This document shows, piece by piece, positions 1-64,000 of a stretch of 64,000 bases of DNA (positions within the stretch are counted from its first letter, which is position 1; each line of letters begins with the position of its first letter). Both the position numbers and the translations under genes were made by a program. The notes under the pieces were generated by a model. It saw only the letters and a list, made by a program, of their open reading frames with translations. It ran no database searches and was not told the DNA's origin. This DNA comes from Pomphorhynchus laevis. Lineage: Eukaryota; Acanthocephala; Palaeacanthocephala; Echinorhynchida; Pomphorhynchidae. The DNA is taken from positions 1 to 64,000 of the forward strand of contig WNNJ02000845.1 of the NCBI GenBank assembly GCA_012934845.2, read 5' to 3'.

Positions 1-419
1 ACAGCGTAAGCTCCTGTGGCGTCACATAGATATCACATTAGTGAACGTAACATCAATCTGCGTGAGGTATACGAGAAAAATAATATTTAATAACGAGTGT
101 CAATATGCATATCATATTGACCCAAGACCGGCAACGGCGGCCTTAATGTACATATAAAATGTTTAGTGCTTTGCTATTTGAATCAAAATTGACGGACTAT
201 TTGAGGAAACCATTGATTTGTGTTTTTGTGTTGTAAATAAATTTGTTTTTTAAAAATATATTTAAAAATAAGGTTATTGTTATTATGGACAGACTTATCC
301 CTGAGACTTTGAACCGATCACATAAGAGAGAAAAATAAATCAATCAACTGGGTAAGTTAGAATTAGTGATAATTTATTATTATATGTTGACTTCCAAGGG
401 AGCTGAAGCTCGTAAGGAA
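1..419. other. no gene recognised
   Basis: AT-rich sequence with no open frame I can assign. It lies directly beyond the A-rich 3' tail of the family A LINE. The stretch at about 230-290 (AATAAA-like words, T-runs) could be an element end, but I see no terminal repeat partner in the window. Confidence 0.4.
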
Positions 420-467
420 GCATCACATCGAATAAAATAAAAAAAAACAAAAAAAACGAAAAAAATA

Positions 468-3240
468 TCAAGAGTTCACAAAGTCAAGCTTTAGGCGTTC
501 TTTGAATTGCGCAGCAGAAGAGCTGTTGATCACACCAGGTGATAATCCATTCCATCGTTTCCAGACGCGATCCATCACTGTCGTACAATTTGTTCGATGC
601 TTTAAGCGATGCTTCAAACATAGCGCGTGTCCCCGTAAAATTGAGGATTCACGAAGACAAAACAGCTGCTTACACGGATGGTTAGGCACTCGCAGCGACA
701 TCCACACTAGTGTAAGATCTGCAATCAACAGATCGCATTCAATATATCTTCAACCCAACGCCTCTAGTCCAACTGGATAAGGAATGAAGCGAGTTGCCGG
801 AACCAAGTGCGTGGCTCTTCTCAAAATGTTGTCGAATTCACCTAATTATGATTTCAGTTGAGCGTGCGTCGCGTGAGATGCATAGAGCATATGTGATTTT
901 AAGAGACTCGAATATACAATGCGTAAAGCCTTTGGCTCAAGTCGTCTAATGTTTCGATGAAGAAATCCTAAAATTCTACGGCATTTTGCAATAATCGCAG
1001 AAGAATGAAAGCGATATTTTAAATTGGAGGAGATAACAACACCTAGATCAGTAAAGTGATTTACTGATTCGATAACTGTTGAACTGAATTGATAAGAAGG
1101 GGAAGGTAATCGGGATTGACCAATTCTCATATGTCGACATTTACTAGCATTGATTATTAAGCCGTGTGATGAACACCAACTACTAACTTTATTCAAATCT
1201 GATTGCAGTAGGGGAGGGCTAGAACAAGTAAAAATAATGGCACCAAAGTTTCAAGTCATAAGCGTATAATAGGCACTGGCATGTAACATTTTCAGCGATT
1301 TCGTTGATGTAGATATTAAACAAAGTGGGACTAAGGATACAGCCTTAAAGAACACCTTGAGTGAGTTAAACCATTCAGAAAGAGACTCACCAACTCGCAC
1401 AGTAAAGGAACGTCTACTCAAGTAATTCACGTATCCAGAGACAAACGTGCTTTGAGAATCCGTAATTTCCAAGTTTCCACAGTAAAATTGGATGAACGAC
1501 CCGATCAAAAGCTTTGGACAAATCAATAAAGACGACATCAACCGGCACCCCCTGTTCGACAAAACCGGCCCAGCTTTCTCGAGCTAATGTTAGATTAGTT
1601 GAAGTGGAGTGATGTTTTCTAAACCCACACTGTTTATTAAACAAAATATTGAATTTGTCCAAATGAGAAGATATATACCTCAGGATCAGTTTCTCCATCA
1701 CCTTGCAAGCAATACACGTTAAACTTATTGGCCGATAATTTTGAGGATTTACCTTATCCCACTTTTTGAAAACTGGAATGACTAATGCTCTTTTCCACAT
1801 ATCTGGGACTATGCCAGTTCTCAAAGACCAGTAGTAAATATCAAAAAGCGGAAGATATATATTCGATGCAACTTAGCGTAATAATATACTAAAAATACCA
1901 TCAGGACCTGAACTATTTTTAGCCCGTAGCTTCGATAAGATATTAAGAACATCGAGCGGATCAAAATAGAGGTTAGAATCCTGGTACTGGAGAGAAGAAT
2001 TGCCTGTCGTAATGTTATAATCACATAGGGAAAATCGATTGCGAGTGAGACAAATTCTTGCCAAGGATATTTGCAATGGAAAGAGGAGAAATCGATTTTC
2101 GCTTACCATCAACCAGACAGTTGATTGACGATGATACTCTCTTACTGTCGCTAAGTAGTTGAAAAAGTCTCTTTTGTTGATCAACATAAGACAAGGAACA
2201 TATGGCAGCAATGAATTGATGTTTCTTCTGACGTTTAAGAGAAGTCACCCTGTTGCGAATGGTAGTATAAAATCTGAAGGATCCGAGTCCACGCTTAAAT
2301 AGTAGGAATGCATGATCACGTTCTCTGACAGCTCGCTTCAACTCACTGTCAAACTATTTGGGTTTGGAGGATTGTGGTTTACGTGTTACGCAAGGGGAAA
2401 ATTCGTAAAGTAGATTAATCAATGTTGTGTAAAGGAACGACCAGGCCACATGAATACCGACTGTTCTAGCACAAGGCAATCTTACTAGGCTCAGCATTTC
2501 ATCAATTGTATCGTAATCTGCATTCATAACACCAATCGTTTTCTTAAAATTGACCAGACGAGAAATATGACCAGGTAGGATGATACGTAAAGTGCATTGA
2601 TCGCTAGAGCCTAATGGCGGACCGCAACTTAATGACTCAACGATAGAATCATTGGTACATAGGCATAAATCTAGCAAGAAATGATTTTTATTACGGATAC
2701 GAATTTTACAATGGACAAGCTGCCAGAGTGTGAGTTCATTGAATACATCAAGTAAGGCTGATGATTCTTCATCACACCCCTGGATCGCGGTATAAGAGAC
2801 CCAATCGATATTTGGAGTGTTAAGATCTCCGCAGATTAAGGTATCCACATCGTCGGAACAGTGATGTTTCAACGACTTGATGATGAGTGATGTTTTTGAT
2901 CGAGGACTACGATAAACAATACAAATGCGATAGACCTTACCTCATTCCTCCGTCACATCAATCCACAAAAGCTCATTTGCATAATTGTCAGAACACTACT
3001 TTATTACTTTATAAACAAGATTGTCACGTATATAAGCAGCTAAATTGCCAACTATAGAGACTTTTCGATCACAGCGAACTATCGTATAACCGTGAATACC
3101 GACTTCAGAATCCAGAATATTACAATTTAACCAAGTTTCAGTGAAAAACAGCATGTCGAGATTTTCATGATGTACTATTGCTTAGATTTTATCTAACTTG
3201 TTAAACAAACTCAAAACATTTGAATAGAGTATGTAAAGGC
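468..3240 (-). pseudogene. family A ORF2: endonuclease-reverse transcriptase, broken
   Basis: The endonuclease-exonuclease-phosphatase domain starts near 3240 and shows the acidic motif FFTETWL (about 3130-3150) and GDLN (about 2830); the usual SDH catalytic triplet reads SSDQ (about 2605). The RT palm has FIDLSKAFDRV (about 1510-1540) and NYRPISLT (about 1720-1740). The metal-binding box, normally YADD, reads YAYD near 1265 in a shifted frame. The end (468-728) has the RWNGL...FKERL segment typical of CR1 C-termini. Frame changes near 2350, 2210, 1820, 1560, 1200 and 730 make it non-coding now. It would have made the nicking endonuclease and RT for retrotransposition. Confidence 0.8.
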
Positions 3241-3479
3241 CAGATTTGGTAGATGTACAGAGAAACTTGTGGATATTTGATTTTTGAGAATTCATACAAT
3301 CGAACAACGAGGATAAATCCGGATGATTGACCGTTAGTAGCGAGTTACAGAGTCTACAGTTGAGTTGGGAATGCGTGCGACACAGATACGTTCGATATCC
3401 TGTAACGAAACGCTTCTAGAGCTGTTGATAAAAATCGAGTGGAGACTCTGCGTCGCACAACGTGAAAATTTCGGATTAT

Positions 3480-4634
3480 AAGATTTTCTTCACTATTCAT
3501 TCAACGCTCGGCCATCTCACGTTTGACAGTAAACAACTGTTTTCTGTCCTCTGGAGATAAATCTTTCAAAAGACGAATACTCAAACCTCTTAGAAGATGA
3601 CTGTTTCATAGTATAAGTGAACTCATTTCGGTGAAGGTAAGAATAACTTTGAGTAAACGAGGTCGACTATCTGATTCTGTTTTTATCAAAGCGAAATAAA
3701 TTTACTACACACAAATCCTTTCGAACTGTGCAGAGCAGTTTTGCAAAACAATAAGAGGATTGATTTAACTGCATTGACATCATGCTGAATACGTAAGTCA
3801 TTGTTAACGGCAGATTACTCGGTGAGGTTTGCAATAAGCACACAGTGAGCCCTATCATAGAGTGTGCGCAAAGAAGGGTTAGAATTAGAAGGAACTCTCT
3901 CGCTATTAGGAGCGATATTCTGTGTCGAAGATGGCGAGATAGAAATCAGCTGTAAATTTTGGCGGTGTGACGTTGGAACTGGCATAAGCTGAGCTAAATT
4001 TACAAGGAACCCAAGACAACGTGGATTATCTGATGATGACGTAGAAATGCAATAAGGGGTAGAAATGTAAGGTGATTTATCTGATACGACTAAAGAAATA
4101 CCGGGTTGCAAATTGTCAATGGCAGTAACATCAGAAAATTGAGCTGATTGATTGGGGAAAATTGAAGGATGTATAGTAATACCTGTTGAAGAGATGGGAG
4201 ATTTGACATTCTTAGAGGCAATCGAATGCGGAAGAATTGGGCCACGAGGTTGAAACTTATTACAAGACGAAGAGGCATGTGTGGACATCGCTGCATTGAC
4301 AGATAGTTGTAATATATTTGTCTTGAGACTCTATTCCACTTTTCATCGTATTTATCATCTTAGCAGAACAGTAGTCACAGTAGAATTCGTTGTCTGCAAG
4401 GCAAGATGCCTGAGATTCTAAAGTCCAAATTCTTACCCACCTGTGACAATCATTGTTTGAGCAAAGGACTTGTTGTTCAGATCCATTGGAACTATCTCCA
4501 ACATCAGTGTTTGACGCGACATGGTTGGAAACTTGAGACTTTTGTTTTTTCGACCTATTTGTAAATGGTCGTTTGATTCGTGAACGTCGGTCGTAAATCG
4601 GTCCGTCCCGTATCGGTTTCTTGTTGTCTTCCAA
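3480..4634 (-). pseudogene. family A ORF1 with PHD-like zinc finger, broken
   Basis: The N-terminal half (4260-4634) has a cysteine/histidine cluster beginning CSNNDCHRW and ending FYCDYCSAK, the spacing of a PHD-type finger, as reported for ORF1 of some CR1 elements. A frameshift near 4270-4290 leads to a serine/proline-rich linker (3860-4260). Downstream, through further shifts, is an RNA-binding-like C-terminal region (about 3480-3850) with DRAHCVLI, FRFDKNRIRPR and DLSPEDRKQ, matching the RRM-plus-tail layout of CR1 ORF1. It would bind element RNA. The finger is duplicated on the plus strand at 8084-8385. Confidence 0.65.
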
Positions 4635-4755
4635 GAAAAACTGCCTCCTTTTTTAGTTGTATGTTTTCCCAATTGAACAGAGTGCTCGTATTTAGTCAGA
4701 TATTTAATACCCAACAGATTTAACCAGTCGTTGTATGTTATTTATCTCAAACTTT

Positions 4756-5262
4756 TTTAAGTTAGCGTAAAAAGAGATTTATTTTTACGTAGCAAATGCA
4801 TACCGGTGCACGCTTAATGACCACAACAAAAGAAACAATTTAAGTCATGAATTTAAGTCAAAAATCTAAGTCATGTGTCGATAAGGTGAGAACGGAGGAG
4901 GTATTTATATGTGATAAAGGAGGGAGCGCGGCAGATGTCATGAGGAATCTGATTCCAAGCGAAGGGGCGACGAAGTGGAAGGATCGGAGATCGTAATTGT
5001 TAGAGTACTTGGGAACGTGGAGTAAGATAGAATGACGGGAACGCAGCGATGGTAAGATGGAACGAGTGTCGTCTAAGAAATGAAGGTTGATGAACGATGG
5101 GGAGCCGACAGCGATGAGACGAAAAGTGACGAGAATAAGGCGGAGTTGGATGCGAATGTGGGTGGTGGGCTAGGCGAGTTAAATAAGATGTGTGGATGTG
5201 TGGTCGAAGCGACGAAGAGTTAGGAGCACTCGAACGGCGGAGTTGATGATGCTTGTAGGTTA
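4756..5262 (-). mobile_element. family B LINE 3' fragment (5'-truncated)
   Basis: The reverse complement matches about 11500-11930 of the family B element at 8386-11930: the RT C-terminus plus the untranslated tail that includes GTGGTCAT, AAGCGTGC and GCACGCATTTG-like words. The 5' break is near 5260. 5'-truncation is the usual outcome of incomplete target-primed reverse transcription. No intact frame remains. Confidence 0.7.
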
Positions 5263-5357
5263 TATTATACCTACAATCGATCTAGGTGATCGATCAGTGA
5301 TCACTGTTACCAAGAGGAGGATAATACACAATAATGTCGATATTCCCAATACATTTT

Positions 5358-6362
5358 AAATAATTGATAATGATCCATTATTGATAAAGTATTATTGAAA
5401 CTGGATCAAAGACAAGAGGAAATTTTTTATAGATATTTCGCTAACCTATGTTAGCATCTTCAGAAAATTACCCTTTTTAATTATTAATTTTACATTTTTT
5501 ATTTTTTAGCATCGAAATGACGGAGTACTCGGCAACACTAATCAGTATAATGAAGTACCCACTCGTATTTTCAGTTGCCTGTGTTTCATTGCGAACGAAG
5601 GCGTTTCCGACACTTTGCTTCATTAACTGAGACTTACGCTCTTTACCAGATCGAATTGCTGTGTTCACCATCCTTAAACACTAGGCAGTGGTTGTTGCTG
5701 AATTGTCGCTGCACTCGTTAGATCGTTAATGAATACGGCATGTATAATGGTGGTTCACGAATTGCTGAGTAGACAACGGTCCATGATTTCTTACGAAATG
5801 TGACATTTTATAGAAAATGGTGTTGCTTGATAAACTGGACTTTGATTACCGACTTACATCACCGTGTCACTTCTAGACATTGTCACTTCCGACAATGTTG
5901 CTATATTGACTGAGACTTACGGTCTTTACCAGATCGAATTACTGTGCGGACCATCCTTAAACACTATGCAGAGGTTGTTGCTAAATTGTCGCTGCACTCG
6001 TTGGATCCTTAATGGATACGGCATGCATAATGGTGATGCACGGATGTGCACCATCATTATATTTTTGGCTTCAGAAAAAATATCTACAACATAAAGGTAA
6101 AGTTAGCAAATAAAATAAATTTTACTTTGATAACAGGAGAACACGTGTTCGTTGTTTATGCTTGGCTTTCTATTTTATTTGATATTTCCCTAGCATTTGT
6201 TAGCATCTTTATAAATTGCATGTTTTCATAAACTTAACTATCTTAGCATCTTCAGAAATTGCATCTTCAGATTTTGCATGTTTCTGAAGATGCTAACAGA
6301 TGTTAAGGTAATATCAAATAAAATTTCCTCTTACCTTTGAGCCAGCTCCAATAATTCTTTAT
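5358..6362. mobile_element. TIR element (MITE-like), about 1 kb
   Basis: The left end (about 5375-5470) and the right end (about 6265-6362) are inverted copies: both carry ATTATTG...CTGG.TCAAAG, then GAGGAAATTTT, GATAT and GTTAGCATCTTCAGAAA in mirrored order, roughly 85-95 bp of terminal inverted repeat. No transposase is visible inside, so it looks like a non-autonomous DNA transposon. The interior contains a direct duplication (5622-5765 and 5907-6049). A second, shorter copy split by a PLE lies at 40690-42690. I cannot identify a clean target duplication. Confidence 0.7.
5622..6049. repeat. internal direct duplication in the TIR element
   Basis: Two copies of about 140 bp, 5622-5765 and 5907-6049, share words such as GACTTACG, TCTTTACCAGATCGAATT, ACCATCCTTAAACACTA and TTGTCGCTGCACTCGTT. 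The offset is about 286 bp and the copies differ at scattered positions. Neither carries a convincing gene. Confidence 0.8.
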
Positions 6363-6429
6363 TCTAGAGTAGCACCAGTGTTATTATTTATTATTAGTGT
6401 ATTATTTCTTGTTGTCCTACTTTTAGTGC

Positions 6430-6700
6430 AACATTTACCTCATCAATCATCTCCATAGTCCATAATCTCACTTTCTTGGTATTCAATTTCGATGATCACA
6501 TTTCCCTTAAACCTTTTGTCCGTGACAAGGTTCACTCGTCTAACTTAATTCTCCGTTACATCCGCCGTATCCGCTTTCTTATCGACTTTCGTTCTTGTAT
6601 GTTTCTCCTTTGATCGCTTCTGTCCCCTAAAATCGATTACTGCCTAGGCGTTTTCGTCAATTTTCCAGAATCCATCATCCTACCCTTATGTTTAAGTTTT
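6430..6700 (+). mobile_element. family B LINE internal RT fragment
   Basis: This matches the RT C-terminal part of the 8386-11930 element at about 11247-11500: shared CATAGTCCA.AATCTCACTTTCTT, GTCCGTGACAAGG and ATCCGCCGTATCCGC words. It is truncated on both sides and has no frame of its own. Confidence 0.65.
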
Positions 6701-7289
6701 AGATTAGATTATGCATCTCGATTAGATTTGCTAAGAATTCAGCATTGCTAAGAATTCAGAATTGCTAAGAAATGTCATCCATTTTTGTTTATTGATTTGC
6801 TAGGAGCGCATGCGCTCGTACACAGGTTGGGCGGTTATCCGAGTGATTCGATCACTATACGTTTATTGATTTTGAGAAAAAACTGTCTATATAAAAAAAC
6901 TGTTTATAGACAGAAAACTGTCTATAAAACAAAGCATGTTAGGTATCCAAAATGATGAAAACTGTCACAATGGTACTTGTTATGTGGAATTATCTGCATG
7001 AGGAAATTGCTTCCACCCGGAGTCTGCATTTGTTCACAAAATTATTAAAGACATGGATGATCGATAAGACAAGAAACGATTTATGGACGTATTCGCAGTG
7101 ATTTGTACTGCTCTTTTGCCTGTTGATTACCTTTTCGCTGTTTCGTAATTTCTATTTTCTTCTTTACTTTTTTCCAACTTGTGATAAGGCAAAATAGCCT
7201 TATGGCTAAGCTTTGTAAGAATAATAATGGCATCACAATCTATTTCCTCAAAATATAATTACATTCGCAGGAAAACCATCACCTGGATG
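6701..7289. other. no gene recognised; short local repeats
   Basis: Contains small local repeats (GCTAAGAATTCAG-type words at 6730-6770; ACTGTCTATA words at 6885-6930) but no supported gene. Confidence 0.4.
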
Positions 7290-7960
7290 CACAATTCGCC
7301 ATAGTCAATTCGCAACTGACAAGATTGTCAAGCATCTTAATCTTGAAGTAAGACTAACTAGACAACACAAACGGTAATCACGCCTGATTACACTTTCCAA
7401 GATATCCAACTCACCCCTGGTTTATTGGAAAGATTGCCTGTATACAGTATTCTAGATGATGACTCACTAAGGCACAATAAAGTTTGGCGAAAAATGGAGA
7501 AGTCAATATTGCAAAAGAAGTCTTGATGCTGTATAAGGCACATATCGTTTTGAACTGCGTATGATCGCTGTTTGATCTTGTCTTGAAGATTTATGAATTA
7601 TCACCCCCCACGTGACGGGATGTTCTGAAACGCGCTTGATTCAGTGTCCATTTATTTTGCAGTAAAAATGAGTTTTATCTATACCCAATCTCATCCAAAC
7701 ACACTTTGTCGCGTCAAGTATTAAATCAGTGCTACTACACAAAATCTCGATACAGTTAAGATCATGCTGCAAAATTCGCAATCCGACTGGTTTTCGGTCG
7801 AAGAGCATATTTTAGCATCACCAAATGTTACGCGATGATACCTTAACCTTAGAAGTAGGTCATTCAAAACGCTGACGAAGAGAAAAGATCCTAGGACCAA
7901 GCCCTAAGGTACACCCGAATAAATATATCGAGCAGTTGACAAAACTTTATCTAATCGCAC
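7290..7960 (-). pseudogene. family A-like RT remnant
   Basis: In shifting minus frames I can follow a CR1-type RT core and C-terminal palm/thumb: a degraded GVP..LGP..F motif near 7900, a FGDA-like relic of the metal-binding box near 7810, a KCVWMR segment near 7700 and GVII near 7610, in the same order as in the 420-4700 copy. Stops and shifts are frequent. The assignment rests on motif order only. Confidence 0.45.
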
Positions 7961-8083
7961 AACAACATACCGTTCATCAAGGCACTTAGTGAAAAATTGT
8001 TGATTAAAGCTACTTACACATGAAATCTAAAATACATACAAATACATAGAATAATATATACAATCAAAGCACTGAGCAACAAG

Positions 8084-8385
8084 AAACCGATACGGGACGG
8101 ACTGATTTACGACCAACGTTTACGAATCAAACGACTATATACAAATGGGTCGAAAAAAAAACAAAAGTCTCAAGTTTCCAACCATGTCGCGTCCAACACT
8201 GATGTTAGAGATGTTTCCAATGGATCTGAACAACAAGTCCTTTGCTCAAACAATGATTGTCACACGTGGGTAAGCATTTGCACTTCAGAATCCCAGGCAT
8301 CTTGCCTTGCAGACAACAAATTCTACTGTAGCTATTGTTCGGCTAAGATGATAAATACGATGAAGAGTGAAATAGAGAGTCCACT
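8084..8385 (+). pseudogene. family A ORF1 N-terminus (PHD-like), fragment
   Basis: This is an inverted copy of 4260-4634. It keeps the CSNNDCHTW start and the CSYCSAKM end of the PHD-like cluster, preceded by the same basic serine/lysine-rich leader. It ends abruptly at about 8385, where family B begins. The finger residues are kept although the frame is not long. Confidence 0.65.
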
Positions 8386-8406
8386 CCTAATCTTTCCTCA
8401 CATCGC

Positions 8407-9000
8407 TTGCCACCCTCTTTATTATCATTATCCTCTATGTCTCCCGTCGTCAAACCAAATCCCTCCAAATCATCAACTGCCAGCTCTTCTATCGTGATCT
8501 CACCCACTCACGTCAGTCGTCCTCCTTTACGGAAGCGCTTTCCTTCTCGCGATCGTTGCGTCATTGTCACTAATATCACGCCTTCCAACTCCTTATCTCC
8601 ACAAGCACGTCTGGACCACGATGTTTCCACTTTCAGATCCATCCTCTCGTCTATTGTTCCTGCGGATGAACCATCCTTTTTCAAGGACATTTCCTGTCGC
8701 ATTCATCCGTCTAAACAAATCTTCTCAATCTAATCCTTCGCAGCCCCCTATCCTAAAAATCGTTTTCAAGCATCGCTCTCACGCGTCTTCTGTCCTCTCT
8801 CAACGATTTAAACTCATGTCATCTTCAATCACTCGAATTTTCCCCGATCGCATCCCTTCTGAAATCGCACAACTCGCTTCTGCCCGCATCGAAAAACGCC
8901 GTCGCAAGGAAAACGGCGAAACATCATTCTCCATCCGAAACATAAACGGAAATTTTCAAGTTGTCCACACCCGTCCAAAATTTCGATGGCGTTCCATCTC
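8407..9000 (+). pseudogene. family B ORF1 remnant
   Basis: The first frame (8407-8733) contains RDRCVIVTNI and the serine-rich leader; a shift moves to the frame 8564-9022, with PILKIVFKHRS, IFPDRIPSE and ENGETSFSIRN. This order resembles the RNA-binding C-terminal region of CR1-type ORF1 proteins (RRM-like core, then a basic tail). No zinc finger is left in this copy. Confidence 0.55.
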
Positions 9001-9027
9001 CCCTATGTGTCTTATCCACTAGACTCT

Positions 9028-10160
9028 TTCGTCACCACACACGGTTTCCACCTCGTCTTCAACACTAGATCTATTCTCAATAAATCCGATCTTATCCTCA
9101 ACTATTCACCAAGCAATCCATCGATCTCTTCTGCCTCAATGAATCCTGACATTCAGATTCCGACGACCTTTCCATTCGCCGTCTGCTCTCTGCCGGTTGC
9201 TCACTAGTCGAATCCGCCTGCCCCCTCAGCTTATACCATTCTAAATTCTCTAATCATAGCGGTATCGTCGCATTCGCGCGTCACCCCGCGTCTCTTCGCA
9301 TGATCAATCCCCCTTTAAGTCCTTGCTCTTTTGAATTGCTCTCTTGTCGTTATTCTAACCCGATCACGCTAGATCTCGCCATTGTATACCGTCCTGCTTC
9401 ATCAGCTCCTCCAGCCTTATTTTTAACGAACTCGCTGACCTCCTTTCTCATTGTTCTTTGTCCTCAATCCCTTCACTCGTTCTAGGCGACTTCAATATCC
9501 GCCTAGACTGCCCCTCTTCCACGGATTCCATCCGGTTCATCAACATTCTATCCAACTACAATTACAAACTAATCTCCACTGCCCCCACACATATACTTGG
9601 TGGGGCACTCGACATCATCGCTGTCCCCGATCATTTTGCTGCCTACACCTCACTGTCCATCTCTGATCCTGGTCTATCCGATCACTTTCTTATCACCCTT
9701 GATCTCACTCGCAACCACACCCCTCCTCACACACCTACAATCCTACGTCGCCCTTGGAGAAATCTTGACCTCTCCCTTCTCCGCTCTGCCTTACTCAAAT
9801 CATCTATATCATTACCCACAATAACATATTCATCTCCTCACGATCTCGCCTTTCTTTTCGACTCTGAACTCACATCCACTCTCGATATTCTCTTGCCCTT
9901 CAAATCTCACCCACACCAACGTTTGCACCGTGCCCCATGGTTTGACATCCAATGCATACTCTCAAAGCGTCGACTCCGTTATGCTTTTCGAGCCTATCAC
10001 CGCTCTCTCAGGCGTGATTTCCGCTCGATCACTCCGTCTTTCAGTGATTCCTATCTTGCTCTTCGCCGGTCTCATCTCAACCTACTACGTACCAAATGCA
10101 ACTCCTTCTGGCAGCATAAAATCATCACTTCATTCAACTCTAAGACTCTCTGACATACTT
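9028..10160 (+). pseudogene. family B ORF2 N-part: AP endonuclease
   Basis: An FNTRSILNKSDLIL start near 9060, a serine/glutamate catalytic region in another frame near 9130, then the open frame 9458-10153 with LVLGDFNIRLD (about 9475), LDIIAV (about 9605) and SDHFLITLD (about 9680), the three recognisable catalytic boxes of the LINE endonuclease. The linker has PWFD..C...K (about 9935). At least three frame breaks occur before 9458. Confidence 0.7.
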
Positions 10161-10399
10161 TTAACTCAATCCTTACTCGCTCCTCTTCGCCGTGCAACAT
10201 CAATGCCAATGATTATTCGTCATTTCTCCAGACTAAAGTATCCATGTTGCTCTCTCACACCCCGGTCTCCATCCTATCCATTCTGCCCAGTCTAGCCTCA
10301 TCCTTCCGGAACTCTTTCATCTTCTCCCTGTCTCACCTACAGAAGTATCTTCTGTACTCATGTCCTTGCCCAACAAAACCTCACCTGCCGATCCCTGCC

Positions 10400-11873
10400 T
10401 ACTCACATATTAAAATCTATATGCTCATCGATATCCCTATTTCTCACAACCTTGTTTAACTCGTCCATCCGCAGTCGTATCTTCTCTTCACACTGGAAAT
10501 CCGCAATCGTTCGTCCCGCTCCTTGAGAAACAATCGCTCGACCCCTCCCTTCCTTCTAGCTATCGCCCCATTTCATTACTCCCTACTCTTTCTAAGCTCT
10601 TAGAACGCCTCATCTTAATACAGATCAACGCTTATCTCTCCTCATCCAATCTGTACCCTCCTTTCCAATCCGCTTTCAGCTCTAATCACGCCACAGAAAT
10701 TGCATGCATAAAAGTGTAAAACGACTTACTCATTTATCGAGACAAGGCTCTGTATAGTGTTCTTATCTCCCTCGACTTCTCCTCCGTATTCGACATTGTC
10801 GACCACTCCGTCCTCCTTTCTCGCCTTCGTTATGATTACGGCTTTTCTTCCTCCTCCGTAGCATGGTTTGCCTCATATATATATCCGACCGTTCCTTTCG
10901 CGTCTGTTCTAATTTATCATCCTCCCCTCCCATCCCTATTTTTTGCGGGGTCCCACAAGGTTCAGTCCTAGGTCCCCTGCTTTTCTCTCTTCTGCTTGGC
11001 GATCTCTCTCCGTTTATCAAACCTTACTCCTTTAACGTCATTCAATACGCCGATGACATTCTAATCTATGCTCATGCACAAGCACATAGCATACACGATA
11101 TCGGCATTTCTGCCTCCAACTGTCTTTCTTCTATCTACAAACGTCTCTCCAATCTCCATCTCGTTCTAAACCCCGAAAAGTCCAAAATAATGTGGATCCT
11201 CCCCCGTAAACCAAACATATCTCCTCCCACTGTATATTTTGCCTTATCGATCATCCCCATAGTCCACAATCTCACTTTCTTAGGCTTCCATTTCGATAAT
11301 CACCTTTCACTTAAACCCTTCGTCCGTGACAAGGTCGGCTCATCTAACTTAATTCACCGTGACATCCGCCGTATCCGCCCCTTTATCGACTTCCGTTCTT
11401 GTTTGTCTCTTCTTTCATCGCTTCTTTTCCCTAAAATCGATTACTGCATCAGCCTTTTCGCCAATTATCCAAAATCCATCATCCTACCCCTACAACGAAT
11501 AATCAACTCCGCCGTTCGAGTACTATTTCGTATCCGTCGCTTCGACCACACCTCCACATATTTTGCCCAACTCTCCCGGCCCACCATCCACATCTGCATC
11601 AAACTCCGCCTACTTGTAACTTTTCGTCTCATCGCTGTCGTCTCCCCGTCGTTTATCAACCTTCCTTTCTTAGACGACACTCGCCCCACCTCGCTATCGC
11701 TGCGTTCCCGTAATTCCCTCTTACTCCACGTTCCCAATTACTCCAACAACTATCGTCTCCGATCCTTCCTCGTCGCCGCCTCACTCGCCTGGAATCAACT
11801 CCCACTCGACGTCCGCCGCGCTCCCTCCTTTATCACATTCAAGCACCTACTTCTTTCACACATCGACACATGA
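10400..11873 (+). pseudogene. family B ORF2 C-part: reverse transcriptase
   Basis: The RT blocks run SYRPISLLPTLSKLLERL (about 10560), LISLDFSSVFDIVDH (about 10765), FCGVPQGSVLGPLLF (about 10940) and IQYADDILIYAH (about 11045). The frame 10863-11873 (336 codons) is open to the stop at 11871-11873 and keeps YADD and the C-terminal SLAWNQLPLDVR segment. Upstream stops (for example near 10455 and 10720) inactivate it. Confidence 0.8.
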
Positions 11874-11934
11874 TTTTCATTTTTGTTTTGTTGTGGTCAT
11901 GTAAGCGTGCGCTGGCACGCATTTGACACGTTAA

Positions 11935-13690
11935 AAAAGGCAGAACACTAGCAAATGCCTTAGATAAGTCAAGAAATATTATATCAACCGTATAATCTGA
12001 ACTTTGAGCATCTACCCAATATTCACGAGCTTTCAATAGATTAATTAGGCACGAGCGAACAGGTCGGAAGACGTGTTGAGAATCAAGACTTCGATAGTAG
12101 TTAAGATGGTAACGCAAACTCTTCGCAATGAGCATCTCCATGGTTTTGGAAATAAGGCTGGTGAGATGAATGGGTCTAAACTCTGAACAAGTTAATGCTG
12201 ACTGCTTCTTTGGAATATGCACATCAATTGACTTTTTCCAATAATCAGGAATCCACGAATACTGTAAACTTCCGTTAAATATAGACGTAAGGCTTGAAGA
12301 AATAATGTGCTACAGAGCACGCACAAGAAAAGGAGATATACCGTATGGTCTTGTTGAGCCAGAAATATTTAACTATAAAGTTCAGAATTATCTTCAAATA
12401 CATTAATGGGAAATATTGATAATTAAGATTAAAGTTTGGTGGATAATGTGTCTCTTTAATTTTTTTTGCGAGGATAGATGTACTATAAAGCTGTTAGCAA
12501 GAACTTCGACAATAGCCTAATTCCCAACTTCATCACCGAATTCAGAACAAACACAATTAATCGTGGAAGATAAGGTACGACCATGCCTAATATATGCCCA
12601 AAAACGTTTAGGTGACCTAATAATGTCAAGCAATTTCCTCTCCCAATGCTATTCTTTTCGAGCGCTTTAGTTGGTTGCAGATTTTGCTAAGAGTTTTATA
12701 CTCGTGAAACGCATTAGTGCTAGATGATATACGCGTTTTAATCGATTTATATGCTTGATCTTAATATTAAACTCATTGTCGAACAACAATAGCATTTTCG
12801 TCCGATAAACTCTACTTTTTATTAGAGCAAATGTATCCGAGATGAATACGAGGTTGCTAGTCACCAACTTCAAATGATCATTAATTGGGAGATCGATATA
12901 TCCAAGGTTCAGTTGATGACTATATAGTTAGATAACTTCCATATTTATTCTACTCCAATTGCGTTTGCCAAATCCATGGCACTTAGATATTCGTTGTAAA
13001 GTGCGAGCGGTCTGTACTGAAATCACACAATGATCGCCGGTTCCTAAAGGAAACTCTAAATCAACGCTGATTACATCTTCAATGCACTTAGTAAACAATA
13101 TCTAATATTATTTTAGGCTAAAATGAGATACATGTTTGTTGGTTTATATATTGGATCAGAAGGAGTTCCGCCAGTAATAATTCAGCAAGCTCACATTTTT
13201 TGGCATTATAGTAATGCCGGATGTTACTAATCCAGCTAACTTAAGGACGATTGAAATTTCCTATAAGCAAAAAAATAGTTTGAGGAACATAATTATCTTA
13301 GGTGAATTTTCGACATATCCAAATGTGTATGAACTGAAAGCGATCTGTATAGGGCGCAAATATTTATTTGACAAAGAGGACCATGGACGCAGAAATACAT
13401 CAACTCAAACGAATAATAATCATCGCATAATCCAGTAACCTTCGTAATTGATAATGTATATTTAATATAAGCAGCAACACCCCACCATCACGACTTGCTA
13501 CTCTATCTACTCTCCAAAGTTGATGTCCAGAAATAACTATACGGTCATCATTAATTTTAGAATAAAACCATGACTCTGAAATACAAAACAAGTCAAAATA
13601 TTTAGATCATATAAAATGTTGCACTTCAGATTGTTGAGTATGTAAGCTTCTGGGATTGGAATAATCAACTACTAGAGGATGTTCATTATT
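11935..13690 (-). mobile_element. family A LINE, truncated at both ends
   Basis: Minus strand: endonuclease N-terminus near 13690-13400 (FCISESWFYSKI, then RDGGVLL), a degraded linker (13400-12300), and the RT N-half 12222-11940 with EFRPIHLTSLISK and IIFLDLSKAF. The RT stops right after the first catalytic block, where the end of family B is met, and the 5' end stops where the 13.7-kb PLE begins. Several stops and shifts are present. Confidence 0.7.
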
Positions 13691-13724
13691 ACATTTTCTT
13701 TCTTAAAGTAATTATACTTAAAGT

Positions 13725-14698
13725 AATTAAAGCACATTTTAAAAAATATTGCAAGGAAATCGAAATTAATAAAACACTATTTCAGTATTAATTCTACAAA
13801 AGAATTTTTAGAACAGACAAAAGGAATAAATTTTCAAAATATAAATACATACGATTTTAGTACGCTTTATACAAATCTAGATTTAGTAGATATTACAGAT
13901 GCATTAGAAAAATTAATTAATCTTATATTCGGAAAAAGATATACATATATATGTTATAATAATTATAACGCCTATCTAACAAAAATTAAACCATCAAATA
14001 AATATAAATATATGGATAAAATTGAATTAATAGAATCCTTAAATATTTTGATAAATCAAAATTATTTAAAAGTAGGGACATCTTTATTTAGACAAGTAAA
14101 AGGTGTTCCATTGGGTGGTAATAGTAGCCCAATTATAGCTGACTTGTTTTTAAGCTTTATAGAATATGAATTTGTTCATTACTGCTTAAAAAATAAATCT
14201 AAATTATATAAAGATATGAAATATATGTTTCGATATATTGTTAATATATATGTATTTAATTCTAGCAATTTTTATTCAATGAGCGAACAAATTTATCCAG
14301 GTAGCCTCATTCTTAATAAAACCAATATTAATGATAAAGAAAGTATATATCTTGATATGATCATTAAATTAACATCAATTAAAACTACTTTTAATTTATA
14401 TCTTAAAGATGACATATTTAAATTTACAAGAAACATATTTTTGCATGAGCATTCATGCATACCATATAATATAAAATATAATACATTAAATAATGAAATT
14501 TTAAGAATTACAACAATATGTAATGATATTGGCTTTCTTCAAAATCATTTAAATAATTTAATAGATACATATTTTAAACTAGGTTACTATAAAAATAACA
14601 TCAAGCAGAAAATAGTAAAATATATAAATCAACACAATAATATAAAGAATAAATTTAAACTCTTAAGTGGCAAATTTTTATGGATGGATAATAAATAA
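13725..14698 (+). pseudogene. PLE-1 reverse transcriptase, catalytically dead
   Basis: The open frame runs from about 13775 to the TAA at 14696-14698 (first ATG 14012). RT blocks: TYDFSTLYTNLDLV (about 13849-13890, motif A), QVKGVPLGGNSSPIIADLF (about 14093-14150, motif B), FRYIVNIYVFN (about 14228-14260, motif C) and YLDMIIKLT. In PLE RTs motif C ends in DD; other copies here read YIDD, but this copy reads YIVN, so catalysis is lost although the frame is long. Compared with 23050-23090, about 8 bp are missing near 13770, which shifts the frame upstream. Confidence 0.8.
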
Positions 14699-14706
14699 TA
14701 TACTTT

Positions 14707-14857
14707 GCATTAGAATAAGATACTAGATAGTTATTTCAGAGGAAATACATCATTAGCATGTATTTGGCCCCGCTGCTATGTTGGGTAGAGGAGTTAGGGG
14801 CCGAAACCTGATAGCATAGCAGTTCCTACTGATGACCTCTTATTCTTATTATGATAC
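14707..14857 (+). ncRNA. hammerhead-ribozyme-like RNA, PLE-1 copy
   Basis: Core bases in order: outer stem II strand 14707-14720, AGAG 14738-14741, GAAA 14742-14745, stem III 14745-14750 with 14758-14763 around a 7-nt loop, unpaired U14764 (predicted cleavage after it), stem I GCTGCTATG 14772-14780 with CATAGCAGT 14815-14823, CTGATGA 14829-14835, CTCT 14837-14840, outer stem II 14843-14857. The topology leaves stem II open (type II). Oddities: one extra C between CTGATGA and stem II, and a weak stem I base. PLEs of other animals are known to carry hammerheads. Confidence 0.65.
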
Positions 14858-15074
14858 AACGTCTGTTATTTATTAGTCAATTCATAAAAATGACGTTTAT
14901 TTTAAATTTTATTTTTTATTTTTATTTTTTAACTTGATTAAAATTATAGAAAATCTAAAAACAATTATTAATTTTATTATTTAATTATTAAATTTTGATT
15001 TAGCATTATTATGTTTTGTTTATCTTATAATTATATAACAATACGTAGACTCAGTTAGCTGATTTAATTCATAT

Positions 15075-15490
15075 TCAAACATATATTCACTAGATGTCCC
15101 ATCATAAAGTTGTCACATCCAATAAAATATGGATCGATCTCCATCGAAATGCAAAACGCCACATCACAACCCGAAAGTTTTGAATGCACAGATTCCACTC
15201 ACCGTCTTGCAACCTGCAATGAAGTTCAGCTTAAACATCCTTCAATATCTGCCTGTCGTCAAAAAAGATCACGTAAAATTCGTAATTTGTACCTTTCAGT
15301 AGATTACCGCGTTCTAACAGGCACCTTGCTTTAGGTGAAACTATACCAACATGTCAGATCAAAAGCTGGCATGTTATAAGTCAAGGTGTTTGAGTCTCAT
15401 ATATTCAAATAAAAGTTGCCATGTTGTAAGAAAGCGTGTATGTTGTTTCTAGCTGGTGTATGTGTTACGTAGGGCATACATATGTGACAC
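15075..15490. other. unassigned sequence with a short ORF
   Basis: Between the PLE-1 end and an AT-rich palindrome. An open frame of 74 codons (15110-15334, plus) has no family signature. The words GCATGTTATAAGTCAAGGTG and CCATGTTGTAAGAAAGCGTG (15370-15450) form a weak local repeat. No function can be given. Confidence 0.3.
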
Positions 15491-15596
15491 TGACAAAAAT
15501 AATGATCTAAATATAATAAATATATACAAAATATTTTGTATATTTTATATACAAAATAATAATATATATCATGGAAAATTGCTTTCTGATCAAATA

Positions 15597-15692
15597 TAAC
15601 TTTTTTTTATTGCGAACCATTCCTGATATGGTTCGCAATCCCCGAGAATACAGTCTTTTGTATTCTCGGGGATGGTTTGCAATAAAAAAGTA
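15597..15692. repeat. compound palindrome (cruciform-forming)
   Basis: Two adjacent hairpins, TTGCGAACCAT/ATGGTTCGCAA (about 15609-15640) and CCCCGAGAATAC/GTATTCTCGGGG (about 15641-15673), are followed by a third strand, ATGGTTTGCAATAAAAA (about 15674-15690), which also pairs with the first. The outer arms (TTTTTATTGC and GCAATAAAAA) enclose the rest, so the DNA or RNA can form a branched structure. Confidence 0.75.
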
Positions 15693-15768
15693 ATAATATA
15701 TACAATAAAAATCAATCAATTTGCCAATAACGTTTTATCTGGTTGTCAACGACTTCCATGCGCGTAGC

Positions 15769-16311
15769 TTAGCTCTCGTCTGCTGGATCGGTCGCGGTGT
15801 CGCCTTTACTGTCCAGAAGTTCATCCGCATCGTCCTCAATCCCGAGCCCGAGCTTAATCATGCGGTTTCGCCAAAACCGGATTACACGGGTCTCACATTC
15901 TATGTTCAAAAGGTCTTTCGTTTCGTTCGCGTTTGTAAAAGTGTCTGAGGTGTCTGTGGCTTCGTACGGGTTTGTAAACGTGACCAAAGTGTTTGTTGTT
16001 TCGTTCACGTTTGCAGATGTGTCCGATTTTGCTGGCACGAATGTTTCCGAAAACGGTGATCCTGATTCACGGAACTCACAGAATATCACGGTATAATATT
16101 CGAGCAGGACGTAACATGGCTTTATCGTTTGTAATTCTTTGCTGCAACACTGTTCTACATTCTTCCGTCTACTACTACGTATAAGTCGGTCGTTCCTGAC
16201 AACAGTTCTGTCACAGATCACACTTAAAGAACCTTCAAACGTTCTTGGTACTCTTATTTTCTTTGTTTGTTGTTTCTGCGCAGAAAAAGCCTTACCTTGC
16301 AAGCTTAACAT
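15769..16311 (-). CDS. hypothetical ORF, 180 codons
   Basis: An open frame with internal near-repeats in its middle third (ANVNETTN, TFTNPYEATDTSDTFTNANE), rich in T/N/E/D, then a basic patch (RFWRNRM) and an acidic C-terminus. No family recognised. It lies downstream of the RLE-type LINE on the same strand and may be an unrelated element piece or non-coding. An overlapping open frame on the opposite strand lowers confidence. Confidence 0.25.
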   Translation of the reverse strand: MLSLQGKAFSAQKQQTKKIRVPRTFEGSLSVICDRTVVRNDRLIRSSRRKNVEQCCSKELQTIKPCYVLLEYYTVIFCEFRESGSPFSETFVPAKSDTSANVNETTNTLVTFTNPYEATDTSDTFTNANETKDLLNIECETRVIRFWRNRMIKLGLGIEDDADELLDSKGDTATDPADES

Positions 16312-16896
16312 TCGTCTATTTTTTCGAAGGTACGGACAACGTCGTCTTCGTCTCTTTCTTGTTTTTCGTCTACTGTGTCCCCTTTTTGACGATCAAGCTT
16401 ATATGTTAAACAGGTCAACGCTCTTCGCATAAACGTCTCGCTTCGATATTCTCTGGCGCATCCATCCATTTCCCGTATTTTGATATTTAGCATTATTGCA
16501 ATGCTTACGAATGTACATTGTGACCTGTCAGACTTCGTGGATATCGTGGAATTGGAAAGGTATTAAGGATATACGTTGCATATATGTTTTGCAGTTCAAT
16601 GCTGGGATAATCGGGTACAATCCTAACGATCTTACTTCCAGACACTTAACGTGTTTAGTCATGTAACTTGTTTCCGAAAATTCCAGACAAAAATTGTCAC
16701 CTCGAAGATCTTCACACTTTTTATCTCGGTTGATTTGATTGCATATGGATTTTGGTATTAGTTTGTCGGAACCCTTTGTCGGGTTTAGTGATATGCGGGA
16801 AACGCTGGCGGATGAAGGCTCCGTAGGCCTGCTTTCAGAAATATTTAATTCGCGGGCTTCGGCAACTGCTTCTTCGTCTGATTGGGCTAATTCTTT

Positions 16897-17813
16897 TTAG
16901 CCATCAGCATTCGGACGCATATGTATTATCGTAGTGTCAAGAAAATCATAATCAGGTGTTGAACTGTGAATGCAAACTTTGCGAGGTTCAGGATGGCAAA
17001 TGTTCGGATTTATTTGGTCGAAATATGGATGATAATTGTTTTCAATGCTCGATAGAAGGGCTTTTGCATTTCCTCGCATCAACGCCATTGGAATACGCTG
17101 AAACAGGCGGGCCGCTGCAATATCGTACGACATTGATGAACCAAGAGCAAAATTTCGAGCTATGCGCCTAACTACTTGCTCACCCTCTGGATTCCAGCCT
17201 CCGTAACACTCTAGCACAGCGGGATTGAAGTTGTACCCTGCTTCGATCATTTGAGCCCGGTATTTCCTGTCTTTGACATTGGAGGCGTACTCATTGGCAG
17301 AGAAAAGTTGGGTACGAGCGGCATGGCGGATGTAGGCCTTCTGTAGCGGGTTTGTAACCGCAAAATCCACTGCTTCCGGTGGATCTCTATAAATTAGAAT
17401 ATCAGCCGGTCTTTCTGAGATTCTTTATCAGGTTCGGGACTTCTCGACCAACGTGCATTCCAGCCGATTGTGCAACTTAAAAAACAATGTCTCGTATGCC
17501 ATTATGACGTAAGCCTGGGAAACCTCCAAAAGAGCATGTTAAGGCATGGAAACCCATACAATAAGCTTTACGGTAACACCTAATGCACCTGTAGATTTCA
17601 TCAGAAATGGGAATGCCCAGCCAAAAACGTATTAGGACAGAAAATTCGTTGTCGGTCAGCGCTAGACCAAGACTTGTTGGGTGTACATTGTAGCCAAGCA
17701 TTTGCGTGGGGAGAGGACACTGAAAGTATTCGCGCTTTGTCCGCCTCACTCGATCTCGATTTTAACTGATCTAGCATGGCTGAGTCAATGAGAGAGAACA
17801 ATTTTCCCTGCAC
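16897..17813 (-). pseudogene. family C restriction-like endonuclease domain
   Basis: A cysteine/histidine knuckle CIRCYRKAYCMGFHALTC and RHNGIRD (about 17490-17600), then RPADILIY (about 17390-17410), DFAVTNPL (about 17345-17370), K/Y residues (about 17265-17280) and a GGW segment. This matches the PD-(D/E)XK-like nuclease that follows RT in R2-type elements. In-frame breaks occur at the T-run near 17480 and near 17400. The open C-terminal piece ends at 16897. Confidence 0.65.
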
Positions 17814-17858
17814 TGTCGATACAACGAACTTAGTTGAAACTTCCTCTAGTGTGTTTTT

Positions 17859-19988
17859 TTATGTGATGAATCTAGGAAAAGTACTAGCATCCAGATCAAG
17901 AGAAGTTGCGACAGCTTGAGTGCTTGCTATAAAGGCTGCTGAACAGTGTTTCAGAGTACTTCTCAGACCGAGTCCGCCCATTTTTAGAGGAAGTTCAGCT
18001 TGACACTTTGCCTTGATTGAAAGTTGAACTGATGTGATTATTCCAAGTGCGCGCATAACTGCCTCGTCGAACCAATGGCAGAACTTGTCCATAAAACGAA
18101 AGTCAACTTTTCTCATGTAAAATGCCACTCTATGGGCTGACGCGCAATGTCGCAAAAGCAAATAAGCTACATGATCATCAGGAATTGATGTCACGAGATC
18201 TATATCGTGGAGAAGTTTGGGAATAACCTTTTCGAGCATGAACGACTTGACAAAATCAGGCGAGCCAATCGGACAACCGAGTAGCGAAAAATTGCGACTA
18301 CTCACAACTGTACAGGGTTGCAGACAAGTATTGTTGATGGATTGAATATCGTTTGTGCTTCCTATAAGTTCCGTCTTACCCCAGTTAATGGACAATCCAA
18401 TTATTGAAAATTCTGAGGAGATAAAATTCAGTGCAAGAGCAATGGCATTTGGGTTGCCCCCAATGATGCCATCATCCAAATACCATTTGTTGAAATGAAT
18501 GCCCTCCATATTGTTAAGCTGTGCATGTACTGGGTGGATTGCCACAGAGAACAGTAGAGGGCCTATGGGGTCACCCTGTTGAACTCCGGATTCAGATTTT
18601 AGGTATTGCGAGACGAAACGGAGATAAGTGGAGTGATCTTTGCACTAACGTACCCACGCTGTCATTTGAGGAATTTGGGATTCAATTGCTCTCAAGAAAA
18701 TACGCCTGTCAATAGTGTTAAATGCGTTCGACACGTCGATTTTTGACCACGTCCAATTTCCCAATTCAGGCAAATGCACGTTCGTGCGGCGGACCTGATG
18801 GATTATGTTGTCAATGCCGTTCGGTGTTGCAACGCCCATCTGTAATGGTCTGAGAATCGTTACGAACTCTCCTCTTAACTTCGAACAAACACACTTTGAG
18901 CATATTCGTCGGAGTGTATCTCCAATTGCAATGGGGCAAATACCTCCGTTTGGTTTTTCTAGAGCGATGAGGTTCGCGCCTGCCAAGAAAGGAGCAACTT
19001 GTTGTGTTAAATCACCTGCTACCATATTGTTTATTAATTTCGTTAAGCGTGAAAGAAGTATTCCTGAGGGATTGGCGGAAATGAGGTCCTGCAAGTGTTT
19101 AAGTCTCAGTCCAAGACAACCAGGCGATGATGCGGCGGGGAAAGAAAATACAGCGTCTTTTACGGTATCACTGTCAAAAAGAATAGGCTGACTATTACAA
19201 AGGTATGAGTGATGTATGTATTTACCCGCGGGGTGCAAGTGACCCAGCCGCTGTCGAACTTCATCAGTGGGTGAAATATAGCAGGAAGAGGATAAACGTT
19301 GCATGGCCTTACTGTAATTTCCCTGTCTTGCCAAATCTATTGACGACATCATTGTACTAGTGTGAGCTGATTTTTTGGGAGAATTGAGGAGTGGCAAAAC
19401 TTGATCGCATATCTCTCCGAGCTGTCTGGATTCAATGTTATCTAGCATTCGAGATATACCCTGTAGAGTCGCGTTACTGCGTCTTGAGGGGCGACCTTTG
19501 ATATCTGACTTAATGAAGGCAATTTTGGCAAAACCGAGAAGGAGTGTCCAAGATGCGGGTGAACGATAATGCAGCGCATCAGCAATGAGACTTGACAATA
19601 TTCGCGCAGATCTGCTTCGAAGATTCCACGAAATGCGTCGAAAAGTAGGCACTTCAGATTGCCATAGTTCGCGAAGGAACGACCAGGTGATGTATGACTC
19701 ACTCACCGCGTCAACGTGAGCCTCAGTTGATGTATGACCAGACGTTTTAAGGAAGATGTCATCATTAACACGCTTACTCATCGGAAACGAAAAGTTTGTC
19801 GGCGGAACAGTGACGTTAGTAGTGACAGCCATTGGAGTTGGCGGGAGAGACGATCCTAGGCATCGAGAACGTATTGGTCCGTGTACCTTTATGAGTCCGA
19901 GCTTAGTAATGGAAATAACTCGCCCACAAACTGAACAAAGCGAGGAGGTATGTAAAGGGTATAGATGAGGAATTGGGTTTCCTGACAT
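17859..19988 (-). pseudogene. family C zinc motif and reverse transcriptase
   Basis: From MSGNP (19988): a CSVCGR...H......C cluster at about residues 18-46, a long linker, then RT blocks NGGICPIAIGDTLRR (about 18925-18970), MGVATPNGIDNIIHQVR (about 18790-18840), KIDVSNAFNTIDRR (about 18695-18740), SGVQQGDPIGPLLF (about 18545-18590, shifted frame) and WYLDDGIIGG (about 18450-18485). YLDD keeps both metal-binding aspartates. One frameshift near 18640 splits it into two open parts (19988-18645 and 18545-17859). Confidence 0.75.
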
Positions 19989-19989
19989 G

Positions 19990-20190
19990 GCGTTGTCGAT
20001 TTTCGTTGTCGATCTTCATTGTCGATCTTCGTTGTCGATCTTCTTTGACCATCTTCGTTGTCTTTTCTTGTAATTTGCTAGAACACTTATATTATTAGAA
20101 CACTTATCTTCGTTGTCGATCTTCGTTGTCCATCTTCGTTGTCCATCTTCGTTGTCCATCTTCGTTGTCCATCTTCGTTGTCTTTTCGTG
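19990..20190. repeat. 13-bp tandem repeat upstream of the family C start
   Basis: Degenerate tandem copies of a 13-bp unit close to CTTCGTTGTCCAT (or CGAT), broken once by an AATTTGCTAGAACACTTATATTATTAG segment that itself recurs (about 20073-20105 and 20191-20225). It lies immediately 5' of the ATG on the minus strand, where the promoter or 5' UTR of the LINE would be. Confidence 0.75.
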
Positions 20191-20556
20191 TAATTTGCTA
20201 GAACACTTATATTATTAGAACACTTATATTATTATATTATTAGAACACTTATATTATTATAATAATATAATACAATAATGTTGTTATATTAATATAATAA
20301 CAATATACAAATAATAATTACGATACGCTACAAATCAAGGTGAAAACATAATGGAAAACAATAAAATAAAAATATAACTATACCGATATGATACTGGAAA
20401 CCAAACTTTTAAATCTAACAATACTAAGGTTCCCGGTAATTCACTGTCTTTGAATTTTAAGTTTTTAATAATAATTATGGATAATAAATAATATACTTTG
20501 TATAAGAATAAGATACTAGATAGTTATTTCAGAGGAAATACATCAGTAGCATGTAT

Positions 20557-20997
20557 GTTTCGATACATTGATGATATATGTGTATTTAATTCTAATAATT
20601 TTTATTCAATTAGTGAGCACATTTATCCAGAAAGCCTTATTCTTAACAAAACCAATATTAATGATAAAGAAGGTGTATATCTAGATACGAACATTAAATT
20701 AACATTAACTAAAACTACTATTAATTTATATCGTAAAGATGACATATTTAAATTTACAAGAAACATATTTTTGCATGAGCATTCATGCATACCATATAAT
20801 ATAAAATATAATACATTAAATAATGAAATTTTAAGAATTGCAACAATATGTAATGATATTGGCTTTCTTCAAAATCATTTAAATAATTTAATAGATACAT
20901 ATTTTAAACTAGGTTACTATAAAAATAACATCAAAGAGAAAATAGTAAAATATATAAATCAACACAATAATATAAAGAATAAATTTGAACTCTAAAG
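20557..20997 (+). pseudogene. PLE-2 reverse transcriptase C-part
   Basis: Begins at MFRYIDDICVFN (YIDD intact) and runs through YLDTNIKLT, FLHEHSCIPYNIKYN and LIDTYFKLGYYKNN. It stops early at 20996-20998 because one T is missing compared with PLE-1, losing the GKFLWMDNK end. The frame is open upstream through the fused ribozyme half (from 20498), which is an accident of the junction, not a domain. Confidence 0.8.
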
Positions 20998-21036
20998 GGG
21001 CAAATTTTTATGGATGGATAATAAATAATATACTTT

Positions 21037-21187
21037 GTATTGGAATAAGATACTAGATAGTTTTATCAGAGGAAATACATCATTAGCATGTATTTGGCCC
21101 CGCTGCTATGTTGGGTAGAGGAGTTAGGAGCCGAAACCTGATAGCATAGCAGTTCCTCCTGATGACCTCTAATTCTTATTCTGATAC
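21037..21187 (+). ncRNA. hammerhead-ribozyme-like RNA, PLE-2 copy
   Basis: GAAA 21072-21075, stem III TACAT/ATGTA with loop CATTAGC, stem I GCTGCTATG/CATAGCAGT, CTGATGA 21159-21165, inner stem II AGAG/CTCT, outer stem II 21037-21050 pairing with TCTTATTCTGATAC ending at 21187 (14 bp with two G-U pairs). All core bases are present. Same extra C after CTGATGA as in PLE-1. Confidence 0.65.
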
Positions 21188-21482
21188 AACGTCTGTTATT
21201 TATTTGTCAATTCATAAAAATGACGTTTATTTTAAATTTCATTTTTTTTAACTTGATTAAATTATAGAAAATCTAAAAACAATTATTTATTTTATTATTT
21301 AATTATTAAATTTTGATTTAGCATTATTATGTTTTGTTTATTTTATAATTATATTAAATACGTAGACTCAGTTAGCTGATTTAATCTTTATACAAATTTA
21401 TTATTTATTATTTTTTTTATTTTAAGTTGGTTTAAATAATGAAATTTTAAGAATTGCAACAATTTGTAATGATATTGGCCTC

Positions 21483-21940
21483 AATGGCCTTATATTGTAT
21501 TTCCATCGTGAGGGATGGTCCTTGTTGACTAAACACAAGTCGGTGTAAATTATGTTCTAGTAATGATATCGCTCGAGATTGTAATTAAAGTAGACTTGAA
21601 TTTCTTAGCCGGATTACTTTTACAAATTGATAATTGTTTCTTCGCGAGTTACAAAAAGAATATTTTTGTAAAAAAGGTATATTTTAACGTCACAAATGCG
21701 TGCCGATGCCAGAGAAGCTCCGGTAAATGCCTGAAAAGGCATTTATCAGAGCAAATTCATGAAAAGCTCCGACAACTTGCTTAATACTTAGAATCAATGA
21801 CCTTATATTGTATTTCCATCGTGAGGGATGGTCCTTGTTGAATAAACACAAGTCGGTGTAAATTATGTTCGAGTAATGATATCGCTCGGGATTGTAATTA
21901 AAGTAGACTTGAATTTCTTAGCCGGATTACTTTTACAACT
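21483..21940. repeat. direct repeat of about 143 bp
   Basis: Copies at about 21483-21625 and 21797-21940 (offset about 314 bp) share GGCCTTATATTGTATTTCC, GTGAGGGATGGTCCTTGTTG and TTCTTAGCCGGATTACTTTT. It may be a long terminal duplication of an unknown small element whose interior is 21626-21796. No gene inside. Confidence 0.75.
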
Positions 21941-21959
21941 GGATAAGTTGTAAAAGTAA

Positions 21960-22033
21960 TACTTCGCGAGTTGCAAAAAGAAACGACTCTTCGCGAGTTG
22001 CAAAAAGAAACGACTCTTCGCGAGTCGTTTAAA
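21960..22033. repeat. short tandem repeat with palindromic end
   Basis: A unit near CTTCGCGAGTTGCAAAAAG repeats at about 27-28 bp spacing (21962-22020) and ends in CGACTCTTCGCGAGTCG, a perfect hairpin. A related single unit is at 21640-21660. Confidence 0.7.
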
Positions 22034-22454
22034 CCCAATTATTAAGATATTAAATTTAATTTTTAATTTAAAAATTTTAATTTTTAGAATTATTATTTTA
22101 ACAAATTTATAAATAAATTTATTTTAAATTTATTATTTTAGATATAAAATTATATTTTAAAGTTAATTAATTTTAAATTTTAAATATCTAACAGTTTGAA
22201 AATTTTAAGCTTGTAATTACAAATACGGACTTTGATCTAATAACAAACTTTTGAAAACTATATTTTACGAATGGTTGTGATAAATATAATTTGAGACAAT
22301 ATTTTAATATTTTTTACAAATCGTTAATCGTAACCTAATGTTTTACTTAAGGCAATTAGTGACATACAGGCTGTCAGAAATTTGACTACAACCATGTCAA
22401 AAGCAAAGCAGGTAAATCTTTATCTTTTAGTTGTATTTTTTCATATAATGTTAT

Positions 22455-22757
22455 ATAGTATGCTATTAATATTAAATATTTTGATAAATCAAAATTATTT
22501 AAAAGTTGGGACATCTATATTTAGACAAGTAAAAGGTGTTCCAATGGGTGGTAATATTAGCCCAATTATAGCTGACTTGTTTTTAAGCTTTATAGAATAT
22601 GAATTTGTTCATAACTGTGTAAAAACTAAATCTAAACTAATATAAATATATGAAATATATGTTTCGATACATTGATGATATATGTGTATTTAACTCTAAT
22701 AATTTTTATTCAATAAGTGAACAAATTTATACAGAAAGCCTTATTCTTAACAAAATA
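22455..22757 (+). pseudogene. PLE reverse transcriptase fragment (motifs B and C)
   Basis: Contains KGVPMGGNISPIIADLF (about 22530) and, after a frame break near 22640, FRYIDDICVFN (about 22660). It is cut at AACAAAA (22757), where the 122-bp tandem repeat starts. Confidence 0.8.
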
Positions 22758-23016
22758 ATCCAGATATTTTGAATTCTATTCCTAAATAAACGAGAAGTGG
22801 TAACATTCCCCTTTATTACCGGCAAAATTATCAGTTTTTATATTTTTTAAGTTTCTCAATATAGATTTATATTTTATGGATCCAGATATTTTGAATTTTA
22901 TTTCTAAATAACCGAGAAGTGATAAAATTCCCCTTTATTACCGGCAATCTATCAGTTTTTATATTTTTTCAAGTTTCTCAATATAGATTTATATTTTATG
23001 GATCCAGATATTTTAA
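22758..23016. repeat. 122-bp tandem repeat, 2.1 copies
   Basis: Unit starts at 22758, 22880 and 23002, each with ATCCAGATATTTT; the spacing is 122 bp both times. The first two units differ at about a dozen positions plus small indels. It lies between two PLE fragments and may be part of a tandem PLE terminal region. Confidence 0.85.
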
Positions 23017-23017
23017 A

Positions 23018-24100
23018 GTTTAAGTGCACACTTTAAAAAATATTGCAAGGTAATCGAAATTAATACTGGTATAAAACACTATTTCAGTATTAATTCTACA
23101 AAAGAATTTTTAGAACAGACAAAAGGAATAAATTTTCAAAATATAAATACATACGATTTTAGTACGCTTTATACAAATCTAGATTTAGTAGATATTAAAT
23201 AAGCGTTAGTAAAATTAATTAATCTTATATTTGGATAAAGATATACATATATATGTTATAATAATTATAACGCATATCTAACAAAAATTAAACCATCAAG
23301 TAAATATATGGATAAAATTGAATTAATAGAATCCTTAAATATTTTAATTAAATTAAAATTATTTAAAAGTAGAGACATCTATATATTATTTTTATTATTA
23401 TATAATATTTTTTATAAAAAATATAAATATATAAATAATCAAAGAATTGTTGAAAATAAATTTAAACTCTTAATAATTATTTTTGCAAATGTTGCTTATC
23501 AGATTTGCAACATTTGCAAATCTTGCGTCTTTTATCGTTCGTATAAAAATAAGAATTATAATATAATACATTAAATAATAAAATTTTAAGAATTGCAACA
23601 ATTTGTATGATTCAAATCATTTGACTAATTTAATAGATGCATATTTTACACTAGATTACTATAATAAAATATAAGTAAAATATAAAAATCAACAAAAAAT
23701 AAAAATAAATTTAAACTATTAAAATATAAAAATAAATATATAATATATATAATATATTATAAATATATAATATAATTATATTATAACATTATATTATAAT
23801 GGTTAGGTATATTAAAATAAAAGTAAACAGAAAAAAATCGTAAAATCTATAAATCAATACAATATTATAAAATCAATTTAATAACTTAAGTTGGAATTTA
23901 TTATTGATAGTAGATAATTTACTCTTTGTTATAATAAGATATTATTTTAGATAATCACATTATATATACATATAATGGAGGAAATACATCATATATTTGG
24001 CTCTGCTGCTATGCGGTGTTGAGAAATCAACGGCGAAGGCTGATAACTTAGCATCTACTTCTTATGATTTATTATCTTAATAATAATTAATAAATCTTTA
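23018..24100 (+). mobile_element. degraded Penelope-like element, PLE-3
   Basis: RT N-part 23040-23390 (INTGIKHYFS, TYDFSTLYTNLDLV, then MDKIELIESLNIL at 23308), an unrelated AT-rich middle, traces of LIDAYFTLDYY (about 23625-23665), and a decayed hammerhead-like segment (23970-24075). Stops and large deletions are present. Confidence 0.7.
23970..24075 (+). ncRNA. decayed hammerhead-like RNA, PLE-3 copy
   Basis: GAAA at 23981-23984 with a shortened stem III, TTTGG, and a stem I relic CTGCTATG; the CTGATGA box is degraded to TTATGATT near 24061. Probably inactive, but it shows the element always carried this structure at the same place. Confidence 0.45.
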
Positions 24101-25340
24101 TTATGATTATCATAATAAAAATTTATTAAGAATTATTAACATAATTTTAATTTTGTTCATTAAATTTTAAAGTATAACTGTTTTTAAATGTTTTTAAATA
24201 ATTTTAAAACAATAAATAGTTAATTACTTTATTTATTATATATGCAAAACATAAGTTTTAGCAATTTCTGATTGTTTTCAAACTTTACTGTGGTTTTGAT
24301 CTTTCAAGACATTTTTGATCTATCATGACAAATGTGTGATCAAAGGATGCTCTTTGTTTCAAATGATAGCTGAACATATCGCGTAACTAATCTCGTGTCT
24401 GATGAGATGATTTTGAATTTATGATGAGTATTTTTTGATACATATTTTGAATTTATGTGAATTAATTTCACATTCTAATTAAAATCATCCTTAAATTTGA
24501 TTCAGTTAGAAAATATTCAACGGATTTAGTTAATTAATAAAATCAATTTATTATAAATTAATTAATTTTAATGAAGAATAATTTTTAAACATTGAATATT
24601 TTACAAGTTTTATTTTTAGTCATTGTTAGAAATAGACGATACTTTGAAAAGAAATCTAAGCGGATTAGGAATGACTTACGGCGACGTTGGTTTGACTAAT
24701 GAAATCATCCAATCTTTGATTAGCTCAATGGATCGTTCGCTAAAATCGTTATCATGGTGTATTTTATATAAATAAAAAAATACTTATGTTTTGCATAATC
24801 GAAATGTAATTAATTCAAACATTGAATGATGTTTGAATTAATTACATTAATTACATTAATTACATTAATCTGAATGATGCAATTTTCAATTTAGAAAATT
24901 AAAAAGGATATGTAAAAATTATATATTTTCAATAATAATATTTAATATTGTAATATTTTCATGGAAATTCATTGAAAATAGATAAGAAATCTATTTTCAT
25001 TGAAAATAGATAAGAAACTGACTTATGTCCGGCAATGAAAAAAATATTTTATTCCTTGTGCATAAAATCTTAATTTTATTTGAATATTTGTTTTTATTAA
25101 TGTCGCTCAAATTTCAATATATTATATAATACAAATGATTATGCTTGCCTTAAAGTGCTAAGTAATTGTTGTATCAATACTTCAAGACATTATATGCGTT
25201 ATGTGAACCATAAAATATTAAATTTAACTTAATCAAATAAAAAATTATATTAAATTTTAAATCATTAAAACGATTTGAATTAAATTTGAAAAAGTTACAC
25301 GCGGTTAGCTCTTCCCATCTGTAAGCCAACGCAATGGTTA
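24101..25340. other. AT-rich, no gene recognised
   Basis: No open frame with family features. Local repeats of AATTACATT occur at 24838-24870, and a short duplicated block with GAAAATAGATAAGAAA lies at 24975-25017. Confidence 0.45.
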
Positions 25341-25344
25341 GTAG

Positions 25345-26110
25345 TATGGGCCCATTTTCACTAAACATTCTTCATTGGAATTCATGGTGCTTATGCTCTT
25401 TATCTTCTATCTGGTCGAGGTGCAGATGTAATTGCTCTTCAGAATACTAAATGGATCCTGTCACCCCAGGACATTATTCGATTTATACCAATGCATATTA
25501 CCGCCTACTATACTCCAATATAGCCCCGCCTTACTCCTCCACATTACAAGGTCTTAACACCCTAGTTAAAAGTCATTTAGCATCCTCGCTCTTACTAAAT
25601 TACTCTTGTCAAATCCTATCTCGTTTAGCTATAACACTATGTTATAGATAAACCTCCCCGTTATTTCGTTACACGACAACTAATTCTCTCATCGACATTT
25701 TACTGCTACACAAGAAATGCCGGTTAAAGCTCTAATGTATTAAGCACTCGCCAACAACTGTCCATCTTGCATGGCCTATTCCTTTGGCGGCTGTCTTCCA
25801 GGAAGCTATCGAACTCTTCCCAGTCGTAGGAGATGCGAGTTTGACCGATTGAATTCATTCCTCACTTCGAAAGCTACCAGGTCGTTTCGACTACCTATGA
25901 AGATCGCATTTTTAATCACAATCTAACAAAATTCAATTCTGACAAAATCCTAGCCAAAATTCTACACTCCAAATCTCTCTATTTACTTCAGATAAGCTCT
26001 CTCGAAGTAATATTGGAGTGCTAGGTATAATCTTCAGCTGAGCAGGAAGAGGGCGAGCATTGCTCGCCTTAACCATTACGACGAGCATCGCTCGCCTTAA
26101 CCGTTAAGGC
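25345..26110 (+). mobile_element. family E LINE ORF2 fragment
   Basis: The start resembles ORF2 of the intact family E copies: FSLNILHWNS (about 25357) and further decayed endonuclease sequence through 25720, then linker sequence to 26040. A small amplification of a hairpin-forming GGCGAGCAT.GCTCGCC unit is at 26050-26115; the parental LINE has one such word. Confidence 0.65.
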
Positions 26111-26479
26111 GAGCATTTTTAGTTATTCTGCTTAAAAATTCCAATTATTTTTAATTGATGATTACTGGGCCATTGATTATCAATTGACCATATTAATCGA
26201 AATATATTTTTACAAAATACATTGATGAAAAAAATATTCGCTAAGTTGTATTTCACAACGAGGCTTGACACAATCTTCACGCCATTAATTTAAGACTGAA
26301 ATTTACAACAAAAAGTTTGTAGTTTTGAATACTTAAAGCGTAGTAGAATCATGTAAATAAATAAAGACTTTCTTAATTTCAAAACACCGACAGAGGAAAA
26401 ATGAAAGAAAAACATGAATACGTGTGTGTACGAGAAATATCTTTACCAAATTTTTATACCATATCTCTTTAAGTCTGCT

Positions 26480-28500
26480 CTGTAATAATTACGCCCTTAG
26501 GTCCAAGGGATCTGAGCCCCCGGCCGCACCAGCGCGCCGCCTTCCGACTGAACCATTCAGGGGTATCTCACCCCTTTAAGAGTCCAGTCGAGGCGGATTA
26601 TGGTCGGTAATCTCGAGATGAGGAGCTTGAGAAACCTTAGTCTTTGCTCTGGGGAAGTCCTCTAGAAAAGTAGACTATTCCCGAGATAGGCCCAGTACCC
26701 CAATTTTGTACTTGGATTTTTCTATTCAATGACAGACTTTAAGTCTATCCAGATCAGTTTTCGCCAACCAGGTCACCGTAATGGTGAACCCCAGATATGT
26801 TAATCGACTAGTAAATGTGGGGAGTGTTTGAGACTGCAAAATGGAGGATAGAGCAGATAGTGCTAATCTCTTAAGCTTCTTTTTTGTTGCAGTGGCGCCG
26901 TGAAAGACTACCACCTGTGATTTTTCAGAGTTTAAAATTAGATTGGATGGGATAACTGATCTTTAATCTTAAAAGGAATCAGCTGATATCTGAGACTACA
27001 TCTTTGCACCTGCGCTCAGTAAGCAGGGATGTGTTATCATCAGCATATACCACGAGATGTTGTTCACGTTTAAATGCTTTAAAGTGAACAATGAAGGCAA
27101 CAAGGTATAAGACAGGATAAAGTGGGGAGCCTTGGCACACCTGTAATAGGGTAGAACTGACGTGTTCAGGGTCGTCTTCATAAAATAATCGCTTGGTGTA
27201 CAGTAGTATATACACCCTGTTAACAATTCTCGCAGGTAACCTGAGGGACCTGAGATAGGAGAGAACGAAAGGAATGGAGATGCGGTCAAATGCAGCGGAA
27301 AAGTCAAGAAAAACAGTCGCAGCAAGTAAACTGTTATCCTGACAACACTGGAGCACCACAAATTGCTAAATGGACCAAGCGACCTTTGACAAACCCATAA
27401 AACTCGACGGGATTAAATTACGCCAACTTAAGTGATTGCTGATTCTACGCGCAAGCGCTTTTTCGTAGATGGAGATGGGGCAATTTAGAATCGAAATGGG
27501 TCGCAGATCTTAAGAACATGAAAGAACTTACTTACTTTTTAGGTAAAAATATTCTACGACTGTTGTTGATGTCGGCTTTATCGGATGGTGAGGCTAAAAG
27601 CATTGTGACGGCCACCTCTCTTCTCTGATCGCTTGTCAAAAGCTGACAAACTCGAGAAGAGAGTGAAGCGACGGATTTGGAGGTACCCGGAAATGGGCCC
27701 CACGAGTTAAGGATATCTGTAACAAATAAGTCCCTGCTCCTAAAGTCACTCCAAGGCGGGATTGGCTATGGAGATAGCGTGGCTATATTGTTATGTAGGG
27801 CTAGTGACTTATCCAAAACTCTATTAAGGCATACGCTACCAATCCAGCCCGATGCCCTCTTCCGCCAGCAAATAAACTTCTTGAATATCTTCCAGAAGGA
27901 AACCAGAGGGGCACCAAAACGAACAATAATCGTCTTTTCCCTTCTCAGCTGGATCTTATATCTATAACTCCAGTATTAATTCGAGTGAACCTGCCTGAAG
28001 GAAGCAGAGATATTGGGAAGATGTAGCATTTTTGCTATGACCTTGAGTTTTGTTAAAGTGGATTGGTAAATGCGACCTTTATATGTAGTCGAAAGGATCT
28101 CGGTAGCTTGTGAAGAGAGGTAAGACTTAAATTCAGTAAAACTAGCATTCCCCATCATGGGGAGGAGTTGAGTAGCTGCCTGAAAGAAGGTCAGTCTAAT
28201 AGGATTAAAGTGAAACTTCCTTCTAAGCAACGTATCTTCCTCTAGCCGCAAGCGAATTAGGCCATGCGAGGTGGTCAGCTGTTGACGCGACTTGCAGATG
28301 AGTTTTAACCGCATCCTATGTAGCAGTAATATGCCGAAGAGTGAATTTGTTGTAGAGCAATAAAAGGTGGGGTTGGTTATTTATGCATAAGATAGTCGTT
28401 CCTGGCTCTTCGGAGTGCTGCATTAATCCAACGACCAGTTCTGTCGTTGAAGTCACTGAGTAACATGTCGTAGCCGCTGCCTAAAATACGGTTCAGGAGG
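26480..28500 (-). mobile_element. family E LINE fragment, minus strand
   Basis: Minus strand order: endonuclease end (28500-28320), linker TSHGLIRLRLEEDTLL (about 28240), RT with FLDFSAAFDRISIPFV (about 27250-27310) and VVYADDNTSLLTERR (about 27010-27060), then the C-terminus and 3' sequence to about 26480. The 27510-27970 part is rearranged and frame-broken. It meets a plus-strand copy head to head at about 28500. Confidence 0.7.
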
Positions 28501-30300
28501 TTGCCTGGAAGATTGGCCGTCTTCCAGGCAGCTATCCGACTCTTTCCTGTTGTAGGAAATGCGAGTCTGACCCGATTTAATTCCTACCCCTTTTTGCAAG
28601 CTATCGCGATACTTTCGACTACCTATCAAGGTCGCATATTCAATCCCTCTCCAACAAAACTCAAGGTCTTAGCGAAAATTATACACCTTCCCAATCTATC
28701 AATTTCCGTCTGACAGGCTATCTTGAAAGAATACTGAAGCTATAGATATCGGTTCCAGCTGAGTAAGGATAGGGCGAGCATTGCTCGAACCCTTCTCAGT
28801 CCGTCTTTTGAAAGATATTCAAGAAATAGAAGTTCTGTTGGAAGGAGATAGCTTCGGGTTGGATCGGTATCATAGGCCTTGATAAAGTTTTGGTGCAGTA
28901 ACAATCACTACACAATCATGGAGCCACTGAATCTCTTCAACCAATTCCGCCCAGGGTTGACTTCAGGATCAAGATGTATCTGTTACAGATATCCTAAACC
29001 CCTGGGGACCACTTCCGGGCACTTCCAAAATCAAAGCGCAACTTTTCACTCGTGTCTGTTAGCTTTTGACAGATATTCATAGAAAGGGGGTCGCGATCAC
29101 AATGCTTTTAGCCACCCCGTTCGATATATCCAGCATAAACATTAGCCGAGGTGTATTTTTAGCGAAGAAATAATCGATTACATGTCCCAAAGATCTGCAA
29201 TCCTCTTCGATTCAAAACTTCCTTATCTCTATCTTGTAAAAAGCGATTGCGCGTAGAATCCGCGACTATGTATGTAGGCATAAGTTAATCCCACCAAGTG
29301 TTCATAAAAAAATCACTCGGTAAAAATTCGCTCGGTTCATTCAGCAATTGGTGAAGTGTATCGATTTTGTCAAGAGAACATTCATCAGTTTGCTATAGTT
29401 GTTTTTTACATTTCTGCTGCATTTGACCGCATCTCAATTCCCTTTGTTATCTCTTCTCTCAGGTCCCTACGGGTTGCTTGCAAGAATTGTTAAGAGGCTG
29501 GAGATTTTTCTGTATACTAAGCGTTCGTTTATGAAGACGACCCTGATGCACGTCAGTTCTACCCTATTACATGTGCGCCTCAACGTTCTCCACTTTCTCA
29601 TAAACCAAGCATTAAAAACATTTTATTTAAAACATTTAAATGCGATCAACATCTAGTGGTATGCGCTGATGATTCCACAACGCCGTTTTCTGGACGTAAG
29701 TGCAAAGATGTAGTCTCTAACATCAGCCCATCCTTTTTAAGATTAAAATATCAGTTACCACCATCAAATCTTCTAAACTCCTCCAAATCGCAGATGGTTG
29801 TCTCTAATGGCGCCCTGGTGACTAAGAAAAAATTTATGAGACTATAATTCTCATCTCTATCCTCCATTTTGCAGAATCACTAGTCTCAGGCTTCACACAT
29901 CGAGTAAGATACTTGGGGTTTACCATTACGATTAAATGGATGGCCAGATCAGACTTAAATAGTTTCAAAATTATCCTGAAGAAAGCTATCTGAGCCCTAA
30001 AACGAAGCCATCATCTGTCATTGGAGAGAAAGCGTTCAGGTGCGCTTATGATGTACCTGGGCAATCTCCGGATTAGAGTCCCCCTTAGCAAAGACTACGG
30101 TTTCTCAAGCAGCTTATCTCGCGATTACCTACCATTGTCCGCATCAACTGGACTCTCATGTGTGTGAGAAACCTTGAGTGGTTCAGCCGGAGGGCGGCTC
30201 TTGGGCGCAAGCTGATGGGATCTGATGGGCGTTGATGTAAGCAAGAGGGATCTGATCCCCCAGTCCGTTTATAGAAAGACTACAGACACATACAATGAAG
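28501..30300 (+). mobile_element. family E LINE fragment, plus strand
   Basis: Begins in the linker between endonuclease and RT (FQAAIRLFPVVGNASL, about 28520), continues through decayed RT (FLHLTASQF, about 29400; VCADDSTTPFSGRKC, about 29656) and the C-terminal region to about 30290. Stops and small deletions throughout. Confidence 0.65.
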
Positions 30301-31441
30301 AATTAGCGATGTCTTTTTATTGCTTTTTCGATTTTTTGTTTCGTTATTTTTATAATTAAATCTTATTATTATTTTAGTGGCTACAGTTAAAAATAGTGAA
30401 GTAGTGTTTGAAGTTAAGCATGGCCGATTTAAAATGAAATCAATTCAAGAAATGCTTAATTATTTTAATAGTCTTAACTGATAATTTAAGAATTCTAATC
30501 AATGCAAAATATTAATTTATTATTTTTGGCCGTAATTATAAAAATTATTGAAATTTAGTACATAGAATTCTCCTCATAGTGTAAATTGTCCTCAAATATC
30601 AAAGCGGTTCGTTTTTACGAATAGCTTTACTTGTGTATTTATGTCAAATTACATAAAATTGTTTTTTAAGTCAATTAACCTACGAAATTATGTTGACGAT
30701 TTATAACATACCTTAATCTTAACTGTCTACTCTAATTTGGATTGAAAATGAACTTTACTCTTATTCTGCTAGGCATTATAATATATTTTGCTCACCTAAA
30801 ATTTACGCTTTAGAATATATTTTGTTCGCCTAAAATTTACAACTGAAATTTACCTAAAATGTTAATAATTATTTTAATTTAAATATTCATTTTTATAGTT
30901 TTTGTGTTTCAATAACCCCCTAATTCTTCTTTTGCTCGAGTGATTGAATTGTTGAAATCAATAATAGTTATGTTATCGAAAACAACATTTAATAAACAAC
31001 ATTTAAATTCGTGTTGCGATTATCAAACATTTATTGTTAATCATTTACTAAGATGAATATTATATTATTTTAAATTGTAATTACTATATAACAATGTTAT
31101 AACAATTTAGTAAAAAATAAAATACTAATCTGGTAATTGAGCTTAGAATGTGGCTGGTATTAGAGAATTTGACAAATTTTGATATTTTAACTACATTTGT
31201 CTTGCTTGAAATGTTTTTCAATTCTATTCCATGTCAGGATAGCTAGAAAAATTGTAAAATTTTTAAAATTCGGAGTATTTTGATTTTAGGAATTATAAAA
31301 ATTAAAAACAGAAAATTAAAATGAAATAAAAAGGAATGTTGTAAAATGTTTACATTGAGCACGTGATAAATTGGAAAAATACTAAAAAACGTTTTTATAT
31401 TCTCATGTAATATTTCCATTCAAACGTTAAATCGCTAAGTA
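30301..31441. other. AT-rich flank of the zinc-finger exon
   Basis: No coding frame found. It would contain the 3' UTR and polyadenylation site of the minus-strand zinc-finger gene; several AT-rich candidate signals exist and I cannot choose among them. Confidence 0.4.
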
Positions 31442-32094
31442 CTACAACTCTCTAAATGTTCCATTGTTTTCGTTACATTTCTCGTGATTTCGATAATGTC
31501 GCTCAAGATTTGTATATTGAGCGAATCGTCTTCCGCATTTATGGCATGCGAATGGACGTTGATTCAGATGTATGCTGCGGACGTGTCTTTGTAAATTCGA
31601 TGAAATAGAGAATGCTCGATTACACTGGAGACATGGATAAGGCTGTTCACCGGTATGCGTTCTCAAATGACGATTCAAATTAGCCAATCGTGGAAACGTT
31701 CTTTTACAATATTTACACTCATGTAAAGATGCCGATGATGCTACAATTGTCTGGTATTTCTTCCGATATTTGCCATGATTAGATTGATCTGTTTTGTTAA
31801 TTGCGTCTTTGGATACCGACAAATCAAGCGGCTCGATCTGCTGATTTTCATCTTTGGGGGCATTACGAGAATTCACTGGACAAAGAAGTTGAACAGTAGA
31901 TGTTAAATGTAATTTATCATTAAGCGACGTTAATTTTGTCATACCAGGTGACTGGCCTACTCGTTGATTATAGCAAATCATATTGGTAAAATACCGAAGC
32001 ATCATATGGTAATATATTTGTGAATACAATGGTTGTTGTCTATACAGTTGGTTAAAATTTGACGTGCATTTATTCTCTGTACATAATAGTTGGT
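31442..32094 (-). CDS. last coding exon of an EVI1/hamlet/EGL-43-like zinc-finger regulator
   Basis: The open frame ends at TAG/TAA 31442 and extends upstream past the first ATG to an acceptor-like TTAG at 32095-32098 (minus strand), so it is probably a terminal exon rather than a whole gene. EPLDLS (about 31825) is the CtBP co-repressor binding motif. Three C2H2 fingers follow: [21 protein letters not shown], with its neighbour starting [17 protein letters not shown], and [17 protein letters not shown]. In EVI1/MECOM and PRDM16 the same order (PLDLS, then three C-terminal fingers with [11 protein letters not shown]) is known; in flies hamlet and in worms EGL-43. Likely a nuclear transcription regulator; upstream exons and any SET domain are not identified. 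Confidence 0.75.
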
Positions 32095-32098
32095 CTAA

Positions 32099-35000
32099 GT
32101 CAATGCAATTTTAATAAATCATTTTAGTAAACATTTTGTAAAAATACCTTTATACGATATAAAATCATTTGGTTTCGGAATTTGCATTGATTGAGTGATT
32201 AAGTCGATATTGTTGGAAATTAGACTATGTGGAAAACATTTATCAGCGAATAACAAATTGTGCATATCGTATTTACTGGTTTCTAAATTCCAAATTAATA
32301 GATTTAAAAATTAGTAAATATATGAACATATTTAGCATTAAAATTATATAGTTTTAGAATTAGTGAATGAAACTTTGTGTACGATCAAAAATGCTTCTAA
32401 TATTTTATATTGAAGCAAATATAAATATTGTTTTATTTCAATACGTTTATATTGAACATATTTAAATAAATATATTTAAATTCATCAAATATTGATATAC
32501 AAGATTTAAATAAGTGGAATATATAAATATATAAATATTTTATTAATAAATATATATAAGTAAATATTTATAAATATATTAATATTTCAATATATAAATA
32601 TTGTTTTACATAAAACATTTTCAATACATTTATATTGAATATATTTAAATAAGTAGCTGATGAGGTCTACCAATACTGAAATGTAGCGTACTGCTGTTGG
32701 GTTAAAGATTAAAGTAGCGTGCAGAATAAAATAATTATCAAAATTCCAATGGTAACAATGACTGGACAGATAATCAACTTAAAATTAGTAAGCAAAGTAT
32801 AGATGACTAGTTTGATAATATTAAGCATTAGGAAAAATAGTAGGTTTTCAAATTTAAGGTAACACCTTTCCCTACCAATGCTGATTTAATTTGAAATCAG
32901 AAATGATTTTAATTAAATTTGCAAACTGTAAGACGAAAGTATTTCATTAAATCTAATTGTCAATACAGCAAACGAGTCGAGTGATTGTCAGCCAACATTA
33001 AAAGGACCGAAAAGTGAAACGTAGGTATTGGATCGGTAGCTGATGAGGTATACCAATTCTAAAATGTAGCGTATTGCTATTGGCGTATTGAAAGGATTAA
33101 AGTACGGTTCAGAATAAAATAGTCATCAAAATTTGAATGGTAACAATGACTGCACAAATATATCAATTTAAAATGTTGATGTTCTCGTCGGAACGTATTT
33201 GAAATAAAAATCGAATTCCACTACTTTAAATCTTTTATTATGATTGAGAGTTCTACTATTAAGTTATAATTACAATAAAATTGCATTTATATCTCAAAGC
33301 ATCTGCATTTAACTGTGAGAAATTCAAAATTATAACGCAAAAATAAATTTGCTAGTATTTTCAAAAATATTGAATAGCTGCTTCCATGAAAAACCTTTAA
33401 AGGTTTTTAATTAATTTAATGTTAATTTTTAAAAATTATAAATTATTAGGTCATGATTAAATAATACATTATTTTATATAATAAACAAACAAATAAAGGT
33501 TGTTTTTAAACCTTGAAAAAATACAACCAAGGTAGTTTTATTAAAAACACCACCCTAAGATTTTGTGCACATTTCAATCCATTCGGCAATTCAGTTGCTT
33601 CGAATATTCATTGCTGATCATTTAGCATTGGTAGGTGGCCATTAAATAAATATAAATAATTTCTTCATATAAATAGTACAAGGGGTAAGGATACAAGTCG
33701 ATTTGTATGAAAAGACTCTGAATTAGTGAAGGCTATACAAAACGGCGACCGGGTTATGCTAGAAAATGTGAATATGTGCAGGTATATATCTAATTGATAT
33801 TAAATACGAAATAATTAAATTTTTATGAGAATAGTTTTTAGTTTGCGAAATTGCCTTTTCAAAATTCCGAATTTACGGTTTTTATAAGCAACATATTAAT
33901 TTTTAATTTTCAAATATTAATTTAGATCTTCCAGGTAAAACGAACTCGTACTCGAAATAAAATCTTTCGAATAATGAAATAATATGATCGAAAGATCTTT
34001 CGATCATACAAAATATCGATAATCAGAACAATTTAAATAATCAGAAAGCGATTAGTTTATATTCTAAAGTGCTATTTGCAATGGTACCAGTCATATTCGA
34101 GGATATGACTGGTTGGAAAAGGGAAAGAGTAGAATTTCTTCAAATCAAACAAATAATTCATTATTTTGCCAATAAAGCTAAACTGAACTATATTCGAGGT
34201 TGGAAAAGCGAAAAAGTAAAATTTCTTTTTTACTTACGAATTTACTTTTTCTGTTCACCGCAATCGTTAATTTTATAGGACAAATTATTTTAGAACACTG
34301 CCTTAGCAGAAATAATTTTGATAATGTAAGTTTATTTTGATAATTATTCTGAGTTTTCAATAATTTAAATTTGTTAAGCACTGATAAAATAACTTATCCA
34401 AACTTACTAAAATAACAATGAAGCTTTAGAATATATTTTTAATATGATTAAATGCCAATTATATTGATAAGCATAGGAAACAGCGGTTCTTCTTTATCAG
34501 ATATTTAGTTTCTAAAAGAAGTTTGCAATTAGAATTGCTTGATCTTACATATTATCAGAGTAAGAAGATTTGTATATTTAAGTATTAGATTAGACTATCA
34601 AGAATCAAAACATTTCCTTGTATCAATTAGCCAAACCCTAAAGACAGTTTTATGTTGAATAAGAACGAATCGACTCGAGTTTTCATGATGAATTATAACT
34701 TTACGAAAGCAAGTATATTTTAGATGTTGACACGTAAGATATTTCAAGTTGGAATTGTTTTTATTCGTTTGCAACGAAATATTTGTTTGCTTTATTAACG
34801 GTAGATACTGCAAATAAAATTCAAATTTCTTTGATGTATTAAACTATCGAATAAATTAAATTTTTATATTTTCACAAACCTAAATTAATATATTTTCGTC
34901 AATTTGGGTTAAAATCTACTTTATTGTTAAATTACCGGCATTTGTTTTATTTAATTTATAAATTTTAACGTGTTTATAGGATATAATTATTTAAATTTAA

Positions 35001-35280
35001 ATAATATTTATAAAATATTATAATAATAAAATATAAATAAAATATACATAATAATAAAATATACAAATAGTATATTTTGTAAATATAAAATACTATAAAT
35101 GAAAATATTGTTATTTTTCAAATGTAGCTAACTATATGTAATACAAATATATTATAAAATTTCGTTTTCGATGTAACAGTTTATTTGTATATAACAAATC
35201 ATAAATTCTTTTATGATTTTAATAAACACATATGTTGTGCTTTCCCAAAACGTGTGTTTACTGAGATTTGATCTACTTCT
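32099..35280. other. AT-rich, no gene recognised (possible intron of the zinc-finger gene)
   Basis: Upstream of the terminal zinc-finger exon on its strand. I see no further zinc-finger or SET-domain exon. It contains a direct repeat (32653-32788 and 33039-33178) and a short repeat of ATATTCGAGG...TTGGAAAAG (34093-34143 and 34191-34230). Confidence 0.4.
32653..33178. repeat. dispersed direct repeat of about 135 bp
   Basis: Copies 32653-32788 and 33039-33178, both starting GTAGCTGATGAGGT and sharing AAATGTAGCGTA and ATGGTAACAATGACTG words; offset about 386 bp. Divergence is moderate. Function unknown; it could be an old small element or a conserved regulatory duplication near the zinc-finger gene. 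Confidence 0.7.
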
Positions 35281-35501
35281 TCTTATATTTTGGATAGGCG
35301 GAAAGATTTTTTATAACAATATTGATGCCGTCTATTTTATTGTCTTCGGCCAAGGCGCTTTAAATGATTATATATAAAATAATTAATATAATAATAATTA
35401 AATAATAATAATGAGAGAGAATTTATTATACCTCTTTACCTTTCGGTACTGGGTAGACAAAATAAATACACCAAAAGTTTATCAATTTTATAAATTGTAT
35501 T

Positions 35502-38330
35502 TCAAAATCTTCTCCTACTGTCAATATCGGATAGTGACATATTTTTCAAAATTGGGCAAGTGAAGATATGCAGGTTAGATGCGCATTCATTTTTGCAAAG
35601 AACACAAATGCACAAAGAGCACCGTGCATGTACTGGAATTCTAATAGCGCAGAATTTATCGTGATATCCATGGACAGATGCTCTCCAGATCAGCGGTCTT
35701 TTCCTTGCACAGGGTTCTCTCCATTTAGTCTGTAAGAATGCCGGAGTAAGATAAAATTCAGAATCCAATGACGTCGTCTTTCGAAAGAACATGTTCAGGT
35801 TAGTAGTAAATGATGCAGTGTGTTCAAGATTAAATGTTGAGCAGATGTATTTAGAGCAAGGTTCTAACGATGATAGTATCGCTATAACCGATGAAGAACA
35901 TTTTGGTGAGACTCCAACAATTCGCTTCACGAATCTCCATTGACACTTGTCCAACTGCTGAAAATTGAAGGGACTTAAATCCGACCAGATAACTGGCAAA
36001 GCATATGAAACTATGGGAAGCAGCATACTTCGAAAATATCGGAGGGCTCCTGAGAAAGATAAAGAACCTAAGTTTTTTGCATAAGAGGTTGCTACAACTA
36101 ACTTCGAGGATTTACGATGTAGGTGTTCAGTAAATGACCATTTCGACGAAAGTAATACTCCCAAATAATTGTAACTATTGCAGAATTCTAAATCTACATT
36201 GCCTATTCTCAGCATGTCACATCGACGCAAAGGTCCACCTAACCGAAATTTAAGGGCTTTCGATTTATTTACATTCACCGTCAACTGATTTGATAAACAA
36301 TAGGATGACAGAGCATCTAACGCACTTTGAGCGGATAAAAGATCTTTGGCTAATATTACTAGATCGTCGGCATAGAGGGTACAAGAGACTTCATTCGATG
36401 CATGACGAAGATGCATAGGCAAATCCATAACAAAAAAGGAAAATAATATAGGGCTGAGTGGATCTCCCTGTAAAACACCGCGATTAGCAAAAAAGAAATC
36501 AGAGGTGTTGATACCATCAGATACTTTAAGGCGATTAGGCTGAAGCACAGAATAAATAAGATACAAAAAGCGACCACTAACGGACACTCTGGTGGAAAGT
36601 TTATCAAGTAACAAAGAACGATTCACTGTGTCAAATGCTCGCTCAAAGTCAACAAAAGTAGCATACAACGGTCTATGATTAGCGAAACAATTGGTGACTT
36701 CGTCACGGACATGCTTTATTGCATCGGACGTTGACCTTTTCGGGCGGAATCCATACTGCTCCGTAGGTAAGAGATGCTCGCGAAACTTAATAAGGCGCAT
36801 ATACATTATATGAGTCAATAACTTATAACTGTGATTCAATATCGCAATCCCCCTGTACGAATCCAGTGAATCATAGTCACCTTTGCCCTTATGCAGGATC
36901 TTAATTACACCGTCGCGCCACGAAATCGGAAACGGATGACCTGCAAGAAGTAGATTGAAAAGTTCTGTCCAGTAGTCTATCAAAATATCGATAGTCGACT
37001 TTAACTGTTCTACGCATAATTGATCTAACCCGGCAGCTTTATGATCTTTTAAGATTGATAGGGATCTTACGACTTCAAACGTCGTAAAAGGTAAATTCAG
37101 AGGATCTGAACCGTATATTGAATTTATGCATGAAACTGAAGATAAACGTACAGGCATGTCTTCTAATATTGAATGGCGCAAAATAGATTGGAAGTGCGAT
37201 TTCCAATTTTCTATTTGAATCCTGGAATATGTTCCAATGTTAGCTTTCTTAAGTATCCACGGTGTCGACTCCGCCTTAGACAATTCCCGTCGTTCAATCT
37301 CTAAACGTCGTTCTCTACGATACATCGATACAAGTTTAACGTAAAGCCTACGCAAATCTACAAAATCTTTCCTTACCGTTAAATCGAACCGATAACTTTT
37401 ATTTAATTGAATTAAATGTTGCTGGAACTGTTTAAACCAAGCGGGTTTTACTAGGTATGAGTTTTTTTTGGAATAGTCGGATTCATATCTACAAGCCGAT
37501 AGAAGGGTGGAAATTACAGAAGTAATGCTGTTCCCCAGTTCTCCTGATCTAAGGAATTGAAAAGCTAGATTTATTTGACTATAATCAATTGCTGAAGTAC
37601 ATAATTTCCTGCTAGGTTGACGGGGCAAATCTATTGATTGTATGTTGCATATGCAATCGAAAATACACGAGACAGGTTTGTGTTTACGAACTAACGCCCA
37701 TTTTGAAGATAGTACTAGTCCTATATGTCTTACATGCACGTTAGTAAATATGATGTCTATACAGCTTTTACCTGTAGAAGATTCGTAGGACCAATTTTCA
37801 TTAGGGACGTATAACTTTAGATTTATAGACTTAAAGTAATTGACAAGAATTCGCAATTTTCCTGTGATTGGACTGGTGAATCTTGCATTAAAATCTCCTG
37901 CGATAATTATCGGGACTGTGCTGTTTAGAGTTGAAAGAAGCTGAGAAATTTCGTCAATTATATCTGCCGCGGTAAGTGTGGGTTTGAAATAGCATGCGAT
38001 AAAAGTGATGACAGGTGTTTCAAGCAGTATAGAATTCAGCAAATACCTACATTGCCAATCCCTGAAGGCCCTATTTAAACCTAAAATTATTCCACCCGCG
38101 GGGCGACCACGAATGCCCAATAAAGCAGGATTGTCAAATGTATAAAAACCAGGTAAAGAATAATTATTAGTAAACATGGTCTCTAATAGTACCACAACGT
38201 GAAAGGTATCGAACCAGGATTCAATACCTTGCTCGATCAAAGACGCCAAACCTTCCACATTAAATAGTAACAGTCTAAAAGACTTGTGGTGCTCACAAAC
38301 CTGACTACCACTTCTTGCAGAAGAGGATAG
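35502..38330 (-). CDS. family F ORF2: endonuclease-reverse transcriptase, open
   Basis: No ATG is needed near 38258: the frame is open upstream to the TGA at 38331-38333. Counting from GTG 38258: endonuclease E26 (LLETM), GDFN 121-124, CIDII 166-170 and H193, where the usual SDH reads RKH. RT: SYRGIAILN 468-475, FVDFERAFD 535-543, GVLQGDPLSP 593-602, YADD 628-631. The C-terminus has a cysteine/histidine cluster CSLCICVLCKNEC..H...C. Product: nicking endonuclease and RT for retrotransposition. The RT looks intact; the missing aspartate in SDH may weaken the nuclease. Confidence 0.85.
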   Translation of the reverse strand, partial: LSSSARSGSQVCEHHKSFRLLLFNVEGLASLIEQGIESWFDTFHVVVLLETMFTNNYSLPGFYTFDNPALLGIRGRPAGGIILGLNRAFRDWQCRYLLNSILLETPVITFIACYFKPTLTAADIIDEISQLLSTLNSTVPIIIAGDFNARFTSPITGKLRILVNYFKSINLKLYVPNENWSYESSTGKSCIDIIFTNVHVRHIGLVLSSKWALVRKHKPVSCIFDCICNIQSIDLPRQPSRKLCTSAIDYSQINLAFQFLRSGELGNSITSVISTLLSACRYESDYSKKNSYLVKPAWFKQFQQHLIQLNKSYRFDLTVRKDFVDLRRLYVKLVSMYRRERRLEIERRELSKAESTPWILKKANIGTYSRIQIENWKSHFQSILRHSILEDMPVRLSSVSCINSIYGSDPLNLPFTTFEVVRSLSILKDHKAAGLDQLCVEQLKSTIDILIDYWTELFNLLLAGHPFPISWRDGVIKILHKGKGDYDSLDSYRGIAILNHSYKLLTHIMYMRLIKFREHLLPTEQYGFRPKRSTSDAIKHVRDEVTNCFANHRPLYATFVDFERAFDTVNRSLLLDKLSTRVSVSGRFLYLIYSVLQPNRLKVSDGINTSDFFFANRGVLQGDPLSPILFSFFVMDLPMHLRHASNEVSCTLYADDLVILAKDLLSAQSALDALSSYCLSNQLTVNVNKSKALKFRLGGPLRRCDMLRIGNVDLEFCNSYNYLGVLLSSKWSFTEHLHRKSSKLVVATSYAKNLGSLSFSGALRYFRSMLLPIVSYALPVIWSDLSPFNFQQLDKCQWRFVKRIVGVSPKCSSSVIAILSSLEPCSKYICSTFNLEHTASFTTNLNMFFRKTTSLDSEFYLTPAFLQTKWREPCARKRPLIWRASVHGYHDKFCAIRIPVHARCSLCICVLCKNECASNLHIFTCPILKNMSLSDIDSRRRF

Positions 38331-38336
38331 TCATAT
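38331..38336 (-). promoter_or_regulatory. TGA CTA: possible stop-codon readthrough site
   Basis: ORF1 and ORF2 share one reading frame; the only interruption is this TGA, followed by CTA. UGA-CUA is an established leaky context that promotes readthrough in animal and viral mRNAs. Readthrough here would give an ORF1-ORF2 fusion. Seen in one copy only, so a chance stop mutation is not excluded. Confidence 0.5.
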
Positions 38337-38624
38337 AGACGACCCATCCATTAATGAGGAATTAACGGGTGTTGTGCTTACCTTTCCATTATTCGGTCTA
38401 CGAACAATTTGAAAATTTCTAATTATGTAATTACTATTTGGGTTTGCAAGTCTTTTCTCTTGTAGCTGTTTGCGCAGAACCTGATTGGCAACACGCTCTT
38501 CGGGGGAAAAATCCGGCATGATGTAAACATTCCTAAAACGATCAACTTTTCTCAATTTATAAGAGTTTGATAAAACGTTGCTGGCCGTTACCTCGTCCGT
38601 TGAAACTAAAGTCCACGGAGGAAT
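38331..38624 (-). CDS. family F ORF1, C-terminal part
   Basis: The frame is open from about 38624 (a piece reading EVTASNVLSNSYKLRKV) to TGA 38331-38333. The segment VYIMPDFSPEERVANQVLR, then ANPNSNYIIRNFQIVRR, resembles the C-terminal nucleic-acid-binding region of LINE ORF1 proteins (a ..V.I.PD.T..ER... pattern). It is in the same frame as ORF2. The N-terminal part is missing through 5' truncation. Confidence 0.65.
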   Translation of the reverse strand: MPPWTLVSTDEVTASNVLSNSYKLRKVDRFRNVYIMPDFSPEERVANQVLRKQLQEKRLANPNSNYIIRNFQIVRRPNNGKVSTTPVNSSLMDGSSI

Positions 38625-38640
38625 GTATATTATTAATGTA

Positions 38641-40689
38641 TATTAATGTATATTAATATACACATTATGTACATTAATATTATATTATTAATGTATATCA
38701 ATGTATATTATTATTAAATAATAATTAAAATAATAATTAAAATAATAATTAAATAATAATATTACATAAAATTGTAATATAAAATTATTAAATTATTTAT
38801 AAACAAAATACGGTAAATAAAGAATTAATTTTAACGGATAAATTAATATAAAGACTAATGTTTCAATGAAATTACAGCATACAATACTGAATATTTGTAT
38901 TATCTCTATATAATATTTTATTGTAGGATAGTGTAATCGTATTCTATCCACAGACAATAACTAAGATTGTAATTTCGATAGTAAAATTACAAGTTTAAAA
39001 TTTACTAATTTTAAATTTATAAAGTTTAAGAAAGTTATTCTTAAACTTAAGAATAACTTAAGTTTAAAGTTATTTTCTGCTATTAAATTAATAAAAATAA
39101 TGCATTTAAATAAGTTCATATTAAACACTTTATAGGTAAAGATTGATCGGCGTACCTTAGTTAATAAACCTTGCACAGCAGTGGAATGATCTTGGAACTT
39201 AAATAATCTTTAGCATGAATGCGGGACTGAAATATACAAGAAAGCTGTAGCAAGCCGTATTTCATAACCTGATACTTAATTATGATAAACACTTGTATAT
39301 GATAACCTGTGATCTACCTAAAAGCGTCTCAGATAATGACTTTAGATAATGTAAGCATTTATGTCATAGATTGTGATTAACTGCTTCTTATTTTCTTAAA
39401 GTTCTTCAAGTTCTAACTTCTTCAACTAATATTAACAAAATATCTGTACACGGAATTTCTGTTGTATTTCTTAACAAGAGAAACTTAACAGAACTAACCT
39501 GTCAGAAATTGTTGTCAATTTGTCATAAAAAATTATTTTGCCGATTGAGAATGCTTACTGGGTCGCATCGGACGGTACGTTTCAAAAAGTAAGATTTCAA
39601 ATAGTACCGCGATACCGTTTTCGGAAATGGAAAAGCAAATGTCAAGATTTATGTTTTCACTAAATTGGGAATCGTCTTTCAATTCTCGTAAATTCTGTTT
39701 TTTACATAAAAGTTTTGTGATAAAACTACAATTTTGTTATTTTAACAGTTGACAAAATATTTCGAGGAATTTTGCTTGACGCTAACTCTGCAATGTAAAC
39801 AGATATTTTATCTGGAATTGAGGACCCTAGAATTTTTTGTACCTGCTAATGGTGGAATCATCAGCAAGCCCATATAACTGTTTGTAAATATCAAACGATT
39901 GTGACTTATTAGAACACGATAAAGTTTAATGTGAACATCAGTGTCGACGGAAAGGCTTTAAAATAAATCTAACAGACTCACCACTGTCGTTGTTAGGCAA
40001 GCAAATAATAAGCAGAAGGGTGCGAAGAATATCTCCTGCTGGTATTTATCTAATATCAAAATATAAAATATTATATCAAAGAATAATTTCAAAGTGCAGT
40101 CAATGCTTACGGTTCACTTAATAAATTTACAGGGTCAATGAAGGGTCGTGCATGAGTAACTACGTTGTCAGGTTGTAAATAAAAACATCCCCAGCGACTA
40201 CAACCCATTCGACTCGCGAACAAACACCGAATGTCATCATTATGTATGAAGATAAGTTAACCTCTCAAATTATATTCTTAAATTGGAAAATAATACTAGT
40301 AATTGATAGAATTTTTTTATTAAGCATTTAAATAAAAATGTGCGAATATGGTGAAAATTATAATGTTTTAATTTATCAGATTTTAAAGTTCAAATGTCCA
40401 AACATGATTTATTGGATTTATAGAGAAGTGTTTCTTACAAAATTTAAAAGATTTAATCGTTTTAGATATGAATAAAATTGTGTGAGCAATTATAGTTTAC
40501 GCAATATAGTTTTTGTATTAGATTTTGGCGTTTGGAAATATGTTCGAGATTTAGACGGCTCTTGATAACAAGAATATTAAATACAGAATATTGTTTTTCT
40601 AACTTTTAAATTATCCTTTCAAAAACATTTCCAATAATAAATTTTTAAGATAGTATGTGTAATGCCTTTTGCATAGGAATCTTTATTAA
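38641..40689. other. AT-rich, no gene recognised
   Basis: Starts with a TATTAATG-type microsatellite (38620-38720), then AT-rich DNA with an imperfect palindrome around 39030-39070 (TAAGAATAACTTAAG). The less AT-rich part 39540-40250 has no open frame or element signature that I recognise. Confidence 0.4.
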
Positions 40690-41479
40690 TTTAATTAGTT
40701 GATAATGATCGATTATTGATAAAGAATTATTGGAGCAAAGAATCAAATCAGCTAACTGAGTCTACGTATTTAATATAATTATAAAATAAACAAAACATAA
40801 TAATGCTAAATCAAAATTTAATAATTAAATAATAAAATTAATAATTGTTTTTAGATTTTCTATAATTTAAATCAAGTTAAAAAATAATGATATAATGTTA
40901 AATATAATGATATCTCTTTAAAGTTTATCCATTTTCAAATAATTTAATACATTAAATTATTTGAAAATGGATATAAAAATGGATATTTTTACACATTCAA
41001 ATAATTTAATAATATACAAGTTTTATAAATAAGATGTTAAATTGTTTGTACGCAAACAATTTCAAACAATTAATCAGTTAAGTTGATCAGTTATAATTGA
41101 TCAACTATATCAGTTATAATCAGTTATAATTGTCAGTTCTACTGACATGTTATTATTGATTTGTGCATTTTGTTCTACCTGTAATATAACCACTATCAGA
41201 AATAATGAATCAAATCAGCTAACTGAGTCTACGTATTTAATATAATTATAAAATAAACAAAACATAATAATGCTAAATCAAAATTTAATAATTAAATAAT
41301 AAAATAAATAATTGTTTTTAGATTTTTTATAATTTAAATCAAGTTAAAATAAAAAAATGAAATTTAAAATAAAAGTCATTTTTATGTTTTTAGATTTTCT
41401 ATAATTTAGATGAATTTAAAATAAAAAAATGAAATTTAAAAAATCATTTTTATGAATTGACAAATAAATAACAGACGTT

Positions 41480-41634
41480 GTATCAGAATAAGAATTAGAG
41501 GTCATCAGGAGGAACTGCTATGCTATCAGGTTTCGGCTCCTAACTCCTCTACCCAACATAGCAGCGGGGCCAAATACATGCTAATGATGTATTTCCTCTG
41601 ATAAAACTATCTAGTATCTTATTCTAATACAAAG
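41480..41634 (-). ncRNA. hammerhead-ribozyme-like RNA, PLE-4 copy
   Basis: Minus strand: outer stem II (41634-41621 with 41494-41481, 14 bp with one G-U), GAAA at 41595-41592, stem III with loop CATTAGC, stem I GCTGCTATG/CATAGCAGT, CTGATGA at 41508-41502, inner stem II AGAG/CTCT. Essentially identical to the PLE-2 copy. Confidence 0.65.
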
Positions 41635-41638
41635 TATA

Positions 41639-42321
41639 TTATTTATTATCCATCCATAAAAATTTGCCACTTAAGAGTTTAAATTTATTCTTTATATTAT
41701 TGTGTTGATTTATATATTTTACTATTTTCTGCTTGATGTTATTTTTATAGTAACCTAGTTTAAAATATGTATCTATTAAATTATTTAAATGATTTTGAAG
41801 AAATAATATCATTACATATTGTTGCAATTCTTAAAATTTCATTATTTAATGTATTATATTTTATATTATATGGTATGCATGAATGCTCATGCAAAAATAT
41901 GTTTCTTGTAAATTTAAATATGTCATCTTTACGATATAAATTAATAGTAGTTTTAGTTAATGTTAATTTAATGTTCATATCTAGATATACACCTTCTTTA
42001 TCATTAATATTGGTTTCATTAAGAATAAGGCTTTCTGGATAAATTTGTTCACTAAAAGAATAAAAATTATTAGAATTTAATACACATATATCATCAATGT
42101 ATCGAAACATATTTCATATCTTTATAATGTTTAGATTTAGTTTTTACACAGTTATGAACAAATTCATATTCTATAAAGCTTAAAAACAAGTCAGCTATAA
42201 TTGGGCTACTATTACCTCCCATTGGAACACATTTTACTTGTCTAAATATAGATGTCCCTACATTTAAATAATTTTGATTTATCAAAATATTTAAGGATTC
42301 TATTAATTTAATTTTAGCCAT
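41639..42321 (-). pseudogene. PLE-4 reverse transcriptase
   Basis: CVPMGGNSSPIIADLF (motif B, with C where others have G), then after a frame break near 42100 MFRYIDDICVLN (YIDD intact), YLDMNIKLT, IPYNIKYN, a second break with a small deletion near 41810, and the end GKFLWMDNK (41639). Two frameshifts, otherwise well preserved. Confidence 0.8.
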
Positions 42322-42690
42322 ATATTTATATTTACTTGGTGGTTTAATTTTTGTTAGATAAGCGTTATAGAGGAAATTATAATTTTGAACGCCTATATTA
42401 TAATATAATTAACGCCTATATTATAATACAGGCGTTTAAAAGAGGAAATTTTTATTGATATTTTACTAACGTCTGCTAGCATCTTCAGAAATTGAAATGT
42501 TTTTTAAATGAACGTGCCTTTACAGACATGTTCATTTTAAAAAATACATTAAAGGCATGTACATTTTAAAAACAATGTAAATTTCTGAAGGTGCTAACAA
42601 AGTTTAGCGAAATATCAATAAAAAATTTCGTATTTTCTTTGATCCAGCTCCAATAAATCTTTATTATCTTTGGATGGAAGTTTGCATTAT

Positions 42691-43359
42691 TTCTCTATCA
42701 TGAGAAAGTTTATTATCACTTATTACCTTGTTGCTATTTGGTTTGGCGTTTCTCTTCGAAACTTTAAACTGAATAATAAATATAAATTACTATTTTTAAA
42801 ACGATTCCTAAACACCGCTTCCTAATATATCAAAAACGGCTATCAGTTGAACTCTAACAGCGATTCGCGTTACCAATGATCACAGTTTTCATATAAAATA
42901 TTATACGTTGGGGGATATCTCGAATCGCTTCATCCTTACTTCCCATGTTTCAATGTGGATAATCTTTGCTAAAAGGTTTGAAATTTCACAAACGATCCAA
43001 CAAGTGAGATACAAATATTGCGATCAAACATGCAACAAGTTACTTCAACCTTTTAGCAGTCAAAAATAAAGTTATTATCAATATTCAATCGAATCAATCA
43101 AACTGATAAATTGTCTCTCTTTGTACGGTCCGTAGATTTTTCTCTTTACAAAGTTTTTGGAGAAGCGTCGAAATACAGCGGCGGTCCAATAAATTCTTTC
43201 TTAAGTTAAAATTTTTATATTAATAGTAATATAGTAGTAATGACAATCGTATTAGTTTATTAAACAACCGCCATCTATTAACGATGGACATAAAAAAGAA
43301 ACAAAATTAAAAATAAATAAAGGAGGTAAAAATGAAAAATCAGTACCCAAACAAACATC
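42691..43359. other. no gene recognised
   Basis: Moderately AT-rich sequence between the TIR element and the minisatellite, without a supported frame. An A-rich purine block (43290-43340) immediately precedes the array. Confidence 0.4.
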
Positions 43360-46300
43360 AGATCTGATTTAATTACAGATCTAATGTAATCGGCAACTTG
43401 ACTTAAGTGCCAATCTGATTTAATTAGCGATTTAATTTAATAACCGTTCTTATATAATTGACTTTATTAAATTATCATTCTTATTAATTGGCCTAATTTA
43501 ATTATCGTTCTTATTTAATTGGCATTATTTTATTGCCGTAAATAATTCGGCGTTCTTATTTAATAAGCGTTCTTATTTAATTGCCTATCTTATTTATTTG
43601 GCGTTCTTATTTAATTGACCTTATTTAATTAGCGTTCATATTTAATTGTCGATCTTATTTATTCGGCATCCTTGTTTTGTTGGCGTACTTATTTAATACG
43701 CGTTCTTATTTAATTAGCGTTCTTATTTAATTAGCGTTCTTATTTAATTAGCGTTCTTATTTAATTAGCGTTCTTATTTAATTAGCGTTCTTATTTAATT
43801 AGCGTTCTAATTTAATTAGCGTTCTTATTTAATTAGCGTTCTTATTTAATTAGCTTGCCTATTTAATTAGGGTTCATAATTAATTATCGTCTTAATTAAT
43901 TAAGATTCTTAGTTATTTGGCCTTCTTATTTAATAAGCGTTCTTATTTAATTAGCGTTCCTGTTTAATTAGCGTTCCTGTTTAATTAGCGTTCCTGTTTA
44001 ATTAGCGTTCCTGTTTAATTAGCGTTCCTGTTTAATTAGCGTTCTTATTTAATTAGCGTTCCTGTTTAATTAGCGTTCTTATTTAATTAGCGTTCTTATT
44101 TTATTAGCCTTCTAATTTAATTGACGTTATTATTTAATTGGCGTTATTATTTAATTGATATCCTTGTTTAATCGGCGTTCATTATCGTTCTTATTAAATT
44201 AGCATTATTATTTAAATGACATTCTTGTTTAATTATAATTCTTATTAAATTAACGTTATTTAATTGTCGTTCTTATTTAATTGGCCTTATTTAAATGGCG
44301 TTCTTATTAATTATCGATCTTATTTAAATGTTGAGCTTATTTAAATGGTGTCCTTGTATAATTGGCGTTCTTATATAATAGTGTTCTTATTTAATTAGCG
44401 TTCTTATTTAATTAGCGTTCTTATTTAATTAGCGTTCTTATTTAATAAGCGTTCCTGTTTAATTAGCGTTCTTATTTAATTAGCGTTCTTATTTAATTAG
44501 CGTTCTTATTTAATTAGCGTTCTTATTTAATTAGCGTTCTTATTTAATTAGCGTTCTTATTTAATTAGCGTTCTTATTTAATTAGCGTTCTTATTTAATT
44601 AGCTTGCCTATTTAATTAGGGTTCATAATTAATTATCGTCTTAATTAATTAAGATTCTTAGTTAGTTGGCCTTCTTATTTAATCGGCGTTCTTATTTAAT
44701 TAGCGTTCCTGTTTAATTAGTTTTCTTATTTAATTAGCGTTCTTATTTAATTAGCGTTCCTGTTTAATTAGCGTTCTTATTTTATTAGCGTTCTTATTTT
44801 ATTAGCCTTCTAATTTAATTGACGTTATTATTTAATTGGCGTTATTATTTAATTGATATCCTTGTTTAATCGGCGTACTTATTTAATAAGCATTCTTATT
44901 TAATAAGCGATCTTATATAATTGGCCTTTTATTAAAATAGCATTCCTATTTAAATAACTTTATTGAATTTGCGGTATTATTTAATTGGAGTTCTTATTTA
45001 AGTAGCGTTCTTATTTAATTGGCGTCCTTATTTAAAATGCGTTCTGTTTTAATTGCCGTTCTTGTTTAATTGCCGTTCTTATTAAATTGTCGTTCTTATT
45101 TAATTATCGTTCTTATTCAATTGACTTTATTATTTAATTAGCGTTCCTATTTTATTTGCCTTCTTATTTAATTGACGTTATTATTTAATTGGCGTTATTA
45201 TTTAATTGGCGTTATTATTTAATTTTAACGTTCTTATTTAATTCCCGATCTCATTTAATTGGCGTTTTTATTTAATTCCCGTTTATATTAAATTAGCATT
45301 TTTAATTGTTGTTCTTATTTAGTTGTTGATCTTATTTAATTTGCGTCCTTGTTTTATTAGCGTTTTGTATAGTTGGCCTTCTTATTTAATTGTCCTTCTC
45401 TTTTAAGTGGCGTTCTTATATAATTGGCCTTATTTAATTGCCCTTATTTATTTTGTGTTCTTATTTAATTAGTTTCTTATTTTATTGGCGTTCCTGTTTA
45501 ATTAGCGTTCTTATTTAATTAGCATTCTTATTTAATTAGCCTTATTATTTAATGAGCGTTCTTATTTTATTTGCATTCTTATTTAATTGGCCTTATTTAA
45601 TGGATGTTCTTATTTAATTGGCCTTCTTATTTAATTGACCTTATTTAATTAACGTTCTTATTTAATTGCTGCTCTTTTTTATTGGTGTCCTTATTTAATT
45701 GGTCTTCTTATTTAATTGGGGTCCTTATTTAATTGATTTTATTTAATTACCGATCTTATTTAATTGACCTTATTTAATTGGCGTTCTAATTTAATTGGCG
45801 CTCTTATTTAATGGGCGTTCTTATTTAATTGGCGTTCTTATTTAATTGCCGATCTTATTTAATTATCGTTCTTATTTAATTAACCTTATTTAATTGGCGT
45901 TTTTTATTTAATTGCCGATTTTTTTAATCATCGTTCTTATTTAATTGCTGATCTTATTTAATTGACGTCTTTGTTTAATCGGCGTACTTATTTAATTAGC
46001 AATCTTATATAATTGGACTCCTTTTTTAATTAGCGTTCTTTTTTTATTGGCCTTGTTTAACTGGCGGTCTTATTTAATTGGCCTTACTAAATTGGCGTTC
46101 TTATTTAATTGGCGTTCTTATTTAATGGGCGTTCTTATTTAATTGGAGTTCTTATTTAATTGGCCTTATTTAATTGCCGTGCTTATTTAATTGGCGTTCT
46201 TATTTAATTACCGATCTTATTTAATTGGCGTTCTTATTTAATTTTCGTTTTCATTTAATTTGCCTTCTTATTTAATTGGCATTCTTATTAAATTGCCGAT

Positions 46301-46820
46301 CTTATTTAATTAGCGTTCTTATTTAATTAGCGTTCTTATTTAATTAGCGTTCTTATTTGATTAGCGTTCTTATTTGATTAGCGTTCTTATTTGATTAGCG
46401 TTCTTATTTAATTAGCGTTCTTGTGTAATTAGCGTTCTTACTAAATTGACCTTCTTATTTAATTAGCATTCTTATTTAATTTGCGTTCTTATTAAATTGA
46501 TCTTATTTAATTAGCATTCTTATTTAGTTGGCGTTCTTCTTTGATAGCCGATCCTATTATATTGGCGTCCTTGTTTGATCAGCGTTCTTATTTAATTACC
46601 GATCTGATTTAATGGGCATCCTTATTTAATTGGTTTACTGTTTTAGTAAATCTTTTTATTTAATTGCTGTTCTTAATTAGTCGACCATGTGATTATTTGC
46701 CGATATGATTTAATTTGCTGATCTAATTCAGTTGGTGACCTGAATTAACTGCCAATCTTCTTTAATTGCTGATTTTATTTAATTTCCGTTTTTTTTTAAT
46801 TTCCGTTCTTATATCTGTTA
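43360..46820. repeat. 17-bp minisatellite, TTCTTATTTAATTAGCG variant
   Basis: About 3.4 kb of tandem 17-bp units near GCGTTCTTATTTAATTA, with runs of perfect copies (43690-43830, 44395-44595) and many one-base variants (GGCC, GACC, GATC in place of GCGT). A longer block recurs (43845-43960 and 44590-44710), showing higher-order duplication. Confidence 0.9.
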
Positions 46821-46829
46821 AATTTATTT

Positions 46830-47340
46830 ATACTATTAAGCAAAATTTTTTAGATGGATTATAAACAATATGCTTTGCATTAGTATAAGGTTCTAGACAC
46901 TCAAATTTCATCATATGAAATACGACATTAGCGCGTATTTGACCCCGCTGCTATGTTGGGTTGAGAAATAGGGGCCGATACCTTATAACATAGCAGTTCC
47001 TCCTGTGAGATGATTAAAGAGATGATTGAGGTCATTCTATTTGTTTCTACGCGATAGGCGATTATTAAGTCCGCGAGCAGTAGAGGAATATCTACGATTT
47101 TCAAGAGAAAATGCCGATCCGGTATTTTTTAAATATTCGTTCTCGTAATTTAAGAAATATTATGAATGTAATACGGCTATGCATTTTAATTTGAAGCAAT
47201 TTTTATATAAATTTGAAGCTATCTTTCTGATGACCTCCTAATCTTATTCTGATACAACGCCTGTCATTTATTAGACAATTCATAAAAATTGACTTTATTA
47301 GTTTCAATTTATAAATTTTAACTTAAAATTTAATTTTTAA
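46830..47340 (+). mobile_element. PLE 3' end inside the satellite, PLE-5
   Basis: Starts at the RT C-terminal relic (about 46850), then the hammerhead-like RNA split by about 220 bp (46871-47245), then the start of the shared 3' region. Extreme 5' truncation leaves little more than the ribozyme and tail. Confidence 0.65.
46871..47245 (+). ncRNA. hammerhead-like RNA, PLE-5, interrupted
   Basis: GAAA 46917-46920; stem III TACG/CGTA (a change at one pair matched by a change on the other strand compared with PLE-1); stem I extends to CTGCTATGTT/AACATAGCAG; CTGATGA 47227-47233 and outer stem II AATCTTATTCTGATAC follow after about 220 bp of extra sequence (about 47008-47226). Confidence 0.55.
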
Positions 47341-47399
47341 ATTAAATTTAAAAATTTAATTTAATTTTAATTAAACTTTTAATTTTAAAACTCTTTACC

Positions 47400-48172
47400 G
47401 GAAAATTTTAATGGATGGATACCAAATATTATGCTTTGTTTTAGAATAAGATACTCGATAATCAAATTTCGTTAGAGGAAATGTATCATTGGCATGTATT
47501 TAGCCCCGCTGCTGTGCTGGGTCTATGAATAGAGGTCGAAATATGGTAACATAGCAGTTTCTCCTGATGACCTATAGTCCTTATTCTAACACATCACATC
47601 TTATTTATTAGTCAATTCATAATAATTTACTTCTATTTTAAATTTTAATTTTAAATTTTAACTTGAAATAAATATAAATCTTATAAAATAGTGATTTAAA
47701 TCTTATATTAAATTATTAAATTATTTATAATTATTTATAATTTAATTATTTTATTTTTATTTATAAAATACGTATACTCAGTTATCTAATCCGTTATCTG
47801 ATTTAATAATATTTTTCAAATATAAATTATATTTGAAATAAATTTAAATTTAATTATATTTGAAATAAATTTTTATATTTTAAATTTATTTAAATATATA
47901 ATATAAATTATTTTATAAATTAAAATATTTTAATAATATAGTATTTTGAGTATACATATAACTATTTTAAATTATAATCTATTATAATCGATTATAATAT
48001 AACTATTATAATCTATTTTAAATTTTAATTTTAAATTTTAACTTAAAATAAATATAAATTTTATATAATGAGTTTTAAAATCCTTGATAAAATTATTAAA
48101 TTATTTATAATAATATCTTTAATTTAATTTATATATAATATAAAATACGTAATCTCAGTTAACTGATTTGAT
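47400..48172 (+). mobile_element. PLE 3' ends inside the satellite, PLE-6
   Basis: Starts at ATGGATGGATACC (the RT end relic), then a hammerhead-like RNA (47420-47592) and AT-rich tail; versions of the terminal CGTA..CTCAGTTA.CTGATT occur near 47770-47800 and 48147-48170, so the tail is duplicated. The satellite resumes at about 48173. Confidence 0.65.
47435..47592 (+). ncRNA. hammerhead-ribozyme-like RNA, PLE-6 copy
   Basis: GAAA 47478-47481, stem III TGTAT/ATGTA (two changes that turn pairs into G-U pairs), stem I CTGCTGTG/CATAGCAG (one G-U), CTGATGA 47564-47570, outer stem II TTAGAATAAG/CTTATTCTAA, 10 perfect pairs. The inner stem II is weaker (CTAT facing AGAG). Confidence 0.6.
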
Positions 48173-49341
48173 TATTTAATTTCTGTTCTTATTTAATTGC
48201 CGATGGGATTAGTTTGCTGATCTAATTTATTTGGCGATGTGATTTAATTGCGACTTGATTTAATTTCCGAGATGTGTTTATTGTCCCACTGATTTAATTA
48301 CCGATTTTGGTTACTTGTTCATCTTATATAATTGCCAATCAGCTTAGCGTTCAATTTAACTGTTGTTCAATTTATCAAATTAGCGTCTTTTTTAATTTGC
48401 GTTTTTATTTAAATGTCGTTCTTTTTAAATAGCTGATATAATTTAATTGTCTATCTGATTAAATTGCCTATTTAATTGTCGATCTGATTTAATTGTCGAT
48501 ATGATTTAATTGTCAATCTGATTTAATTGCTGATGTAATTTAAATGCTGATGTGATTTAATTGCTGATCCGATTTGATGCTGATGTGATTTAATTGTTGA
48601 TATTATATAATTATTGATCTAATTTAACTGCCAATCTGATTTAATTGTCGATCTGATTTAATTATTGATGGGATTTAATTACTTATGGGATTTAACTGTT
48701 GATTTAATTTAATTATCGATATGATTTAACTGCCAATCCGATTTAATTATCGATCTAATTTAATTGCGATCTGATTTAATTGTCGATGTGATTTAATTGT
48801 CAATCTGATTTAATTGCTGATGTAATTTAAATGCTGATGTGATTTAATTGCTGATCCGATTTGATGCTGATGTGATTTAATTGTTGATATTATATAATTA
48901 TTGATCTAATTTAACCGCCAATCTGATTTAATTGCCGATCTGATTTAATTGCTGATGTAATTTAACTCCTGATGTGATTTAATTGCTGATCCGATTTGAT
49001 GCTGATGTGATTTAATTGTTGATATTATATAATTATTGATCTAATTTAACTGCCAATCTGATTTAATTGTCGATCTGATTTAATTACTGATGGGATTTAA
49101 TTACTGATTGGATTTAATTGTTGATCTAATTTAATTATCGATATGATTTAACTGCCAATCCGATTTAATTATCGATCTAATTTTATTGCCGATCTGATTT
49201 AATTGTCGGTTTGATTTAATTGTTGAACTGATTTAATTGTCAGTTTGATTTAATTGTCAATCTGATTTAATTGCCAATCTGATATAATTATCGATATAAT
49301 TTAATTGCTGATGTGATTTAATGGTTGATCTAATTTAATCG
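48173..49341. repeat. 17-bp minisatellite, GATCTGATTTAATTGTC variant
   Basis: Tandem 17-bp units near GATCTGATTTAATTGCC, AT-TTAATT core as in the 43.4-46.8 kb array but with GATCTG in place of GCGTTC. A block of roughly 300 bp with TGCTGATCCGATTTGATGC recurs (about 48540, 48840, 48980), indicating local higher-order units. The Gypsy LTR starts at 49342. Confidence 0.9.
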
Positions 49342-49503
49342 TGTCTGAAGAGAAACTGGTGGGGATCGCGAACAACGCTGCCAATGCTGATGCAATGAGC
49401 ATCATTTGATGTACCGATGGTGTCATGATTATAAAGCAGTAACGGTAACGTTTGTGAGTGCTTTTTTGTTGAAAACAAGAATACTCGTTTCGACATTGTG
49501 TCA
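49342..49503 (+). repeat. Gypsy 5' LTR
   Basis: 162 bp, TG...CA ends, aligned along its whole length with 61462-61623; they share CATGATTATAAAGCAGTAAC and AAAACAAGAATACTCGTTT and differ at roughly 20 positions, so the insertion is not recent. Confidence 0.8.
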
Positions 49504-49566
49504 TTTGGCGATGTGGGTGCAAAAAAAATTAAAAAAAAAAAACAAAAAACATCAAAATACAAAAAA

Positions 49567-50800
49567 ATGTGTACAAGTATTGACTTCGGAAGAACAAAGA
49601 ACTTCGTAAAATCCAGTTTTTCAGCACAAATGGATACGAATATGGAAGAAAAAGACGGTATTAATGTATTTAATGAGTCTAAATCAACGACAATGAAGGT
49701 TAGTGACGTTTCTTTGATTTACGGTGATAGTGAGGTACTTCCTCCCATTCCAAAACTCAAAAATTTGATAGTCATCAAGCTTAAGAAGCCGATGGAAAGG
49801 CATCGCTTATTTAATGTCCTCCTTAGGCCTTTCTGTAAAAAATTGACCAACAGGGTCATTTTCAATTCAGTCAAGCTGTACGAGACAGAGCTCAAGATCT
49901 CATTTGTCTCTGCTGATCTGGCAAAGGACTATATAGATCACTTTGAATCAGCCTTATCTGAATATGGTGCAATTCTTTCTATACCCATTCTTGGCACTCT
50001 AAATATATCGAATTTACCCTGTCACCTTGATGATACTGATATTAAACTACTAGAAAAATCCTATAAGGTTTCTAACTTTCGGTCTATTCTGGGTAAAGGG
50101 AGTAACCCAATACCCATTGGGTTCTGCTCTGTCCTACTGGAACACGGAGAAGTTCTGATGAACTCTAAATGTAACCCCGTTTTGGCCTTTAATCTTTGTT
50201 TTACACTTATTGGAAAAGATGAATATACCTATCCTCACTGCAGCCGGTGTCACAAATGGGGACACTGGGCATCCAGCTGCAGTGAGACACCTACATGTGG
50301 AGCGTGTGGTTCGTCCGACTGTGCGGCTCTACATACTGATATTCCTCGTGAGGCCCCCACATCATGCTCCAATTGTGGGAGGGGTGCCATCCCGCCTGGA
50401 GCAGGAAATGTGCTTAATTCAAACAATACTAAGGCAAATTTCACAAGTCCGGTGCCGTGCTTAGGCCTGCAAATTTTTCGAGTGCTGCCTCCCAACGCAC
50501 GGGGGATGCTGACATAATGCGTGCGATGGATGCAAGAGTGGAAGCGGTTTATGAGAAAATGGAAAACCTAATTTCAAAGGTTGTGTCTGCATTCTGCACA
50601 AATCCTTCGATTCCTTCTGCCACAATTCCGTCATCTAAAAAAAGGAAGCTTCGGCCCATACTGTTCCCCCGCTCAAGATCGGTAAAATGCTGAGTGGCAA
50701 ACAGCATAAGGGAAATGAAGACGCTGCCCAGGGGCAAGTACCGAACCCGGGTGGGGCTAGTGGCAGGAAGGGTAACCTTCCTGCACCTAGCTCTGTCTAG
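49567..50800 (+). pseudogene. family E ORF1 (gag-like, CCHC), copy 1
   Basis: The ATG at 49567 (MCTS) matches the start of copy 2 at 53458 and is preferred over the upstream ATG. The frame is open to the TAA at 50515-50517. CSRCHKWGHWASSC (about 50239-50280) is a CCHC knuckle, followed by CGACGSSDC and CSNCGRG. A frameshift near 50400-50450 moves the rest (a helical, charged region) to the frame 50457-50693. It would bind LINE RNA. Confidence 0.7.
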
Positions 50801-50833
50801 GTAGGCAATCCCCCATCCAACTAATCCATCACA

Positions 50834-53190
50834 ATGCAGAGTACTCGTGAGCCTTTTTCACTGAATATCCTTCAGTGGAATTCGGGAGGTGCTTCTGCCC
50901 TTAGACTTTTATCAGGTAGAGATGCAGATGTTATAGTCCTTCAGGAGACGCGGTCTATCCGTCGATCCCCAGGACATTACTCGATTTATCCCTAAGCACA
51001 TCTGTTCAGACTTTACTCCGTACATAACCCCACCTCACTCCTCTTCATCTCAAGGACTCTTGACCTTAGTTAAGTGCTCCTTAAGGTCCTCCCTCCTATT
51101 AAACTACTCATGTCCAGCCCTTTCTTGTTTGGTAGTTTCACTCTGTAAGAACGGTAAACGCTTCAGTCTGGCCAATGTCTATATTCGTCCAGGGGAGATT
51201 CACAAGAATCGGGACATCCTGGATAATATCCTTGACAGCGGCTACGACATGATACTAGGCGATTTCAACGACAGAACTGGTCGTTGGATTAATGCTGCAC
51301 ACCGCAGAGCCAGGAACCGGTACTTCATTCACAAACCACCATCCCCCACCTTTCATTGCTCAACAACAAACTCACTCCTCGACCTTCTACTGATTCACTC
51401 GAGGTGGCTGCTTAAGCCCTTCTGTACTGAACAGTCGCGTCAACATCTGACCACCTCTCATGACCTTATTCGTTGGCGGATTGAGGAGGATACGCTGCTT
51501 CGCCGGAGATTCTGCTTTGATCCAATCAGAGTGGCAGTCTTCCAGGCAGCTATCAGCCGCTTCCCCCGAATAGGGAATGAGAGTCTGACCGAATTTAATA
51601 CCTACCTCTCTTTCGCAAGCTACCGCGGATTTTATCGAATTACCTATAAAGGTAGTATATTACAATCCCCACTCCGACAAAACTCAAGACCCTTGCACAC
51701 CTGCTTCATTCACCCAATCTCTCTGCTTCTGCGCGTCAGGTTCTCTCGAAAGAATACTGGAGCACTAGATATAGGTTCCAGCTGGGTAAGGATAGGGCTA
51801 GCATTGCTTCCCTTAATCCAGCCCGGTCTTCCTTCTGGAAGATATTCAAGAAAGAGAAGTCTGTCTCTTGGAAGGAGAGAGCTTCTGGTTGGATAGGCAG
51901 TATCGGTCTGGATAAAGTTTTGGTAGAGTCACTAGCCCTACATAATTATGGAGCCACGCAATCACCGCAACCAATCCCGCCTTGGGGAGACTTCAGGAGT
52001 AGGGATGTCTCAGTTCCTGAGATTCTCAACGCCTGGGGGCCTCTTCCGGGCACCTCCAAAACCATCGCTCCACTCTCTTCTCGGGTCTGTCAGCTTCTGA
52101 CTGCCGATCAAAGGAGAGAAGTGGCCGTCACCATGCTTTTAGCATCACCTTCTGATGTAGCAGGCATCAATATTAGTAAGAGAATTTTTATCCATAAGAG
52201 AAATCCTGTTCGCTCTCCAAAAGACCTGCGGCCCATCTCGATACAAAATTCCCTCGTTTCGATCTACGAAAAAGCGCTTGCGCGTAGAATCCGCGACCAT
52301 TTAACTAGGCATCACTTAATCCCACCTGGTTTTCATGGGTTCGTTAAAGGGCGCTCGGTACATTCTGCAGTAAGTGAGGTGCAGCAGTTCTGTCGGGAGA
52401 ACCGTCATCAATTAGTTGTGGCTGTTTTCTTAGACTTTTCGGCTGCATTTGACCGTATCTCCATTCCCTTCGTTATCTCTTCTCTTAGGTCCTTAGGGTT
52501 GCCTGCGAGAATTGTTAACAGGGTGGAGATACTGCTGTATACCAAGCGGTTCTACTATGAAGACGACCCTGATGCGCGTCAGTTCTACCCTATTACAGGT
52601 GTACCTCAAGGATCCCCACTTTCTCCTATCTTATATCTTGCTGCCTCTATTAAACTATTCAAAATATTTCAAACGTGAAAAACGTCTTGTGGTATATGCT
52701 GATGATACCACAGCCCTATTCACTGGACGTAGGTGCAAAGACGTAGTCTCCGACATCAGCCGTTTCTTTTTAAGATTAAAAGATCAGTTACCCATATCCA
52801 ATCTTATTTTAAACTCAGCTAAATCGCAGGTGGTCGTCTTTCATGGCACACCTGCTACAAAGCAAAAACTTAAGAGATTAGCACTCTCTGCGCTCTCCTC
52901 CATATTTGCCTCTGAACCACTTCCCACCTTCACAAGTCGAGTAAAATACCTGGGGTTCACCGTTACGGTGAACTGGTCGGCGAAAGCTGACCTGGATAGA
53001 CTCAAACGTATCCTGAAGAAAGCTAGGTGGGCCCTGAAACGGGCTCAGCATCTGTCATCGAAAGGAAGGCCTAGGTGCGCCTTTGGGGCACTTGGGCTAT
53101 CTCGGGATTAGTCTTCTTATCAAGAGGACGTTCCCCAGAGCAAAGGCTAAGGTTTCTTAAGCACATCGTCTCTCGTTTACCAAGCATAGT
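50834..53190 (+). pseudogene. family E ORF2 endonuclease-RT, copy 1
   Basis: Starts FSLNILQWNSGG; endonuclease VLQETRS (about 50935), LGDFNDRTGR (about 51255), LLDLLLIHS. RT: LRPISIQNS (about 52230), VFLDFSAAFDRIS (about 52425), GVPQGSPLSPILY (about 52600) and VVYADDTTALFTG (about 52690). Frame breaks near 50970, 51600, 51900, 52670 and 53100. YADD is kept. Confidence 0.8.
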
Positions 53191-53457
53191 CCGCGCCGAT
53201 TAGATTTATCGGGGAGGGGGTGAAAGACCCCGGTTGATTCAGTCGGAAGGCGGCGTGTTGGATCGGTTGGGGGGGCTCAGATCCCCGCCCGGCATTTGAG
53301 GCCATGAAAGGGAAAGGGAAGATGAAAAACGAAGGGAAATTCTGTTATTTGTTATCTGAGTTGGTTATTACCTACTTTTTTTATTCTTGTATGCTATATT
53401 TTGGTGTATTTAATAAAATCTTTATTTATTTATTTATAAAATAAAAAAATTAAAAAA

Positions 53458-54680
53458 ATGTGCACAAGTGTATACGTTACGGAGCGTTCAAACGATTTGG
53501 TTAATTCTTATGAAAAAACATGCGAATCGATGGATTTTCAGTCGAATTCTGGTATAGATAAGGTACTTTTTAATATTAAACGATCAACGATTGACTCAAC
53601 AGTGAAGGTTAGTACGGTTTTGGTTCGTTCTATTAATGATGAGGGGCTACTACCCCCAATCCCAAAGGCAAACAATCTGTGTCTCATAAAATCAAAGGCA
53701 CCTATTGCAAATAATTTATTATTTAACTAATTTCTTCGTGGTTTTGTGGATAAATATCCGAATACGGTTCTGTTCAACTCAGTAAAATATCACGAGAATA
53801 CGATTAAAGTCTCTTTTGTTAACAGCGCAAGTTTAAAGGAATTTCGGACCTACTTTGAAAAGTATCTCAATGATGTGGGTGCCATAACTATCAAACCTAT
53901 ACTTTGCACAGTCAAAATAAATAACTTTCCTTCTTTTCTGGCTGAAGACGATCTATGCGCATTAAAAAATAAGTTTGGCCTCCATTCAGTGAGGCAATTA
54001 CTGGGAAAGGGTGTGAACCCCTCTCTGTAGCCTTTGGGAATATTGATGCTGATAATGGACAACTCATAGCTAACAACGGGTCTAACCCCTTCATGGGGTA
54101 TAACTTATCGTTCTCCGTAATAGAAGAAGACAAGTGGACTTATCCACACTGCCAGGTCTGTCACAAATGGGGGCATTGGGGGTCATCATGCCACTGCAAA
54201 AGGACCTGTGGGTCTGTAGTTCGTAGATTGTCATAATGTGTTGGGAATGATAAGTACACGGCTCCACCGGTTTGTTCTAACTGTGTTCAAAGACATCTTG
54301 CCTGATCCAGAAAGTGTCAGGCCTTTAAAGATTACAGAAGCATTTTTCATTCACAACCAAAGTCTAGCCCATCCTATGCAGCGGCTTCTGCGCAAGTAAA
54401 TAGAATGACAAATTCCGACATCCTGACTCTATTGGCAAATCAGGAAAGAGCAATCATATCGGACATGGAACGCCTCCTTGTCCCATTAGTAGCTTCCGTC
54501 TCTCGCCCTTCCATTCCTGCAGCTGAGATTATGAAGCCGACCAAGACAAAGAAGAGAGGTGGTTCGGTACAGACGGTGCCACCCCTTAAAGTAGGGAAGC
54601 TTCTGGAGAAGGCCTCAAAGGGAAATGAAGATAATGCCTTGGGGGTACAACCTTGGACGGGGCGAATGGCAAGGGGGTAA
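53458..54680 (+). pseudogene. family E ORF1, copy 2
   Basis: Starts MCTSVYV; an in-frame stop at 53728-53730 (taa after NNLLFN) and a break near 54030 interrupt it. The knuckle is partly kept (CQVCHKWGHWGSSC, about 54152-54193); the second is degraded. The C-terminal part (54405-54680) is a basic/helical tail with RGGSVQTVPPLKVGKLLEK. Confidence 0.7.
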
Positions 54681-54737
54681 CCCTCTCGCACCAGGCTCCG
54701 TCTAGGTTGGCATCCCCCTTCCAACTAATTTAACACA

Positions 54738-57115
54738 ATGGTGAGTAAACCCGAGCCTTTTTCACTGAATATTCTTCAGTGGAATTCGGGAGGTGCTTAT
54801 GCCCTTAGACTTTTATCTGGTAGAGACGCAGATGTTATAGTCCTTCAGGAGACGCGGTCTATCCGTCTCCCCCAGGACATTACTCGATTTATCCCTAAGC
54901 ACATTTATTCCCACTATACTCCGTACATTACCCCGCCTCACTCCTCTTTCTTCTCAAAGACTCTTGACCTTAGTTAAGTTCTCTTTGTGGTCTTCCCTCT
55001 TGCTACACTACTCTTGTCCAGCCCTGTCTTGTCTAGTAGTTTGACTCGTTAAGAAGGGTAAACGCCTTAATCTTGCCAACGTCTACATTCGTCCAGGAGA
55101 GATTCACAAGAACCGTGACCTCTTGGATGGGATTATTGATGGCGGCTGTGACATGGTACTAGGTGACTTCAACGACAGAACTGGTCGTTGGATTAATGCA
55201 GCACTCCGCAGAGCCAGGAACGGTTATCTTATTCACAAACCACCCTCCCCCACCTTTCATTGCACATCATCGAATTCACTCCTCGACTTATTATTGCTCC
55301 ACGAGAGGTGGTTGTTTAAACCCTTCTGCACGGAGCAATCGCGACAACATCTGTCCACCTCTCATGATCTAATTCGCTGGCGGATAGAAGAGGATTCGCT
55401 GCTTCGTAGAAGATTCCACTTTGACCCGATCAGAATGGCTTTCTTCCAGGCAGCAATCCAACGCTTCCCATGAATTGGTAATGAGAGCCTAACCGAATTT
55501 AATTCCTATCTCTCTTCGCAAGCTACCGCGTTGCTTTCGACAACCTATAAAGGTCGCATTTTCAATCCCACTCCGACAAAACTCAAGGTCCTAGCTAAAC
55601 TGCTGAACCTCTCTAATCTCTCTTCCTCTGCCAGACATACCCTATCGTATGAATACTGGCGCACCAGATACTGGTTCCAGCTGAGTAGAGATAGGGCGAG
55701 TATTGCTCGTCTTAACCCTTCTCAGTCTTCCTTTTGGAAGATATTCAAGAAGGAGAAGTTTGTTTGCTGGAGGGATAGGGCTGTGGGGTGGATCGGTAGT
55801 ATAGGCCTTGATAAAGTTTTGGAGGAGTCACTAGCCCTACATAATTATGGAGCCACTCAATCACCGCAACCAATCCCGCTCTGGGGAGACTTCAGGAGTA
55901 GAGACTTATCTGTGCCAGATATTCTCAACGCCTGGTGGCCTCTTCCGGGCACCTCCAAATCCGTTGCTCCACTCTCTTCTCGTGTCTGTCAGCTATTGAC
56001 AGCCGATCAAAGAAGGGAGGTAACCGTCACAATGCTATTAGCCACCCCAACCGATGTGGCCGGCATCAATGTTAGTAAAAGAATGTTTTACCTAAGAAGT
56101 ATCCGGTCTCTTGTCCTAAAGATCTGCGGCCTATTTCGATTCAAAATTCCCTCGTCTCGATCTACGAAAAAGCGCTTGCGCGTAAAATCCGCGATCATCT
56201 AAGTAGGCGAAATTTAATCCCTCCTAGTTTCCATGGGTTCGTCAAAAGTCGCTCGGTCCATTCAGCAGTTGGTGATGTGCATCGGTTCTGTCGGGAGAAT
56301 AGTCATCAACTGGCTGTGGCTGTTTTCCTTGATTTTTCCGCTGCATTTGACCGCATCTCCATACCATTTGTTATCTCTTCTCTCAGGTCCCTTGGGTTGC
56401 CTGCGAGAATTGTTAACAGGGTGGAGATACTGCTGTACACCAAGCGTTTTTACTATGATGATGACCCTGATGCGCGTCAGTTCTACCCTATTACGGGTGT
56501 GCCTCAAGGTTCCCCTCTCTCCCCTATCTTATATCTTGCTGCCTCCATCAATCTATTCAAAATATTTAAACGTGATCAACGTCTAGTGGTGTACGCAGAT
56601 GACACCACAGCCCTGTTCTCTGGACGCAGGTGTAAGGACGTAGTCTCTGACATCAGCCGATTCTTTTTAAGTTTAAAAGACCAGTTGCCCAGGTCCATTA
56701 TTGTTTTAAACCCCGCCAAATCATAGGTGGTTTTCTTTCATGGCTCCCCTGTGACGAAGCAAAAACTTAAGAGACTAGCACTCTCTGCGCTCTCCTCCAT
56801 ATTTGCCTCTGAACCACTCCCTACCTTCACAAGTCGAGTAAAATACCTGGGGTTCATCGTTTCGGTGTACTGGTCGGCAAAAACCGACCTGAATAGGCTC
56901 AAACGTATCCTGAAGAGAGCTAGATGGACTCTGAAACGGGCCCAGCATATGTCGTTGAATGGGAAAACCCAGGTACGCCTTTGGAGCACCTGGGCTATCT
57001 CGGGATTAGTCTTCTTCTCTAGAGGACGTCCCCCAGAGCAAAGACTGAGGTTCCTGAAGCTCCTCGTCTCGCTTTTACCCAGCATCGTTCGCACCGATTG
57101 GATTCTTCGGTGGTG
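54738..57115 (+). pseudogene. family E ORF2 endonuclease-RT, copy 2
   Basis: MVSKPEPFSLNILQWNSGG start, VLQETRS, a stop near 54975, LGDFNDRTGR (about 55155), then RT FLDFSAAFDRIS (about 56325), GVPQGSPLSPILY (about 56500), VVYADDTTALFSG (about 56585). Stops at about 55470, 56200 and 56725 (TAG in the KS..VVFFH segment). The end PSIVRTDWILRW is at 57116. Confidence 0.8.
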
Positions 57116-57323
57116 AAAGACCCCGGGTGGTTCAATCGGAAAGCGGCGTGTTAGATTGGTTGGGAGGCTCAGATCCTAATGGATTTGAGGCAGAATAGGT
57201 GGAAGAACTGGCTATTTTTGTTTTGAGTTTTCCTCAACTGTCTTGTTGTTTGTTGTTTGTTGTCTTTTTAAGTCACTAGACACTTATGTATTTTTCTAGT
57301 AATAAAATCTTTATTATTATGAG

Positions 57324-58260
57324 GGTGCCAAAGTAGCAATCGCTGAGCTGTTTGTTCAGCAAAATAAGATGTTGGAGCTATTTTCCAAGCGCCTAAAGGC
57401 AGCGGAGAAGAATCAGAATAAGCTTATGGAAGCCTTGATGAGAAAAGTACCGAGAGTATTGAATATAAGCTCAACTCAGCCGCAGATATATCCGTTCTGT
57501 AAATTCGAACGAGAGGTGGAATCTTGGCTGGACTTTCTTCGTCAGCTACAACTTTATTTCGAAGCGTGTGGAGTTACAGACGCAGTATGCAAAAAAGCTT
57601 GCTTGTTATCGTGGCTATCACCGACCATCTTTAAAGTTGTTTCGAGTGCTACAACCGCTGTATAATTAGATGAACTACAATACGACGATATTATCCATTT
57701 GCTAAACAAACACTTTTGCAATTCCATTCACGAAATCTCAGCTCGATTTTAATTCTACGGAATTCGCACGAAGAAGGAATAAACCTACAACGAATGGTAA
57801 AACGATCTAGAAGGCGCTGGATTTGGATGCCGTTTTTACAAACCTCATATTACATCCGAAGCTGACGCATTAGCAGAACGCATTAAGGATGTAATCGCGT
57901 CATATGCTCCGGGACGAATTCGTTTGTCCTGCTGCTCTGTAGGAGAAAGATTTAAGCCTGAACAGGCTTATAGACATAGCAGCAAATTTTGAAGCTATGG
58001 TTAATGCACCTACCTTGAGCAATTCGAATCTAATTAAGGAAGATGACGAGGTGTTCAGAATTGAAAACGCAACACAGAGAAGGCGAGGAAGATTTAATAC
58101 AGAGAGAAAGTTCGACGGTGCGAGGACAATGTGTTTTCGATGTCGAATTAAACAATCCCAATCAAAATGTTGGGCTCAAAATCAAAATGTTACTTATGTA
58201 ATGACAAATGACATTTTGCTTGATGTTTCACAAAACGGCGGAATCAAAAAGGGAATGTAA
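57324..58260 (+). pseudogene. Gypsy gag region
   Basis: MLELFSKRLKAAEKNQNKLM leads to a capsid-like segment with W.DFLRQLQLYFEACGV (about 57530-57570) and ACLLSWL (open 57369-57665). In-frame stops follow (57663-57990). A degenerate nucleocapsid knuckle is at 58130-58175 (CFRC...K.....CW). Confidence 0.65.
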
Positions 58261-61200
58261 ATGAAGTAAATTATGAATCCGACTTAGAGGAGATGAACAA
58301 CGTATATGCCATTACTGGAAAGAAAATAGCTAGAATCTTAGTGTTAGTGTGAAAAGCTATTGGTTCACCACGATTGGTTCAGATGAACAAATTACGAGTG
58401 TATGGTGGTGTACGGATAGAGACGATAGGAAAATGTACACCCATTGTGGAGTACGGTGAATGTAAAAGAACATTCGATGATATTGTATCTGGGTCGACGG
58501 ACAAACCATATTTTGGACTTCCGTGGGCTTTAAATTTCGGATTGCCCATTGCAGCTGATATCATAGACGTGACGCAACTTAATCTTACTATAGGACATCG
58601 ATTATTAGATACTATTTTGCATAATTTCGAAGACTTGTTTAAATGCAAATCTTCTGGGGTCAAAAATTATATGGCAAAACTATGTGTTTCGAAATATGCT
58701 CTTCCTACTGAGTGGCCGTCCAGAAGAATTCTGTATTCTTTACAAAGCGCAGTAAGGGAGAAAATTGAAAGGATGACCGATATGGTATTATATCTGTGGA
58801 TCATAATGTGGATGAAATCAAATTAACAACACCGTTGGTCATAGTAAAGAAGAAATCGGGGAAAATCGGAGTACATGCAGATTTTCGTGTGACAGTCTAT
58901 AAATATCTTCAACAAGGAGTTTTTCAAATGCCCTGTATTGAAGAGACGTTGGATCGGATTGCCAAATCGAAGGTATTTTCGAAAATAGACCTACGAGACG
59001 GATACTTACAAATACCGGTTGATAATGAAAGCCAAAATCTGTTTGTTATCTCTAACCCATGGGAATATTACAAGTACGCACGTTTGTCATTCGAATTGTC
59101 TACGGCCCCATTACTCTTTCAACAATATATTAACAAGGTAATCTCGGATGTTCCCGAAGCAGTTGCATATTTGGACGATGTGGTAATCGGCTCCGACGAC
59201 GAGAATAGCCGTATAGTGCATATAGGTAAGGTGCTGGACTGTTTTCGAAAATCAGTCATAGTTCTATAAAAATAAAAATGTTGTTGGATTCAAAGTGAGC
59301 TTCCGTATCTTGTTGCAGAGATCGGAATCAATAAAATTTTACCTAGTCACGAACGAACAGCAGCAATTACGTATGCAAGATGTCCAGAGAACAAAAAGGA
59401 GCTTCAGTCTTTTTCAGGACTCGCAAATTATCATTTAAGGTTTGTACCACGATTACAGGAGACTTGCAAACCACTTAATGAAATGTTACGCAAGAACATG
59501 AAACGGAGGTGGTCAGACAGATGCAAAAGGAAATATTGGCAAATCCAATGACATTGTATCCTTACGATTATAGTCGCAAGCTCGTATTAACATGCGATGC
59601 CAGTGATGTAGGTATTGGGGCATCACTCTGTCATGTCGCAGACGATAAACAGTTGGAATCAATAGCATTCGCATCGCGCGTATTCAGCTGCCCGAAAAGG
59701 AATTATTCCGTAATCGACAAGGATGCTTTAGCAGTCATTCATGCAACGAAACGATTTCAGATGTATTTATTTGGTCGTCGTTTCGAAATTTGGACAAATC
59801 ACTGCCTCTTAAAGAGTATTTTCGGGTACAATAGAAACTTATCAAAGATGATTAATGGCCGGTTGGTTAGATGGTCAATGTGGTTATCAGAATATTGTTA
59901 TGAGATTAAGTATATAAAAGGGACTTCGAATTTGTTAGTCGATGCTGTATCAAAACTCTTAGACAGATGTCTTCTAATACAAGAGGAATTCGATGACATT
60001 TTAAAAGTGCAAAGTGAAAAAGTCGAAAGATTGGAACTATCGGTAAAAAAGCTTAGTATAGAAACGAGTAAAGATAACCAATTGCCCAGGATTAAAAGAT
60101 ATATGATGCACGGGTGTCCGATTAATTCAGGGTATGGACAAACCGTTCTGGAGACCTAAAGAAGACTTGTCTTGTGAGTTCGGAATAGTGATGTGGCTAC
60201 AGAGAATCGTAATACCGAAGGCACTAAGATGTCACACGCTACACCTACTACACGAAGGACACCCTGGTAAAGGCGCAATGAAAAGCTTATCACGGTATGA
60301 TATTTGGTGGGCAACCGTTGTTAAGGATATTGAGGATCATGTAGCGACATGTTTTCTCTGCCAGACAAATCGTCCAAGGATTCATGAATAGCCATTGTTA
60401 TCATGGGTTTTACCAGCGAACGTTTGGTCACGTATACACGTGGATATTGCCGGTCCAATTTACGGACAGTTATACCTGGTGTCCGTGGATGCAAAAAGCA
60501 AATGGCCAGAAGTGTAAAGATCAGTAAACTAGAATACATCGAAGGTCACAGCTCGACTAGATGAGGCATTTGCGAGGTGGGGTATTCCGCAAACGATAGT
60601 CTCGGACAATGGTCCGCAGTTCGTCAGTTTGATGTTTCATAAATAGTCTGCGAAATTGGGAATATCTCACGCAATAGCAAGTCCCTACCACCCGCAAACA
60701 AACGGGTTGGCAGAGCGATTTATTGGAACGCTTAAGAACAGGGTGTTAAAACATGAGAACGACTGGGTAGACAAACGATTAAACCAATTCCTGTTATACT
60801 ATAGAAATACGACACACCCATCCACAGGTAAGTCACCCGCCGAAATCATGATAGGAAGGCGTTTGCCTAATGTACTGGACAATCTTCGATCGTCACTACA
60901 CGTTCATCATGAACGGCGTACACAGCTAGATCATCAACATCACGACGGATCATCAGGATGACTAATTTTCAACACAGATAATAAGGTATGGTACTACAGT
61001 ACAATAACGAAACGCTGGTTAGCTGGAATTATTGCGAAACGAAACGGTCCGGTATCTTATGTAGTCAGATCTATAAAAGGGACAGAGCGACGTATACGCG
61101 GATCACATTTACGAAAAAGGCACGACCTTATATATGCTACGTCTTTAAGAATGGAGAAACAAAACGGGAATCCAGAATACAGCCCAACAGTCGATGATCT

Positions 61201-61425
61201 TTCAAACGTTGAGACTACAGAAGGTCATACTCTACCTTAACTGCAAGGCGATATCACTACATCAACCAGTCCACGATCAGATAATGAGAACCAATCAGCC
61301 AACACGGATGAATATCAAGAGCAGTGCAATTTAGGAAATGCAAGCACTTATAAAGGTAAGGCGGTGAAAATGCGGAGGTGATAAGGCGCAGCAATCGCGA
61401 GAGGAAAAGACCCCGTCTGTCTTAA
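58261..61425 (+). pseudogene. Gypsy pol region (protease remnant, RT, RNase H, integrase)
   Basis: A protease-like strand precedes the RT (58796-59269) with KVFSKIDLRDGYLQIPV and AYLDDVVIG (catalytic DD kept). RNase H (59509-60159) starts LTCDASDVGIGA and has NYSVIDKDALAVI, with D where E is usual. Integrase: H-H-C-C zinc segment (60225-60375), core VDIAGPIYG, IVSDNGPQF and GLAERFIGTLK (the D, D, E residues), a GPVSYVV..RRIRGSHLRKRH tail and RRSNRERKRPR near 61400. Many frameshifts and stops; not functional. Confidence 0.8.
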
Positions 61426-61461
61426 GAGAAGTATAGTCCGTCCTTGTCTTGGTGGAGGAGA

Positions 61462-61623
61462 TGCTGTAAAGAGAAACCGGTGGGCAAAGCGAACGACGCT
61501 GCCAATGATGATGCAGTGAGCATCATTTAATGTACTGATGTTGTCATGATTATAAAGCAGTAACGGTAACGTTGGTGAGTGCTTTTTGTTGAAAACAAGA
61601 ATACTCGTTTTGCCATTGTGTCA
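61462..61623 (+). repeat. Gypsy 3' LTR
   Basis: Matches 49342-49503 in length (162 bp) and order. It is preceded by a purine-rich GGTGGAGGAGA tract and followed by satellite DNA. Confidence 0.8.
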
Positions 61624-63726
61624 AATTGCTGATCCGATTTAATTGCTGATGCTATTTAATTGTAATTTAATTGCTGATCAGATTTAATTGCTAACGTGAT
61701 TTAATTGTTGATGTAATTCAATTATCGATCTAATTTAATTGCCAATGTGATTTAATTGTCGAACTGATTTAATTGACTATCTAATTTAATTGTCGATCTG
61801 ATTTTATTGCCGATCTGATTTAATTGTCGATCTGATTCAATTGTCGATATGATTTAATTGCCAATCTGATTTAATTGTCGATATGATTTAATTGCCGATC
61901 TGATTTAATTGTCGATCTGATTTAATTATCGGTGTGATTTAATTGTCGATCTGATTTAATTGCTGATATGATTTAATTGTCGATCTGATTTAATCGCCGA
62001 TCTAATTTAATTGTCGATCTGATTTAATTGCTGATATGATTGAATTATCGATCTAATTTAATTGTTGATCCGGTTAAATGCTAATGTGATTTAATTGCCG
62101 ATCTGATTTAATTTCCGATCTGATTTAATTGCCGATCTGATTTAATTACCGATCTAATTTAATTGCCGATCTGATTAAATTGTCGACCTGATTTAATTGT
62201 CGATATGATTTAATTGCCGATCTTATTTAATTGCCGATCTTATTTAATTGTCGATCTGATTTAATTGTCGATATGATTTAATTGCCAATCTGATTTAATT
62301 GTCGATATGATTTAATTGCCGATCTGATTTAATTGTCGATCTGATTTAATTATCGATGTGATTTAATTGTCGATCTGATTCTGATTTAATTGTCGATGAT
62401 TTAATTGCATCTGATTTAATTATCGAATTTAATTGTCGATAAATCAGATTTAATTGTCGATGTGATTTAATTGTCATTCATTAATTCATTGTCGATATGA
62501 TTTAATTGCCATCATTTATTGCCGATATTTATTGTCGATGTGATTTAATTGTCGATATGATTTAATTGCCAATCTGATTTAATTGTCGAATTTTAATTGC
62601 CGATTATTTAATTGTCGATTGATTTAATTATCGTAATTGTCGATCTGAATTGTCGATATGATTTAATTGTCGATATGATTTAATTGCCGATCTGATTTAA
62701 TTATCATTGATTTAATTGTCGATTTAATTGTCGATGTGATTTAATTGTCGATGTGATTTAATTGTCGATGTGATTTAATTGTCGCTCTGATTCAATTGTC
62801 GATCTGATTCAATTGTCGATATGATTTAATTGCCGATCTTATTTAATTGCCGATCTTATTTAATTGTCGATCTGATTTAATTGTCGATATGATTTAATTG
62901 CCAATCTGATTTAATTGTCTGTGATTTAATTGTCGCTCTGATTCAATTGTCGATAAATTGTCGATATGATTTAATTGGCATTTATTATTATTTAATTGTC
63001 GATCTGATTTAATTGTCGATAATAATTGCCAATTATTTAATTGATATGATTTAATTGCATCTGATTTAATTGTCGAATTAAATATGTGATTTAATTGTCA
63101 TCAGCAATTGTCGATATGATTTAATTGTCGATATGATTTAATTGCCGATCTGATTTAATTATCGATTAATTGTCGATGTGATTTAATTGTCGCTCTGATT
63201 CAATTGTCGATCTGATTCAATTGTCGATATGATTTAATTGCCGATCTGATTTAATCGCCGATCTAATTTAATTGTCGATCTGATTTAATTGCTGATCTGA
63301 TTGAATTATCGATCTAATTTAATTGTTGATCCGGTTAAATGCTGATGTGATTTAATTGCCGATCTGATTTAATTGTCGATCTGATTTAATTGTCGATATG
63401 ATTTTATTGCCGATCTGATTTAATTATCGATCTAATTTAATTGTCAATCTGATTTTATTGCCGATCTGATTTAATTGTTGATATGATTTATTGCCGATCT
63501 GATTTAATTGTTGATATGATTTAATTGCCGATCTGATTTAATTGCCTATCTGATATTATTATCGATCTGATTTTATTACTCTGATTTAATTACTCATGTG
63601 ATTTAATTGTTAGTCTAATTTTATTGTTGATCTAATTTAATTATCGTTATAATTTAATTGCCGATCTAATTTAATTGTCGATCTGAATTAATTGCCGATC
63701 TGATTTAATTATCGATCTGATTTAAA
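61624..63726. repeat. 17-bp minisatellite, right arm
   Basis: Continuation of the GATCTGATTTAATTGTC array, same orientation as 48173-49341. The register continues across the Gypsy if its 12.3 kb are removed. Between 62370 and 63180 units are irregularly cut (for example GAATTTAATTG, CATCATTTATTG), unlike the neighbouring clean copies. A block of about 90 bp recurs at 62217 and 62831. Confidence 0.9.
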
Positions 63727-64000
63727 TGACATCAGAACTAAATCAGATCGACAATTAAATTATATCCACAATTTAATCAGACCGGCAATTAAATTAGATT
63801 GGTAATTAAATTAGATCGATAATTAAATCTCATTTGTAATTAAATCACATCAGTAATTAAAGCGGATCTGTAATTAAATAAGATCAGCAGTTAAATCAGA
63901 TTGGCAATTATTAAATTAGATGGATAATAAAATTAGATCAACAATTAAATAACATCAGCAATTAAATCGGATCAGCAATTAAATTAGACTAACAATTAAA
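63727..64000. repeat. 17-bp minisatellite in inverted orientation
   Basis: From about 63737 the unit is the reverse complement (CAGATCGACAATTAAAT). The switch lies in GACATCAGAACTAAATCAG (about 63728-63746). The array runs off the window. Confidence 0.85.

Follow-up and report, generated by a model that had tools for sequence, protein, structure and literature searches.

Cervera and De la Pena are reported to have described type I hammerhead ribozymes in canonical Penelope-like elements (PLEs) in 2014. The Naiad PLEs, presented in 2021 by Craig and co-workers, reportedly combine an N-terminal GIY-YIG, a CxC pair, a C-terminal RT and tandem copies with pseudo-LTRs, as does the element in our window, by which we mean the whole 64,000-base stretch of Pomphorhynchus laevis DNA analysed here. 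The abstract of that work is said to state that Naiads 'lack canonical hammerhead ribozyme motifs', and a ribozyme in this branch would matter for that reason. Canonical PLEs carry the endonuclease at the C-terminus, and their type I hammerheads differ in strand order from the motif described below.

The type I hammerhead of a lizard PLE lies in the pseudo-LTR region of tandem copies, as here (PMC11167929). Type II (GSC) hammerheads, very common in eubacteria, share their core letters with the family in the window and often contain tertiary pseudoknots; unlike in that family, loops close their stems I and III, and the core stems do not cross each other (Perreault et al. 2011, PMC3088659). Non-circularly permuted hammerheads were published in 2023, mainly from metatranscriptomes, with type CSG known from two similar sequences and with cleavage established for the SGC and CSG forms (Eckert et al., PMC10085705). 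These are the closest relatives of the motif in the window: both have the same core letters, crossing stems I-III, the C-S-G cyclic order and a short linker from the stem I 5' strand to the stem II 3' strand. Eckert et al. assumed CUGAnGA and its adjacent pairs to be consecutive, and in the forms that they published CUGAnGA is never separated from the stem strands on its two sides (PMC10085705); the window family has its stem II 5' strand at the other end, behind a hairpin. The window family thus departs from type CSG, in which CUGANGA stands 0-1 nt before stem II.

The window lies on contig C3136 in the 249-Mb host genome. The region at 14707-14857 sits 3' of the stop of an RT frame (14699) and belongs to the 3' pseudo-LTR of a Naiad-type PLE. 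Judged from its letters and from comparison with related elements, this tail probably specifies a hammerhead ribozyme whose strands are non-circularly permuted, with the cyclic core order C-S-G and a split C block. The features of the element and of the proposed fold are as follows.

13727-14698, + strand: C-terminal RT part of the Naiad-type element, an open frame (frame list; intact relative L047)
14713-14719, + strand: outer helix 5' strand (GAATAAG), pairs with 14839-14845; part of a longer inverted repeat
14739-14742, + strand: P0 5' strand (GAGG), pairs with 14836-14839; identical letters in L196, weak GGG/CCC only in L195
14743-14765, + strand: hairpin H, directly 5' of the stem II 5' strand; 8 bp long both here and in L196, 9 bp including a G-U in L195
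14766-14771, + strand: stem II 5' strand (GGCCCC), first base G10.1 (five-element comparison)
14773-14780, + strand: stem III distal extension 3' strand (CTGCTATG), pairs with 14815-14822 (8 bp)
14781-14786, + strand: stem III 3' strand (TTGGGT), last base U16.1 (five-element comparison)
14787-14788, + strand: predicted cleavage site, H17 = A14787, cut before G14788 (prediction from the fold)
14788-14795, + strand: stem I 5' strand (GAGGAGTT); the stem reaches 8 bp in one copy at L044
14797-14802, + strand: stem II 3' strand (GGGGCC), last base C11.1 (five-element comparison)
14803-14806, + strand: core strand GAAA (G12, A13, A14, A15.1; copy conservation)
14806-14811, + strand: stem III 5' strand (ACCTGA; five-element comparison)
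14815-14822, + strand: stem III distal extension 5' strand (CATAGCAG; pairing counts)
14821-14828, + strand: stem I 3' strand; A14828 mismatches G14788 in the window copy (14.7-kb copy against the L044 copy)
14829-14835, + strand: core strand CTGATGA, C3 to A9 (sequence, copy conservation, five-element comparison)
14836-14845, + strand: P0 3' strand (CCTC), which merges into the 3' strand of the outer helix (CTTATTC; sequence, inverted repeat)
14846-15069, + strand: remainder of the 3' pseudo-LTR; element copies stop at about 15069 (copy comparison)

Read from 5' to 3', the predicted RNA would run through P0, hairpin H, the stem II 5' strand, the stem III 3' strand, the U-H site, the stem I 5' strand, the stem II 3' strand, GAAA, the stem III 5' strand, the stem I 3' strand, CUGAUGA and P0 again. 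The C block would be split by P0 and H, which are placed between A9 and G10.1. The stems of the family are GGCCCC/GGGGCC followed by GAAA (II), ACC/GGU with the 8-bp extension (III) and GAGGA/UCCUC beside CUGAUGA (I); the window copy has one mismatch at the stem I base. A copy at L044 has these stems II and III, stem I GAGGAGTT/AGTTCCTC before CUGAUGA and U-A at the site, and the copy at 21.1 kb has just three contiguous stem II pairs. All three stems are correctly joined to the core, in the split forms with the stem II 5' strand attached by pairing and not by continuation from A9. We are not aware of any other hammerhead in which inserted helices separate A9 from stem II.

We infer that the RNA folds in this way, cleaves itself, does so at this site and by this serves the life cycle of the element. 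Transcripts of tandem arrays would be cut between A14787 and G14788 of each unit, giving one-unit RNAs of about 3.5 kb; the unit-length RNA would most likely extend from the equivalent of 14788 to the next equivalent of 14787. With such a cut in every unit, the two halves of the split core would therefore come to lie at opposite ends of the unit RNA.

The assignment of the element to Naiads rests on its protein and on its tandem copies. An intact relative (L047:5479-8205) has a single 908-aa frame, in which alignment with Pfam-recognised relatives places GIY-YIG at the N-terminus and the RT at the C-terminus. A Pfam search with the whole 908-aa protein recovered no family at E<=1, and RVT_1 was scored on its C-terminal 654 residues. 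Between endonuclease and RT lies the CxC pair, with invariant C333 and C335 (ECNC in the host protein), which we take to be a Naiad marker; the combination of a GIY-YIG N-terminus, this pair and a C-terminal RT is reportedly the layout presented by Craig and co-workers in 2021. Tandem copies with pseudo-LTRs are seen at L044, where three units are spaced by 3,549 and 3,523 bases and the tail of one unit continues into the 5' UTR of the next. The family is abundant: a 35-mer from the tail has 9,674 places in the genome (4,753 + 4,921) within 3 mismatches, and the reversed control has none. Outside this genome, no Naiads were confirmed in viral contigs, in plasmids or in the first genome scan with one protein. 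The window also holds a 942-aa stop-free frame at 35502-38330 (-), whose endonuclease and RT letters resemble those of a non-LTR retrotransposon, and elsewhere in the genome a Naiad copy lies within an array whose units measure about 158 bases (L041:1-6297 and 8583-9901).

A profile search for Naiad-like proteins yielded seven loci (L193-L199) in records labelled as bacterial MAGs or symbionts, which we take to be eukaryotic contaminants of these records. Their proteins share 27-34% identity with the host protein, L198 and L199 being short matches. Four of the seven, L193-L196, have the hammerhead pattern; L197, L198 and L199 gave no match even in a relaxed scan, and all seven were without an Rfam match at E<=3. 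Among relatives of the L195 protein, many (P0016-P0032 and others) combine the retrotransposon protein with a ubiquitin hydrolase domain (PF00443).

The layout of the window recurs in L195 and L196 in other letters, with a hairpin, a helix, a crossing helix, GAAA and CTGATGA. The stems of L195 are GCCAC/GTGGC (II), ACCC/GGGT (III) and GAGAAT/ATTCTC (I) with the site GUA, and those of L196 are GACGCC/GGCGTC, ATACG/CGTAT and GAGGAT/ATCCTC with AUU. L193 and L194 have the plain CSG order, stem II following CUGANGA at 1 nt in L193 and 0 nt in L194; both read CUGAAGA and have GUC at the site. Stems II, III and I are GGCCT/AGGCC, ACAAAGTAAT/ATTACTTTGT and TGAGAT/ATCTCA in L193, and GCCCG/CGGGC, a 13-bp helix and TATA/TATA in L194. 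The host family and L196 have the same cyclic order, with the RNA opened between A9 and stem II, CUGAUGA last and then P0. L195 fits the split form with a 5-bp stem II and, alternatively, a plain SGC form with 3 bp, and its P0 is weak. All three split forms (host, L195 and L196) have an 8-9 bp hairpin directly before stem II, which was not demanded by the descriptor used in the scans.

At about 30% protein identity, all five elements retain CUGANGA, GAAA, the pairs A15.1-U16.1 and G10.1-C11.1, and an H17 other than G, and GAAA directly follows stem II in each of them. Stem I measures 4-8 bp, stem II 5-6 bp and stem III 4-13 bp; the 10 bp of stem III in L193 and the 13 bp in L194 exceed what the descriptor demands. 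When the four innermost pairs of each stem are compared, pairing is possible in every one of the 60 cells, and both sides have changed in 9 of the 12 pairs, the three fixed ones being G10.1-C11.1, C10.3-G11.3 and A15.1-U16.1. Pairing inside the descriptor's minimum lengths follows from the way the loci were chosen; the two-sided changes do not. Stems I-III thus covary between the five elements.

The descriptor, hammerhead rules in the C-S-G order, was written after the host family, L193, L195 and L196 had been seen, and L194 was found later. By default it gave one match each in L193, L195 and L196, three of the seven distant loci. Dinucleotide shuffles gave 3 matches in 42.8 Mb and separate shuffles 0 in 7.98 Mb, and at this rate the seven loci should hold about 0.005 chance matches. 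The relaxed scan, the shuffles of which gave 10 matches in 4.28 Mb, added L194; when stems as long as in L193 and L194 were demanded, shuffles gave 0 matches in 28.6 Mb. The descriptor matched 86 of 192 host loci (296,690 bases, many without the whole tail). All 88 host matches are flanked by tail letters, and none has the SGC order, in which the stem II 5' strand directly follows CUGANGA. The window's own copies escape the descriptor because of single mismatches.

A sequence-only reading of this region had proposed a type II hammerhead with stem II open, in which GAAA at 14742 is a core strand, hairpin H is stem III, stem I has a short base and cleavage follows U14764. Much of what it described is real. 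The hairpin after the RT stop is a perfect 8-bp helix with a 7-nt loop, the bracketing inverted repeat is present, and CTGATGA at 14829-14835 is retained as a core strand in our model, which departs from the earlier one in its remaining two core strands, in all three stems and in where it places the cut (14787/14788 instead of 14764). The reported exchange of TACA/TGTA for TACG/CGTA also holds: the hairpin pair A41-T51 is paired in 90 of 96 distinct copies (82.2 expected), with 12 double changes, and it is the sole pair among those counted with a clear pairing excess inside the host genome. The same fold had been assigned to six PLE 3' ends, and CTGATGA is in place in four of them (14.7, 21.1, 41.5 minus and 47.5 kb). 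At 46.9 kb its place is taken by CTGTGAG followed by some 220 bases of unrelated sequence (46960-47227), the tail with CTGATGA resuming at 47227, and at 24.0 kb there is CTTATGA and part of the hairpin is missing.

The copies of the host genome are shared ground for both models. From 175 candidate tails, 36 truncated or too diverged ones were dropped, leaving 139, of which 96 are distinct. All core letters are intact in 72 of the 96 under the C-S-G model (CUGANGA, GAAA, U16.1 and H17 not G) and in 71 under the type II model, and conservation within the genome does not choose between them. In the GAAA strand at 14803-14806, A13 and A14 are kept in 96/96, G12 in 90/96 and A15.1 in 94/96, and H17 is A in 57 copies, C in 29, T in 7 and G in 3. 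Covariation of stems I-III of the C-S-G model was not seen inside the genome, pairing being as expected, because these stems are either too conserved or too decayed. As a separate observation, CTGATGA occurs 89,003 times genome-wide against 16,863 for the reversed word, partly in an array with 197-base spacing (G000:C2:58351-59736). A plain long helix between CTGATGA and an upstream TCATCAG, attractive on single copies, was rejected, since it shows no pairing excess and one position is broken in 36 of 96. An HDV-like double pseudoknot was considered because the two inner helices cross, one of them starting right after hairpin H; by eye it has no P3 or P4 partner, and it has no Rfam match.

The hammerhead core of the sequence-only reading is supported, and its type II topology, notwithstanding the intact core letters and the covarying hairpin pair, is highly improbable. 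It fails because the first pair of stem I is rarely possible (in 2 of 95 distinct copies, and impossible in 93, with U.C in 83), because its GAAA at 14742-14745 runs into hairpin H, and because L196 lacks that GAAA, reading GAGG-ATGAGTGA there. Pairing of the hairpin extends through the supposed catalytic AAA and UUU, and an additional C follows CTGATGA. A type II descriptor with stems of >=4 bp had no match in the window or the seven distant loci, so that a type II (GSC) order with a paired stem I base was not found. The Rfam searches that the earlier reading had suggested did not favour it: in the window no family reached its gathering score, no hammerhead family had E<=10 in 14600-14950, and of 12,262 genome candidates for RF02276 (type II), none of the 66 that were scored reached E<=10. 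Type I hammerheads (RF00163) do occur outside the window in tandem units of about 295 bases (e.g. L031:1300-1750 and L037:1380-1700), with 62 of 68 over the cut-off among the matches listed and 73 of 40,608 candidates scored; at L037 one of these units has broken up a Naiad copy.

Two further explanations were weighed. A conserved pseudoknotted RNA that binds an element protein or guides reverse transcription, with hammerhead-like letters and no activity, would account for the conservation of hairpin H and P0 beyond the needs of the core, and mutants of the lizard PLE hammerhead left insertion in vitro unaffected (PMC11167929). It would also agree with the 5' ends of insertions, which do not mark the site. 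Of 80 junctions 79 were mapped (L121, at a contig end, was omitted and L165 carries a flag; L167/L170 and L168/L169 have common flanks and may be duplicates), and 26 of these are solitary insertion ends. None of the 26 lies at the predicted site (ref 187), six are upstream of 187, none falls on the type II model's site (ref 164), and five are at ref 219-232; insertion ends were accordingly rejected as a cleavage footprint. L070, L128 and L129, with different flanks, start alike at the first base of CTGCTATG (ref 172), and L114 and L142 are locally rearranged copies, one inverted, with breakpoints close to where hairpin H meets stem II. Against a non-catalytic RNA, core letters and adjacent pairs obey hammerhead rules in five distant elements and in two openings of one cyclic order, and we regard this explanation as unlikely. 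A permuted hammerhead that was once active and has lost its activity in the young copies of this genome is less probable still; in most of these the site is U-A and not U-C, and the window copy has the stem I mismatch, but UA is a permitted U-H site and every core letter is kept in 72 of 96 distinct copies.

The split C-S-G hammerhead remains our preferred reading, and this corrected structure, a predicted Naiad hammerhead that is both split and non-circularly permuted, is more unusual than the type II proposal. Among the titles and abstract openings listed in searches of open-licence literature, none ties Naiads to a hammerhead. The strand order is one rarely seen in nature, and it would place a self-cutting RNA in the tails of an abundant retrotransposon. 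On balance we favour a wider, clade-level reading: the Naiad clade would carry non-circularly permuted C-S-G hammerheads, one lineage of which was opened inside the C block, between A9 and stem II, by insertion of two helices, giving a topology outside the six described orders, with thousands of copies in a single eukaryotic genome. In PLEs with an N-terminal endonuclease, the 'missing' hammerhead would then have escaped searches that took the classical strand orders for granted. If this is true, a large clade of retrotransposons would be a natural home for the non-circular permutations, even the CUGANGA block could be split, and the same catalytic core would be present in PLEs with an N-terminal and in those with a C-terminal endonuclease.
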